Position numbers and translations under genes: made by a program | Notes under the pieces: model-generated | Databases searched by the model: none | What the model was told of the DNA's origin: nothing | The model's input: the letters and a program-made list of their open reading frames with translations, nothing else | Source: Spongilla lacustris | Taxonomy: Eukaryota > Porifera > Demospongiae > Spongillida > Spongillidae | DNA length: 64,000 nucleotides | Direction: 5' to 3' | Assembly: GCA_949361645.1 (NCBI GenBank) | Contig: OX442415.1 | Coordinates: forward strand, 26,494,092-26,558,091 | In this document: positions 1 to 64,000 of the stretch, piece after piece | Layout: each line of letters starts with the position of its first letter | Position numbering within the stretch: position 1 is the first letter of the stretch

Positions 1-362
1 TTGCGTTCAAAAATATTTACAGTGTTTAAAATTGAAATAGCTGCCATTCTATAGTGACTGCTCCAACATATATCACCGCGATGCTTACCTTCAGCAGATG
101 CATGACAGCTATAGCGCTTGTGATGACGCGATGACGCTCTTCTTCTGCTGTTATTACTCTATAAGCTAGCTTCTCCATCGCCGTTCTTCCGCAGAAACCG
201 AAGAGGCAGAATAGTAAAGGACACCAGATTTGACTCTAAAGTTAAGCTTCGCTTTTCTTCTGAATTATCGCTTTTGGTCTCAGTTTGCAGTTGGATAACT
301 ACCATGCAAGAGTACAACCAGCGAGGCTATATTGACCACCTCCCACCCTTCTCCCATTTTGG
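1..362. other. No gene recognised
   Basis: No convincing reading frame, repeat or structured element was seen in this left edge of the window. It ends at the target-site duplication of the element that starts at 371. Confidence 0.5.
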
Positions 363-370
363 CACTCCAT

Positions 371-1630
371 TAGGGTGTGTAACCTCCCCTGAATAATGAA
401 AATCGATTTTTCCGAATACTTTTAAAACACTTATCGATTTTTCAGGTTTTTTTGGATCTGAAAATCGATTTTTCCGAATACTTGAAAAAAGAAAATCGAT
501 TTTTCCGAATAGGTTTTGACAATTTGCCAGCCGAATACCTAGGTTATTCAGGTTTTCTGCTCACTGAGCCACCTAAATGTACACATCACACTAGAGACCC
601 TGAGCCTACAGCTACCCACATCACATCAGATACCCTCAGCACACAAACACACCTACCCCCATCACACCAGTTGCCCTCAGCACACAAATACACCTACCCC
701 ATTACACAAACACACCTACCCCCATCACACCAGTTGCCCTCAGCACACAAACACACCTACCCCATCACACAAACACACCTACTCCCATCACACCAGATGC
801 CCTCATGAGGCACACAACCATAGCTACCACCATCACACCAGACACCCTACTACAACTACCCACATTACACCAGATTAGTACCCTCAGCATGCATCCAAAG
901 CTAACCCACATCACACCAGATGCACTCAGCACACAACCACAGCTACCTACATAGGCCTAAATCGCTTGGCCTAACCAACTACCTAGTTGGGCGTGTCCCG
1001 ACCTAAGACTAAGTTAGTGTGGCCACGCTGAGGTCTACCTACAGATGTACACATCGCACTTGATGCCAAAGGAATAGAATCACAGATGGCGTTTACGCAC
1101 CACCAGCCATGCAGCCTCTATTTCACCATCGCGAATTTTGAAAATACTAGTCCCTAAATAGGCCTAAGTACGAGTATCAGCTCAGAGAGATTGATGCAAA
1201 AAACCATCGAAATGCACTAAGCGAACTAACTTTGATTTGTAGCTGGAGCTGTCCGTCGTCATGACACGTGAAGAGGGAGATCTCTTTTGGCTACTCGAAT
1301 TACCCGTACATATATTGATTTCGTCCCCACGAATATATTTATAGTAACAAAAGTGACGTTATAACTTCAAATTAGAAGTAATTATTGTACATGTCGTAAA
1401 CGCGTATCCGGATATCGTCATAAAAATGTATTCGAATAATGGACGAATTGTCGATGCGGACGACGAATACCTAAGTACCTCCGAATGGAGATGCACAAAC
1501 CGGTTATTTCGAATAGAACAAATCCAATAATCGATTTTTCCGAGTAATGCTAAATTACTATTCGAACGGATATAGGTTTTTGCGAATATCCGAATAACCC
1601 GAATAACCTGATAACCGGTTACACACCCTA
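371..1630. mobile_element. Non-autonomous hAT-like DNA transposon with 8-bp target duplication
   Basis: The ends are perfect 14-bp inverted repeats, TAGGGTGTGTAACC at 371-384 and its complement at 1617-1630. They are flanked by cactccat (363-370) and cactccac (1631-1638), a 7-of-8 match. An 8-bp duplication with a (T/C)AGGG-type end is typical of hAT elements. The 1.26-kb interior has no transposase. It carries several copies of a motif built on aaaatcgatttttccgaata near both ends (about 400-515 and 1520-1545), likely subterminal repeats, and a CA-rich tandem repeat at about 595-940. The reading frame at 452-808 only translates that repeat and is not counted as a gene. Confidence 0.75.
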
Positions 1631-1644
1631 CACTCCACCCCCAC

Positions 1645-1860
1645 CCCCCTTGTTTTCCTAATCGGGTGGGAGGGGGGGACAATATACCCTAGGTTATAGT
1701 GTCCGGGGAGGGGGACAGTATATCCTAGGGTATATTGTCCGGGGGACAATATAACCTAGGGTATATTGTCCGGGGGACAATATAACCTAGGGTATATTGT
1801 CCGGGGGACAAAATAACCTAGGGTATATTGTCCGGGGGGACACTTTTTCCAGGGGGACAT
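1645..1860. repeat. Tandem array of palindromic CCTAGG-centred units
   Basis: A unit of about 37 bp, built from ggacaatataaccta followed by gggtatattgtccggg, is repeated about five times. Each unit is self-complementary around CCTAGG, so the array can fold as a row of short hairpins. No coding capacity is seen. Confidence 0.75.
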
Positions 1861-2046
1861 TATATCCTCCGACACCGGCATTAATTCATAGATTGACGCA
1901 GGGACGGATTTAGAGCCTCCTCCCCCTTCTATCAAGCCACGCCTACTGTTTTAACCCTGTTTCATCATGTGACCAAGTTAAATTAAAAATGATGTCATTT
2001 ACGTAAGCCGCCATCTTGGTGCACAGCTGGCGTAAATCCACATCCG

Positions 2047-2367
2047 ATGACGACTAATTCTGCTTACAAAACTTGGACCCTGATGCTAAGGCACGATACA
2101 TCAGCAAGATTACCATCAGTAACGGGTTGGATCCATTCTCCGCTGAACTTGCACTTGGTAATCCTGCTATTAATTCAGCCAAATACATGTACCAAATCGC
2201 TGGCATCCAACGGGGAGTTGTATGCCAGCGATTTGGTATCCTATTTAGTACTGCAAACAAACCCCATCTCTTCGAAGCAATTGAAAGCTCATAAGTCCTT
2301 CAGTTTATTAGCGGCTGCATGGGTCAAAGACGTGCATGCGTGCATCCGATTATCACTATCTGATTAA
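2047..2367 (+). pseudogene. Degraded YqaJ-family-like protein fragment
   Basis: Two overlapping frames each carry part of one recognisable pattern. The first reads RYISKITISNGLDPF. The second reads DLVSYLVLQT, then KAHKSF, then AAAWVKDVH. From memory this order resembles the segment N-terminal to the YqaJ-like nuclease in repeat-associated proteins of sponges and cnidarians. The frame changes near a hairpin at 2191-2237, so the piece is broken. Its 5' edge shares the sequence gccgccatcttggtgcacag, in inverted orientation, with the THAP remnant near 3300. The family call is tentative. Confidence 0.4.
2191..2237. repeat. Perfect 16-bp hairpin inside the YqaJ-like remnant
   Basis: The sequence accaaatcgctggcat (2191-2206) is exactly complementary to 2222-2237. 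Part of the 15-nt spacer pairs as well (caac with gttg). It lies where the reading frame of the surrounding remnant changes, so it may be a small inverted duplication that caused the break. Confidence 0.8.
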
Positions 2368-2620
2368 AGGATGCATACTAAGTTCAAGAAATGCATGTAT
2401 CACAATATACGTAGATAAGTTATATTGCAGATGAAGCATTCTCAAGAGCTGAATGAATTGTACTTTGTAATATACTGTATTTCTGTTTTCACATTAACTA
2501 TCACCCGTACAAAATATATCCTCATATTTGCAATGGTTCTAGTTTCATAAATTTCTAGTTGAGATTTTATCTCTTGTAAGTGCAGGAATGTAGAGATGAC
2601 ATTGTTGCAACAAAATCTGC

Positions 2621-2657
2621 TATATCAAATCCCCCCCCCCCCCCCCCCCCCCCCCCC
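2621..2657. repeat. Poly-C tract
   Basis: An uninterrupted cytosine run of about 28 bases. Similar G or C runs recur near 7109, 7766, 9945, 37150, 38826-39060, 42448, 59429 and 62539. Confidence 0.95.
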
Positions 2658-2964
2658 GTCAGCTAAAATAATATCTCCTGATATCTCCTGGTTTCCTGTT
2701 AGATATTTGTCATAACTCGGCCTTCCCAACACTCTGATTAGTTTGATACACCTTGAGGTGTTATGCCTAGTAATACTTTAGCTGTGTTGTGATGCTTAGT
2801 TTGACCAGGTACATGCACGTGCGTGCAGACCTGATGGTCTGACTATGAATACACTGAACAACACCCCCCTCTTCAAAAGCTGTAGTACAAGTATGTACAG
2901 ACTTATTCTTTGTGGACTTCATCGCGACCAGCACCGGCCATTTTGATATCAAAGCGCATAACTG

Positions 2965-3310
2965 CTATGTCCATTTGCGCTGCTCCTTTCGACGTTTCAT
3001 CACGCCCCGTACAGCAGTTTTAAAGTACCCATCCCTTTTACAGTGACCAAGAAGCAGGGTTGGTAACCAATCTTGGTTTAATTCGTCATACAGGGCAGCC
3101 GGTTTTCCCGATACAAAGTGCTAGCGTCGTCTTTATTACTGAATGTCTTTTGCCTTGAAAGAGCAGCAATGATTCAAGGATCGTTCACGCTCACCTCGAA
3201 TGTGGTTGATAACAGCAGGTATTCGATAGAACGAGACATCTTTGTCACGGTCAGAACGCTTGTAACACTCAATAACTGTACCATAGCAATCACTTCCTGT
3301 GCACCAAGAT
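2965..3310 (-). pseudogene. Degraded THAP-domain protein fragment
   Basis: Read on the minus strand, the sequence gives CYKRSDRDKDVSFYRIPAVI, which resembles the first half of a THAP zinc-coordinating DNA-binding domain (Cys, then SFYRIP). After a frame break it gives GKPAALYDELNQDWLPTL and LGHCKRDG, which resembles the segment following THAP domains in many sponge and cnidarian proteins. It then ends in a lysine/arginine-rich tail and a stop. The second Cys/His part of the domain is missing or out of frame, so it is not functional as it stands. THAP domains are common in P-element-like transposases and genes derived from them. Confidence 0.5.
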
Positions 3311-3439
3311 GGCCGCCACCAGTATTACACGTGAAAAAGGTCTGAACGAGCGATCGAATTTAGGCGAAAATGGCATCACGTAAGAGAATTAGAGGTACTA
3401 GTAGCAATCAGATATGCTACTATGCATGATACAACTTTA

Positions 3440-3780
3440 TGAATAACATATTTAATTAAAAGCATCTCCGTACTTTAACTACGCCTATTTTGTGACCGAC
3501 GCCCCCTTGCGGTTAATCGAACCCCCGGGCCCCCCCTTTCCAAAATCCTGCGCATGGGCCTGCTAGTGGCTGCTACGCTTTGGTAGTTTTTTGCGTAGTT
3601 TTGGAGGGCCTTCCAACGCAAAATGCGTTGGCTTCTAGGGCGGAGCCCCAGGCCCACGATGGGAGCTTACAGCGCTCCTAGCTGGGCGGGAGGGGTGCCC
3701 TCCTCCCGCACCCTCCCCGGGACGGCTCCGCTTAAGAGTCCGCTGGTCACATATGCATTTCAGCGGCTCCCCCACCCTAA
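3440..3780. other. GC-rich repeat-like sequence, no gene recognised
   Basis: This stretch is rich in GC with runs such as cccccgggcccccc and gggcggagccccagg. The 60-residue minus-strand frame across it has an arginine-rich composition typical of a translated GC-rich repeat, so it is not called as a gene. Confidence 0.5.
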
Positions 3781-4175
3781 CTAGTAAGTGATCATGCTGG
3801 ATCCGCTACTGAGGGGCCACGGCCTTACCAGAGTCCTTGATCACACCAGACCTGCTGACATTCTGATTGTCAGATGGGACAGAGGCAAATCTGCTGCACT
3901 GGACATCACCATCACATCACCCCTCTGCCCGGCCATCTTAGGTGGGTCATGTCAACGAGCTGGTGCAGCACTGAGAGGCCCATAAGCTACACTCCAATGG
4001 ACCCAAATGCCATGGGTTAGGTTGGTCCTGCATTCAAATAGGCCCATGATACCATCTCCAGGCTAGTAACTCACCTGGCAATTAAGCAGTCTTCCCTCAA
4101 GCCGGTTATCAGTGGTGGCTGAGATTTATGGATGATTGAGCATGGCCCCCATTGCCAGAGCCACCCTGGCTAGTA
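3780..4175 (+). pseudogene. Non-LTR retroelement 3' remnant (restriction-like endonuclease part)
   Basis: The frame contains TRPADILIVRWDRGKSAALD followed by ITITSPL. This resembles the RPAD...D...SPL block of the PD-(D/E)XK endonuclease near the C-terminus of some non-LTR retrotransposon proteins. Related but frame-broken pieces follow: HSNGPKCHGLGW and EIYG...RATLA, the extreme C-terminal EIYGRLN-like block also seen at 41520-41590. The copy has several stops and frame changes and is 5'-truncated. No 3' tail or target duplication was identified. Confidence 0.6.
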
Positions 4176-4189
4176 AGCTTCCACACCCC

Positions 4190-4528
4190 CAACTGCTTAT
4201 GTCCGTGTTTGATAGTATAATATTATACATACAAAAAATAATAATCATACTATTATTCATTTCAAGTTACAATTTTCATACGTCTGCAACTATAGCTACA
4301 TTATTGAAGAGATTTAACTGCACAAATTCTCAGCATCCGCGGCTCCTCTCCAGATACCTATTTGGGTTTTATATGTCAGTTTTAGGGTTAGGGTTATGTT
4401 TTAGATGTTTATTATACTGTTATTTTGGTATACTACCAAAACTATATATGCTGGTCAAGTTAGCTGCCGGTGTTTATCTGACTTAAAGTACTAAGCCCAT
4501 TCACCATTCTATATATGTGTCAAATCAA
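4190..4528. other. Short intergenic stretch before TN1
   Basis: AT-rich sequence with a few copies of ttagggtta (around 4380-4395). The last 90 bases are the 3' flank that is conserved downstream of the other TRIM-NHL copies. Confidence 0.5.
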
Positions 4529-6721
4529 TCACATGATATACTTCAGTACATTATTGTTGTCAAGGTTTAGAACATAAAGATTACCCCTTTGAGGATCTAG
4601 TGCCACTCTAAGTGGTCTGCTCAGGTTCCCTACTGTGTGGATCTTCTGTCCTTTGGGATCAAAGATGGAGAAGCAGCCTCCACTGTATTCACTGATATAG
4701 CTGTAACCTTCTTCATCAACTGCTACTCCTGATGGATTCTTTACATCTCCATAAGATCTGACATAAGTACCTTCAGGCGTGAAGACTTTTATGGTTTTAG
4801 AACCAAAGACTGCAACATGAATATTCCCTTGTGGGTCTAAGGATAGACCCTTAGGGCCTTTGAAAGGATCATTAACAGTACCAACTATGGTCAATAACCA
4901 TTCACCATCTTGACTGAATACTTGAACCCTATTGTTGCCCCCATCAGAGACACTCACTCTGTTTTTCGAGTCCACAACAACATCCCATGGATTCTTGAAC
5001 TGTCCCTGACCTGATCCTTCCTTACCAAATTTATGAAGGAACTTTCCTCCTGTTGTCAGCTTCTGTATGCGATGATTACCAAAGTCGGCAATATACATCA
5101 CCTCTCCTATGATGGATATACTAAATGGGCCATTGAACTGACCATCACCACTCCCCTTACTACCAATGGTGTTCTTCAGGTGACTACCTTGGTCAAACAC
5201 ATATATGTGGTGATCATCACTGCCCACATAGATATCTCCATTTTCATGGATGGCAACACATAATGGATTGCCCTTTACATTGATTACTTGCTGGACATCA
5301 CATAATGAGGTATAATCAATCATCACCTTTAGGTCATAAGGACTCCCCTGTACATGATGACCATCCATTGTGATGAGGAGCTGGTGAGGACCAGCTATCT
5401 GAGGGGTGAGGGTGATGGTGTAGGTACCATCCCCATGGTCCTCCACCTGACTCAAGACAACTGGTCCATCATGTGACTTGGGCCTCAGCTCAGACTTCAC
5501 CTGCAGACCACCATATGGGTACCTCTCTCCCTTTGATGTCTTGGTCTCCACTTTAACATGGTGCTTTCTTTTCACCCTGGATACAGACTTAAAAGTACAT
5601 GTACATTCAGAAGGGGATGGAGATAGGTCCACAACTCCACCAAATTCAGATAGTACTTTGGCAAGAGAGTCTGACTGTAAGGTAGCAGATAGGTAGCTAT
5701 GTGAATTTGGAATGGGGGACACATTCTCCACCTTCTTGAGGGTGGCCTTCAGTTCAGTGGGTACCAGTCCTCCAAGAGCTACCACCTCATGGTCTGTGTG
5801 GGTATGGAGGATGTGGGAGGTCACCTCAGTGTAGTGACTGATGTCATGTTGGATCTTCTCAAACTGCTCCTTCTGAAGGGTCAGAGATGTTGTCTTGGAG
5901 AGTGCAATGGTTTCCAACTCCATCAACAACACTTTCTTTCTTTCCACCAATGTCTCCATCAGTTGCTTAAAAGTCTGTGTGATGGCCAGTACAGCTTCTT
6001 GTTTGGAGGTCTCCACCTGCTGCATCATCTTCTTATTGGCATCAATGGCACCAGCCAATGTTGACACAACCTCTTGTGCACATTCAAGTGTCCCTCTCAT
6101 TTCATCTCTATCAGCTTCTGCAACAGTGGACAGCTCAGTGATGTTGTGGTCTTTGTGAAGTATCATGACACAGAGCTGACAGATGAAACTTCTACAAGGC
6201 TTGCAGTAGAAATCCAAATCTAGTTTCTTATGTTTTGGATCAGAGCAGTGATGCTCTGTACGTTTTAAGAGTGTTGGTAGCAGTGTGGCTGACTCCCTGT
6301 CCAGTCCTATCACATTGTGCTGGGACAGCTGTGGAACACGATTGTGACATTCTTGGCCACCTTTGCACATGAACATGTGACATGAACAACAGAATACAAC
6401 TGCAGGATCATTGCATCCCTTTACACAGAATGTACAAGACACTCCAGAGCTACTGGCAAACTTGGACATGTAACCAGCAACCTCCACCTCAAATCCAAGA
6501 TGGAGGTTCTGAGGGAAAGCACTGGCCCCTCCCACTGGGATGGGAACATTCCTTAGACAGGTGGGACACTGAAGGCTTTTCTGAGGTCCAACCTTCTCCA
6601 TCTCCCTGTGAAGGCACTGACAACAGAAGGAGTGCAGACATGGTAGTATTCTTGGGTCACTGAAGGGCCCAGTGCACATCTGACAGGTCACTTGATGTGG
6701 AAGGCAATCCTCTGTAGTCAT
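4529..6721 (-). CDS. TRIM-NHL protein TN1 (RING, B-boxes, coiled coil, filamin, NHL), intact
   Basis: A single-exon gene of 730 residues from ATG to TGA. The order is the TRIM2/TRIM3/TRIM71 class. A C3HC4 RING (C13, C16, C28, H30, C33, C36, C52, C55) is the expected ubiquitin-ligase part. A first B-box-like zinc region lies at about 96-137 and a B-box2 at about 158-196 (CSDPKH, FYCKPC, CQLC, HKDH). A coiled coil covers about 200-310 and is the expected dimerisation element. A filamin/Ig repeat lies at about 370-468 (GDGTYTITLTP, GSPYDL). Six NHL repeats fill about 478-730, each of the form GVxVDxxGxxYVxDxxxxRIQKF; known NHL propellers bind RNA or proteins. The gene is in the same orientation as seven other copies. 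Its conserved upstream block is interrupted by a foldback element (6855-7100), so expression may differ from TN7 and TN8. The target of the protein is unknown. Confidence 0.92.
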   Translation of the reverse strand: MTTEDCLPHQVTCQMCTGPFSDPRILPCLHSFCCQCLHREMEKVGPQKSLQCPTCLRNVPIPVGGASAFPQNLHLGFEVEVAGYMSKFASSSGVSCTFCVKGCNDPAVVFCCSCHMFMCKGGQECHNRVPQLSQHNVIGLDRESATLLPTLLKRTEHHCSDPKHKKLDLDFYCKPCRSFICQLCVMILHKDHNITELSTVAEADRDEMRGTLECAQEVVSTLAGAIDANKKMMQQVETSKQEAVLAITQTFKQLMETLVERKKVLLMELETIALSKTTSLTLQKEQFEKIQHDISHYTEVTSHILHTHTDHEVVALGGLVPTELKATLKKVENVSPIPNSHSYLSATLQSDSLAKVLSEFGGVVDLSPSPSECTCTFKSVSRVKRKHHVKVETKTSKGERYPYGGLQVKSELRPKSHDGPVVLSQVEDHGDGTYTITLTPQIAGPHQLLITMDGHHVQGSPYDLKVMIDYTSLCDVQQVINVKGNPLCVAIHENGDIYVGSDDHHIYVFDQGSHLKNTIGSKGSGDGQFNGPFSISIIGEVMYIADFGNHRIQKLTTGGKFLHKFGKEGSGQGQFKNPWDVVVDSKNRVSVSDGGNNRVQVFSQDGEWLLTIVGTVNDPFKGPKGLSLDPQGNIHVAVFGSKTIKVFTPEGTYVRSYGDVKNPSGVAVDEEGYSYISEYSGGCFSIFDPKGQKIHTVGNLSRPLRVALDPQRGNLYVLNLDNNNVLKYIM

Positions 6722-7310
6722 TCTATAGTAATAACACCATGAAGATCAGAGATATAGGATACACAAGTGTAATATACTAAATCCACCCGGTCAAAAGTAG
6801 TGCTCATCTCGGAGAGTTGCTATCGATCGTTATCGTGTACCAATTTAGTAGGCAAGCAACATATGTATTAACATATAGCCCAGCTAGATGGGCGTACCCT
6901 AAACTAAGCCCAGCCAGACCGGGGAACAGTCGCTGATCCGCGCTAACAAATCCTTGCTAGACCCATCGCCCATCCGAATTACATCCGAGTCTAGCTCGAT
7001 TTGTTAGCGGATTAGCAGATCGACTGTTCCCCTGTCTAGCTGGGCTTAGTTACTAGTAAGGGTGCGCCCATCTAGCTGGGCTATATATTAATATGTTGCT
7101 ATAATTGGAAGGGGGGGGGGGGGGGGGGGGGGGGGGGGTTTAAGTAAAGAGGAACCTTTCTTTAACGTTAAGGAACACTATCGTTTCCTATACACACGTA
7201 CCTAGTACCTGTGGGCTGTGGCTATAGGCTGATATCGATGTGGTCGTGGCGGGGCGCTCGATCGGTTTGCTTTATGTATCACGCGACTGGAACTCTGCCA
7301 CATATAACTA
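6722..7310 (-). promoter_or_regulatory. Conserved upstream block of TN1, split by a foldback element
   Basis: The first 130 bases upstream of the TN1 ATG share with TN3, TN7 and TN8 the motif ggagag(t/a)tgctatcgatcg followed by tatcgtgtacc. After the insertion at 6855-7100 and a poly-G run, the conservation resumes at about 7145 (gttaaggaacactatcgttt, then cctagtacctgt, then cgctcgatcggtttgcttta). Conservation among paralogues over non-coding sequence suggests a promoter, but recent duplication alone could also explain it. No TATA box is claimed. Confidence 0.5.
6855..7100. mobile_element. Foldback MITE inserted in the TN1 upstream block
   Basis: Long imperfect inverted repeats start agcaacatatgtattaac (6855) and end gttaatatgttgct-like at 7100. 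Inner matches are agcccagctagatgggcg against cgcccatctagctgggct, and ggggaacagtcg against cgactgttcccc. It has no coding capacity. It separates two parts of a sequence that is continuous upstream of TN7 and TN8, which marks it as an insertion. A 30-base poly-G run follows directly at 7109-7138. Confidence 0.75.
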
Positions 7311-7540
7311 AAGTCATGAGCATGTTGTTTGCAAATGGCCATTACATATGGTACTAAGATGTATATCTTTTTAAAAACGAAGTTGTAAATTGCCCTTTAG
7401 TCTGTTCACAATCCAAATGAAGTGTAAGTCCATATCTTTTGCCCTATAACAATGCACCATGAAAAGAGGAGTTTAATCACCTGGAATCACTACTCCAAAC
7501 ATTCACTGCTGCTGTTCTAAATATTTAAATCCTTTTTTCC
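7311..7540. other. No gene recognised
   Basis: Unique-looking sequence between the TN1 upstream block and a retroelement remnant. Nothing could be assigned. Confidence 0.4.
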
Positions 7541-7543
7541 AAT

Positions 7544-7800
7544 TTGCTGGAGTCTTCCTCTGACACCAACAGAGCTTATCTCCTGTCAGTGGCAGCCCCT
7601 CATTCTTCCTCTTGGCTATCAGTGGTCCCTTCACCTGGTTGGGCTTGCACCTCGAGTCTAATGAGTACCGGCCGAATGGCCATAAAGTGGTGGACACTTC
7701 AGGTCCCTTCTGCCCCGATACTGCCCTTGATCCTCTTGGTCATCATGCTGTGACCTGCAGGCATTGGGGGGGGGGGGGGGGGGGATGTCATCTTTGACCA
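7544..7800 (+). pseudogene. Non-LTR retroelement remnant (segment before the endonuclease)
   Basis: Frames give LLSVAAPHSSSWLSVVPSPG and, after frame changes, MAIKWW and LDPLGHHAVTC. The same order occurs at 40958-41150 (LLSASSSHAASWLSIVPSD, VAIKWWLGLD). LDPLGHHAVTC carries the His and last Cys of a CCHC-like zinc motif. An 18-base poly-G run interrupts the sequence at 7766. The remnant is short and non-functional. Confidence 0.6.
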
Positions 7801-7884
7801 CTGTTGTCATGCCAACCTGAGCATTAGTGTGGAAAGGGGCCATGGCCCCACCAGCTGACATTCTCATTTATGACTATACATTGC

Positions 7885-8062
7885 GTAAGGTAGGCAAATA
7901 CAAACCGCATTCTTTAAATTTGATTACTTTTTTAAATAGTTCAAAAGACGAAGTCAAATAACCTGCAATTGATTTATATGATGCAATAATGAATGACAAC
8001 TTTTTAGTTATTGCGAGATTTATAAACTGCAGATTAATTTTGATGGAAGTTTGAAAAAGTAT
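7885..8062. repeat. Dispersed repeat shared with 32462-32640
   Basis: About 175 bases beginning ggtaggcaaatacaaac and ending gatggaagtttgaaaaagta recur with moderate divergence at 32462-32640 in the same orientation. Both copies lie close to TRIM-NHL or valyl-tRNA synthetase fragments. The element type is unknown. Confidence 0.7.
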
Positions 8063-8385
8063 GACCCACATAAGCCCCATGGCCTCCCCACATAAGTCCC
8101 ATGGCCTCCCCACATAAGCCCCATGGCCTCCCCACATAAGCCCCATGGCCTCCCCACATAAGCCCCCACATAAGCCCCATGGCCTCCCCACATAAGCCCC
8201 ATGGCCTCCCCACATAAGCTCCATGGCCTCCCCACATAAGCCCCATGGCCTCCCCACATAAGCCCCATGGCCTCCCCACATAAGCCCCATGGCCTCCCCA
8301 CATAAGCCCCATGGCCTCCCCACATAAGCCCCATGGCCTCCCCACATAAGCCCCATGTCCTTCCCACATAAGCCCCATGGAATCC
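8063..8385. repeat. 21-bp minisatellite (CCCCACATAAGCCCCATGGCCT-like)
   Basis: About fifteen nearly identical units of cacataagccccatggcctcc. All three minus-strand frames are open through it (GLCGEAMGLMWGGHGAYVGRPW-type repeats), which is a property of the repeat. It follows the last recognisable exon of the valyl-tRNA synthetase fragment and would lie in its next intron. Confidence 0.9.
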
Positions 8386-8388
8386 TCA

Positions 8389-8940
8389 CCTTTTCCTTGT
8401 TAGCATCTCTCACTTCTATGGGAACCTTCTCATAGTCCCCAGCCTGCATGTGTGTTCTCCAACAGCTTCCTCTGACTGCTCTGCTTCTCACCTATCAGCC
8501 CGTTCAGTCGCTCAATCTCCTCGTGGGCGTTAACCAGACCCTTGATCAGCAGGTGGACCTCACAGCTGTGTCCCACGGTTACCATGGTGCATCCAGTGGG
8601 GACACCCCCATCCTCCACACAATGGACACTAAGTGGGGCCAACAGAACATCAGACAGAGGTCAGATTCAAACTGAGCACAGTACAAGAGAGAGCTAACCC
8701 ATTGCACTGGCCAAGGGTACCAATCACCACACTGAACTCCTGGAGTGTGCTCATGGACTCTTTGGTCATACACTCCTTTGGGGGGGGGGATAGGGAGGGT
8801 GAGCATTAATAGGGGAGGCAATACCCTCCACTACACGTCTGGACTGAGGGAAGAGGTAATTGTTTTAGTGCTCTAATGGTCTTCACAATGTCTTGCATCA
8901 GTCTGACACTGCTGTCCAAATCTTTATCATACATGTTTAG
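8389..8940 (-). pseudogene. VARS1: Valyl-tRNA synthetase C-terminal exon fragment, copy A
   Basis: Four short exon-like blocks in order on the minus strand match the end of cytosolic valyl-tRNA synthetase. Block 1 (about 8838-8936) reads LMQDIVKTIRALKQ, the anticodon-binding helix. Block 2 (about 8699-8772) reads STLQEFSVVIGTLGQCNG. Block 3 (about 8500-8628) reads PTGCTMVTVGHSCEVHLLI then KGLVNAHEEIERLNGLI, the start of the C-terminal coiled-coil arm. Block 4 (about 8389-8490) reads KLLENTHAG then, one frame away, DYEKVPIEVRDANKEKV. The rest of the synthetase is absent from the window, so this is a duplicated 3' fragment. The frame change in block 4 argues against function. A second copy lies at 23552-23995, and a scrap of block 1 at 21500-21600. 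Confidence 0.7.
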
Positions 8941-10444
8941 CCTGATGTACCTATTGCAGTAGTTAGTAAAAAAAATAATAATGTATCCCTTTCAATGGTA
9001 ATTAATAGTGCAACTGAATTCACCAGATGACCACTCAGTTTCATTCAGCAGTCATTGTGGGAAGTGCCCAAAATGATCACCCTTATAGTGGGAGGTGCCC
9101 ATGAACGACTAATGTAGATACCTTTCAATGCCACCATCACGTGCACATCTCCACATGCACATACCGCACACAACACATATCTCTCAACATACATTAGTCC
9201 ACAGCTCTAAATGTCTCTCTGAAGACCTTAAATATGAGGTTCCTGCCTCAGTCTGACTTTCATGCACCTTTCAATACTGATATGCCAAATCAATCAGATA
9301 ATATATTCTAGTACTAAAGTTTGGAACATAAAGACTACCCCTTTGAGGATCTAGTACCAATACAAATACTCTTTTCCGGTTCCCTACTGTGTGGATATTC
9401 TGTTCTTTGATGGAGAAGCAGTCTCCATTATACTCACTGACATACTTCATCAACTGCTACTCCTGATGGATTCGTTACATCTCCATGCGATCTGACATGC
9501 ATATGTATCTTCAGGTGTGAAGACTTTGATGATGCTAGAATCATAGGGGGCAACATGAATATTCCCTTGTGGGTCTAAGGATAGATCCCAACTAAGAATT
9601 ATTACCACAACACCATACTGTATGCTCCGCCATGCATATTCTCATTCTTTCAATATATTGGTGCAGCGTCCATTGTACACACCACCTGCACTACTATACA
9701 CATTGGGCACACAAAGGACACTGTACAACACATACTACCAACACATGAGCAGGGGCCAACTATTAATTTTGAGGAAGCGGGCCCACCACACCTCCTCCTG
9801 AAAAAAACCTTGTATAAAAGGGAAAAACCGAGTTCAGAGCTGCTCAAATAAATTAATAATTCATTTATGCCTTCGTGGAAGAGTTTGCCGTTAATTGCTT
9901 CAATCGCGCACCGTCGTGTATACGTACACCTGATTTCTCATAAGGGGGGGGGGGGGGGGGGGGAGGGGGATTAGCTATGCCAGTGGCTGTGCACAACTGA
10001 TACGCCTAGAGTGATTCTAATACGCATTCCTCAACCTTATATCCAAGCCCAGATGCACACACACACACCAGCTGAAGACTCATTGTACAGAACATGTGCT
10101 CTCCATAACCTGATATCTACAGCTGCACATTCACATAGCAATAAACCATAGTTATTAAAAAAAAAAAAAACCCAAATAAGTAGACTAATAACTAGCTGAG
10201 ATGGGGCAGGTTGTCGCAAATTAATGCACTGCTTCAATTAGAATGGTTATAATTAATTAACGAATTAATTAATAGAAAAACTGGAATAGCCATTATGTAG
10301 CTAGATGAATGGAGATTATTTGGTGTTATTAAAAATTTTAATAACAATGTTTTATTAATAAGGGCTCTTTTGCATATCAAATTTTAGCCCCGGTCTCCCC
10401 TATTTAAGTCAGCAACATACACCACATCTCCTATGATGGATATG

Positions 10445-11977
10445 TACGGTGGCCCGGTACCTCGCGCGCACAGCATTGTGTCCAGCGCAATCGTACGAAA
10501 TTGCGTAGCGCGCAGTGCAATTGTACGAAATTGCGTAGCGCAATTGTACGAAATTGCGTAGAGTCCGAGTGCACAGCGCACTAACTTTGGGATATAAGTT
10601 TCAATAACGTCATCCGTCTAGTGACAAAATAAATGTTTCCTTCCTGCATCGTGACGACGACCCAAAGGTCGAAAGTAAGTGAAGTACTGCTCATTGTGAG
10701 ATACTGGAGGCAGCAGAAGAGTGACCAGGTCATGCTAGCCTATTTGCGCTTCGTGCGTAGGGAAAATAGCGTCTCTTGGGTTACGAAGGCGTCGAATTGC
10801 TGAAACCCCTCTTCAGTTGCAGTGTGATGCTATAAATAAAGATTCGTTAGTTGTGTCGTGAATGCATGTTTAAAGATCGATGCCTGAGCTGCATGCATGT
10901 CCGATTTTACGGGAGATGCTGAAAACATCAAACTCCTACAGAGTACAGACCAAATACGGGCATCGATCTTTAAACTTGCATTCACGACACAACTTACGAA
11001 CCTTTATAGCATCACACAACAACTGAAGACGGGTTTCAGCAATTCGACGCCTTCGAATTCGTAACCCAAGAGACGCTATTTTCCCTACAGGTACCAGGAA
11101 GCCACACACATTTGCCAAGACAATATTTATCACAACCTCAACATCTCTTTGCATACCTGGAGGTCCCTATATGAATAATCTCCACATGACCATATGCCTC
11201 CTATCAATATCTGTGTGCACTGGTACGGTGGTCAACTATCAATACACAATGCACCGTTGTTTAATACGTATGGGCGGCTTTACACAGCAAAAAAAGTTTG
11301 GTGGATTTCACTCAAAACGGCTTACTATATCACTCAGAATCAGGATTTGGAGTGATATAGTTGGCCGTTTCACTAAACTTTTTTTGCTGTGTATTGATAA
11401 GCTTGTAGCAGGTACAGGTACTGTGCTTTGAGCTAAGGAGTTGTGTCAATAGACCCTTCCCTTTAACGGCGTAAGGAATGCAATTTGCTATTTTTACATC
11501 ATGCACGTCCGGAGTACTTTTCAGCTCCTCCTAAAATCGGACATGCATGCGGGCATCGATCTTTAAACTTGAATTCACGAAACAACTAACGAACATTCAT
11601 AGCATCACACAACAACTGAAGAGGGGTTTCAGCAATTCGACGCCTTCGTAACCCAAGAGACGCTATTTTCCCTACAGGTACCAGGTGCACGAAGCGCAAA
11701 TAGGCTAGCATGACCTGGTCACTCTTCTGCTGCCTCCAGTATCTCACAATGAGTCCTGCATGGAACGTATCAAACGCATATGCTGCTTTCCGGTTCGACC
11801 TTTGGGTCGTCACGATGCAGAAAGGAAACAGCCATAATTTATTTTGTCACTTAGTCTAGACGGATGACGTAATTGAAACATGTATCCCAAAGTTAGTGCG
11901 CTGTGCACTCGGACTGTACGCAATTTCGTACAATTGCGCTACGCAATTTCGTGCGATTGAGGTACCGGGCCACCGTA
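10445..11977. mobile_element. 1.53-kb multi-palindrome foldback element inside TN2
   Basis: The ends are TACGGTGGCCCGGTACCTC (10445-10463) and its complement (11959-11977). Both sides carry GATATG (10439-10444 and 11978-11983), a perfect 6-bp target duplication. Inside, cgtacgaaattgcgta units, then caaagttagtgcgctgtgca, occur in inverted orientation near both ends. A 200-bp block (10690-10880) reappears inverted twice, at about 10955-11095 and 11545-11760. No transposase is visible. The minus-strand frames at 10936-11154 and 11586-11813 only translate these arms. Confidence 0.85.
11281..11393. mobile_element. 113-bp MITE nested in the 1.53-kb element
   Basis: Terminal inverted repeats TACACAGCAAAAAAAGTTT (11281-11299) and its complement (11375-11393) enclose a short centre that also pairs in part (tatatcact against agtgatata). 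The class is not assigned. Confidence 0.65.
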
Positions 11978-12539
11978 GATATGTGAACACAGTATGGATA
12001 TACTGCACATGCATTGATTACTTGCTGGACATCACATAATGAGGTATAATCAATCTTCACCTCTAGGTCATAAGGACTCCCCTGTACATACACAGCGAAA
12101 CCGCTATCCGGAGACGGGTTGCAACGGTGCCCCGTCTCTTTCGATCAAGACGGACTTCCACGTAAATTTCACGGAGACGTTTAGTGACGTTACCCGTGTA
12201 TTTTCGAACGGTAATCGACGAACGGTGCCGCGCGTATGATTATAATTTGACGTCAGGGTCACGTGATACTCGTCATCCTCAAATAATGAGCGGCAAGAGA
12301 CGTTCATAGATATTTGGTTACTTTCACCACTGCGGGGAATGCGTGTATAGATCTACATATTTTGAACACCAATGTTAATAGAGTCGTGATCCAAAGATGA
12401 TAGTAAAGCTAAACAGTAGCTTTCTGCGGAAGGTATGTATCATCGTAAACGTGCAGACCTATATATATATGCGTAGCTATCCCTCGAGATATACGTTGAA
12501 AGGTAAAAAGGGATGACATACTGACATGTATAGTTTATA

Positions 12540-14860
12540 TAAGCGGTCTCATGTGTAATATGTGGCTCTGTGTGCCACTATGTGTGATGTGCATGTGCCT
12601 CTGTGTGATGTGTACCTATGTGTGATGTATGTGCCTATGTGTGAGATGTGCCTCTGTAATGAGTGCCTCTGTGATGTGTATCCCTCTGTGATATGTGTGC
12701 CTGTGTGTGCCTCTGTGTGATGTGTGCCTCTATGTGAAGTGTTCCTATGTGTGATGTGTGTACCTCTGTGTGATGTGTGCCTCCTATGTGTGGCTGTGTG
12801 ATGTATATACCTCTGTGTGAGGTGTGCCTCTGTTGTGTGATGTGTGTGCCTCTGTGATGTGTCTCTGTGATACATTGTATGTGCCTCCGTGATATGGTGC
12901 CTCCGTGTGATGTGTGATGTGTGCCTCTACATGTATATGATGTGTGTGCCTCTGTGTGATGTGTGCCTCTGTGTGATGTGTGTGCCTCGGTTTGATGTAT
13001 GCCTCTGTGTGATACATGTATGTGTGCTTCTGTGTGACGTGTGCGCCTCTGTGGTGTGTGCCTCTGTGTGATGTGTGCCTGTGTGACTGTTTGATGTGTG
13101 CCTCTGTGTGATGCCCATGTGTGATATGTGTGCCTCTGACACTGTGACGTGTGTGCCTCTGTGGGACATGTGTGCCTCTGTGTGATGTGTGTGCCTCTGT
13201 GATGTGTGCCTCTGTGATGTGTGCCTCTGTGATGTGTGCCTCTGTGATGTGTGCCTCTGTGATGTGTGCCTCTGTGATGTGTGCCTCTGTGATGTGTGCC
13301 TCTGTGTGATATATGTGCTTCTGTGTGATGTGTGCCTGTGTTATGTGTGCCTCTGTGATGTGTGCCTCTGATTTGTGTGCCTCTGTTACAACATGTATGT
13401 GTGCCTCCGTGTGGTGTACCTCTGTGTGATGTGTGTGCCTCTGTGTGACGTGTGTGCCCCTGTTTGATGTATGCCTCTGTGTGATACATGTATGTGTGCC
13501 TATGTGTGATGTGTGTGTGTCTGTGTGACTTGTGTGCCTCTGTGTGACATGTGTGCCTCTGTGTGACATGTGTGCCTCTGTGTGACATGTGTGCCTCTGT
13601 GATGTGTGTGCCTCTGTGGGATGTGTGTGCCTCTGTGGGATGTGTGTGCCTCTGTGGGATGTGTGTGCCTCTGTGGGATGTGTGCCTCTGTGTGTGTGAT
13701 GTGTGCCTCTGTGTGTGATATGTGCCTTTGTGTGATGTGTGCCTGTGTGTGTGATATGTGCCTTTGTGTGATGTGTGCCTCTGTGTGTGATATGTGCCTT
13801 TGTGTGATGTGTGCCTCTGTGTGCGATATGTGCCTTTGTGTGATGTGTGCCTCTGTGTGTGATATGTGCCTTTGTGTGATGTGTGTGCCTATGATGTGTG
13901 TGGCTCTGTTACAACATGTATGTGTGCCTCCATGTGATGTGTGTGCCTCTGTGTGACTGTTTGATGTGTGCCTCTGTGTGATGCCCATGTGTGATGTGTG
14001 TGCCTCTGTGGGATGTGTGTCCCTCTGTGTGACATGTGTGCCTCTGTGATGTGTGTGCCTCTGTGTGATGTGTGTGCCTCTGTGATGTGTGTGCCTCGGT
14101 GTGATGTGTGTGCCTCTGTGATATGTGGGCCTCTTATGTGTGGCTGTGTGATGTATGTGCCTCTGTGTGATGTCTGTGCCTCTGTGTGATGTGTGTGCCT
14201 CTGTGTGATGTGTGTGCCTCTGTCTGATGTGTGCCTCTGAGCAGGGCCGGTGAGAGGGGGGGGGGCTAAGCGGGGTTACTTACCCCGGGCCCCAAGGTAT
14301 AATAGGGGCCCCAAGGTATGATAGGGAGCCCAGCGGGCCAATCTCAAGGGGGACCCCCCCCACCCCCCGCTCGTATTTTCAGGGCCTATGGGGCCCTCAA
14401 ATGATATGTTACCCAGTGCCTCACTACGGCTCTCACCGGCCCTGCCTCTGAGTGATGTGTGCCTCTGTGTGATGTGAGCTCATGTGTGATGTGTGCCTCT
14501 GTGTAATGTGAGCTCATGTGTGATGTGTGCCTTCGTGTGTGATGTGGCCTTAATGATGTGTGTTTGTTTATAAAGTCAAATATCAACCAATAGAACTTGG
14601 AATAGACCATTTGCCTGTGTGTGCCCCTGTGTGATGTACAGTGTGTATGCGTGAGTGTGACCTATGTGGTGTGTGTGGTGTGTGCTTGTGCCTGTGTGAT
14701 GTGTGCCTATGTGTGTGATGTTTGCTTGTGCCTACATGGATTTTTGTGATGTGCACTTGTTGTCCCTGTGTGTGTGTGTGCCACTGTGATGTATACCTGT
14801 GTGTGTGTGATGTGTGTGTGACTAACTATATGTGCAACATTTTGGTTATGACAGGTTGCA
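12540..14860. repeat. Large minisatellite of GTGTGCCTCTGTGTGAT-type units
   Basis: Over 2 kb of 13-20-bp variants of the unit gatgtgtgcctctgtgt. Higher-order blocks are visible, for example eight identical 15-bp units at 13195-13310. All frames stay open (HTEAHITQRHTSHRG on the minus strand), which is why long frames appear; they have no other coding feature and are not called genes. Confidence 0.95.
14242..14444. mobile_element. hAT MITE with perfect 8-bp target duplication
   Basis: Inverted ends CAGGGCCGGTGAGAG and its complement enclose 203 bp. The flanks are CCTCTGAG on both sides (14234-14241 and 14445-14452). The CAGGGCCGG end and the 8-bp duplication fit the hAT superfamily. It landed in the minisatellite, so it dates after that array expanded. 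Confidence 0.9.
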
Positions 14861-16410
14861 GCTGACACGGGTAGGGATGAAAGATCAAGACTTCCATTCT
14901 CACTGACTCAAACTAAAACTGATTATGTTCTGCATTCTTGTAATCATACTTGTGTTTCTATGTTGTATAGGTGTTTTTTGAATCAATATCAAGGCCTAGA
15001 TCTATAAAAGATTTGATTTGCACACGTGTACATGTACTGGGCTGTTGTTACCTCATGGGCATGGCAAAACATTGCATGCCAACAAGCACTAAGCTATTTA
15101 AAAATATAATAATGGAGATTATTGAATGCAATGTACAATAATTGAAGGGCGTGGCATCATAACAAGAATTACAACTGAACAATTCATTATTAACGGCCCG
15201 GAGAGAAATACTAGTACAGCCTGGCACCAAATAAAGCATTCTTGAGGCGATCGTTGTCGTTAATCATGAGCCGACTGAGGGTGCGTTATTTACGCGTAAG
15301 AAGTGACTAGGTCGATCGGGAAAAGACTTTACTTGAAAAAGCCAGACATCCAATATTATGAATCAGAAAACACTGATCCATGGTGTTGCGTGCATGTGTG
15401 TTATTCGAATCAAAATTAATACTATACATATTTACCGGTATATGCATGCCGTCCGTACGTAGAAGACGTGCATGCAGGCTACCTCTTTAACGTCGTGATC
15501 AGATGATCTTGGAGTGCAGTGGTGACTGTGATATGTACGATATTAGGAGGTTTTACATGTATGCGTACTAGTAAGTGTGCTCGCTAAAAACAATTTATAT
15601 GCTATTGAATAGTTCAATTAGCCTTGACCAATTCACGGAACTAATGGCGGTTCAGCAGCAATGAGCAAGATATGGTAAGCGGTTCACTATTGGCATTTGT
15701 CCTCCTATATAGCAACTTTCAGGTTCAAACATTGGCGTGGAACTTCTGGATCCGAAGTTATCCTTTTGAACTCGTTAATACGCCACATACTGATCCGTGA
15801 GAGTGATGAGACATCACATGAGTGCTGCCTAAGTAAATTGAGCGTAAGCGCCATTTTTTGGGGTGTTGAAGATATCACACCTTCCTTCCATCTACAGGAA
15901 TATAGGTTGTAACGCGAACACATATGCCTTTTTAAGTAGGTGTGACGTATTATTGCAATGGTACGTGTTTCATGTCCTCTACCCAGGCTACCGGCCCAGC
16001 CACGCTTTACTTGTTTTGGCTTTGGAGTACAATGAGGTATGTACAAGGGTCACTTTATTCTCATCTGTTACATTTTACACAAGATGAAGGTTTGATGATG
16101 TGAGTGGCTCGCCAGTGTCATCGCACGCAGATTATCAATATCGGGCAAATGTAAGCAAGTAAATCTGTGGCCATTCATTATTGATGCTATACATCTTTCA
16201 GCAGGACGGCATCCGGCTCTTTGCGTAATGAATGAGACCCAACAAAACGCTTGCTCTTCCTTTTGTACATGCATTTGTATTTGTATATGGCTTTTTGAAA
16301 ACTACCTCTGAGAAGTGAATGGGATGGTGTACGTAAAAGCTGCATGGATAGAAAGTACTGTAGAAGTGGTACCCAACCGTACGTACTGACGGTACGACAC
16401 GGTACAAAGC
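14860..16410. other. Interior of the 5.27-kb insertion, no gene recognised
   Basis: Unique-looking sequence without a recognisable protein, repeat array or foldback. The short frames here (up to 113 residues at 15705-16046) have no motif that could be identified. Confidence 0.45.
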
Positions 16411-16419
16411 GATCCGCCC

Positions 16420-17155
16420 TAGTCTCGTACCCAGACCCTGATTACCACAGCTGCGGATGGATTACATCACCGCTACGTGGTAGAGGGTCTGGTCAAATGC
16501 CTAACCAAAGTCGTTCTGAGTCCGCCAGATTTTAGGCGTACAATCAGAATGCAGAGCACCCGTGACGTCACATATACGAGTGCTATATGTTAATAAGTCA
16601 CATGGTGTAACAGTGTTTCTCGCTTTAAACAAATGTCCTATAAGTTTGTGGCAAGCTAAACGAAGGACAGGAGAGTGAGCTTTTAAAGGCGGAGCTTCGC
16701 CGCCATACCAAAACTGTCTAAACGCAAAAAGCTACAAACCCAACGCGGCAGTGAGAGAAACAGCTAGCGCTGGCAGCACGGGAGAAGCGTAACGGGCATG
16801 ACTTTCCAATTCCCTCAAGTCGAGCGCGTGCTCTTCAACAAACAGTTTGTAGCTTAGTATGGGGGCGTAGATAGCTCAGCCTTTTTACTCACTCTTCGGA
16901 TACTCGTGTGGTACGTTTCTTATGTCACACAACCTGATAGGGCCTTTGTTAAAGCGAAATACTCAGTGCCTTGTCTCTACCGGTTAGTTAACCATGTAAT
17001 TTATTAACATATTGCACTACCTATATGACGTCACGGGTGCTCTGTATTTGCGTCCGTAGAACGACTTTTGTTAGGCATTTGACCAGACCCTCTACCACGT
17101 AGCGGTGATGTAATCCATCCGCAGCTGTGGTAATCAGGGTCTGGGTACGAGACTA
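16420..17155. mobile_element. MULE-like foldback element with 9-bp target duplication
   Basis: The ends are TAGTCTCGTACCCAGACCCT and its complement. About 90 bp pair on each side, including ggatggattacatcaccgct against agcggtgatgtaatccatcc, and further inner pairing occurs (gcacccgtgacgtca against tgacgtcacgggtgc). The flanks are GATCCGCCC on both sides (16411-16419 and 17156-17164). A 9-bp duplication and long inverted ends fit Mutator-like (MULE) elements. It belongs with 20151-20274, which has the same end and the same inner block. Confidence 0.85.
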
Positions 17156-17732
17156 GATCCGCCCTTAACCGTGGATTTCCCGGACTGACAGGATATAACG
17201 TATAAAGACGTGACAGAGCGACGGGGGGGAAAGACGTTACCGTCCACTCTCGGTTCGCACACGGGCCGTTGGGATTGATTTCATCGGTATCCGCCTACAT
17301 CCGAGAGACGGGTAAGGTCACGTGATGAGACGTTACCGTCTCAATGCAATGGTTTCGCTGTGATAATGACCATCCATTGTGATGAGGAGCTGCATGGTGA
17401 GGACCAGCAGTTTGAGGTGTGAGGGTGATGACATAGGTACCATCCTATGGTACCCCACCTGACCCAAGACAACTGTGACTGGGGCCTCAGCTCAGCCTTC
17501 ACCTGCAGACCACCATATGGGTACCTCACTCCCTTTGATGTCTTGGTCTCAACTTTAACATGGTACTTTATAATTTCTATTCACGCAACACATAATCCAC
17601 AGGTCTAAAGACCTCTCTCAAATATGCGGGTCCTCACTACAGTATATCAGTGCTGGTCAAGTTAGCTGCCGGTGTTCATCTGACTTAAAAAGTACTAAGC
17701 CCATTCACCATTCTATATATGTGTCAAATCAA

Positions 17733-19905
17733 TCATATGATATACTTCAGTACACAACCATTTGGAACATAAAGACTACCCCTATAAGGATCTAGTGCCA
17801 CTCTAAGTGGTTTGTTCAGGTTTCCTACAGTGTGGATCTTCTGTCCTTTGGGATCAAAGATGGAGAAGCAGCCTCCATCATACACACTGACATAGCTGTA
17901 ACCTTCTTCATCAACTGCTACTCCTGATGGACCCTTTATATCTCCATATGATCTGACATAAGTACCTTCAGGTGTGAAGACTTTGATGGTGTTAGAACCA
18001 AAGACTGCAACATGAATATTCCCTTGTGGGTCTAAGGATATACCACTAGGGGTTATTAAAGGATTATTACCAGTACCATCTATGGTCAAAAACCATTCAC
18101 CATCTTGACTGAATACTTGAACCCTGTGGTTGCCCACATCAGAGATAATCACTCTGATCTTTGAGTCCACAACAACACCACATGGATTCCTGAACTGTCC
18201 CTCACCTGATCCTTCATCACCAAACTTATGAAGGAACTTTCCTCCCGTTGTCAGCTTCTGTATGCGATGATTATTATAGTCAGCAATATACATCACCTCT
18301 CCTATGATGGATATGCTACAGGGGCCATTAAACTGACCATCGCCACTCCCATAGGTACCAATGGTGTTCTTCAGGTAACCACCTTGGTCAAACACATATA
18401 TGTGGTGATCACCACTACCCACATAGATATCTCCATTCTCATGGATGGCAACACATAATGGATTGACCTTTACATTGATTACTTGCTGGGCATCACATAA
18501 TGAGGTATAATCACTCTTCACCTCTAGGTCATAAGGACTCCCCTGAACATGATGACCATCCATTGTAATGAGGAGCTGGTGAGGACCGGCAGTCTGAGGT
18601 GTGAGGGTGATGGTGTAGGTACCATCCCCATGGTCCTCCACCTCACCCAAGACAACTGCTCCAACATGTGACTTGGGCCTCAGCTCAGCCTTCATCTGCA
18701 GACCACCACATGGGTACCTTTCTCCCTTTGATGTCTTGGTCTCCACTTTAACATGGTACTTTCTATTCATCCTGGATACAGACTTAAAAGCACTTGTACA
18801 TTCAGAAGTGGATGGAGATAGGTCCACAACTCCACCAAATTCAGATAGCACTTTGGCAAGAGAGTCTAACTGTAAGGTAGCAAATAGATAGCTATGTGGA
18901 TTTGGAGTGAGGGACACATTCTCCACCTTCTTGAGGGTGGCCTTCAGTTCTGTGGGTACCAGTCCTCCAAGAGCTACCACCTCATGGTCTGTGTGGGTCT
19001 GGAGGATGTGGGAGGTCACCTCAATGTAGTGACTGATGTCACGTTGGATCTTTTCAAACTGCTCCTTCTGAAGGGTCAGAGATGTTGTCTTGGAGAGTGC
19101 AATGGTTTCCAACTCCATCAACAACACTTTCTTCCTTTCCTCCAATGTCTCCATCAGTTGCTTAAAGGTCTGTATGATGGCCAGTTCAGCTTCTTGTTTG
19201 GAGGTCTCCACCTGTTGCATCATCTTCTTATTGGCATCAATGGCACCAGCCAATGTTGATACAACCTCTTGTGCACATTGAAGTGTCCCTCTCATTTCAT
19301 CTCTATCAGCTTCTGCAACAGTGGACAGCTCAGTGATGTTGTGGTCTTTATGAAGAATCATGACACAGAGCTGATTGACGAAACATCTACAAGTGGTACA
19401 ATAGAAATCCAAGTCTAGTTTCTTATGTTTTGGATCTGAACTGTGATGTTCTGTAGGTTTTAAGAGTGTTGGTAGCAGTGTGGCTGACTCCTGGTCCAGT
19501 CCTATCACATTGTGCTGGGACAGAGGTATAGCACGATTGTGACATTCTTGGCCACCTTTGCACATGAACATGTGACATGAGCAACAGAATACAACTGCAT
19601 CCTTGTACACAGAAGGTACAAGACACTCCAGAGCTACTGGCAAACTTGGACATGTAACCAGCAACCTCCACCTCAAATCCAAGATGGAGGTTCTGAGGGA
19701 AAGCACTGGCCCCTCCCACTGGGATGGGAACATTTCTTATACAGGTGGGACACTGAAAGCTTTTCTGAGGTCCAACCTTCTCCATTTCCCTGTGAAGGCA
19801 CTGACAACAGAAGGAGTGCAGACATGGTAGTATTCTTGGGTCACTGAAGGGCCCAGAGCACATCTGACAGGTCACGTGATTTGGAAGGCAATCGTTTGTA
19901 GTCAT
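17733..19905 (-). pseudogene. TRIM-NHL copy TN3, frameshifted by an 11-bp deletion
   Basis: All TRIM-NHL parts are present in order, but in two frames. The ATG at 19905 opens the RING and first B-box start (to about 19603). The remaining B-box, coiled coil, filamin and six NHL repeats continue in another frame to 17733. At about 19595 this copy reads aactgcatccttg where TN7 reads aactgcaggatcattgcatccttg. Eleven bases between two gca triplets are lost, as expected from slippage between short direct repeats. Everything after the break is otherwise open, so the lesion is recent, or it is an assembly error. Unless corrected, only a RING-containing peptide of about 160 residues would be made. The upstream block carries a 124-bp MULE-like insertion. 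Confidence 0.85.
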
Positions 19906-20330
19906 TCTACACAAGAGATGAAAGTACTAGTAGCAACACCATGAAGGAAAAATACACTAAATTTTTCATTTCGGAGAGATGCTATCGATCGGTATCGTGT
20001 ACCGATTTAGGTGACTTGGATCGGTAAGTTTAGCTACCGGGGGTACGCTGAACACAAGTAGTGAAGGTTTCTATAACGCTCCCCGTTAAGCAATCATATC
20101 GTTTCCTATACATACGTACCTACTCTAGTACCTGTCGAGGCGCTCGCGATTAGTCTCGGCCCCAGACCCAGCGGACGCAGCTGCCGGATGGATTACATCA
20201 CCGCTACGCGTCAGTCGCGTAGCGGTGATGTAATCCATCCGCAGCTGCGTCCGTTGGGTCTGGGGCCGAGACTAGCTCGCGATCAGTTTGCTTTATGTAT
20301 CACGTGACTGAAACAGTTACATGAGCCTCG
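19906..20330 (-). promoter_or_regulatory. Conserved upstream block of TN3
   Basis: This block matches the regions upstream of TN7 and TN8: cggagagatgctatcgatcg then gtatcgtgtaccgattta, taccgggggtacgc, gaaggtttctataacgctcc, cgttaag, atcgtttcctat and cacgtgactgaaacagttac. The word atcgatcggtatcgtgtaccgat is a near-palindrome. It is interrupted by the insertion at 20151-20274. Promoter function is inferred only from position and conservation. Confidence 0.5.
20151..20274. mobile_element. 124-bp MULE-like palindrome in the TN3 upstream block
   Basis: An almost perfect palindrome with ends TAGTCTCGGCCCCAGACCCA and its complement. It is flanked on both sides by GCTCGCGAT (20142-20150 and 20275-20283). 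TN7 has a single uninterrupted cgctcgcgatcggtttgc at the same place, so the empty site is visible inside the window. Same family as 16420-17155. Confidence 0.92.
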
Positions 20331-20424
20331 TCTCCAGGCTGTATATTTATATTATAGTTAGCGGGATTAAAAAGAATTGTCCGGCTAACTTAATATAAAA
20401 TCGGGCCTGGGGACGAGGCTAGCA
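20329..20424. mobile_element. Short foldback element with CCTCGTCTCCAGGC ends
   Basis: The inverted ends AGCCTCGTCTCCAGGC and GCCTGGGGACGAGGCT enclose gttagcgggat...gtccggctaac. Related copies lie at about 40600-40672, 42912-43001 and 52013-52097. The ends resemble the TAGCCTCGTCCCCAGGCCC ends of the 795-bp element at 62630. Confidence 0.7.
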
Positions 20425-20494
20425 AAATTGTAAGTGGCACGGACCGGGGGTCATTATTTAGATGATCTTGCTGTAGTCTTTACTTAAGTTGTTG

Positions 20495-21290
20495 CTTGCA
20501 GGTAACTGCGTGTTGGTCAGTGCACTATGCATGAAGATGTGCAGAAGGAGTTCACTGCCTATGTGGATCTGGGGATGAGACTAGAGGTGTGGTGAAATGA
20601 ATTGTTTGATGAAGTGGTTATTTAGTACAAAGAAAATTGATAACATGCTGCATGCAACTCAAATGAAATAGTAAAATCTCAGTAAACCATAGCTTTACTG
20701 AACTCTTACCCATATGCATTTAAGTTGCACGCATGTTGCCTCATTGCCTTAAAGTTCAGACAACCATCACTAGCTCTACGGTTTTTAAAATATTCATTTG
20801 AGTTGCATGTAACATGTTGCTTAGTCGGTCGCCGATGGCATTGAAGATTAACTTGCAATGAGGGGGGAGGTCCAGGGTCTATGAAAGCTGTCTTGTTCCC
20901 CACAGAGGCTGTTGGATCACAATGGGAGATGGGAGGGGGTGGAGCTACGGTGTGCATATGTGTGTACAGCACCAGCAATCTCCCCTACCATGATGTTGGT
21001 GCTAATGTTAGTCAGGCTACCCACGAATGGGGTGTGGTCTGCATCAGTGCCACACCCACATGCATGGGGTGTGGTCTGCATTAGTACCACACCCACATGC
21101 ACAACATCACCATCACCCTACTGAATGTAGTAAACATTGGTCACAAGCATTGGAAACAATATATTATCACAAACCACACACAGTTAGTTTGCACCGCACA
21201 AGTATAGCTGTTCTCTGTGAAGCAGGTGAGGGGGAAGGAGAGGGTGTGAGATCAGACTTTGTAAACTGCAAGAATAGCATTCTTATGTGA
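20495..21290. repeat. Dispersed repeat block, copy 1, carrying a LAMTOR5 exon
   Basis: About 750 bp that recur at 42490-42915, 44170-44700 and 52370-53110. Landmarks are ggtccagggtctatgaaagc, ccacagaggctg(t/c)tggatca, gggatgggagggggtggagct and the paired words atggggtgtggtctgcat. Copies 1 and 4 extend into the last exon of LAMTOR5 (21252-21306 here). The minus-strand frames (HTVAPPPP...NKTAFIDPGPPP) are similar in all copies but have no recognisable function. Confidence 0.75.
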
Positions 21291-21306
21291 GTGGATGAGA
21301 ATCTTT
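21252..21306 (-). pseudogene. Duplicated last exon of LAMTOR5
   Basis: The minus strand reads KILIHSHKNAILAVYKV and a TGA, the same residues as the last exon of LAMTOR5 at 53095-53149. It is preceded by a ccag acceptor-like end and a GA-rich (CT on this strand) tract, as in the source. No other LAMTOR5 exon is near, so it is an orphan copy. A purine-rich tract (21300-21440) corresponds to the GGGAGGGA intron of the source. Confidence 0.85.
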
Positions 21307-22008
21307 CTGGAGAGAGCGAGAGGAGAGAGGGGGAGGAGAGAGGGGGAGGAGAGAGGGGGAGGAGGGGGGAGGAAGGAGAGGGAGGGAGGTGATGCAGGAA
21401 GGAGAGGGAGGGATGGAGAGACGGAGGGGAGGAAGGAAGGGTGAACATTAATAGGGGTGGCAGTACCCTCCACACATACATTCAGGTCTGTGTAATAGTC
21501 GTCACAACATCTTGCATCAGTTTGACTCTGGTGTCCAAAGATTTATTATACCAGACCACAGGTTCATTTCTAGCTGGTTATGTGTATCCAAATCAGTCAG
21601 TCAAAAGAGAAATCACTTTCCATGGTAACAACCGGTGCAATTAAAAAAAAAAAGCATAATTTATCTTTCGTTGGCAGTCATGGTAGGAGGTGTCCAACAT
21701 GATCACCCTAATGGTGGGAGGTGCCCATCAACCACTAAACTACATGTAGATACCTTTCAATGCCAACAATCTCACCATCACGTACACATCTCCACATTCA
21801 AGCACACAACACATATACATGCATCTCTCCACGTACATCCACAGGTCCAATGGCTTCTCTCAAGAGCCATTGAAATATGAGGGTCCTGCCTCAAACAGTC
21901 AAGTTAATTTTAGTAACACTACAAAAACTATATATGCTGGTCAAGTTAGCTGTTTATCTGACTTAAAAAGTACTAAGCCCATGCACCTTTCAATATGTGC
22001 CAAATCAA

Positions 22009-22675
22009 TCACATGATATACTTCAGTACATTCCTGTTATTACAGTTTGGAACATAAAGACTACCCCTTTGAGGATCTAGTGCCACTCCCCATGGTTTGT
22101 TCAGGTTCCCTACTGTGTGGATCTTCTGTCCTTTGGGATCAAAGACGGAGAAGCAGCCTCCATCATACTCACTGACATAGCTTTAACCTACTTCATCAAC
22201 TGCTACTCCTGATGGCCCCTTTACATCTCCTTATGATCTGACATAAGTATCTTCAGGTGTGAAGACTTTGATGGTGTTAGAATCATAGGCTGCAACATGA
22301 ATATTCTCTTTTGGGTCTAAGAATAGACCCCAAGGGGCTTCGAAAGGATTATTACCAGTATCAACTATGGTTGATAGCCAGTCACCATCTTGACTGAATA
22401 CTTGAACCCTGTTGTTGGCCCCATCAGAGACAATCACTCTTTTCTTAGAGTCCACAACAACACCACGTGGACACCTCAACTGTCTCTGACCTGATCCTTT
22501 CTTACCAAACTTATGAAGGAACTGTCCTCCTGTTGTCAGCTTCTGTATGCGATGATTATTACAGTCAGCAATATACATCACCTCTCCTATGATGGATATG
22601 GAACTGACAATCACCACTTCCCTTGCTACCAATGGAGTTCTTCAGGTAACCATCTTGGTCAAACACATGAATTGG
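22009..22675 (-). pseudogene. TRIM-NHL copy TN4, NHL fragment
   Basis: Only the NHL propeller region is left. Compared with TN5 it has two nonsense changes: TAA for the Tyr codon in RSYGD near 22231 and TAA for the Tyr in EEGYSY near 22185. It also has a short deletion near 22603. Similarity ends abruptly at about 22675, where a sequence leading to a hAT transposase fragment begins. It shares the CPRGVVVDSK and WLSTIV variants with TN5, so TN4 and TN5 are sister copies. Confidence 0.85.
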
Positions 22676-22867
22676 TTTTATACTTCTTGGTTGTCTTACC
22701 ACTTCATACAAAGATGTCTTATTTGCATTATAGGTGTTTTGTGTCGAACTTGAGACTCAAAACACTGTAGAGGAGCAAGCATTACGTTTGTTTTTGAAAG
22801 ACTGTGAGGGTAAGTACTTGTAAATTTCTCATTGCAAACATGCATGAAACTATTTTCTTATTACATT

Positions 22868-23485
22868 CAGTGGCGTATCCAGGATTGCTGTGACGGGGGG
22901 GGGGTGGAAGGGGAGGTTGTGGCCAGGGGGAGGGTGCGATAGGGGGATGTAAAAAAACGAGGAAGCATTATTTATGAAGCCTCGTGGTTTCATGTGCACC
23001 ATGCGTAGCAGCTTTGCAATAAATACAATTATATGTATAGCTGTCAGTACAACAAAAATAATAACAGTGATTTTGCTAGCCAACTCTTGACCAGATATGC
23101 CCTGATCACATTCAAAGAACCACACAAGATCTTCTCTAACTAAACATGTGTCAGGATCAACGTACTTTAAGACAAGACCCAGTTCAGTGCTCTTTATTGG
23201 ACACATCAGTAACTTCTTCGGCTATCACAGTGAACCATTTTGCCTTTTGAACCCTCCTATAATTTCACTTCCAATCTGATCTTCAAGAACATCAATGATA
23301 TGGTTTTGAATAACAGGAGATGTTTGGGCAGCATTCTTAGCAGCTGCTTTACAATGCTCCCCAAGAACACATCCACTCAGAAATGTACTGAGAAGTGCTA
23401 AATTGCCATCTTGATGGTTTTCTGTGTTGAGGGGATCTTTTTCTATATCTGTTGCATTATCACAGTGGCCACGAAGAGCCATCAT
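22868..23485 (-). pseudogene. hAT-superfamily transposase fragment (DUF4371 / zf-MYM type)
   Basis: The minus strand reads MALRGHCDNATDIEKDPLN, then NLALLSTFLSGCVLGEH and TSPVIQNHIIDVLEDQI, then EEVTDVSN, and after a frame change LVLKYVDPDTCLVREDLVWF. This is the start of the catalytic region of hAT transposases that carry DUF4371, where the first catalytic Asp normally lies in a DExTD-like motif. The 3' edge at 22868 reads cagtggcgtatccagg, a typical hAT-type terminus. Zinc-finger and C-terminal parts are absent, so the piece is inactive. Confidence 0.7.
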
Positions 23486-23551
23486 CTGTCATCCACAAAA
23501 TACTTTAGTTTTAATGATTGAACTAAGCTTTTGACTATTATCATTCCGTTG

Positions 23552-23995
23552 AGTCGCACAATCTCCTTGTGGGCGTCAACCATCAGCAGGTGGACCTTAC
23601 AGCTGTGTCCCACGGTTACCATGGTGCATCCAGTGGGGATACCCCCACCCTCCACACAATGAATGGACACTAAGTGGGGCCAACAGAGAGAGAGCTAACC
23701 CATTTCACTGGCCAAGGGTACCAATCACCACACTGAACTCCTGGAGTGTGCTCATGGACTCTTTGGTCATACACTAGGCTAGCATGAGCATTAATAGGGG
23801 TGGCAGTACCTTCCATTTCATATCTGGACTTAGGGGGGACGTAGTCTTAGCTTGTTTGAGTGCTCCAATAGTCTTCACAATGTCTTGCATCAGTTGTACT
23901 CTGGTGTCCAAATCTTTATCATACATTCCTAGCTGGGTATGTGTATCCAAATTCGATAAAAAGAAATCACTTTCCGGGCCATTGTAACAGTGCAA
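23552..23995 (-). pseudogene. VARS1: Valyl-tRNA synthetase C-terminal exon fragment, copy B
   Basis: Three exon-like blocks match copy A at 8389-8940 in order. They read MYDKDLDTRVQLMQDIVKTI then GALKQ (about 23818-23930), then the STLQEF block (about 23700-23770), then GCTMVTVGHSCKVHLL and AHKEIVRLNGMI (about 23552-23660). The third block has lost the IKGLVN residues. Further scraps follow at 24105-24180, 21500-21600 and 33215-33260. All lie on the 3' side of a TRIM-NHL copy. Confidence 0.65.
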
Positions 23996-23999
23996 TTGA

Positions 24000-24566
24000 A
24001 ACGACATCATCACTCTGCGATATGCGATCCAACAAAAAACTATAGCTGTGTTTATGTGACTTCAAACAGTATTAAGCCCACAATATGCATATGCATATAG
24101 TTTGACTGTCCAAATATTTATCATACATTCCTAGCTGGGTATTTATATCCAAATTAGTGAGTAAAACAGAAAAAGGAATCACTTTCCTTGGTAACAGTGC
24201 AATTGAAATCAACAGCTGACCATTCAGTTATAATTTATCTTAAGTTGGCAGTCATGGTGGGAGATGCCCAACATGATCACCCTAATGGTGGGAGGTGCCC
24301 AACATGATCACCCTAATGATGGGAGGTGCCCATGAACCACTAATGTAGATACCTTTCAATGCCAACAATCCCACCATCACGTACACATCTCCACATACAA
24401 GAAGGTAACACATATCTCTCTATACATACATCGAAAGGTCCATAGGCCTCTCTCACAAGCCATTGAAATATGAGGGTACTGCCTCAAACAGTTATATTAA
24501 TACACTATATACATCACTGGTTATAAAGTATTAAGCCCATGTACCTTTCAATATGTGCCAAATCAA
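24000..24566. other. Conserved 3' flank of TRIM-NHL copies
   Basis: The words ggtgggaggtgcccaacatgatcacc, tagatacctttcaatgcc and gtgccaaatcaatcacatgata recur downstream of TN4 (21660-22008), TN5 (here), TN7 (33370-33668) and TN8 (44810-45088), and in part of TN2 (9055-9290). They are part of the duplicated unit. No gene is seen in it. Confidence 0.6.
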
Positions 24567-26492
24567 TCACATGATATACTTCAGTACATTATTGTTGTCA
24601 AAGTTTGGAACATAAAGACTACCCCTTTGAGGATCTAATGCCATTCCATGTGTGCCTTTCAGATTCCCTACAGTGTGGATCTTCTGTCCTTTGGGATCAA
24701 AGATGGAGAAGCAGCCTCCATCATGCTCACTGACATAGCTGTAACCTTCTTCATCAACTGCTACTCCTGATGGACTCTTTACATCTCCATATGATCTGAC
24801 ATAAGTACCTTCAGGTGTGAAGACTTTGATGGTGTTAGAATCATAGGCTGCAACATGAATATTCTCTTTTGGGTCTAAGGATAGACCCCAAGGGGCTTCG
24901 AAAGGATTATTACCAGTACCAACTATGGTCGATAGCCAGTCACCATCTTGACTGAATACTTGAACCCTGTTGTTGCCCCCATCAGAGACAATCACTCTAT
25001 TCTTAGAGTCCACAACAACACCACGTGGACACCTCAACTGTCTCTGACCTGATCCTTTCTTACCAAACTTATGAAGGAATTCTCCTCTTGTTGTCAGCTT
25101 TTGTATGCGATGATTGCCAAACTCAGCAATATACATCACCTTTCCCTTGATGGATATGCTACAGGGACCATCGAACTGACCATTACCACTCCCCTCACTA
25201 CCAATGGTGTTCTTCAGATGACCACCTTGGTCAAACACATATATGTGGTGATCACCAGTACCCACATAGATATCTCCATTCTCATGGATGGCAACACAGT
25301 ATGGATCCTGCAGATTGATTACTTGCTGGGCATCACATAATGAGGTATAATCACTCTTCACCTCTAGGTCATAAGGACTCCCCTGTACATGATGACCATC
25401 CACTGTGATGAGGATCTGGTGAGGACCTGCTGTCTGAGGGGTGAGGGTTATGGTATAGGTACCATCCTCATGGTCCTCCACCTCACCCAAGAAAACTGGT
25501 CCATCATGTGACTTGGGCCTCAGCTCAGCTTTCACCTGCAGACCACCAAATGGGTACTTCTTTCCCTTTGATGTCTTGGTCTCAACTTTAACATGATACT
25601 TTTTCACCCTGGATACAGACTTAAAATCACATGTGCATTCAGAAGGGGATGGAGATAGGTCCACAACTCCACCAAATTCAGATAGTACTTTGGCAAGAGA
25701 GTCTGTCTGTAAGGTAGCAGATAGGCAGCTATGTGGATTTGGAGTGAGGGACACATTCTCCACCTTCTTGAGGGTGGCCTTCAGTTCAGTGGGTACCAGT
25801 CCTCCAAGAGCTACCACCTCATGGTCAGTGTGGGTCTGGAGGATGTGGGAGGTCACCTCAGTGTAGTGACTGATGTCAAGTTGGATCTTTTCAAACTGCT
25901 CCTTCTGAAGGGTCAGTGATGTTGTCTTGGAGAGTGCAATGGTTTCCAACTCCATCAATAACACTTTCTTTCTTTCCTCCAATGTCTCCATCAGTTGCTT
26001 AAAGGTATGTATGATGGCCAGTTCAGCTTCTTGTTTGGAGGTCTCCACCTGCTGCATCATCTTCTTATTGGCATCAATGGCACCAGCCAATGTTGATACA
26101 ACCTCCTGTGCACATTGAAGTGTCCCTCTCATTTCATCTCTATCAGCTTCTGCAACAGTGGACAGCTCACTAATGTTGTGGTCTTTGTGAAGTATCATGA
26201 CACAGAGCTGATTGACGAAACATCTACAAGTCTTACAATAGAATTCCAAGTCTAGTTTCATACGTTTTGGATCATAGCAGTGATGTTCTGTTGGTTTTAT
26301 GAGTGTTGGTAGCAGTGTGGCTGACTCCCTGTCTAGTCCTATCACACTGTGCTGGGACAGCTGTGGAACACGATTGTGACATTCTTGGCCACCTTTGCAC
26401 ATGAACATGTGACATGAGCAACAGAATACAACTGCAGGATCATTGCATCCTTTTACACAGAAGGTACAAGACACTCCAGAGCATCTGCACAT
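24567..26492 (-). CDS. TRIM-NHL copy TN5, open but lacking the RING
   Basis: An open frame of 641 residues from an ATG at 26492. It starts at the first B-box region (CSGVSCTFCVKG) and continues through B-box2 (CYDPKR, FYCKTC, NQLC, HKDH), coiled coil, filamin and six NHL repeats to a normal TGA. The first 90 or so residues of the family, including the whole RING, are absent. The homology stops at about 26488 and unrelated sequence leading into a TG microsatellite and the 4.7-kb inverted-repeat element follows. The conserved upstream block is missing too. If transcribed from another promoter, it would give a ligase-dead form that could still dimerise through the coiled coil and compete for targets. 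A pseudogene on its way to decay is the simpler reading. Confidence 0.8.
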   Translation of the reverse strand: MCRCSGVSCTFCVKGCNDPAVVFCCSCHMFMCKGGQECHNRVPQLSQHSVIGLDRESATLLPTLIKPTEHHCYDPKRMKLDLEFYCKTCRCFVNQLCVMILHKDHNISELSTVAEADRDEMRGTLQCAQEVVSTLAGAIDANKKMMQQVETSKQEAELAIIHTFKQLMETLEERKKVLLMELETIALSKTTSLTLQKEQFEKIQLDISHYTEVTSHILQTHTDHEVVALGGLVPTELKATLKKVENVSLTPNPHSCLSATLQTDSLAKVLSEFGGVVDLSPSPSECTCDFKSVSRVKKYHVKVETKTSKGKKYPFGGLQVKAELRPKSHDGPVFLGEVEDHEDGTYTITLTPQTAGPHQILITVDGHHVQGSPYDLEVKSDYTSLCDAQQVINLQDPYCVAIHENGDIYVGTGDHHIYVFDQGGHLKNTIGSEGSGNGQFDGPCSISIKGKVMYIAEFGNHRIQKLTTRGEFLHKFGKKGSGQRQLRCPRGVVVDSKNRVIVSDGGNNRVQVFSQDGDWLSTIVGTGNNPFEAPWGLSLDPKENIHVAAYDSNTIKVFTPEGTYVRSYGDVKSPSGVAVDEEGYSYVSEHDGGCFSIFDPKGQKIHTVGNLKGTHGMALDPQRGSLYVPNFDNNNVLKYIM

Positions 26493-26529
26493 TTAAAAAC
26501 AGGTTCATGTTGATGTACCCAGCCTCTGT

Positions 26530-29500
26530 GTGTGTGCGTGCATGTGTGTGTGTGTGTGTGTATGTGTGTGTGTATGTGTGTGTGTGTATGTGTGTGTATG
26601 TATGTGTGTGGGTGTGTATGTGTGTGTGTGCAAGGAGCTAGAAGTGTGCATAAGGTACCGTTGAGAGCTCTTTGATATCTTTGTTATTCAGGTCAAACAA
26701 TCATTTGGAATCATGAAAGTCTTTAAGAACCAGAATCTAGATGGATTCCTTGTTGAAGGCCAGTGCTGCAGCCTTTGCTGAAATTGCAGGCACTAATAAC
26801 TGGGATTGAGGAGATTTAATCAGTCATGTTGAACACTTGAAGACATCCTTTTATCACATTACTGTTCTGCTAGTGATTGAAGTAAATGTGCTCTCAGTTG
26901 TTTTATTTTTGTGGATGTTGTTTATTACCGGGAAAAAATCAGATTTTGTTTAGCTTGCATGCTTTGTAACACCTGGTAGATTTAAAACAAGAGATTGTTT
27001 TACAGTAAATCTATGCTTTTACAATTATGATAAACATGATGCCGGCCTATCAATGAACAGTGTTAAAATGCAGAAAATAACATACCCAATAACAAATGAA
27101 ATGCACTCTTAAAATCAAATCCATCGTTTCCTATAACATATCAGTTCCATTTCACAAGTTGAAGCCGGCTGTTGGGAATGATATGAATGGCACCTTGTCA
27201 AATTCCATAGCAAGGATTGCATCCATCCCTGTGAAGAAACGTAAAATAGAATGTGAAGACAAAAATATATAATAATGAACAAAATATTGTTTCAATCTGT
27301 TGTTGGTGAAGTGTGACAGAACGATGCACACGTCACTAATGTTTTAAATCACTCTATGAATTGATCCATAGCAATATTTTAAATTTAATGGTACAATAAT
27401 AGTCCAGCAGTAAAGCTCTTATGTTGTTTCTATTAGTGATGGCATCTTGGTATTTCCAATCTCAAATAGTGCATTCGCTGCACACAAACAGCTATCTATT
27501 AGTACAATACTATGTGACTCATTCTACTACCTTCTGAATAAATCATCAGGAATATCACAAACATCAACAACAATGTTACGTTTGTAAACGAACAATTCTG
27601 TACATTTCTTGTACAATTCTGAACATTGCAGTGTTTACACCTAGATAGTACAACTGCTGTGCCTGCATGCATGCCAGTTAGGACACCATTAATTATTTGC
27701 TTGTGCATGAAGAAGTACATATGTTGTCCTCATAAAGTACATATGTATAATACCTTAAGCAGCCAAGAAGGATCTATTTGCTTCCTGGCATCATTGAAAA
27801 CATTTATTTTGCCTAATTGCAATTCTCAGTGTTCCATAGAAGATAAATCCGCTTAAAGCAATATATATTAATACTGATACATTGAGATAAAAGCTTTTAA
27901 AACAAACAACACAGAAAACATTAATTATAGTGCTTCACTGGTCTATAGATAAATAACAATATGGTTATATCTAATCAGGTAAATTCTCCTGTTGGTAAAA
28001 AATGAAATACAATGATAACTTTAAATAACATATACATGTAGTAACCTTGTTTGCAGACTTGATATCATTCACTAGATCAATGTCAGAAGAATTCTGGGTT
28101 GAAAGAATGATTTTAAAAAACAATCTTCTACTGCACCATAGCCCATCTACACATATACCTTGTTTGCAGGCACACATGCACAGAATCATTATGTCCTCTT
28201 GAAATTTCTAAGTCAAAAGCTCAAATCAATCACAACTGAAAACATATTCACCTTCTCTTCAGATACATCTCCCTAAGATCATAAGGAAAATAAATAGACT
28301 TTGTCTAACTATACCGTTCACAAATAAAAGCCTCCTTTCGGGGCTATAAGTGCTACAGCTGTCAAATAATGCCGTCATTACAAAAATGAAATTATGCAAG
28401 CATATATTTATCACATCGGTGCTTTTGTCATCCCCTCCTTTTAATGAAAATCATGTAGCTACTCATATATACTAATGCTGACCTTAGAATATTTATGTTT
28501 AGTTAGTCAGGAAAACTGTACCCAAAAGTGTGACAAACATCCATCTATAAATACATGCACATTTACAGGGTGTAAATTATCAAGCTTATACGTGGATGGA
28601 CTACTTCACAAAGAGGCATTAAGCACATGGCCACTGCTCTGTCTTCCAAGTGGAACAAAGCCTATTCTATTACTAGCAGCTACATCAGATCACGGCTCGC
28701 TTTTGCTGGGGTTCGAGCAGTGAGCCTCTGTCTTAGAGGATCCCGCACCAAATGGAGAAGAGGGCTGGGGGTTTGATGATGGTGCTCCTCTGGCCTCATT
28801 TATGGAGTAGATTTATTTCTCTTTATGATTTCAATTTAATTACTTAAGTATCATCTAACTGTATGTATTTCATGTTTTTAAATGTGCTAAAAAGCTTATA
28901 CATTGTGAGTAGACTCATATACATTTAGTAAATCAAGGTATCACTGCAAAGGTACAATATAAGTACTTTTACTGTTTCAATACTTCTAGCGTTGTATGAC
29001 ATGATGCTCAATGGTTCCAGATCCACTTCTTTTGTGGTTTGCAAATCCTTTACCTTTGGAAAATATGATATAAGAGGTTCCTTAAACTCCTCATGTGTCA
29101 TTTTTTAAGTATTAAACTCGACAAGCTTTTCTTCAAGCCAGTCCAGCAAGAAGCAGTTTGTCTTACTAACTTCTCGGTGGAAGTTAGTACTTGATATTCC
29201 ATCCATTTTTGAAGACATGCAAGGTGGTGTCTCCATACCATATTAGGTGTACCACTAGCAAAATGACTATTTGGAACTATTAATTTATAGCTTTTTCCTT
29301 CTCTCATTCTATTCTTCTGATCTTCTGTGACTGCATGCATGGAACAGTGCAGATGGAGGGGAAAATAATAATAAATTCTTACTTTAGTGCCCAACAAAAA
29401 CAACACTTAGCCATCAGCGGGCAGCATTTTGAATCATGAATTTCTAGAGGGCATATAGTAATTATGTGCCTGCAAGCAAGGTATATCACCTGCAATTTCA

Positions 29501-31147
29501 GCAAAGGCTGCAGCATTGGCCTTCAACAAGGAATCCATTTAGGTTCTGGTTCTTAAAGACCTTCATGATGCTCAATTATGATCTCGCACACCATGGTGCA
29601 GTATAAGTAAGACCTTAAATCATTCCTTCAACTCAGAATTCTTCCGACATTGATCTATAGTGAAATATATTGTGTCTGCAAACAAGGATACCATACATTA
29701 TTTGAAGTTCTCATCGTATTTCTTTTTATTTACTTATAGGATTTGTCTCAGTGTTGATTTACATCTTAGGTATCACCATATTGTTATTTATGTCTAGATC
29801 AATGTTTGTTTTTTTGGTTTAAACATTTATCTCAATGCATCAGTATAGTTAATGAAATTGTTTTAAGCTAATCTATCTTCTTTGGAACCAATGAGAATTG
29901 CAATTAGGCAGAAATTTGTTTTCAATGATGCCATGGAGAAAGCAAACAGAAGTAGCTTTATTGTATTGTGCTGTACTGTATGAGGTCATGCCACATACGT
30001 ACTTAATCATGCACAAGCAAACAATATTAAAGGTGTCCTTACTGGAATGCAGGCAGTTTTGCTGTCTAGGTGTATACATTGCAATGTAAATTGTGCAAGG
30101 ATTAATACATGTGTACAAACATTGCTGTTGATGTTTGTGCTATTCCTGATAATATAAGTGAGCTTGTACAGAAGGTAGTAAAATAATGTGTCACATAATA
30201 TTGTACATGAAGTAGCTAAATCTTTACTTAACCTGCACATGCATAAATAGATAATGGTTGCAAGAAATGATAGAGAGTTGTTTGGTGCTGATTATGCAGC
30301 AAATGCAAATAGCAAGATGTCAATTGTCAATCACTAATACATTAGAGCATTACTTCAGGACAATTAAAGTTAAAGTAGTCATGGATCAAGTCATAGTGGG
30401 ATTTAAAACATTATTTGTGCATTTTTCTGTCATACTTTACCCACAACAGATTGAAGTGATATTTTGTTTAAACGTCACAAAGTTTGTAGAGGTTAGTCCC
30501 ATCTTGTGTCTTCTTGATTTTAGAAGAGCAAGCTATCAGTTTTTAAATGAGGCAAATGGTATGTCTTGTCAAGGTACATGCGCATATATGTGTTACCAAC
30601 ATTTTCTTCCAGATGGAAAATTGCCCCGGACTTTTGACCCAGTCCATTTTTATGACCCCCACTGCAAGATTCCAAACATCTCAAACTTGCAAATTGGAAA
30701 TGAGAGGATGATATGGTGGAAGCAACGATGGATTTGGAATGTTATAAATTTTTAAAGTGTGCATTTCAATTGATGAGTGGGTTATTCTCTGCATTTGTTT
30801 ACTAGCTCTGTTCATCATGTTCATTATAATTATTTTAAAAAATATTTACAAAAACGAACAACATCCACTGACAAAAATAAAACACCTGAGATAACATTTA
30901 CTCCAATCACTAGTAGTGTGATAAAAGGATATCTTCAAGTGTTCAACATGACTAATTAAATCTTCTCAATTCCAGTTATTAGTGCCTGCAATATTTCAGC
31001 AAAGGCTGCAGCACTGGCCTTCAACAAGGAATCCATCTAGGTTCTAGTTCTTAAAGACTTTCATGATTCTAAATTATTGCATTACCTGAATTACAAAGAT
31101 ATCAAAGAGCTCTCCATGGTATACCTTATGCACACTTTAAGCTCCTT

Positions 31148-31233
<86 letters not shown>
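26530..31233. mobile_element. 4.7-kb giant inverted-repeat element ended by TG/CA microsatellites
   Basis: The left arm (about 26630-28165) and right arm (about 29590-31140) pair over about 1.5 kb with moderate divergence. Examples are tggattccttgttgaaggcc against ggccttcaacaaggaatcca, and gttgaacacttgaag in both arms. The outer ends are a (TG)n run at 26535-26630 and a (CA)n run at 31149-31233. A third copy of the terminal block (ggctgcagca(t/c)tggccttcaaca) sits at 29500-29560. The 1.4-kb centre has two frames without a recognised family, 28475-28723 (+) and 29098-29406 (-). The right arm holds a 165-residue frame (30258-30755), also unrecognised. It may be a decayed foldback or large DNA transposon. 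It directly abuts the truncated 5' end of TN5. Confidence 0.75.
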
Positions 31234-31235
<2 letters not shown>

Positions 31236-31348
31236 CAGGTATGACTAGTAGATACAGTTGGCTTCCGTTCCATTATAGCATTATGTCCCCAGGCGCTCAA
31301 TAACCACACTACGCCACTGTATCACTGCTATGTACTGCATGCATTTTT

Positions 31349-32068
31349 GATTTATTGGTGGCCCACCTAGCACGGTCAGCACCTCCTTCACCAATGTCAG
31401 AGGCACTGTTTAATCAATTCGACAATGGTGTTCTTGATCGCTTTGAATTATCTTCAGCAATTGAGCTAACACCTCCAGCAGCTAAGCAGGCCACTCTTAA
31501 CCTGAGCCATGGTGGCCTTGGTCTGTGTTCACTTCATTGCCACGCTCCTGCTGCATACATCTCATCTCTAAACATGTCAGTGCCTTCGGACGTTTGCTCT
31601 GCAACTTCAAAGGATCACCTTCCTGCTGCAGTGAATGCTTACAATGTCATGGTCAGTCAGCCAGATGCCATCTCAGTTGAAAGTGTACTTGATGTTCCAC
31701 CTCACCAGCACTCACTGTCCTCTCGCATTGAAGAAGCTGACTTCAATTCTCAATGCCAGCAGCCCAGCACTGTGACAAAGGGTCAGATTGCATGCTATTT
31801 CAGCACCCCAAGCCCATGTGTGGCTTAAAGTGCAGCCTTCACCAAAGTTAAGTCTTGTGTTGATGCCTGATGAAGCACAGGTCATTCTATAATGGTGGCT
31901 TGGTCTTCCTGATGGCACTCCATGCCCGCTTTGTCATCACAACATGGATGCTTGGGGACATCACATGCTTACTTGTCGTTCTGGAGGTGATGTGATAACT
32001 AAACACAACCTGCTCAGAGACTGCATTGCCGACTTCTGCAACAAGGCATGCCTTTCCCCAAAATTGAT
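31349..32068 (+). pseudogene. Non-LTR retroelement remnant fused to TN6
   Basis: The frame reads ATLNLSHGGLGLCSLHCHAP then AAYISSLNMS, the segment that follows the reverse transcriptase in a retroelement family common in sponges and cnidarians. After frame changes it reads GTPCPLCHHNMDAWGHHMLT with the CCHC zinc pattern, then CRSGGDVITKHNLLRDCIAD. It breaks off at 32068 and TRIM coiled-coil sequence begins at 32074. The same element is better preserved at 43040-43858. Confidence 0.65.
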
Positions 32069-32073
32069 AAAGG

Positions 32074-32345
32074 ATTCTCCACCTTCATGAGGGTGGCCTT
32101 CAGTTCAGTGGGTACCAGTCCTCCAAGAGCTACCACCTCATGGTCAGTGTGAGTCTGGAGGATGTGGGAGGTCACCTTAGTGTACTGACTGATGTCACGT
32201 TGGATCTTCTCAAACTGCTCCTTCTGAAGGGTCAGAGATGTTGTCTTGGAGAGTGCAATGGTTTCCAACTCCATTAACAACACGTTCTTTCTTTCCTCCA
32301 ATGTCTCCATCAGTTGCTTAAAGGTCTGTATGATGGCCAGTTCAG
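32074..32345 (-). pseudogene. TRIM-NHL copy TN6, coiled-coil scrap
   Basis: The minus strand reads METLEERKNVLLMELETIAL and goes on to GGLVPTELKATL, the coiled-coil region, with high identity to TN7. Both edges are abrupt: one joins the retroelement remnant at 32068-32074 and the other unique sequence at 32345. Only about 90 residues remain. Confidence 0.9.
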
Positions 32346-32349
32346 TACA

Positions 32350-33668
32350 CTGTTATAAAAACTATACTGGGTGTCCACAAAAGCACGCAACGCTTTAAAA
32401 ATATATAATAATTCCTTAATGGGACAATAACTCTATAAATGAATTTTTGAATGTACAATGACTAGGGTAGGCAAATACAAACTGCATTATTAGAATCCAA
32501 TTAAATTTAATAATTCAAAAGATAAAATCAAATAACTTGCAATTAACTAATGTGACACAAAATTGTATGACAACGTTTTATTAAGTGAGAGATTTATAAA
32601 CTGCAGATAAGCGTTGATGGAAGTTTGAAAAAGTATGAAATTTCATTGGTATTTTACTAGTTAATACTGATTTAAAACAAATAATCAGAATTGAAAATGC
32701 ACTACAATTTTAATGAACTTTGAGTTTGTTTTTTAAATGACTCACCAAAACATACCAAATAAAATTGCGTTTCCTACTAATTGAATAATTAGTGGGTGTA
32801 ATTTAAATTAGTAAAACTTTAGAAGTTTTAACCTTAATAGCATTCATGGTCTTAAATGATCATAACCGACTATTGAACTCAGCAACTTGAAATCAATGCT
32901 GCTCCACTGCATATTCAAATCTTCCATTACTTATAAATGTTAAAATCAATTATCTCTAACCTTAATCTAGATAATTGAGGGTTTATGAATATTTTGATAA
33001 TCCCTAAGGGTTTTGATATAATTTCTTAACAGTTTTGTATAATTTAAATCTAATTGATTTTCCTAAGTACTGCAACATACGTACATTCAAAAAAATCAAA
33101 TGGTTAGTTAACATTAATCTTGAGCTATAGTGATTTATATAAATGAGTTGCGTTCATGTGTAGCTGTGTTTATGTGAATTGAAAATGTATTAAGCCCACA
33201 ATATGCATATGCATATGGTTTGACTCTGGTGTCCAAAATTTTTATCCTACATTCCTAGCGGAGTAAGCTTATGTATATTAAATTAGTTAGTAAAAAAAGG
33301 AATCACTTTCCATTTTAACAGTGCAATTGAAATCAACAGCTGACCATTCAGTTATAATTTATCTTAAGTTGGCAGTCATGGTGGGAGGTGCCCAACATGA
33401 TCACCCTAATGGTGGGAGGTGCCCAACATGATTACCCTAATGGTGGGAGGTGCCAATGAACCACTAATGTAGATACCTTTCAATGGCAACAATCCCACGT
33501 ACACATCTCCACATACAAGCACACACCATATATCCATAGGCCTCTCTCACAAGCCTTTGAAATGTGAGGGTACTGCCTCAAACAGTTATTTTAATACACT
33601 ACATATGTCGCTGGTTATCTGACTTATAAAGTATTAAACCCATGCACCTTCAATATGTACCAAATCAA
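32350..33668. other. AT-rich intergenic region and TN7 3' flank
   Basis: It contains the second copy of the 7885 dispersed repeat (32462-32640), then AT-rich sequence with no gene recognised. A scrap of the valyl-tRNA synthetase block 1 region follows (tttgactctggtgtccaaa, 33218-33236), then the conserved TRIM-NHL 3' flank (33290-33668). Confidence 0.55.
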
Positions 33669-35852
33669 TCACACGATATACTTCAGTACATTATCATTGC
33701 CAAAGTTTGGAACATAAAGACTACCCCTTTGAGGATCTAGTGCCACTCTACGTGGTTTGTTCAGGTTCCCTACTGTATGGATCTTCTGTCCTTTGGGATC
33801 AAAGATGGAGAAGCAGCCTCCATCATACTCACTGACATAGCTGTAACCTTCTTCATCAACTGCTACTCCTAATGGACCCTTTACATCTCCATATGATCTG
33901 ACATAAGTACCTTCAGATGTGAAGACTATGATAGTGTTAGAACCATAGGCTGCAACATGAATATTCCCTTGTGGGTCTAAGGATAGACCCCAAGGTCCTT
34001 TGAAAGGATTATTACCAGTACCATCTATGGTCAATAACCAGTCACCATCTTGACTGAATACTTGAACCCTGTTGTTGCCCCCATCAGAGACAATCACTCT
34101 ATTCTTAGAGTCCACAACAACACCACATGGATACTTGAACTGTCCCTGACCTGATCCTTCACCACCAAACTTATGAAGGAACTTTCCTCCTGTTGTTAGC
34201 TTCTGTATGCGATAATTGCCAAAATCAGCAATATACATCACCTCTTCTATGATGGATATGCTACAGGGGCCATAGAACTGACCATCACCACTCCCCATGC
34301 TACCAATGGTGTTCTTCAGGTGACCACCTTGGTCAAACACATATATGTGGTGATCATCACTGCCCACATAGATATCTCCGTTCTCATGGATGGCAACACA
34401 GTATGGTTTACCCTTTACATTGATTACTTGCTGGACATCGGTATAATCACTCTTCACATTTATGTCATAAGGACTCCCCTGTACATGATGACCATCCACT
34501 GTGATGAGGAGCTGGTGAGGACCAGCTGTCTGAGGGGTGAGGGTGATGGTGTAGGTACCATCCCCATGGTCCTCCACCTCACCCAAGACAACTGCTCCAT
34601 CATGTGACTTGGGCCTCAGCTCAGCCTTCACCAGCAGACCACCACATGGGTACCTCTCTCCCTTTGATGTCTTGGTCTCCACTTTAACATGGTACTTTCT
34701 GTTCACCCTGGATACAGACTTAAAAGCACTTGTACATTCAGAAGGGGAAGGAGATAGGTCCACAACTCCACCAAATTCAGATAGTACTTTGGCAAGAGAG
34801 TCTGTCTGTAAGGTAGCAGATAGGTAGCTACGTGGATTTGGAGTGAGGGACACATTCTCCACCTTCTTGAGGGTGGCCTTTAGTTCAGTGGGTACCAGTC
34901 CTCCAAGAGCTACCACCTCATGGTCAGTGTGGGTCTGGAGGATGTGGGAGGTCACCTCAGTGTACTGACCGATGTCACGTTGGATCTTCTCAAACTGCTC
35001 CTTCTGAAGGGTCAGAGATGTTGTCTTGGAGAGTGCAATGGTTTCCAACTCCATCAACAACACGTTCTTTCTTTCCTCCAATGTCTCCATCAGTTGCTTA
35101 AAGGTATGTATGATGGCCAGTTCAGCTTCTTGTTTGGAGGTCTCCACCTGTTGCATCATCTTCTTATTGGTATCAATGGCACCAGCCAATGTTGAAACAA
35201 CCTCTTGTGCACATTGAAGTGTCCCTCTCATTTCATCTCTATCAGCTTCTGCAACAGTGGACAGCTCAGTAATGTTGTGGTCTTTATGAAGTACCATGAC
35301 ACAGAGCTGATTGACGAAACTACTACAAGTCGTACAATAGAAATCCAAGTCTAGTTTCTTATGTTTTGGATCTGAACTGTGATGCTCTGTTGATTTTAAG
35401 AGTGTTGGCAGCAGTGTGGCTGACTCCCTGTCCAGTCCTATCACATTGTGCTGGGACAGAGGTATAGCACGATTGTGACATTCTTGGCCACCTTTGCACA
35501 TGAACATGTGACACGAGCAACAGAATACAACTGCAGGATCATTGCATCCTTGTACACAGAAGGTACATGACACTCCAGAGCTACTGTCAAACTTGGACAT
35601 GTACCCAGCAACCTCCACCTCAAATCCAAGATGGAGGTTCTGAGGGAAAGCACTGGCCCCTCCCACTGGGATGGGAACATTTCTTAGACAGGTGGGACAC
35701 TGAAGGTTTTTCTGAGGTCCAACCTTCTCCATCTCCTTGTGAAGGCACTGACAACAGAAGGAGTGCAGACATGGTAGTATTCTTGGGTCACTGAAGGGCC
35801 CAGAGCACATCTGACAGGTCACGTGATGTGGAAGGCAATCGTTTGTAGTCAT
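33669..35852 (-). CDS. TRIM-NHL protein TN7, intact
   Basis: A single-exon gene of 727 residues with all family parts: RING (CQMC, CLHSFCCQC, CPTC), B-box region 1, B-box2 (CTTCSSFVNQLC then HKDH), coiled coil, filamin and six NHL repeats. The ATG at 35852 is chosen because its position matches TN1; a TTG nine bases upstream is also in frame but unlikely. Three residues (SLC) are missing from the DYTSLCDVQQ linker between filamin and NHL. TN7 and TN3 share the AIPLSQHN variant in the B-box linker, while TN1, TN5 and TN8 have the APQ/VPQ form. The upstream block is uninterrupted. A decayed RAG1-like sequence starts head-to-head about 750 bp away. Confidence 0.93.
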   Translation of the reverse strand: MTTNDCLPHHVTCQMCSGPFSDPRILPCLHSFCCQCLHKEMEKVGPQKNLQCPTCLRNVPIPVGGASAFPQNLHLGFEVEVAGYMSKFDSSSGVSCTFCVQGCNDPAVVFCCSCHMFMCKGGQECHNRAIPLSQHNVIGLDRESATLLPTLLKSTEHHSSDPKHKKLDLDFYCTTCSSFVNQLCVMVLHKDHNITELSTVAEADRDEMRGTLQCAQEVVSTLAGAIDTNKKMMQQVETSKQEAELAIIHTFKQLMETLEERKNVLLMELETIALSKTTSLTLQKEQFEKIQRDIGQYTEVTSHILQTHTDHEVVALGGLVPTELKATLKKVENVSLTPNPRSYLSATLQTDSLAKVLSEFGGVVDLSPSPSECTSAFKSVSRVNRKYHVKVETKTSKGERYPCGGLLVKAELRPKSHDGAVVLGEVEDHGDGTYTITLTPQTAGPHQLLITVDGHHVQGSPYDINVKSDYTDVQQVINVKGKPYCVAIHENGDIYVGSDDHHIYVFDQGGHLKNTIGSMGSGDGQFYGPCSISIIEEVMYIADFGNYRIQKLTTGGKFLHKFGGEGSGQGQFKYPCGVVVDSKNRVIVSDGGNNRVQVFSQDGDWLLTIDGTGNNPFKGPWGLSLDPQGNIHVAAYGSNTIIVFTSEGTYVRSYGDVKGPLGVAVDEEGYSYVSEYDGGCFSIFDPKGQKIHTVGNLNKPRRVALDPQRGSLYVPNFGNDNVLKYIV

Positions 35853-36260
35853 TCTACACAAGAGATGAAAGTACTAGTAGTAACACCATTAAGGAAAAAG
35901 CACCATATTTTTCATTTCGGAGAGATGCTATCGATCGGTATCGTGTACCGATTTAGGTGACTTGGGTCGATAAGTTTAGCTACCGGGGGTACGCCGAACA
36001 CAAGTAATGAAGGTTTCTATAACGCTCCCCGTTAAGGAATACTATCGTTTCCTATCAATACCTATTACGTACCTAGTACCTGTCGAGGCGCTCGCGATCG
36101 GTTTGCTTTATGTATCACGTGACTGAAATAGTTACATGACCTCGTCTCCAGGCTACACGGCTGTTTCGAGATGGACATTAGGTTTTTTAATTAGAAATGT
36201 ATTACATTTACGGTACTCTTAGTGTTCCGACGAATGAAGGAGCTCATTAAAATGTGGTTT
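35853..36260 (-). promoter_or_regulatory. Uninterrupted conserved upstream block of TN7
   Basis: This copy shows the block without insertions: cggagagatgctatcgatcg, tatcgtgtaccgatttaggt, agtttagctaccgggggtac, gaaggtttctataacgctcc, cctagtacctgtcgaggcgc, then tatcacgtgactgaaatagt. Similarity to TN8 extends to about 36250 (cacggctgttt, gacattaggttttt, agctcattaa). It serves as the reference for recognising insertions in TN1 and TN3. It could serve as a bidirectional promoter for the adjacent RAG1-like remnant. Confidence 0.5.
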
Positions 36261-36601
36261 ATGTTCTAAAATCTATTTTGATCACAAAAAGCTATCAATA
36301 AATAATGCAATTATATTAAGCTTTTCTACATTCATTTCCGTAATGGATAAGATATTTGCGCACTGTCGAGACGTGTTATTTCCCTGCCTACTAACTCCGC
36401 GCAGGTAACGGTCATATTATGGCTTACTTTGAAACGCTCGAACGGCAACCAATTTTTCTCGAAAAAACGCCTGACTGTTGGGCATGAAACTTACCTTTCC
36501 GTAAAGAGGAATCATTTTACATTCTATACGTGTATAGTTCATGCTTAGACACATTTTCTGGTGAGAGAACAAAACGGTTACTTTTAGTTTGTTTAGTCAT
36601 G

Positions 36602-36850
36602 AATAATTGAAGTCACGTGAATGAACAGTTACAGCAATGGATATTCCGCAATGCTAAAGAACACCTTTTATGCAGCGTATGTGGAGACAGATGATAAAAA
36701 AACCTCTGCTGGTCATCAAGAGACAACATATAGCAGTGCTACCTTTTTAGTGGAGCTCAGGACATGTTTTCAAACTGAAAATGGTAAAGCTATACAATTG
36801 GTCCCTACACTGTCCCAGTACATGCACATGCAAGGTAAAGATATTCACAT
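36602..36850 (+). pseudogene. Decayed first exon of a second RAG1-like copy (tentative)
   Basis: The start reads atgaataatt...gtcacgtgaatgaacag, close to atgaataattttcacgtcacgagagccgcaatggaacag-type sequence at the start of the gene at 48007. It goes on to EHLLCSVCGDR, which matches the position of NLCRLCG in that gene. Stops and frame changes follow. The distance from the TN7 ATG is 750 bp; the equivalent distance for the intact pair is 729 bp. The similarity is weak and is supported mainly by position and by the C-terminal fragment at 39770. Confidence 0.4.
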
Positions 36851-36859
36851 GACCTCATA

Positions 36860-37720
36860 GGGTTAATCATATATGCACATACACAAATACATGCACATAC
36901 ATGTTTAAGCCATACATGTGTACACTCATGGATCCACTTAAAACAGGCAAGAACACCAGGGTGACCACCAGGCGTCACGTTAAGTGCTTTGCTCCTTCAT
37001 ATAAAGACCATTGCACCTCCAAAGATCATGTGTGGTAAAAAAGGACCCTACAATATCACCATTGGCAAGGCTTGCAGAGCACACACCAAGTAGGCAAGGC
37101 CTGCAGAGCCAGTCATAGGCGTCCCCAGAGTGGGGGCAGGGGGGCCATGGCCCCCCCCCCCCCCCCACAGTGGTTTAAGACCATGACATGGGGTCAGGGT
37201 ATAATTGTCAGACTTTATTTTTTTTAATGGTTTTAAACTCCCTGAGCTATCATAATTTGTGCTCCAACTTCAAATTGGGCCTAATATTGGCCCTGATAGT
37301 CAAGTGCAAAGTATTAAATGGAGGTAAATGTGTTCAACCGATGTATTTGTGTGTTACAAATTATTTTAAAATCACTGTGAGTGATTGAAAGTAAATAAAG
37401 TAGCTATATATTCTTAAAACCTTCTTACAGATACTGGTATAATTTTTGTACGCATAGCTCGTCATAGAACGTAAATTTAATTGGATTACACGGTTGCGCA
37501 ATGTAATATAATCACGTGTAACCGCCTAAGGGAACAAACGGGTGAAAAAGGGCGGCCCTCTCAAGCAAAGTAATATAGTAAAAGCTTTCTGCTATTAAAT
37601 GCCTACCTATTAACACGCGCCGCTTCTTGCCGCTTCAAAGTTTGGATTTTTAAAAACGCTATAAACACAAGCAACTAACGATCCAAAATTGTTAATAATC
37701 ACAACTTAACTTGCTTTTGT
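36860..37720. other. No gene recognised; repeat scraps
   Basis: It contains a few units of the 39170 minisatellite (37065-37115), a poly-C run (37150-37167) and AT-rich sequence. No protein was recognised. Confidence 0.5.
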
Positions 37721-37724
37721 AATC

Positions 37725-38400
37725 ATGGCCGACGACCGTAGCACTAGTATTAGCAATCAAGAAGTGTTTGAAAGGTACGTAATGAAGGTTAAAAGCAACG
37801 TGGAGGCAGCCAGACGATTTATGAACGATGAAGGAATAGTGGACGAGCCTATAGGTCTTGCTTGATCGGTGGGTTTATCGCTTTCGTCGTCTTAGGAGTA
37901 GATGGGCTAAATTAAGCAAACGGCAGAAGAGCGAAAGTACAAAGAAGGCATTTATGGAGTTTCAGCAAGAGAGGTTTTTAAAACCTGATGTTACCGATGA
38001 GCCAATGGCTGCTCAGAGTTCAGATGAACATGAAGGAGATGAAGTGGAAGAGATCGAAAAAGAACAAGATGAAGCAAGTACCAGCACAATTGCCCCACTC
38101 GATGCACTGAGCCCTCATCATTCCAAAAGGAGAACAGATGCTTTGTTTGCTCTATTGAAGGAGGAAGCAGAAATGCAAAAAATAACAACTACTCAATTGT
38201 TAGGATACATGCTTCATAGGGAGAATTACATACATGACAGGGCTGTAGCTGCAGTAGGTCTCAAGTTGTTCCGCAAGGAAATGGTTAGCAGAGAGATTAG
38301 TTTAGATGAGGCTCTATTTATTTTATCTACTTACAAGCTTGGTCGGACAGGGTATACTAGTCTTAGGCAGGAATTGAAAAAGTCCGAAAAAACAGACTGA
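37725..38400 (+). CDS. Unrecognised acidic/basic protein, apparent frameshift
   Basis: An ATG at 37725 opens MADDRSTSISNQEVFERYVM and runs 44 residues to a TGA. From about 37858 a second frame (LLDRWVYRFRRLRSRWAKLS) continues to a stop at 38400. The two halves read like one protein with a frame change near 37850. A gt-ag intron at 37775-37854 does not restore the frame. The second half has a basic start, an acidic middle (EGDEVEEIEKEQDE) and a helical C-terminus, with no known domain found. It lies between the two pieces of the decayed RAG1-like copy and may be part of an inserted element or a separate small gene. Confidence 0.45.
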
Positions 38401-38820
38401 ATCAAGTAGTTGCCTTTAACTTGAGGATAGCCTATTAGAATCTATCTTTCTGAACTGTAATACATTCATGATTATAAATTATGTTAGTTATTCAATGTAT
38501 TTTATTATTATAAAGTATAAAGAATCTTGATTTTTTGCCTTGAATTTAATTAACTATTCTGGGATAATTATTAAATTTTAATTCCTACATCATTTAGTAC
38601 CTGTTTAGTGTAATATAATATGCCATTAATACATATCAATTCATTACAATAATGGAATTTATATAAATCTGTTGAATTTGATTAATCTGTCTTGATTTTA
38701 TCGTATTAACTTTATTTAATAACTTATATTTATTTAATCACCTCATTATAAATCAGGATACAAACAAGTTAGTCATATTTGTATACAGTAATTTGAAAAT
38801 GTCCTGGTCAGCTATGGTTT
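38401..38820. other. AT-rich, no gene recognised
   Basis: Strongly AT-rich sequence following the unrecognised frame. Nothing could be assigned. Confidence 0.5.
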
Positions 38821-38824
38821 TAAA

Positions 38825-39150
38825 CCACTGTGCCCCCCCCCCCTTGGGACTGTATGGCACCCTTATAACAAAAGTTAACATATATGCCCCCCCCCCCCAC
38901 TGATTGAATGGGCCAAAAGGGGACAGAAACCCCCCCCCCCCTGGTTGAACCGCACCAAAGCGGCCCCCCCCCCCCCCCACTGATTGATTGAATGGGCCAA
39001 AAGGGGACAGCATCTGCACACCCTCCCGCGCCAAAGCAGACAGCAACCCCCCCCCCCCCTTTTCCACTGGTAGAATCAGCCAAAAGTGGACAATGTATTC
39101 TCGGCTGTCAAATGGCACTCCCTTGCCCTATCCTGGCCCCCCCCCCTTCC
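38825..39150. repeat. Poly-C-punctuated repeat
   Basis: Five poly-C runs are separated by repeats of actgattgaatgggccaaaa and ggggacag. Frames here give glycine-rich translations with no protein signal. Confidence 0.85.
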
Positions 39151-39169
39151 AGAAAAGCTGGGGGTGTCC

Positions 39170-39672
39170 ATGCCAGTAGGCTGGGCCTTCAGAGCACAGA
39201 CCCAGTAGCCAAGGCCTGCAGAGCACACACCAAGTAGCCAAGGCCTTCAGAACACACACCAAGTAGGCACTTGGCTTGCAGAGCAAAAACCCAGCATAGC
39301 ACACACCTAGTAGGCAAGGCCTGTAGAGCACACACTCAGTAGGCAAGGCCTGCAGAGCACGCACCAAGTAGCCAAGGCCTTCAGAACACACACCTAGTAG
39401 GCAAGGCCTTCAGAGCACACACCTAGTAGGCAAGGCCTTCAGAGCACACATCTAGTAGTGAAGGCCTACAGAGCACACATCTAGTAGGGAAGCCCTTCAG
39501 AGCACACACCAAGTAGCCAAGGCCTGCAGAGCACACACCTAGTAGGAAAGGCCTTCAGAGCACACACCCAGTAGCCAAGGCCTTCAGAGCACACACCTAG
39601 TAGGCACTTGGCCTGCAGAGCAAAAACCCAGCATAGTACACACCTAGTAGGCAAGGCCTGTAGAGCATACAT
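39170..39672. repeat. 28-29-bp minisatellite
   Basis: About seventeen units of cacacacctagtaggcaagg followed by ccttcagag, with variants such as aagtagccaagg. The apparent minus-strand frames (LLGVCSEGLGYL) are translations of the repeat. Confidence 0.9.
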
Positions 39673-39769
39673 GGTCCAGTAGGCAATTTAAGGACTGCTG
39701 GCTATGGCATTTCTCATCTTTTACAGCCACTGACGAGTGACAAAGGCCCAATTTTTTTTTTTGCAATAC

Positions 39770-40078
39770 AAGAATTTTTTTAGCTACTCCGACTTTGCTT
39801 TCCCTGGAACAAAGAGGACAATTAAAATGCATATACTGGAAATGCACATCATCGAGTGGATGAGTACATACAATGCTGGACTTGGACTAATGGGAGAACA
39901 AGGCACTGAAGCCATACATGCCCATTTCAAACAAGTTGTATAGGACTAGGACGTATGGCTGTATGGCAACCAAAGTGCAGTGGCTAAAATGCATCATGCA
40001 AGAGCATCACCTGAGTGTGTATCCTACAGTACTCTTGATGCCAATACTAGTAAGAACGATAAAAAGAAAGCGTGAAGA
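39770..40078 (+). pseudogene. C-terminal remnant of a second RAG1-like copy
   Basis: The frame reads KMHILEMHIIEWMSTYNAGL then GLMGEQGTEAIHAHF, matching KMHILEDHMLEW...GLMGEQGAESIHSKF in the gene at 47992-51574. It carries the Glu that corresponds to the last catalytic residue. After a stop and frame change it reads KVQWLKCIMQEHHLSVYP, matching RLKSIMQDHYLSISP. The exons between 36850 and 39770 are not recognisable. Confidence 0.75.
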
Positions 40079-40079
40079 C

Positions 40080-40600
40080 TAGAACTGAACCTTGTTAAGA
40101 TATACTCATGGCATTGATTTCATTTCATGTTACGATAGTACGCTGAATACCGGTAGATTCATCCGTGAATCAATGAAGCGCTCCGCCATGTTAACAATAA
40201 CTGCCATATTCAGAGCCTTCGTACGTCTCACAGAAAATGTGTCTAACAACAGAGATAGTAAGAATACGTAAAGGTAACACTGTTGTATACTCTCGTATAC
40301 GTTTATAGATCACTTGTCAGGCAAAAAAGAGAAAAAACATTTTTCACAACTCCAAATGGAGCGCTATCAGTCCAGGCTCGATATCGTGGCGTACGTGCAC
40401 ACAAATACCATAACGCTAGTATGTCTGTAATCCTCGAAGGATGCTTAACACATATTTTCATGTGTATAAAGCTTACTTTAAACGGATTGTACAAGAGAGC
40501 CCACATTCCAATGCTATGCTATAATGAGGTCTCCATTAAATCTTCTATCGCCAAGTATGGGGACGAGACCTAATGTCCATCTGCAATGAAACACCCATGG
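40080..40600. other. No gene recognised
   Basis: Short frames on both strands (for example 40283-40573) have no recognisable motif. Confidence 0.4.
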
Positions 40601-40672
40601 CTATAGTTTTATATTGAAGTTAGCGGGATAATTGTCCGGCTAACGTTATATAAAATCGGGCCTGGGGACGCA
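40600..40672. mobile_element. Foldback MITE of the CCTCGTC-CCAGGC type, 5' end degraded
   Basis: The body gctatagttttatat...gttagcgggataattgtccggctaac...ataaaatcgggcctggggac matches 20329-20424 and 52013-52097. The left terminal repeat is largely lost. Confidence 0.6.
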
Positions 40673-40858
40673 GCAACAAAATTTATGTTCATGGTTTTTG
40701 CTGTTATATAAATTAATAATCTGTATGACCAAAATTACTGTTCCAATCAACTGAACTGCAATGGGCTTCTAAAATTACCAGAGTGTAAAAAAAAAAACTG
40801 CTCTGGTCTGCATTTATCTCATCACCTGTCTCAAGCAGTAGAGAGGTCTCACAGCAAG

Positions 40859-41600
40859 ATGCAGTCTGTGTTGAGTCTCTCCTCACACTGCCAGAAATCC
40901 CTTTCTTGTAAGTTGGATGACCATAACTTCAATTTACAGCTAAACTCATCTTCTATGGCAGACAAGGCACGTCTTTTGTCAGCTTCTTCCTCTCATGCTG
41001 CCTCCTGGCTTTCCATTGTGCCCTCTGATAGCTTGGGGCTTCACATGGATCCCCCAGTTCTTCAGGTTGCCATCAAATGGTGGCTTGGCCTTGATACATC
41101 AGAGGGCTCCACCTGCAAGTATGGTGGGGGGATGTGGTCTCCTGCCATAATAGGATTAGGGACATCCTGGTGGAGACCTGTCATCGGGTTAAGGTGGAGG
41201 TTGGCAACAACTTAAGTAGAGACCACAGCAAGACCCGTCCAGCTGACATCTTACTTCCCAACTGGGTCTTGGACCTCACCACTAAATACTGTTACTTTGT
41301 TGGAAGTTGGAGTGTTGGCCTCAGCTGCTGCCCAGGCCTCTGAGTATAGCAAGCACCAAGCCAATGACCCAAAATGTTCAGAGCTAGGATTAGTTGGGCG
41401 TCCTCGTGGTTGTTGAAACCTATGGGGCTTGGGGAAAGGAAGCCACTGCCATCATCTCCTCAGTAGCCTCCAGACTTGCCACTTCCATGTGCCGGCCAAA
41501 GTCCATCCTACTGAACGAGATCTATGGTCGGTTGAACATCAACCTTGTCTGTGCCCATGCGACAGCTGTCATCTCTAGGATAGCTCCTCTACCATAGAGC
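40859..41600 (+). pseudogene. Non-LTR retroelement C-terminal remnant
   Basis: In order, through several frames: ADKARLLSASSSHAASWLSI, VAIKWWLGLDTSEGS, VKVEVGNN, KTRPADILLPNWVLD (endonuclease block), then VVETYGAWGKEA and EIYGRLNINLVCAHATAVIS (C-terminal block). The zinc motif is damaged and several frames are needed, so it is inactive. Its first 110 bases also occur at 52285-52375. Confidence 0.7.
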
Positions 41601-41739
41601 TGAATATTGTATTTATGTGCTATAAATGATATAACATATAATAATACATTATAATGATAAAAAATATATTCATACATGCTGTAAACACATACATCTATTA
41701 TAAATATTACGTAATACACAGCAGTAAGATAAATAAATG

Positions 41740-42050
41740 CACCCTACTACAGGGGCAAAACATCTGGAGAGGATGAATGTGGTGTTGGCTCTAACTAAGT
41801 TGAAGTTCAGCCTCCCATATAAGGCAGCTAGGACCTCAGCCTTAGCCCTGTTGGAGCTAGTCACAAGGCGAGAGGCCAGAAGTGAAAATGACTCCATTGC
41901 TTCTGTCCCCCAAGCATCATATGCCTCGACCACCATGGGGACACAAACCCACCCTAGCTCCTTGCATTTGGCATCATTTGCTTTCTTTGCTCAGTACCTC
42001 TGGCAGCCTGACCTGCTGCTAGTCCCGCTTCAAGTAAAACATTGGAGTTA
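41740..42050 (-). pseudogene. Non-LTR retroelement C-terminal remnant, inverted
   Basis: The minus strand reads MVVEAYDAWGTEAMESFSLL then ASRLVT and LYGRLNFNLVRANTTFILSR, the same C-terminal block as at 41400-41590 but in the opposite direction. The two copies converge tail to tail about 150 bp apart, across an AT-rich stretch. Confidence 0.7.
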
Positions 42051-42054
42051 AGCG

Positions 42055-42490
42055 GTGATGTCACAGACAAGTCGAAGGCTGCCGGCTTACCCGTAGACCA
42101 GTTGGGTACCAGGATGCTGGCTATATAATGTCAGCTTACAAGACCATGCCATCATAAGTCCCTGCAATACACAATAGGCACACACGCACATACATATGTC
42201 TTTGTGTCACATAGCCATTGCCCTGGTGACATTACTGTACACATGTATCTGTTGGCCTGTCATGTCCCATTGTTTGGCTGGTTGTTTAGTTGCTATAAAA
42301 TTAGGGCGGTTAATTAAATATTTCAGAAGAGAAGCTTTGAAAATAAACCGTGTACCCATGTTAACCTGACACAAACAGACCAGCACTGTACGTATACTTA
42401 CTGTTATTGTTCGATTTAGTACCAAGTTTGTGCCACAACATAAGCGAGGGGGGGGGGGGGGGGGGGGGGGGGGTCCTACTTTGTACCCCT
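42055..42490. other. No gene recognised; poly-G run at the end
   Basis: Unique-looking sequence ending in a 25-base poly-G run (42448-42472). Confidence 0.5.
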
Positions 42491-42915
42491 AAAGATGATC
42501 ATACACTAGGCATGGAGATGTGCAGAAGGAGTTCACTGCCTATGTGGGTCTGGGGACGAGACTAGAGGTGGAGGTGATGTGGTGATGGTGTGGAGGTGGT
42601 GGTGACATGAATTGTTTGATGAAATGGTTATTTTAGTACAAAGACAAATCAATAACATGTTGCATGACTCAAATGAAATAGTACAATTTCAGTAAACCAT
42701 CAGTAATTAATGAACTTTTACCCATATTCATTTGGATTGCACACAACATGTTGCCTAGCATATGATGGCCTTTAAGATCAGCTTGCAAAGTGGGGGGAGG
42801 TCCAGGGTCTATGAAAGCTGTCTTGTTTCCCACAGAGGCTGCTGGATCACGAGGGGGTGGAGCTACAGTGTGCATATGTGTCTACTGCACCAGCAATCTC
42901 TGTTACTTGTACTCT
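42490..42915. repeat. Dispersed repeat block, copy 2
   Basis: Matches 20495-21290 from gcagaaggagttcactgcct through ggtccagggtctatgaaagc to the start of the CCTCGTC-type foldback at 42912. It is shorter than copies 1 and 4 and has no LAMTOR5 exon. Confidence 0.75.
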
Positions 42916-43001
42916 CGTGTCCAGGCCATAGTTTTATATTAAAGTTAGCGAGATAAAAAATAATTTTTGTTGAATAAGGTAGGGCCTGGGGACGAGGCTA
43001 G
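42912..43001. mobile_element. Foldback MITE of the CCTCGTC-CCAGGC type
   Basis: Ends ctctcgtgtccaggcc and gggcctggggacgag with the gtttt-atat...gttagcgagat body. It joins the dispersed repeat on one side and the retroelement remnant at 43040 on the other. Confidence 0.65.
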
Positions 43002-43039
43002 AAACATTGCGGATTGTAAGTGGCACAGGGTCATAATTA

Positions 43040-43858
43040 TGATGAGTGCTATCACTGCTATGTACTGCATGGATTTTTGATTTGTTGGTGGCCCACCGAG
43101 CACGGTCAATACCTCCTTCACCAATGTCAGAGGCAGTGTTCAGACAATTCGACAATGATGTTCTTGATTGCTTTGAATTATCTTCAGCAATTGAGCTAAC
43201 ACTTCCAGCAGCTAAGCAGGCCACACTTAACCTGAGCCATGGTGGCCTTGGTCTGCATTCACTTCATCGCCACACTCCTGCTACATACATCTCATCTCTA
43301 ACCATGTCAGTGCCTTCGAACGTTTGCTCTGCTACTTCAGAGGATCGCCTTCTTGCTGCAGTGAATGCTTACAATGCCATAGTCAGTCAGCCAGATGCCA
43401 TCTCAGTTGAAAGTGTACTTGATGTTCCACCTCGCCAGCACTCAATATCCTCTCGCATTGAAGAAGCTGACTTCAATTCACTCTTTTCAGATGCCAGCAC
43501 TGTGACAAAGGCTAGATTGCATACTATTTCAGCACCCCATACCCACACATGGCTTAAAGTGCAGCCTTCACCAAAGTTAGGTTTGCGTTGATGTCTGATG
43601 AAGCACAGGTCATTCTAAAATGGAGGCTTGGCCTTCCTTTGACACCTGATGGCACCCCATGCCCGCTTTGTCATCACAACATGGATGCTTGGGGACATCA
43701 CATGCTTACTTGCCGTTCTGGAGGTGATATGATAACTAGACACAACCTGCTCAGAGACTGCATTGCTGACTTTTGCCACAAGGCATGCCTTTCCCCAAAA
43801 TTGAAGGAAGTGGCATTCTTCCTAAGGATCAATCTAGACCAGCTGACATCCTAGTGCC
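43040..43858 (+). pseudogene. Best-preserved non-LTR retroelement fragment
   Basis: Two frames cover 43046-43591 and 43588-43854. The first reads AKQATLNLSHGGLGLHSLHR and a conserved run ending THTWLKVQPSPKLGLR. The second reads VILKWRLGLPLTPDGTPCPL, then CHHNMDAWGHHMLTC (zinc motif, Cys-x2-Cys...His...Cys), then GGDMITRHNLLRDCIADFCH. The frames overlap by a few bases, so a single indel separates them. The RPAD endonuclease block is just recognisable at the end (RPADILVPNWSLY, 43838-43876). The reverse transcriptase is not in the window. It is about 90 percent similar by eye to 31349-32068. Confidence 0.7.
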
Positions 43859-43969
43859 AAACTGGTCCCTCTACATGTATACCATATACCAATGTTAACC
43901 TGATACAAACAGACCAGCACTGTACTTACTGCTATTGTTTGATTTAGTGCTTATGCCGCAACATAAGTG

Positions 43970-44167
<198 letters not shown>

Positions 44168-44169
44168 TA

Positions 44170-44700
44170 CTTTGTAGCCTGTGCAGGAGTTCACTGCCTT
44201 ATGCGGGTCTGGGGATGCGACTGGAGGTGGAGGTGATGTGGTGATGGTGATGTGAAGGTGATGGTGAAATGAATTGTTTGATGAGGTGACTATTTAGTTC
44301 AAAGACAAATCGATAACATGCTGCATGCAACTCAAATGAAATAGTAAAACCATCAGTAATTACTGAACTTATCCATATCCATTTGGATCGCACACAACAT
44401 GTTGCCTAGCATATGATGGCCTTTAAGATTAACCTGCAATGAGGGGGGAGGTCCAGGGTCTAGGAAAGGGAGCTGCACTGTCTGTTCCCCACAGAGACTG
44501 CTGGATTACAATGGGAGATGGGAGGGGGTGGAGCTACAGTGTGCATATGTGTGTACGTCACCAGCAATCTTTCCTACCATGGTGTTGGTGCTAATGTTAG
44601 TCATGCTACCCATGCATGGGGTGTGGTCTGCATGAGTGCCACACCCACATGTACATCATCACCATCACTCTAATGTAGTAAACACTGGTCAAAAGAATTG
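44170..44700. repeat. Dispersed repeat block, copy 3
   Basis: Matches 20495-21290 (ttcactgcctta, ggtccagggtctagg, ccacagagactgctggat, ggggtgtggtctgcatgagt). It ends before the LAMTOR5-like part. Confidence 0.75.
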
Positions 44701-45088
44701 GACAGGTTTCAAAATTCCTAGGAGAAATGGCTATGCTAAGAATGCCTATATTTTCCTGCCGAGTTTCCTAGAAAAAGTGCATGGATTGAGGGCGCTGGAA
44801 TTCCTATATAGTGGGAGGTGCCCATGAACCACTAGTGTAGATACCTTTCAATGCCAACACTCCTACCATCACATGCACATCTCCACATTCAAGCACACAA
44901 GTTGACACAACACATCCACAGGTCAAAATGCTTCTAGTTCTCTCAAGAGCCTAAGTTTGAATTATGAGGGTCCTGCCTCAGACAGCCTATTTTAGTACAC
45001 TACAACATTAAAAACTATATGCAGGTTAGCTGAGTTTATCTGATTAAAAACATATTTGTCATGCACCTTTCAATATGTGCCAAATCAA

Positions 45089-47278
45089 TCACATGATATA
45101 CTTCAGTACATTATTGTTGCCAAAGTTTGGAACATAAAGACTACCCCTTTGAGGATCTAGTGCAACTCCATGTGGTTTGTTCAGGTTCCCTACTGTGTGG
45201 ATCTTCTGTCCTTTGGAATCAAAGATGGAGAAGCAGCCTCCACCGCCATCACAGACATAGCTGTAACCTTCTTCATCAACTGCTACTCCTGATGGCCTCT
45301 TTACATCTCCATATGATCTGACATAAGTACCTTCAGGTGTGAAGACTTTGATGGTGTTAGAACCAAAGGATGCTACATGAATATTCCATTGTGGGTCTAA
45401 GGATATACCCCAAAAGCCTTTGAAAGGATTATTACCAGTACCAAATATGGTCAATAACCAGTCACCATCTTGACTGAATACTTGAACCCTGTTGTTGCCC
45501 CCATCAGTGACAATCCCTCTATTCTTAGAGTTCACAACAACACCACATGGATACTTGAACTGTCCCTGACCTGATCCTTCCTTACCAAACTTATGAAGGA
45601 ACTTTCCTCCTGTTGTCAACTTCTGTATGCGACGATTGCCAAACTCTGCAATATACATCACCTCTCCTATGATGGATATGCTACAGGGGACATTGAACTG
45701 ACCATTACCACTCCCATAGCTACCAATGGTGTTCTTCAGGTGACCACCTTGGTCAAACACATATATGTGGTGATCATTACTGCCCACATAGATATCTCCA
45801 TTCTCATGGATGGCAACACAGTATGGATTCTTTACATTGATTACTTGCTGGACATCACATAATGAGGTATAATCACTCTTCACCTCTAGGTCATAAGGAC
45901 TCCCCTGTACATGATGACCATCCATTGTGATGAGGAGCTGGTGAGGACCAGCTGTCTGAGGGGTGAGGGTGATGGTGTAGGTACCATCCCCATGGTCCTC
46001 CACCTGACAGAAGACAACTGCTCCATCATGTGACTTGGGCCTCAGCTCAGCCTTCACCTGCAGACCACCACATGGGTACCTCTCTCCCTTTGATGTCTTG
46101 GTCTCCACTTTAACATGATACTTTCTGTTCACCCTGGATACAGACTTAAAAGTACATGTACATTCAGAAGGGGATGGAGATAGGTCCACAACTCCACCAA
46201 ATTCAGATAGCACTTTTGCAAGAGAGTCTGACTTCAAAGTAGCAGATAGGTAGCTATGTGGATTTGAAGTGAGGGACACATTCTCCACCTTCTTGAGGGT
46301 GGCTTTCAGTTCAGTGGGTACCAGTCCTCCAAGCGCTACCACCTCATGGTCAGTGTGGGTCTGGAGGATGTGGGAGGTCACCTCAGTGTAGTGACTGATG
46401 TCATGCTGAATCTTCTCAAACTGCTCCTTCTGAAGGGTCAGAGTTGTTGTCTTGGAGAGTGCAATGGTTTCCAACTCCATCAACAACGCATTCTTTCTTT
46501 CCTCTAATGTCTCCATCAGTTGCTTAAAGGTCTGTATGATGGCCAGTCCAGCTTCTTGTTTGGAGGTCTCCACCTGTTGCATCATCTTCTTATTGGCATC
46601 AATGGCACCAGCCAATGTTAACACAACCTGTTGTGCACATTGAAGTGTCCCTCTCATTTCATCTCTATCAGCTTCTGCAATAGTGGACAGCTCAGTAATG
46701 TTGTGGTCTTTGTGAAGTATCATGACACAGAGCTGACAGGTGAAACATCTACAAGTCTTACAGCAGAAATCCAAATCTAGTTTCTTATGCTTTGGATCTG
46801 AGCAGTGATGCTCTGTTGGTTTTAAGAGTGCTGGTAGCAGTGTGGCTGACTCCCTGTCCAGTCCTATCACATTGTGCTGGGACAGCTGTGGAGCACGATT
46901 GTGACATTCTTGGCCACCTTTGCACATGAACATGTGACATGAGCAACAGAACACAACTGCAGGATCATTGCATCCTTTTACACAGAAGGTACATGACACT
47001 CCAGAGGTACTGGCAAACTTGGACATGTACCCAGCAACCTCCACCTCAAATCCAAGATGGAGGTTCTGAGGGAAAGCACTGGCCCCACCCACTGGGATTG
47101 GAACATTTCTTAGACAGGTGGGACACTGAAGGCTTTTCTGAGGTCCAACCTTGTCCATCTCCTTGTGAAGGCACTGACAACAGAAGGAGTGCAGACATGG
47201 TAGTATTCTTGGGTCACTGAAGGGCCCAGAGCACATCTGACAGGTCACGTGATGTGGAAGGCAATCGTTTGTAGTCAT
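45089..47278 (-). CDS. TRIM-NHL protein TN8, intact, head-to-head with the RAG1-like gene
   Basis: A single-exon gene of 729 residues with RING (CQMC, CLHSFCCQC, CPTC), B-box region 1, B-box2 (CSDPKH, FCCKTCRCFTCQLC), coiled coil, filamin and six NHL repeats. The ATG at 47278 aligns with TN1 and TN7. Differences from TN7 are spread through the NHL propeller (for example VPCSISI, FKGFWGISLDPQWN, YVCDGGGGCF), whereas the RING is almost unchanged. The upstream block is intact and about 730 bp separate its ATG from the RAG1-like start, with opposite transcription. The biochemical role expected for the family is E3 ligase and RNA or protein binding; the target is unknown. Confidence 0.93.
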   Translation of the reverse strand: MTTNDCLPHHVTCQMCSGPFSDPRILPCLHSFCCQCLHKEMDKVGPQKSLQCPTCLRNVPIPVGGASAFPQNLHLGFEVEVAGYMSKFASTSGVSCTFCVKGCNDPAVVFCCSCHMFMCKGGQECHNRAPQLSQHNVIGLDRESATLLPALLKPTEHHCSDPKHKKLDLDFCCKTCRCFTCQLCVMILHKDHNITELSTIAEADRDEMRGTLQCAQQVVLTLAGAIDANKKMMQQVETSKQEAGLAIIQTFKQLMETLEERKNALLMELETIALSKTTTLTLQKEQFEKIQHDISHYTEVTSHILQTHTDHEVVALGGLVPTELKATLKKVENVSLTSNPHSYLSATLKSDSLAKVLSEFGGVVDLSPSPSECTCTFKSVSRVNRKYHVKVETKTSKGERYPCGGLQVKAELRPKSHDGAVVFCQVEDHGDGTYTITLTPQTAGPHQLLITMDGHHVQGSPYDLEVKSDYTSLCDVQQVINVKNPYCVAIHENGDIYVGSNDHHIYVFDQGGHLKNTIGSYGSGNGQFNVPCSISIIGEVMYIAEFGNRRIQKLTTGGKFLHKFGKEGSGQGQFKYPCGVVVNSKNRGIVTDGGNNRVQVFSQDGDWLLTIFGTGNNPFKGFWGISLDPQWNIHVASFGSNTIKVFTPEGTYVRSYGDVKRPSGVAVDEEGYSYVCDGGGGCFSIFDSKGQKIHTVGNLNKPHGVALDPQRGSLYVPNFGNNNVLKYIM

Positions 47279-47690
47279 TCTACACAAGAGATGAAAGTAC
47301 TAGTAGTAACACCATGAAGGAAAAATACACTAAATGCACCATAGTGTTCATTTCGGAGAGATGCTATCGATCGGTATCGTGTACTGATTTAGGTGACTTG
47401 GGTCGATAAGTTTAGCTACCGGGGGTACGCCGAACACAAGTAATGAAGGTTTCTATAACGCTCCCCGTTAAGGAATACAATCGTTTCCTATCAATACCTA
47501 TTACGTACCTAGTACCTGACTGTAGAGGCGCTCTGCTTTATTTATCACGTGACTGAAACAGTTACATGAACCTCGTCTCACGGCTGTTCCGTACGTGACA
47601 TTAGGTTTTGAAATTAGATCGTAAGGTTTGAATTACGGTATATGTATAAAAATGGTCGCCATAAAGCTCATTAACTGACACTTAACTTCG
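47279..47690. promoter_or_regulatory. Conserved upstream block of TN8, shared with the RAG1-like gene
   Basis: Matches the TN7 block over about 400 bp, from cggagagatgctatcgatcg to agctcattaa. It lies between two divergent genes, TN8 (-) and the RAG1-like gene (+), so it is a candidate bidirectional promoter. No core promoter element was identified with confidence. Confidence 0.5.
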
Positions 47691-47991
47691 GAGGTCGCTT
47701 GTACTTGGCCCTTTCTACCAAAGCAAAAACCAATAACAGGTTTATGTTTAGAAAACATCTGAAATATTATAGCACTATTTGCGCAATCAAATACTATAAC
47801 TTAAGCAATGCACTTATGGCCACGCATACGGGCGCTTCTAAACAAAACTAAAACTACCACGTGTTCACTTTCATATGGTAAAAAAGTGCTCTTATTAAAT
47901 CGGCTTTAAAACGCACTGAAGAAAGAGAAAGAAACGGTAAGTCATTTGATGAATTCAGCTTCGTACTACGCACCTGCAAACTAGTTGTAAA

Positions 47992-50900
47992 ATGTCTTAC
48001 AAAACCATGAATAATTTTCACGTCACGAGAGCCGCAATGGAACAGCACAAGTGTCAATTGGATAATTTGTGCCGGTTATGTGGTTGCAAACCATCTAAAC
48101 GCCGTAAACAAGCAGCAATGGCAAAAAAGCGGCCCTCTTACATGTTCATGTGTGCGGAGTTTCATGAAGAGCTACTGTCGGCCTTTCACATAGACACACA
48201 AAAAGACAGTCCTGAGATCCACCCCCCTAAGTTCTGCAACAAGTGCTACGTGATGATGAAACGTGCAACAGTTGCATCACAAAGCCAAACACCATACACA
48301 TGTCCGCTGGAGCCATATGACTGGAGTAACCATACTGTCAGCACCTGCAAGGTAGTGTGCAAAAAAAAAAAAAAAAAAAAAAACTTTCACAATTCATTCT
48401 TCTTTCACCATAGGGTTGTAACAGGAATATGCCATTTTACATGACTCGGTGGTGGAAACCAGAAGCATGTGGCAGTACTCCAGCTGACACTGTACAGCAC
48501 ATAAAGGTAATAGCACCACAAAAAGTCATTAAAAATCCAAACCAACCACTATTGGCTACAACACAGGTGTTATCTGCTATGGATGAGTTGATATGTCCTA
48601 TTTGTCTTGATGTGCTAAGACAACCAATTCAACTCCCATGTGACAGGCTTGTATGTGCCACATGCCTAATTGAGTGGATCCATTTGAATGCTACGTACTG
48701 CCCTTGCTGTCACTCCACAACACCACTGACCAGCAAAAATCTCAAACCAGCTGTACAAATCATTCAGCTGCTCCTGTATGATGTTATGGTGTGCTGTAGG
48801 TCATGTGATAGAAGCATCAAGGCCATCGAGTATGACTCACATCGTTGTACTGAATCTGTAACCAGACAAGAGATGCAACTTGTCAGCAAGGTAGCTAGTG
48901 CACAAGATGCTTGATGCTTCCAAGGAGAACATCATTCAGATAAATACTGGTGGAACTGTAAGTAAATAAAATTGATAAATGGTATGAATGATTTATATAC
49001 TTACCCCTACTCACAGCCTCTGAAACTGGCTCGCATTGCATCTCCTAAATCACCCCCTGATCAGCTCAGCCAACGTACCCGCAAAAGACGTATTCATGAG
49101 GTCCAAAACATACGAAGCATCATAGGGGTCAATTCCAAGGGTTCTGAACTCATACTTGGGGATGAGATCAGGGTACTGAGTGTGGAAAAGAAACAGGAAT
49201 TACTTCACAGTGCTGGGGTCCAAATTGAAATGCTACCAATGCAAGGGCTTGCAATAAAATCCATGCTAGCCATCCCATGGTACAGATTGAGAATCCTCCG
49301 TAGGTACATTGGGCACATTGGGGTACATAGGATCCTTCATGTATGTGTATGAAAAAATTTATGCATTTATACAGATGGTTAAAACAGGCTGGAGTGTACA
49401 TTGGCAGCGAAGGAAAGCAGCGTGCTCTTGCGCATGAGTTTATAGGTGACAACCTCATGGTGGAGTTGGCCCCCTTCTCTTTCAAACTGCCTGATGGGGG
49501 CGAAGAACTACGTGGTGCAGCATATGGCTACACGCCCAGCCTAATCCAGAAGATCAAGCAACTTCTGGAACAGAATGAAAGGTCAGTACACGTGACAAAT
49601 AAAATGTGAGTTGTGCAATTGCGTGACTTCCTTTCAGGGAGGATACACTTGTGTGGCATGATGGAATCATACCAAAAGATGAAGTGTGGATTAAGCTTGG
49701 TGGTGACAAAGGGGGTGGCATGTTCAAGATGAACTTTCAAATTGTGAACACTCAATCACTCAACTCTGTTCATAATACGTGTGTGTTTTCCTGCTTCGAG
49801 GCAGATGACACAGTGACAAACCTACATGTGGCACTTGACCGGTTTAGAACAGAGGTGACTCAAATGTGCGTCATGAAATGGAAGTAAGTTGCAATTGGCC
49901 CAGAAGTTTTGAACAAGCATGATATAGTTTATGTCTATATGATACTGTAAACAAAGGATGTACTCCCTGAAAGTGTTTCTCAGCGGTGACCTTGAGTTTC
50001 TCAGTCAAATATATTGACTATCAGGTGCATCAGGTATACATTCAGTGCTTAACCATTCACAATCACTGAGCAGCTTGACATTTCTTAAATGCAGGGAAAC
50101 AGCCATGTTTATTATGTCATATTACTCTTGATGAGCTACGAAACCCCTCTACACGAAAAGGTCCATGCACTCCTCGCACTCTAGACACAATTCTGCTTGA
50201 CCACCAAAACTTTATGGATGATGGAGGGGATATTAAGCGTGCAAAGGAGTACAATAACTGCATACAAGATCCCTTTTTTAACATTCCTTTGTCTCAGGTA
50301 AATGTATAATTATAATATAAAATCCGATTATGAATTTACATATATATATACATGTAGGTTTGCTTACCTGGTCTGCATATAACACAAGGGATCTTTCAGA
50401 AACTCTTTTCCCTTTTTGAAGAATCCTGCCATACACTTGATCTGATGCTTGCGATGTACTGGCAATCCTCTCCAATCAGCAAATCTCAATATGATGTGTA
50501 CTCTGGGGCACTGAGAGAGATAAATAACGCTAACATTGAACTGGAGCAGCTGCACCAAGAGAAGGCCACGTTGCAACAGCTAGCAACATACAGTGCACTA
50601 GTTGCTGGCAGCAGCACGCTGATCACTGCAGGACTCCTGGAACTTTCTGCGAAATGTCATGAGGAGGTTAAAAGACAGGTATATACACTATTTTAGGCAC
50701 TATTGATTTACCATTCAATTCTGAGTTCCTACCCCTTAGGAAGCCAGAATCAAAGGTTTACAAGAAACCATTGATAAGTCCTTTAATCTAGATGATGGAC
50801 CTTGTATCAAGAGCCTTCAATCCTGTTTAAATTCACTTGGTGTGTGCCGTCAGCGTTATTATGGTGGAATTTTTGTGGGGAATCATGTATACACGATTCT

Positions 50901-51574
50901 CAAGGTATTTTTTACACTATATGCAAATGTCTATTGACTAAATTGCATTGCACATATAGCCTGCCAATGTGGAAGCTCTTTGCAGTTGTGTATTAATGGC
51001 TACTGAGCACATACCTGAGTTAAAAGCAGAAGCGAATGGCATTTATATGAAATTCAGCACCATCCTGTTGAAATTCTCTGAATGCCATTCTCTGTATGAC
51101 AGTAAAGTACACAACACAAGTACTATGCAAAACCTTGGTATGTGCATACCTGTTTATGTACTGCAATGCTTTTGAGCTATTCCTTTCACTCCTAATAGGT
51201 GAGGCCATCAAGAGCTTCTTTTGTCTCTTTGACAAATATTTCACTGGAATAGGCAGGACACTCAAGATGCATATCCTCGAGGACCACATGTTGGAATGGG
51301 TATCAACACACCTAGCTGGCTGTGGCCTAATGGGGGAACAAGGCGCTGAATCTATACACTCGAAATTCAATTCGTTAAAGCGTACCTACTCTGGAATATC
51401 AGAAATCCTATTGCTAGGCTTAAAAGCATTATGCAAGACCATTACCTTAGCATTTCGCCACACATGTCAGCTGCAGTACCAACACCTGAAAAAAGAAGAG
51501 TACATAACTCTCTAGCACTATTCAACGTCATCGTTATCGTATCCACCTCGCGTACGTACATAATCATTTTATAA
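47992..51574 (+). pseudogene. RAG1L: RAG1-like gene, near full length, 11 exons, with lesions
   Basis: Exons with GT-AG borders and consistent phases: 47992-48351, 48414-48957 (or -48890), 49017-49303, 49375-49581, 49638-49883, 49957-50033, 50095-50297, 50358-50678, 50740-50904, 50960-51137, 51199-51574. Aligned by eye with vertebrate RAG1, exon 1 carries LCRLCG, IHPPKFCNKCY and, across the splice, STCKGCN, the N-terminal zinc region. Exon 2 has a RING (CPICLDVL...PCDRLVCATC...YCPCC), a CxxC...H finger and INTGGT, like the INKGGRP of RAG1. Exons 3-4 match the GLAI...YRLRILRRWLKQAG region. Exon 5 has IKLGGDKGGGMFKMNF (first catalytic Asp candidate). Exons 6-7 have VFLSGDLEFLSQIY and GKQPCLLCHIT. 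Exon 9 has YYGGIFVGNH, and exon 11 GLMGEQGAESIHSKF (catalytic Glu candidate). Lesions are TGA at 50015-50017, a probable 1-nt shift near 48904 and another near 51395. No RAG2-like gene or terminal repeats were seen. Confidence 0.75.
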
Positions 51575-51579
51575 TAGAC

Positions 51580-52370
51580 ACCTCAAAATGGCGCCGTATT
51601 CAATCGACGAAATTGGACAAACGAAGTAGCGTAGTCACGTATAGACGACTGAAAACACAAGATCAAACCCTTTACTACGTTCGAGGCGTTTCTTGTCCAA
51701 AAATATAAGAGCAATTCTTAGAAAACATAAGCACTGTTGACCATACCCATTTAGACCCAGTGTCTTTTTGGCAGTGTGGCACGTGTTCGCCAAGGTATCA
51801 TTGCTAGAAACTAGTGTTGTCGAGTAGCAAAGTCCTTACTGCACGTGTAGGTTGCCCTTTGGGTAAAAAAACCCACGACATCTTCTCGTACATAAACCTC
51901 TTTCCACCTACTGTCGTTGCTATGGAAGTAATGAGCCATGTTGCTAGGTACTTAAAATTCATAGTGGGCGCGGACCTGTTGTCCAAATTTCAATGCAATG
52001 AAACAGCCGTGGTACGTCTCCAGGCTATAGTTTTATATGGGATTTTTAAAAAATTGTCCGGCTAACGTTATATAAAATCGGGCCTGGGGACGAGGCAACA
52101 AAATTTATGCTATGGTTTTGTTGTTTCGTAAATCAATAATCTGTATGACCAAAAAAGAAAGAAATCCATATATTTACTGTTCCAATCAACTGTGAACTGC
52201 AATGGGCTTCTACAATTACCAGAGTGTAAAAAAAAAACTGCTCTGGTCTGTCTCAAGCAGTAGAGAGGTCTCACAGCAAGATGCAGTCACACTGCCAGAA
52301 ATCCTCTTCTTGTAAGTTGGATGACCATAACTTCAATTTACAGCTAAACTCAACTTCTATGGCAGACAAG
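51580..52370. other. 3' flank of the RAG1-like gene; one MITE; retroelement scrap
   Basis: Unique sequence to about 52010, then a CCTCGTC-type foldback MITE (52013-52097), then a scrap identical to the start of the 40859 retroelement remnant (52285-52375, LDDHNFNLQLNS). No gene is called. No CACAGTG-type terminal repeat was found at the edge of the RAG1-like gene. Confidence 0.5.
52013..52097. mobile_element. Foldback MITE of the CCTCGTC-CCAGGC type
   Basis: Ends acgtctccaggct and gggcctggggacgaggc around ...ttgtccggctaacgttatataaaatc. The left stem half (gttagcggg) is deleted compared with 40600-40672. Confidence 0.65.
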
Positions 52371-53094
52371 GCACGATGTGCAGAAGGAGTTAATTGCCTA
52401 TGTGGGTCTGGGGACGAAACTAGAGGTGGAGCAGGTGGTGGTGAAATGAATTGTATGATGAGGTGGTTATTTAGTACAAAGACAAATCGATAACATGCTG
52501 CATGCAACTCAAGTGAAATAGTAAAATCTCAGTAAACCATGGCTTTACTTAACTCTTATCCATATGCACTTGAATTGCACGCATGTTGTGCCTGATTGCC
52601 TTAAAGTTCAGTCAACCATCAGCAGCCCTACAGTTCTAATATTCATTTGAGTTGCATGTAACATGTAGCCTAGTCGGTCGCCGATGGCCTTGAAGATTAA
52701 CTTGCAATGAGGGGGGAGGTCCAGGGTCTATGAAAGCTGTCTTGTTCCCCACAGAGGCTGCTGGATCACAATGGGAGATGGGAGGGGGTGGAGCTACAGT
52801 GCACATATGTATGTACGGCACCAGCTATCTCCCCTACCATGGTGTTGGTGCTATTGTTAGTCAGGCTACCCATGCATGGGGTGTGGTCTGCATCAGTGGC
52901 ACACCCACATACATGGGGTGTGGTCTGCATCAGTGCCACACCCACATGCATACCATCACCATCACTCTAATGTACATGTAGTAAACACTGGTCACAAGAA
53001 TTAGAATCACAAACCACACACAGTTAGTTTGCGGCAGCACACAAGTATAGCTGTTCTCTGTGAAGCAGGTGAGGGGGAAGGGGAGGCTGTGAGA
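52370..53094. repeat. Dispersed repeat block, copy 4, 3' of LAMTOR5
   Basis: Matches 20495-21250. Because this copy is continuous with the true last exon of LAMTOR5, it is the likely source of copy 1, which carries an orphan LAMTOR5 exon. Confidence 0.75.
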
Positions 53095-53856
53095 TCAGAC
53101 TTTGTAAACTGCAAGTATAGCATTCTTATGTGAGTGGATGAGAATCTTCCTGGAGAGAGAGGGAGGAGAGAGGGGGAGGAGAGGTAGGAGAGGAAGGAGA
53201 GGAAGGAGGGAGGAGGGAGGGAGGAGGGAGGAAGGGAGGGAGGAGGGAGGGAGGAGGGAGGGAGGAGGGAGGGAGGGAGGAGAGGGAGGGAGGGAGGAGA
53301 GGGAGGGAGGGAGGAGAGGGAGGGAGGGAGGAGGGAGGGAGGGAGGAGAGGGAGGGAGGAGAGGGAGGGAGGGAGGAGAGGGAGGGAGGGAGGAGAGGGA
53401 GGAGAGGGAGGAGGGAGGGAGGGAGGGAGGAGAGGGAGGGAGGAGGGAGGGAGGGAGGAGAGGGAGGGAGGAGGGAGGGAGGGAGGGAGGGAGGGAGGAG
53501 AGGGAGGGAGGAGAGGGAGGGAGGAGAGGGAGGGAGGGAGGAATGGAAAAGCTTAGGTATTGTGTATTCTGAGGAGCTCATATCTCTTACCCTGTATCGA
53601 ACTCCACGACAACCGTAGGTACGTCATCTCTACCAGCGCCATGTTTGAGTTGACAGGCTTGACTGGCAAGGCCCGCTATGAGACCTGCAGCTTCCGGCTT
53701 CAATGTCCCTTGCGCTGCAGAAAAGGCACCGAAGCAAGGATGTCGAGTCACGTGCAGATTACGATCGCCTTAGGCCCTAGACTTTACCTGCCAGGGCAAG
53801 ACCCTGCTTGTCCGTGCACACCGCGCCTGTAATTCCAGGCTGCGACATGCTGAAGT

Positions 53857-53924
<68 letters not shown>

Positions 53925-54071
53925 TGTGGTGTGCATGTATAAGATTGTGCGTACTTGTTGTAGCAACACAACATGTTATGAACACGCTCTTCTTCATGAA
54001 CCTCTAGTTTAGGTATACCGTAAATGTGGCACTTACATGTCGTTTATCTGTGTTTCAAGTGGTGCCTCCAT
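53095..54071 (-). CDS. LAMTOR5: LAMTOR5 (HBXIP), Ragulator subunit, complete in four exons
   Basis: Joined exons on the minus strand: 54071-54037, 53849-53788, 53714-53591 and 53149-53095. All borders are GT-AG and the phases agree. The product is 91 residues, the length of the short human LAMTOR5 form, and matches along its length by eye: MEAPLETQINDIMSQPGI (human MEATLEQHLEDTMKNPSI), GAVCTDKQGLALA, then the helix region AAGLIAGLASQACQL, VPTVVVEFDTGGK, and ILIHSHKNAILAVYKV. This is a roadblock/longin-type fold. In animals LAMTOR5 is part of the Ragulator complex, which anchors Rag GTPases on lysosomes for mTORC1 activation. Intron 1 contains a TG microsatellite (53861-53919) and intron 3 a GGGAGGGA tract. 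The exons are too short to appear as long frames. The ATG is 98 bp from that of APEH. Confidence 0.92.
53155..53545. repeat. (GGGAGGGAGGAGA)n tract in LAMTOR5 intron 3
   Basis: About 390 bp of almost pure purine on the plus strand. A shorter relative lies at 21300-21440 beside the orphan LAMTOR5 exon. The tract is a candidate for triplex or G-quadruplex structure and reads as polypyrimidine in the LAMTOR5 transcript, directly upstream of the last acceptor. Confidence 0.95.
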
Positions 54072-54169
54072 TTGTATACTACACCTCAAGTATTATATAT
54101 ATACCGTCTATTTCTAAATACACACATTTACTCTAATCGAAAACAAAAACCAAGATAAAAATTTGAAAA
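54072..54169. promoter_or_regulatory. Shared bidirectional promoter of LAMTOR5 and APEH
   Basis: Only 98 bp separate the two start codons, which point away from each other. The stretch has AT-rich words (tattatatatatacc) and no repeat. With so little space, transcription starts and 5' UTRs of both genes must lie here or overlap into coding sequence, unless untranslated exons lie further away. Shared regulation is inferred from geometry. Confidence 0.6.
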
Positions 54170-57100
54170 ATGGAGTTCACCGAAGCCGCGTGTAAAGTGT
54201 TTAGAGAGTGCTCCCTGGTGCCCAGCATAACAGGGGCCACCGTACTCCGTACCGACCCTGGAGGTTCGCGCTACGAAGTGCGCGTGCAATGGGAGCAGCG
54301 GGATCTGGAGAGGGGCAAGCAGGTGGCCACCACCAAGTCCTATTTCATCGAGAGGAAGGGAGATCACGTGGTGCCCGTGTGCAGCACGACCTTCCAAGCC
54401 GACGCCAGTTCCGTGTAAGGCAGCTGCACGTGACCCTCACAAAGTCAACTGAGTTTAACCTGCATTATACAAAACGTTGCACACTCGTTTTATAAAAAAT
54501 ATATACGTATAGCTTGAGGCAGGCGTTCTCCGGAGATGGTAAATTGCGAGCCGTGCTGCTGAAGGATAAGTCTGCAAAGGCTGAACCTGGTAGCGAACCC
54601 CAGCAGTACATAGAGGTGGGGGAGGAGCGACCACGCCTCTCATCACGTGCACTTTTGTATTGGTGCACACATTCACTTGCACACATAACACTTGTACGCA
54701 TACACACGTACAGCACACATGGTCTGGGGACCCTGCAAAAAGCACTTCTTGCAGGGTCCCCAGACCAGCACACATACACAATCACACATGCACAACACAC
54801 AATCACTCACACCATCCACATACCACCCACACACACACACCACACACCCCCACTACCCACAACATTATGCACACACACATCACCCACACACACCACCCAC
54901 ACATCACCCACACACACCACCCACACATCACCCACACACACCACCCACACACATCACCCTGCAGCAGATGCACACACACACCAGCCCCTTCACCCTGCAG
55001 CAGATGCACACACACACCAGCCCCTTCACCCTGCAGCAGATGCACACACACACCAGCCCCTTCACCCTGCAGCAGATGCACACACACACCAGCCCCTTCA
55101 CCCTGCAGCAGATGCACACACACACCAGCCCCTTCACCCTGCAGCAGATGCACACACACCAGCCCCTTCACCCTGCAGCAGATGCACACACACCAGCCCC
55201 TTCACCCTGCAGCAGATGCACACACACACCAGCCCCTTCACCCTGCAGCAGATGCACACACACACCAGCCCCTTCACCCTGCAGCAGATGCACACACACC
55301 AGCCCCTTCACCCTGCAGCAGATGCACACACACCAGCCCCTTCACCCTGCAGCAGATGCACACACACACCAGCCCCTTCACCCTGCAGCAGATGCACACA
55401 CACACCAGCCCCTTCACCCTGCAGCAGATGCACACACACACCAGCCCCTTCACCCTGCAACAGATGCACACACACACCAGCCCCTTCACCCTGCAACAGA
55501 TGCACACACACCAGCCCCTTCACCCTGCAGCAGATGCACACACACACCAGCCCCTTCACCCTGCAGCAGATGCACACACACCAGCCCCTTCACCCTGCAG
55601 CAGATGCACACACACACCAGCCCCTTCACCCTGCAACAGATGCACACACACCAGCCCCTTCACCCTGCAGCAGATGCACACACACACCAGCCCCTTCACC
55701 CTGCAGCAGATGCACACACACACCAGCCCCTTCACCCTGCAACAGATGCACACACACACCAGCCCCTTCACCCTGCAGCAGATGCACACACACCAGTCCC
55801 TTCACCCTGCAACAGATGCACACACACACCAGCCCCTTCACCCTGCAGCAGATGCACACACACACCAGCCCCTTCACCCTGCAACAGATGCACACACACC
55901 AGCCCCTTCACCCTGCAACAGATGCACACACACCAGCCCCTTCACCCTGCAACAGATGCACACACACCAGCCCCTTCACCCTGCAACAGATGCACACACA
56001 CACCAGCCCCTTCACCCTGCAGCAGATGCACACACACACCAGCCCCTTCACCCTGCAACAGATGCACACACACCAGCCCCTTCACCCTGCAGCAGATGCA
56101 CACACACCAGCCCCTTCACCCTGCAACAGATGCACACACACCAGCCCCTTCACCCTGCAGCAGATGCACACACACCAGCCCCTTCACCTCTGCCTTCTTA
56201 CTGGCCCAGGTGTGGTGCAAGGCAAACCTTATTAAAGTTATCGAGGTGCCATCGCTGAAGAAACATGGAGTCATACACGAGAATGGTATGTTGCTGTGCC
56301 CGAACGCGAATGTAACGAATATGTAAGGACACATGCACACTTGCACTCATATGCACACACATTCACTCGCGTGCTAGACAGTAGTACATACATGCAATGT
56401 ATATGTACACATTCGGTGGGCTACATTGACACTGTCGTGTACACCTTATATATGGACAGCCTCACGGTCAAGATAAAAACATTAACCATGAGTAGTTATT
56501 AAAGTGGCGATCTGTTGCTTATATGTATCAAAGAGAGCTGTGCACTAAATGGAAAAGTAGATTGGGTTTTGATGGTGGTGCTTCTAAGGCCACATTTGAA
56601 CTAAATTTTATTTTCTACTTTGTATTAGACTATAGTGTAACGAGATTTCACAATCTGATTTATTGCGAAGTGGCGTACGGGATTTGTGCCATATCGTGGA
56701 TTTAGCTGGAGTACCGCGAATAAGCTGATGCTTCATATCTTTGCTACTATCGAACCAAAAGGCAAAGATTTTTAATGTTTTGTTCCAGTCGCAAAGCCGT
56801 TTGCTTTTTTAAAAAAATAGAGGCAGTACAGTTCTCGTACTTGGTCCCATTGTCCCCCCCCCCCCTCCATTCCCCTCCTCCATATTGTCCCCCTCCATTG
56901 TCTCCTCCATTGCCCCCCTCCATTGTCCCCCCTCCATTGTCCCCCTCCATATTGTCCCCCTCCATTGTCTCCTCCATTGCCCTCCTCCATTGTCCCCCCT
57001 CCATTGCCCCCCTCCATTGCCCCCCTCCATTGTCCCCCTCCATTGTTCCCCTCCATTGCCCCCCTCCATTGCCCCGCTCCATTGCCCCCCTCTATTGTCC

Positions 57101-60100
57101 CCCTCCATTGTTCCCCTCTATTGCCCCCCTCCATTGTCCCCCTCCATTGCCCCCCTCCGTTGTCCCCCTCCATTGTAACAGTTACATTGTAATTGATCGT
57201 ACCATTCCCATTGTGATAGCACCGCACGATGTGCAATGGCAGGTGTATTGTCTTCTCATGGGACCTTCCTATGTGATGAGCTGCAGCTGATGAAATGATT
57301 GGTAGATGTGGTCTGTAGTATACAGTGGTGCTGCATTTGTGCACTGTATATAGGTTAGACACTGAAACCGAGGGATCTATGTGATTTAGAATCCCCGAGG
57401 GCCCTGGGCTGTAGCGTCCCGAGCGGTAGCAAGGGCGCTACTAAGGGCCCGAGGGCATTCTAAATCACGAGGGCATTCTAAATCACGTGGATCCCGAAGG
57501 TGACAGTGTCTAACCAATTTAGACAATAGCAACGCGTACGTAGCAACCAATAAATTATCACTCAACGCAGCAATTAGATACGTACATAGCAACTGTTTGA
57601 ATGTATACAAAAAGAAATGGAAATCCTTGGTGCCGATTTTTTTTAGAGCCACTGCTGCTACCCGCTTGTACCAGTCAGGAGTTGACGAGCAGTTGGTTTT
57701 GGAACGAACGGGGCATCGCAGTATCGACGGTATTCGCTCCCATAAAAGAACCGCTGATTTTCAGCGTGAGAATATCTCAGATATTTTGAATTGCAATGCA
57801 TCAAAACGAGTGGGTACCGTGTCCATGCCTTTGCCGATGGTATCAAAACATGCTGGCATAGAGTCTCCAAATGTAATGAAGAACATCGTACCTGGAACGT
57901 ATAATTTCCACTCTTGTGCAAACGTAACTTTTAATATACAGTATGGACCAACATGTACTAGTAATGCTCCGAGTATCAATGAGCACTGAGCTAACACTTC
58001 AATATATCATGTACGCAACTCATGTCATTTAACATTTAAAAAGGAGTATTCAAACTTTAAAACAGTGCCAGCGGGAGGGATTCTAAGTGCCAGTGGGGGG
58101 GATTCTAAGTGCCAGAGGTGGGGGATTCTAAGTGCCCAGGGCACTTAGAATCCCCCCCACTGGCACTTAGAGTCCCTCTCGAGGTTTCTACCGCGTTTAG
58201 ATACCTGCAATTGACTAATCAGATTGCGCGAATCACTTCCGCTATTGTCTAAATTGTGTTTAGGACCCCTATTTGGGTACTCTTAATGCCAGAGTATGGT
58301 AGAGTACCCTCCCTATGGCACATAGAGTACCCTCCCTATGGCACATAGAGTACCCTCCCTATGGCACATAGAGTACCCTCCCTATGGCACATAGAGTACC
58401 ATCCCTATGGCACATAGAGTACCCTCCCTATGGCACATAGAGTACCCTCCCTATGGCACATAGAGTACCCTCCCAGAGTACCCACATGTAGAGTACATGT
58501 ACCTGCGATATGTTTATTGGCTGCTACATACAGTCTAAATCGGTTAGACACTAAAATTGGTCATTTCTGTGTGTGATATACAATCCCTTGGGCCATTAAT
58601 CCTGCCCTTGCTATACTTGTGACCGCTCAGGGAACCATGTAAGTGTCCTCAGCATTTATTGAAGGGGGGGGGGGCGCAATTACGCTATTTAATTCACATT
58701 CCTAAATACATGTATGTTTGAAATCACTGTGCACATTGTATATAGATATTTATGTGAACAAACAGATAGCTCAGTTTTCTGTGGGTGGAGCGATAAATAT
58801 GTATATATATATTTTTTACACCTGACTGTCCGAATTAACCTAATACATGTATGTGTGTAAATGGATATTCATCAAAGCTAACGACTGTTGTGAGCAACTC
58901 ATGGAATTGAACTTTGTTACACTGCATTGCAAGGCATTGCACATTTGAATCATCTCCGATCCATCGGGGATCAGTTGCATGTTCAATGGTACTCGTTGGC
59001 TGGGGTGGGGTTACATTGAGCACCGATGCACGAGGGACCATTTGTGCAGCAACTGCCTATTGCTGAGTGCGAGATTACAAGTCGTATTAGTGTGGAAGTG
59101 TGCCGCTGAAAATTGTAGTAATGTTTTAGTTGTCTGCGGCACTGAGCGACAATTTCACGCTGCCGCTGTATTGTAAAATGAACAGTTAAAAAAGGCAATG
59201 CCACTTCAGGTAGATATGTGCGCACTTCAGGTAGATATGTGCGCACTTCAGGTAGATATGTGCGCACTTTGGCATCTGTTGGCTGCGAGATTGCAAGTAG
59301 TAGGAAGTAATGTTTAGTTGTCTGTGACACTTAGCGACTGTCGCTTTGGCCTACGATTTTCCGCTCGATCCACTCAATTTTCGCTTCAATGCTATTGTAG
59401 GTGCCACTGTACTGGGACAAAATTTAAGGGGGGGGGGGGGGGGGGGATGCAGAAAAAAATTATTTGCAGGTGGGGGTTAAAAGATGCATTATTTTTGTCA
59501 GGGGAAGGGGGATTGCATTGAGCCCCAAAAGCCCCCCCTCCCCCCCTGCGACGCCTCTGTGTATTTATATGGGAGAATTGTTGAGTTCTAAGTTTTGTTA
59601 GTGGATATTTCACATGCTACTAGTGGTGAAAACAAATTAATGGTAATAGCTGATCAATCAAAACTAATTTTGAAAGTTTGTCATGTAATGAAATGTCTCC
59701 AATCCAAAAGTCGTGATTTTAATAACTCAGCATTAAGATTAATGGCAGCTTGCATTAATCTTCATTCAGTGATTTGAATTTGATGAATAATAGTCAATCA
59801 ACAAGACAATTGACCTGTTTACACTGTATTTTGTGTTTGATAGCTCCAATAAATAATAGCTCACCCAAGTCCTTATGTACAGCTACATGTAATTTTGATT
59901 GTGGGACACCATACATGTATGCATGCATATATACACATATACACCCACCCACATACATATATACATATAAACACCCACCCACATACATATACACATATGC
60001 ACACCCACCCACATACATATACACATATACACCCACCCACATACATATACACATATACACCCACCCACATACATATACACATATACACACCCACCCACAT

Positions 60101-62213
60101 ACATATACACATATACACACCCACCCACATACATATACACATATACGCACTCACCCACATACATATTTACATATACACACTCACCCACATACATATACAC
60201 ATATGCACACCCACCCACATACATATACACATATACACACCCACCCACATACATATACACATATACACCCACCCACATACATATACACATATACACCCAC
60301 CCACATACATATACACATATACACACCCACCCACATACATATACACATATACACACCCACCCACATACATATACACATATGCACACCCACCCACATACAT
60401 ATTTACATATGCACACCCACCCACATACATATTTACATATACACACCCACCCACATACATATACACATATACACACCCACCCACATACATATACACATAT
60501 GCACACCCACCCACATACATATACACATATACACTCACCCACATACATATACACATATACACCCACCCACATACATATACACATATACACACACACCCAC
60601 ATACATATACACATATACACACCCACCCACATACATATATACATATACACACCCACCCACATACATATACACATATACACACCCACATACACACCCACAC
60701 ATGTACAGGGTGTTTGTCAATCAAGGAAAATTGTTTATAAATTAACCGCAAGCTGTTAATTAACTGTTGGAGCCTCTAAAATGGTATGTTTTTAATTAGG
60801 TGTTATCGGAAATTATAAATTCGTTTTCATTTAAAATTAATATTTTGTTTGTTTAATTAACAACCAACAATTTTCAGTTAATTAACTGTTTGTGGTTAAT
60901 TTATTAACAATTTTCCTTGAGAAACGTCCTGTACACAGCCGCATACACATATATACTCCCACATGCACATCCACACATATATACACACCCACATAAACAC
61001 ACATACACACCCACACACATACTTGTACACACATACACCCACACACATACTTACACACATACTTGTGCACACACAGTTCTCTATCATGGCACGCATTGGT
61101 CTCCACCCCCCCCCCCTCCCACTTGAACTATAAAAGTATCCATTTAGGTCTTACCTGTCCATATATATATATATATTATAGCATGTGGCTACCTACACCG
61201 CTTTTTGTCGTGAATGATGTCATTGGGGGGGGGGGAGGTGGGAAGGGGAAGGAGGTGGCAAGGGGGAGGAGGTGAGAAGGGGAAGGAGGTGGGAAGGGGG
61301 AGGAGGTGGGAAGGGGGAGGAGGTGGGAAGGGGGAGGAGGTGGGAAGGGGGAGGAGGTGGAAAGGGGGAGGAGGTGGGAAGCTTCTATCACATTTCTTTT
61401 GTGATGGACCTAACTATGTGTTATGTATATATGGGAAGGTGGGAAAAGACATATAACCTCCATACATGAGGGTCTATTGGTGGTCTATTGGGGGTCTATT
61501 GGGGGTCTATTAGGTGGATGTTTCACTTGTTGTCCAATCATTACAGCCCAGTTTGGATCCTTTCAGCTGTCTGATGATGGGAAGAGGCTGTTGTATGTAG
61601 CAGAGCGTGAAAAGCCAAAGAGTTGTTCGTTCTTTCAGAAAGTGAAAGGTCTGTTTGATGTAGTCTGAGCACCTTATCTGTGAAGGTTTCTTCTGCTCTC
61701 CTGTCCTCATCCCCAGACCCACCTTCGGACGGAAAGGCACCAAAGAAGGTATAATGATATACCACCTGCCTTAGTGTTTGGTCAATATCTGAGTCCCTCC
61801 CTCCCTCCCTCCCTCCCTCCCTCCCTCCCTCCCTCCCTCCCTCCCTCCCTCCCTCCCTCCCTCCCTCCCTCCCTCCCTCCCTCCCTCCCTCCCTCCCTCC
61901 CTCCCTCCCTCCCTCCCTCCCTCCCTCCCTCCCTCCCTCCCTCCCTCCCTCCCTCCCTCCCTCCCTCCCTCCCTCCCCCCCTCCCTCCCCCCCCCTCCCT
62001 CCCTCCCTCCCCCCTCCCTCCCTCCCTCCCTCCCTCCCTCCCTCCCTCCCTCCCTCACTCACTCCCCCCCCCCTCAGGGTGTAGAATATGACTATGAGGA
62101 CAACTGGGGGGAGAGGTTGAAGAAGGTGGTCCAACCGGTGGTGGTGGTGTTGGAGTGGGAGACAGAGGAGTGCTATGTGGTGGACCTGCAGGCCAAGTAT
62201 GGCAGCATATCAG
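54170..62213 (+). CDS. APEH: Acylaminoacyl-peptidase (acyl-peptide hydrolase), first six exons
   Basis: Exons with GT-AG borders and consistent phases: 54170-54414, 54513-54615, 56210-56285, 61547-61648, 61717-61748 and 62078-62213, about 231 residues. Matches to human APEH in order include WEQRDLERGKQ (WTQRDLERMEN), GKLRAVLLKDK, EVPSLKKHGVIHEN (LSALEKHGPVYED), LSDDGKRLLYVAEREKPK then SFFQ, and YEDNWGERL. APEH is a cytosolic serine peptidase of the prolyl-oligopeptidase family that removes N-acetylated amino acids from short peptides. What is seen here is the start of the beta-propeller half; the catalytic half lies beyond the window. Introns 2 (1.6 kb), 3 (5.3 kb) and 5 are swollen by minisatellites and mobile elements, while the exons are intact. 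Intron 5 is mostly (CCCT)n right up to the acceptor. Confidence 0.9.
54721..54766. repeat. Perfect 18-bp hairpin in APEH intron 2
   Basis: The sequence ggtctggggaccctgcaa (54721-54738) pairs exactly with 54749-54766 over a 10-nt loop. It lies just before the CA-rich minisatellite. It resembles a tiny foldback, but no target duplication was found. Confidence 0.85.
54955..56190. repeat. 33-36-bp minisatellite in APEH intron 2
   Basis: About 36 units of caccagccccttcaccctgc followed by agcagatgcacacaca, differing mainly in the number of CA pairs and a cagcag/caacag variant. All frames stay open, which produces several 500-residue shadow frames. It begins after a (CACACACC)n zone at 54820-54950. 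Confidence 0.97.
56290..56790. other. APEH intron 3, no gene recognised
   Basis: Unique intronic sequence between the third APEH exon and the first repeat of this intron. Confidence 0.5.
56855..57180. repeat. 14-bp minisatellite (CCCCCTCCATTGTC)
   Basis: About 22 units of cccctccattgtc/cc variants in APEH intron 3. Open frames on both strands translate the unit only. Confidence 0.95.
57370..58260 (+). pseudogene. Crypton-like tyrosine recombinase remnant in a repeat-bounded element
   Basis: The frame 57597-57989 contains RATAATRLYQSGVDEQLVLE followed by RTGHRSIDGIRSHKRT and ENISDILN. This matches the C-terminal catalytic part of Crypton-type and DUF3504-type tyrosine recombinases (HxLRATAATxL...GHRSxxxxRxYxR). 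The nucleophile Tyr position holds His (RSHKRT), and the His three residues before the Arg is also lost. The rest of the recombinase is absent. The remnant is flanked by gattctaaatcac/gattctaagtgcc-type words (57380-57490 and 58078-58180) and by ttagacaatagc / gctattgtctaaatt (57520 and 58235), which may be element ends. It sits inside APEH intron 3. Confidence 0.65.
58290..58480. repeat. 23-bp tandem repeat (about 8 units)
   Basis: The unit agagtaccctccctatggca + cat is repeated nearly without change (one accatccc variant). Confidence 0.95.
58490..59200. other. APEH intron 3, no gene recognised
   Basis: Unique sequence with a short poly-G run (58663-58674). Nothing was assigned. Confidence 0.5.
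59205..59268. repeat. Three tandem 20-bp units
   Basis: cacttcaggtagatatgtgc + g is repeated three times in a row. Confidence 0.9.
59925..60700. repeat. 28-bp minisatellite (ATACATATACACATATACAC-CCACCCAC)
   Basis: About 27 units in APEH intron 3. All six frames stay open for long distances, producing shadow frames up to 323 residues. A related, less regular zone follows at 60950-61075, after the foldback element. Confidence 0.97.
60702..60938. mobile_element. Foldback element between two CA/TA repeat zones
   Basis: The ends are TGTACAGGGTGTTTGTCAAT and the complement of TGTACAGGACGTTTCTC, followed by aaggaaaattgtt...ataaattaacc in both arms. It separates the 28-bp minisatellite from a related zone, as an insertion into one array would. 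Confidence 0.75.
61228..61382. repeat. 14-15-bp purine minisatellite
   Basis: About eleven units of ggaggtgggaaggg(g) in APEH intron 3, about 165 bp before the fourth exon. Confidence 0.95.
61795..62062. repeat. (CCCT)n tract directly before an APEH acceptor
   Basis: About 265 bp of ccct repeats end in cactcactccccccccccctcag, the acceptor of the sixth exon. The polypyrimidine tract of this intron is thus a microsatellite. Confidence 0.97.
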
Positions 62214-62378
62214 GTGGGTATATGGCAGCATATCAGGTGGGTATATGGCAGCATATCAGGTGGGTATGGGGCAGCATATTAGGTGGGTATGGGGCAGCAT
62301 ATCAGGTGGGTATGGGGCAGCATATCAGGTGGGTATGGGGGCAGCATATCAGGTGGGTATGGGGCAGCATATCAGGTC
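62203..62378. repeat. 23-bp tandem repeat that multiplies an APEH 5' splice site
   Basis: The unit ggcagcatatcaggtgggta + tgg begins in the last 11 bases of the sixth APEH exon and includes its gt donor. About seven further copies follow, each again with gcatatcag-gtgggta (one reads attag). Confidence 0.95.
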
Positions 62379-62629
62379 AGATGTGTACTGCATGCTTTTC
62401 ATTTCCGTGACTCATACCTATGCCCACCTCTGAGGCATGTAAACATGATAATTTCTTGAGAAATGTAAGGAAACAAAAGAAAAACAATTCCTGCGTACTA
62501 CCAACACCGCTCCAATCATTAGCTAACACTTATAACTGCGGGGGGGGGGGGGGGGGGGGTATGATTGATGTGACATCATCATTGGTGCCCCCTACACAAT
62601 CATGGTGACATCATCACTGGTGCCCCTCC

Positions 62630-63424
62630 TAGCCTCGTCCCCAGGCCCTATTTTTTATAAGTTGCGGGGGCGAAAAACAGGGCCTTGTATGCACTGGCAG
62701 GGTCCTAGTGCGCATGCGCTAGCCATTACCAATACGCTTGGTAATCGCATACTGTTGTAATTTTTGTTTGTAAACCTTTCCGTACACCATCTCATTCTCA
62801 GCGTAAACTCTTCCTCATCCCAGACTGTCGTATATGTAGAGTCTGGTACGTCGACTTACTACCCCTGCTCCTTGGACCAAGTTCTTACCTCTACGATTGG
62901 TACGTGTAGGCTGGCCACCTCACACTACTTGCCATCTTTAGCCGAAGCCACAATGCTGACAACCTATTTGTACTCTCGTGGTGCGCACTCATTGGAACTA
63001 TCAACTATTGGTGACCAGGTATCGACGGACAAGGCCTTTGTGCCAAGTGTTGGGTATTTCCAATGAGTGCGCACCACGAGAGTACATGTAGGTTGTCAGC
63101 ATTGTGGCTTTGGCTAAAGATGGCAAGTAGTGTGAGGTGGCCAGCCTACACGTGCCAATCGTAGAGGTAAGAACTTGGTCCAAGGAGCAGGGGCAGTAAG
63201 TCGACATACCAAACTCTACATATACGACAGTCCGGGACGAGGAAGAGTTTACGCTGATAACGAGATGATGTACGGAAAGGTGTACAAACAAAAATTACAA
63301 AGGTATGCGATTACCAAGCGTATTGGTAATGGCTAGCGCATGCACACTAGGACCCTGCCAGTGTATACCAGGCCCTGTTTTTCGCCCCCGCAACTTATAA
63401 AAACAGGGCCTGGGGACGAGGCTA
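62630..63424. mobile_element. 795-bp palindromic element with 9-10-bp target duplication
   Basis: The ends are TAGCCTCGTCCCCAGGCCCT and its complement. The arms (62630-62998 and 63060-63424) pair almost completely, for example ggtaatcgcatac against gtatgcgattacc. The flanks gtgcccctcc and gtgccccccc match at 9 of 10 positions. End sequence and duplication size link it to the MULE-like elements at 16420 and 20151. The two similar frames in the arms (62764-63066 + and 63001-63291 -) are one sequence read twice. Confidence 0.85.
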
Positions 63425-63529
63425 GTGCCCCCCCCACACAATCATGGTGACATCATCATACAATCGGCGGCCCCTTCCTTATATCTAAGGCGATAAGTCT
63501 GTTTGTTAGACCACACACATGTACATGGT

Positions 63530-64000
63530 ACCTTGACCATCTGATGTGGTCATCATGACCATCTGATGTGGTCCTCATGACCATCTGACGTGGTACCATG
63601 ACCATCTGACGTGGTACCATGACCATCTGACGTGGTACCATGACCATCTGACGTGGTACCATGACCATCTGACGTGGTACCATGACCATCTGACGTGGTA
63701 CCATGACCATCTGACGTGGTACCATGACCACCTGACGTGGTACCATGACCACCTGATGTGGTATCATGACCACCTGACGTGGTACCATGACCATCTGATG
63801 TGGTCCTCATGACCACCTGATGTGGTACCATGACCACCTGATGTGGTATCATGACCACCTGATGTGGTATCATGACCACCTGATGTGGTCCTCATGACCA
63901 TCTGACGTGGTACCATGACCATCTGATGTGGTCCTCATGACCACCTGATGTGGTACCATGACCACCTGATGTGGTATCATGACCACCTGATGTGGTATCA
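63530..64000. repeat. 21-bp minisatellite (CCATGACCATCTGACGTGGTA), running off the window
   Basis: About 22 units with tgatg/tgacg and cctcatg variants. It continues beyond the right edge. The minus-strand frames (MVMVPRQ repeats) are translations of the unit. Confidence 0.97.

What the first reader, a model, noticed from the sequence alone, without database searches (positions are those of the whole stretch)
47992..51574. Near full-length RAG1 homologue, including the N-terminal zinc and RING regions, in an early animal genome
Eleven exons with consistent phases join into a protein that follows vertebrate RAG1 from end to end. Shared landmarks are LCRLCG/LCRICG, IHPPKFCNKC/IHPTEFCHNC, STCKGC/PSCDIC, a RING, INTGGT/INKGGRP, LAIK...RILR, the CLLC/CTLC pair after an xxGASG turn, GGIFVGNH/NGNFARK followed by VEALC/VDAVC, GEQGAES/SEGNES and the final HYL/HWL block. 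Most invertebrate RAG-like reports concern deuterostomes or single domains, so an intact domain order with introns in a probable sponge bears on when the N-terminal and catalytic parts were joined.
Basis: partly seen in the sequence, partly recalled or inferred. Interest (0 to 1): 0.95.

Follow-up and report, generated by a model that had tools for sequence, protein, structure and literature searches.

The report
Sponge jumping gene built like RAG1
The sequence is one damaged copy of a cut-and-paste transposon, of a known group called Chapaev, in a sponge genome; its enzyme has the same parts in the same order as RAG1, the enzyme that rearranges our antibody genes, which bears on how RAG1 was assembled but is not itself a RAG gene.

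The parts
47579..52011 (+). whole Chapaev-type DNA transposon copy, 4433 bp
   Evidence: identity to the other full copies stops at both ends; TIRs at both ends
47579..47588 (+). left terminal inverted repeat CACGGCTGTT
52002..52011 (-). right terminal inverted repeat (AACAGCCGTG on + strand)
52012..52019 (.). right flank GTACGTCT; the left flank ends in CGTCT, so the only possible 4-bp duplication (GTCT) is displaced by 4 bases: no clean target duplication in this copy
47992..48351 (+). exon 1: start codon and most of the Chapa (RAG1 importin-binding-like zinc) region
48414..48957 (+). exon 2: end of Chapa, RING (residues 181-219 = 48594-48710), GGTP motif; carries the private 4-bp insertion at about 48892
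49017..49303 (+). exon 3
49375..49581 (+). exon 4
49638..49883 (+). exon 5: DUF1280 block with first catalytic-type Asp (D488 of the L009 protein, 49705-49707)
   Evidence: catalytic role inferred
49957..50033 (+). exon 6: second catalytic-type Asp (D558, 49988-49990); this copy has a TGA where 14 of 14 other rows read GGA
   Evidence: catalytic role inferred
50095..50297 (+). exon 7: C(2)C motif CLLC
50358..50678 (+). exon 8: LH motif (GLH) and start of a long helical insertion
50740..50904 (+). exon 9
50960..51137 (+). exon 10
51199..51574 (+). exon 11 to stop codon: H(4)H motif HILEDH, GEQGAES with the catalytic-type Glu (E912, 51348-51350); private 2-bp insertion at about 51396
   Evidence: catalytic role inferred
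39770..40073 (+). separate, partial match to the same protein (residues 866-961, pieces 59% and 38% identical): a remnant of a related element

Best explanation
The stretch is an inactivated copy of an autonomous cut-and-paste DNA transposon of the Chapaev group (CMC/CMCT clade), living in a demosponge close to freshwater sponges (host inferred from protein hits). Its single intron-split gene encodes a 985-residue transposase in intact copies. The Chapa zinc region and RING sit in front of a RAG1/Transib-fold core: DNA-binding and dimerisation helices, an RNase H domain with a D-D-E set, and a large insertion bracketed by the C(2)C and H(4)H zinc-type pairs. Shown: copy number, ends, duplications (4 bp in most), exon structure, domains and predicted fold of relatives. 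Inferred: the enzyme binds the CACGGCTGTT ends, cuts at the CAC border (by analogy with RAG1 and Transib perhaps through a hairpin), and inserts with a 4-base stagger; the N-terminal part regulates the enzyme or binds DNA and need not be a working ubiquitin ligase, because the sponge-type RINGs lack the usual zinc-binding His.
For: 17 places cover the whole 601-bp probe at 95-100% identity, window included. Full copies end at the same two points. TIR CACGGCTGTT/AACAGCCGTG. Of 13 two-ended copies 11 fit a 4-bp duplication (9 unambiguous), two have 5 bp; the window copy has none; a sister-family element has GGAA on both sides. The exact or one-mismatch left end occurs 23 times, with 0 hits for the reversed control. 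Intact frames in 2 of 16 copies. DUF1280 5.9e-11, and DUF1280 is stated to be the Chapaev transposase (PMC3985635, passage). C(2)C, LH and H(4)H motifs, CAC/GTG ends and 3-4-bp duplications are the Chapaev hallmarks given in PMC4079192 (passages). Fold; repeated on a starfish relative. Constraint between families: pN 0.24, pS 0.79 over 935 codons.
Against: No Chapaev reference sequence (Repbase) was available, so no tree places it in a named Chapaev subgroup. Two of 13 copies have 5-bp duplications, and two of the 4-bp cases (L014, L015) lie in simple repeats, where the length is ambiguous. The window copy has no clean duplication. No transcript data. The structures are of relatives (42% and 28% identical to the query), with mean pLDDT 73 and 63, not of this protein.
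Confidence: 0.92

Rival explanations
1. It is a RAG-like (RAGL/ProtoRAG-type) transposon or a degenerate RAG1L locus in a sponge.
Against: No Pfam RAG1 core hit in the seven proteins scanned; a profile of the core finds no RAG1 or Transib chain at E up to 10 (4 hits, all coiled-coil noise); mostly 4-bp, not 5-bp, duplications; 413 bp before the start codon and 437 bp after the stop leave no room for RAG2L beside the gene.
Confidence: 0.04
2. A domesticated host gene derived from such a transposon (a sponge RAG1-like recombinase gene).
For: Long intron-split gene with conserved intron positions and constraint between families.
Against: This copy has three private disabling lesions; copies are dispersed, flanked by duplications and bounded by TIRs. 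Constraint between families is what selection on transposases during transposition gives.
Confidence: 0.02
3. The RAG1-like N-terminus was added to the Chapaev core independently of RAG1 (convergent fusion with an N-RAG-TP-like module). This concerns the origin, not what the element is.
For: A published model derives the RAG1 N-terminus from insertion of N-RAG-TP into Transib (PMC8355894, passage); canonical Transib lacks it (PMC4411706).
Against: Order is the same throughout, and the sequence match to RAG1 runs on past the RING to RAG1 residue 401, including the GG-x-P motif just before the core.
Confidence: 0.3

Closest known systems
Chapaev transposons with Chapa domain and RING (Kapitonov and Koonin 2015, PMC4411706, citing Kapitonov and Jurka 2007)
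   Same: Chapa zinc region, RING, Chapaev (DUF1280) core, CAC/GTG termini, 4-bp duplications, C(2)C, LH and H(4)H motifs
   Different: Host is a sponge; ten introns; the RING lacks the usual His ligand in 13 of 13 sponge-type sequences with the motif, against 0 of 4 others. Whether known Chapaev members have such introns was not checked.
Vertebrate RAG1
   Different: Mobile, multi-copy, no RAG2 in the element; catalytic part not detected by sequence profile; 14% identity in the structural alignment
RAGL / ProtoRAG transposons
   Different: One gene, no room for RAG2L; mostly 4-bp rather than 5-bp duplications
Transib
   Different: Canonical Transib has no Chapa or RING (PMC4411706) and 5-bp duplications (passages)
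N-RAG-TP of Aplysia
   Same: RAG1 N-terminal-like sequence in a transposon
   Different: Described as made up of the N-terminal-like sequence only (PMC8355894, passage); here it is fused to a full core

Membership tests
Chapaev | 3-4-bp target site duplication | tested here: met
   11 of 13 two-ended copies fit 4 bp (two of them in simple repeats), 2 of 13 have 5 bp, window copy none; sister element L030 has GGAA on both sides
Chapaev | 5'-CAC ... GTG-3' termini | tested here: met
Chapaev | Chapaev transposase core (Pfam DUF1280) | tested here: met
   E 5.9e-11, above cut-off; identity of DUF1280 from PMC3985635
Chapaev | C(2)C, LH and H(4)H motifs | tested here: met
   CLLC 577-580, GLH from 645, HILEDH 886-891 in the L009 protein
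Chapaev | Chapa domain (and RING in two subgroups) | tested here: met
   RAG1_imp_bd and zf-C3HC4 above cut-off; four other RING models and U-box below theirs; that RAG1_imp_bd covers the Chapa domain is inferred
Chapaev | clusters with named Chapaev elements in a tree | not tested
   no Repbase references on hand
RAGL / RAG1 | RAG1 core recognisable by sequence profile | tested here: not met
   Pfam RAG1 not listed for 7 proteins at E up to 5 or 10, with HMMER's speed filters on; core profile finds no RAG1 chain. The whole-genome search for this family did not complete.
RAGL / RAG1 | RAG1 core fold | tested here: met
RAGL / RAG1 | RAG2-like partner gene in the element | tested here: not met
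   only 413 bp before and 437 bp after the coding region; genome-wide Pfam RAG2 search found none, but its control did not ring, so that part is inconclusive
RAGL / RAG1 | 5-bp target duplications | tested here: not met
   2 of 13
Transib | 5-bp duplications and core without Chapa or RING | tested here: not met

The most novel reading that the evidence does not exclude
Sponge Chapaev elements are vertical descendants of an ancestral transposase that already carried the whole RAG1 order (Chapa, RING, a GG-x-P DNA-contact motif, RAG1-fold core, C-terminal domain) before sponges split from other animals, so the RAG1 N-terminus was inherited with the core and not added late, and Transib lost it.
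Probability: 0.35. Interest if true: 0.7.

Novelty: new member of a known kind. Interest (0 to 1): 0.42.

Why it matters
Two published views of how RAG1 got its N-terminal half disagree: late fusion with an N-RAG-TP-like element (PMC8355894), or inheritance from a common ancestor of Chapaev and Transib (PMC4411706). Abundant sponge families, some with the full order and with copies still open, plus a predicted core that matches RAG1 along its whole length, give a deep outgroup with which the two views can be tested by comparing trees of the two halves. The RING that lost its His ligand in sponge-type proteins may also help to separate the structural role of that domain from ubiquitin ligase activity.

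Tried and rejected
A RAG1 or RAGL assignment was rejected on duplications, missing RAG2L and lack of a core profile match. A host gene was rejected on copy number, TIRs and lesions. dN/dS could not be given as a number for the whole protein, because synonymous sites are saturated (pS 0.79). L028 and L029 held only fragments or a broken relative and were not used for rates. L011 is interrupted after 51154, so its rows after that point were dropped from the 2-bp count; L025 and L016 lack one stretch each and were dropped from the counts there. The NBD match in one structural row (6cil_A, rmsd 9.3) lies in a stretch with pLDDT mostly under 60 and is not relied on. The Pfam RAG1 search over the whole genome did not complete. 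A genome-wide RAG2 search found nothing, but its control did not ring. NCBIfam gave only one weak rad18 row for one of two proteins (E 0.52); Rfam gave nothing for 47000-53000. RAG1, ProtoRAG and Transib were not ranked by Z, since their rows overlap. Absence of sponge Chapaev reports: 7 papers hold 'Chapaev' and 'sponge' and 2 hold 'Chapaev' and 'Porifera' (listings). Passages of two of them (PMC4298943, PMC8533490) concern other elements; the rest were seen as listings only. Searches listed only part of what they found, and searches did not ask for sponges. The library holds open-licence papers only and Repbase was not searched, so this is a weak absence.

Full report
WHAT IS THERE. A 601-bp probe from the 5' part finds 45 places in the same genome, 17 of them covering the whole probe at 95-100% identity, the window included (the tool scores only the best candidates, so counts are lower bounds). 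Full copies match the window from about 47579 to 52011 and no further. The ends are a perfect 10-bp inverted repeat, CACGGCTGTT / AACAGCCGTG. Of 13 fetched copies with both ends, 11 fit a 4-bp target duplication and two a 5-bp one; two of the eleven (L014, L015) lie in simple repeats, where the length is ambiguous. The window copy shows none (GTCT on the left, GTAC then GTCT on the right). The left 27 bases occur 17 times exactly and 6 times with one mismatch, and 55 more times with two or three mismatches, which I take as ends of sister families; the reversed control gave 0. The right end behaves alike: 19 exact of 60, control 0.

STATE OF THIS COPY. Sixteen copies (window plus 15) were aligned. 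The window copy alone has a 4-bp insertion in exon 2 (absent in 14 of 14 homologous rows), a TGA in exon 6 (14 of 14 others read GGA) and a 2-bp insertion in exon 11 (absent in 14 of 14). L009 and L014 keep an open frame of 985 codons with all ten GT/AG introns; the other 14 of 16 are broken. Against the 13 other two-ended copies the window is 97.85-99.59% identical over aligned bases (L018 and L011, which are interrupted and partly misaligned, score 97.1 and 91.0), so the family probably moved recently. L014 has lost one RING cysteine.

THE PROTEIN. The L009 protein hits DUF1280 (5.9e-11), RAG1_imp_bd (1.8e-05) and zf-C3HC4 (7e-05) above Pfam cut-offs; four other RING models and U-box are listed below theirs. 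Against solved structures by sequence, residues 17-274 match full-length RAG1 residues 100-383 (3.8e-09). Part of this is a generic RING match (BRCA1 3.1e-08, TRIM proteins from about 2e-06 in the same list), but a RAG1 N-terminal chain without RING matches residues 18-121 at 1.8e-05. A nine-sequence profile matches RAG1 139-401 at 4.3e-15 and the N-terminal chain at 1.4e-07, the former running through the GG-x-P motif in front of the core. A profile of the core alone finds no RAG1 or Transib chain at E up to 10 (four coiled-coil hits), and Pfam RAG1 is not listed for any of seven proteins. Relatives in the protein database: 29 and 46 hits, nearly all Ephydatia muelleri, with one starfish, one brittle star, one nematode protein and two of unnamed source; the second search scored only the 7,995 candidates sharing most words. 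A third search from three outer relatives gave 7: three starfish, four unnamed. The host species was not identified; a demosponge near freshwater sponges is inferred from these hits.

WHICH FAMILY. [quoted passage not shown] Chapaev hallmarks are 3-4-bp duplications, CAC/GTG termini and C(2)C, LH, H(4)H motifs (PMC4079192, passages); all are met. C(2)C and H(3-4)H motifs are shared by EnSpm, Mirage, Chapaev, Transib and RAG1, grouped as CMCT (PMC12730594, passages); Repbase files Chapaev under EnSpm (PMC4455052, passages). Kapitonov and Koonin (PMC4411706, section 6 read) state that two Chapaev subgroups have a Chapa domain followed by a RING, and propose that these were fused with the core in a common ancestor of Chapaev, Transib and RAG1. 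RAGL elements instead carry a RAG2L gene and have 5-bp duplications (PMC7204232, passages); neither fits here. That Pfam RAG1_imp_bd covers the Chapa domain is my inference from position and motif.

FAMILY IN THE GENOME. The catalytic exon alone has 150 matches (150 of 169 candidates were scored, so a lower bound): 19 over the full exon at 94% identity or more, the rest a spread of families, one with 18 rows at 70% identity. Pfam RAG1_imp_bd rings at 22 places over its cut-off, and in 0 of 14 control genomes. One sister element, L030, is 61% identical over 935 codons with pN 0.24 and pS 0.79; the Chapa part (102 codons) has 0.32 and 0.82, the RING part (90 codons) 0.23 and 0.66, so all parts are constrained. 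It keeps 8 of 10 introns with GT and AG at the same codon and phase; one more has a GC donor, and one was not resolved.

THE RING. A pattern for the RING start was found in 17 of 61 proteins scanned (60 database proteins and L009). In 13 of 13 sponge-type sequences (L009, eleven E. muelleri models that are not all independent, one of unnamed source) the position of the usual zinc-binding His is Arg, Gln, Lys, Thr or Ala, while in 4 of 4 others (one starfish, three of unnamed source) it is His (which residue is the usual ligand is recalled). The cysteines are largely kept. So E3 activity is doubtful in sponges although the domain is conserved.

MECHANISM. Shown: mobility (dispersed copies, TIRs, duplications), single-gene layout, intact frames elsewhere, predicted fold of relatives. 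Inferred: the enzyme binds its TIRs, cuts at the CAC border and inserts with a 4-base stagger; hairpin formation is argued from fold only; the N-terminal part acts in regulation or DNA contact.

SIGNIFICANCE. A new member of a known kind. Its value is as a sponge outgroup for the origin of RAG1's two halves. Co-linearity from the N-terminal zinc region through the GG-x-P motif into a RAG1-fold core favours joint inheritance over two separate fusions, but horizontal transfer and convergent fusion are not excluded, and the needed trees could not be made here. Direct searches for 'Chapaev' with 'sponge' or 'Porifera' gave 7 and 2 papers, none whose listing or passages report such an element in a sponge; the main text of the Ephydatia genome paper holds neither 'RAG' nor 'Chapaev' as word starts. 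Repbase itself was not searched, and may hold sponge entries.

Noticed in passing
39770-40073: A second, partial match to the same transposase (C-terminal part, pieces 59% and 38% identical) lies in the same window.
   Followed up: partly
48892 and the same kind of change in L018, L019/L020, L016, L025: Several copies carry 4-bp insertions inside exons; in the window, L018, L019/L020 and L016 they sit at TA dinucleotides (TA-GC-TA, TA-AT-TA, TACTGA, TCAGTA), in L025 at TG-CA-TG, resembling excision footprints of Tc1/mariner-like elements (footprint types recalled).
   Followed up: partly
45092-47287 (minus strand): A TRIM-NHL-like gene (RING, filamin, NHL repeats) whose likely start codon lies about 300 bp from the transposon's left end, so the insertion may sit in its promoter.
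   Followed up: partly
G000:C1 1925632, 1968693, 2011754: Three places exactly 43,061 bp apart hold the same 83-bp piece of exon 1, each with a left end nearby: perhaps a 43-kb tandem duplication carrying a shortened copy.
   Followed up: no
G000, 18 rows at 70% identity: A sister family with many near-identical catalytic exons (open frames of 180-192 residues) suggests a recent burst of another Chapaev family.
   Followed up: no
44256-44650 and 52433-52910: Pieces of the same dispersed repeat (89-92% identical) lie on both sides of the TRIM-like gene and transposon.
   Followed up: no
54954-56193: A 1.2-kb tandem array of a 36-bp unit (35 copies, 96% matches).
   Followed up: no
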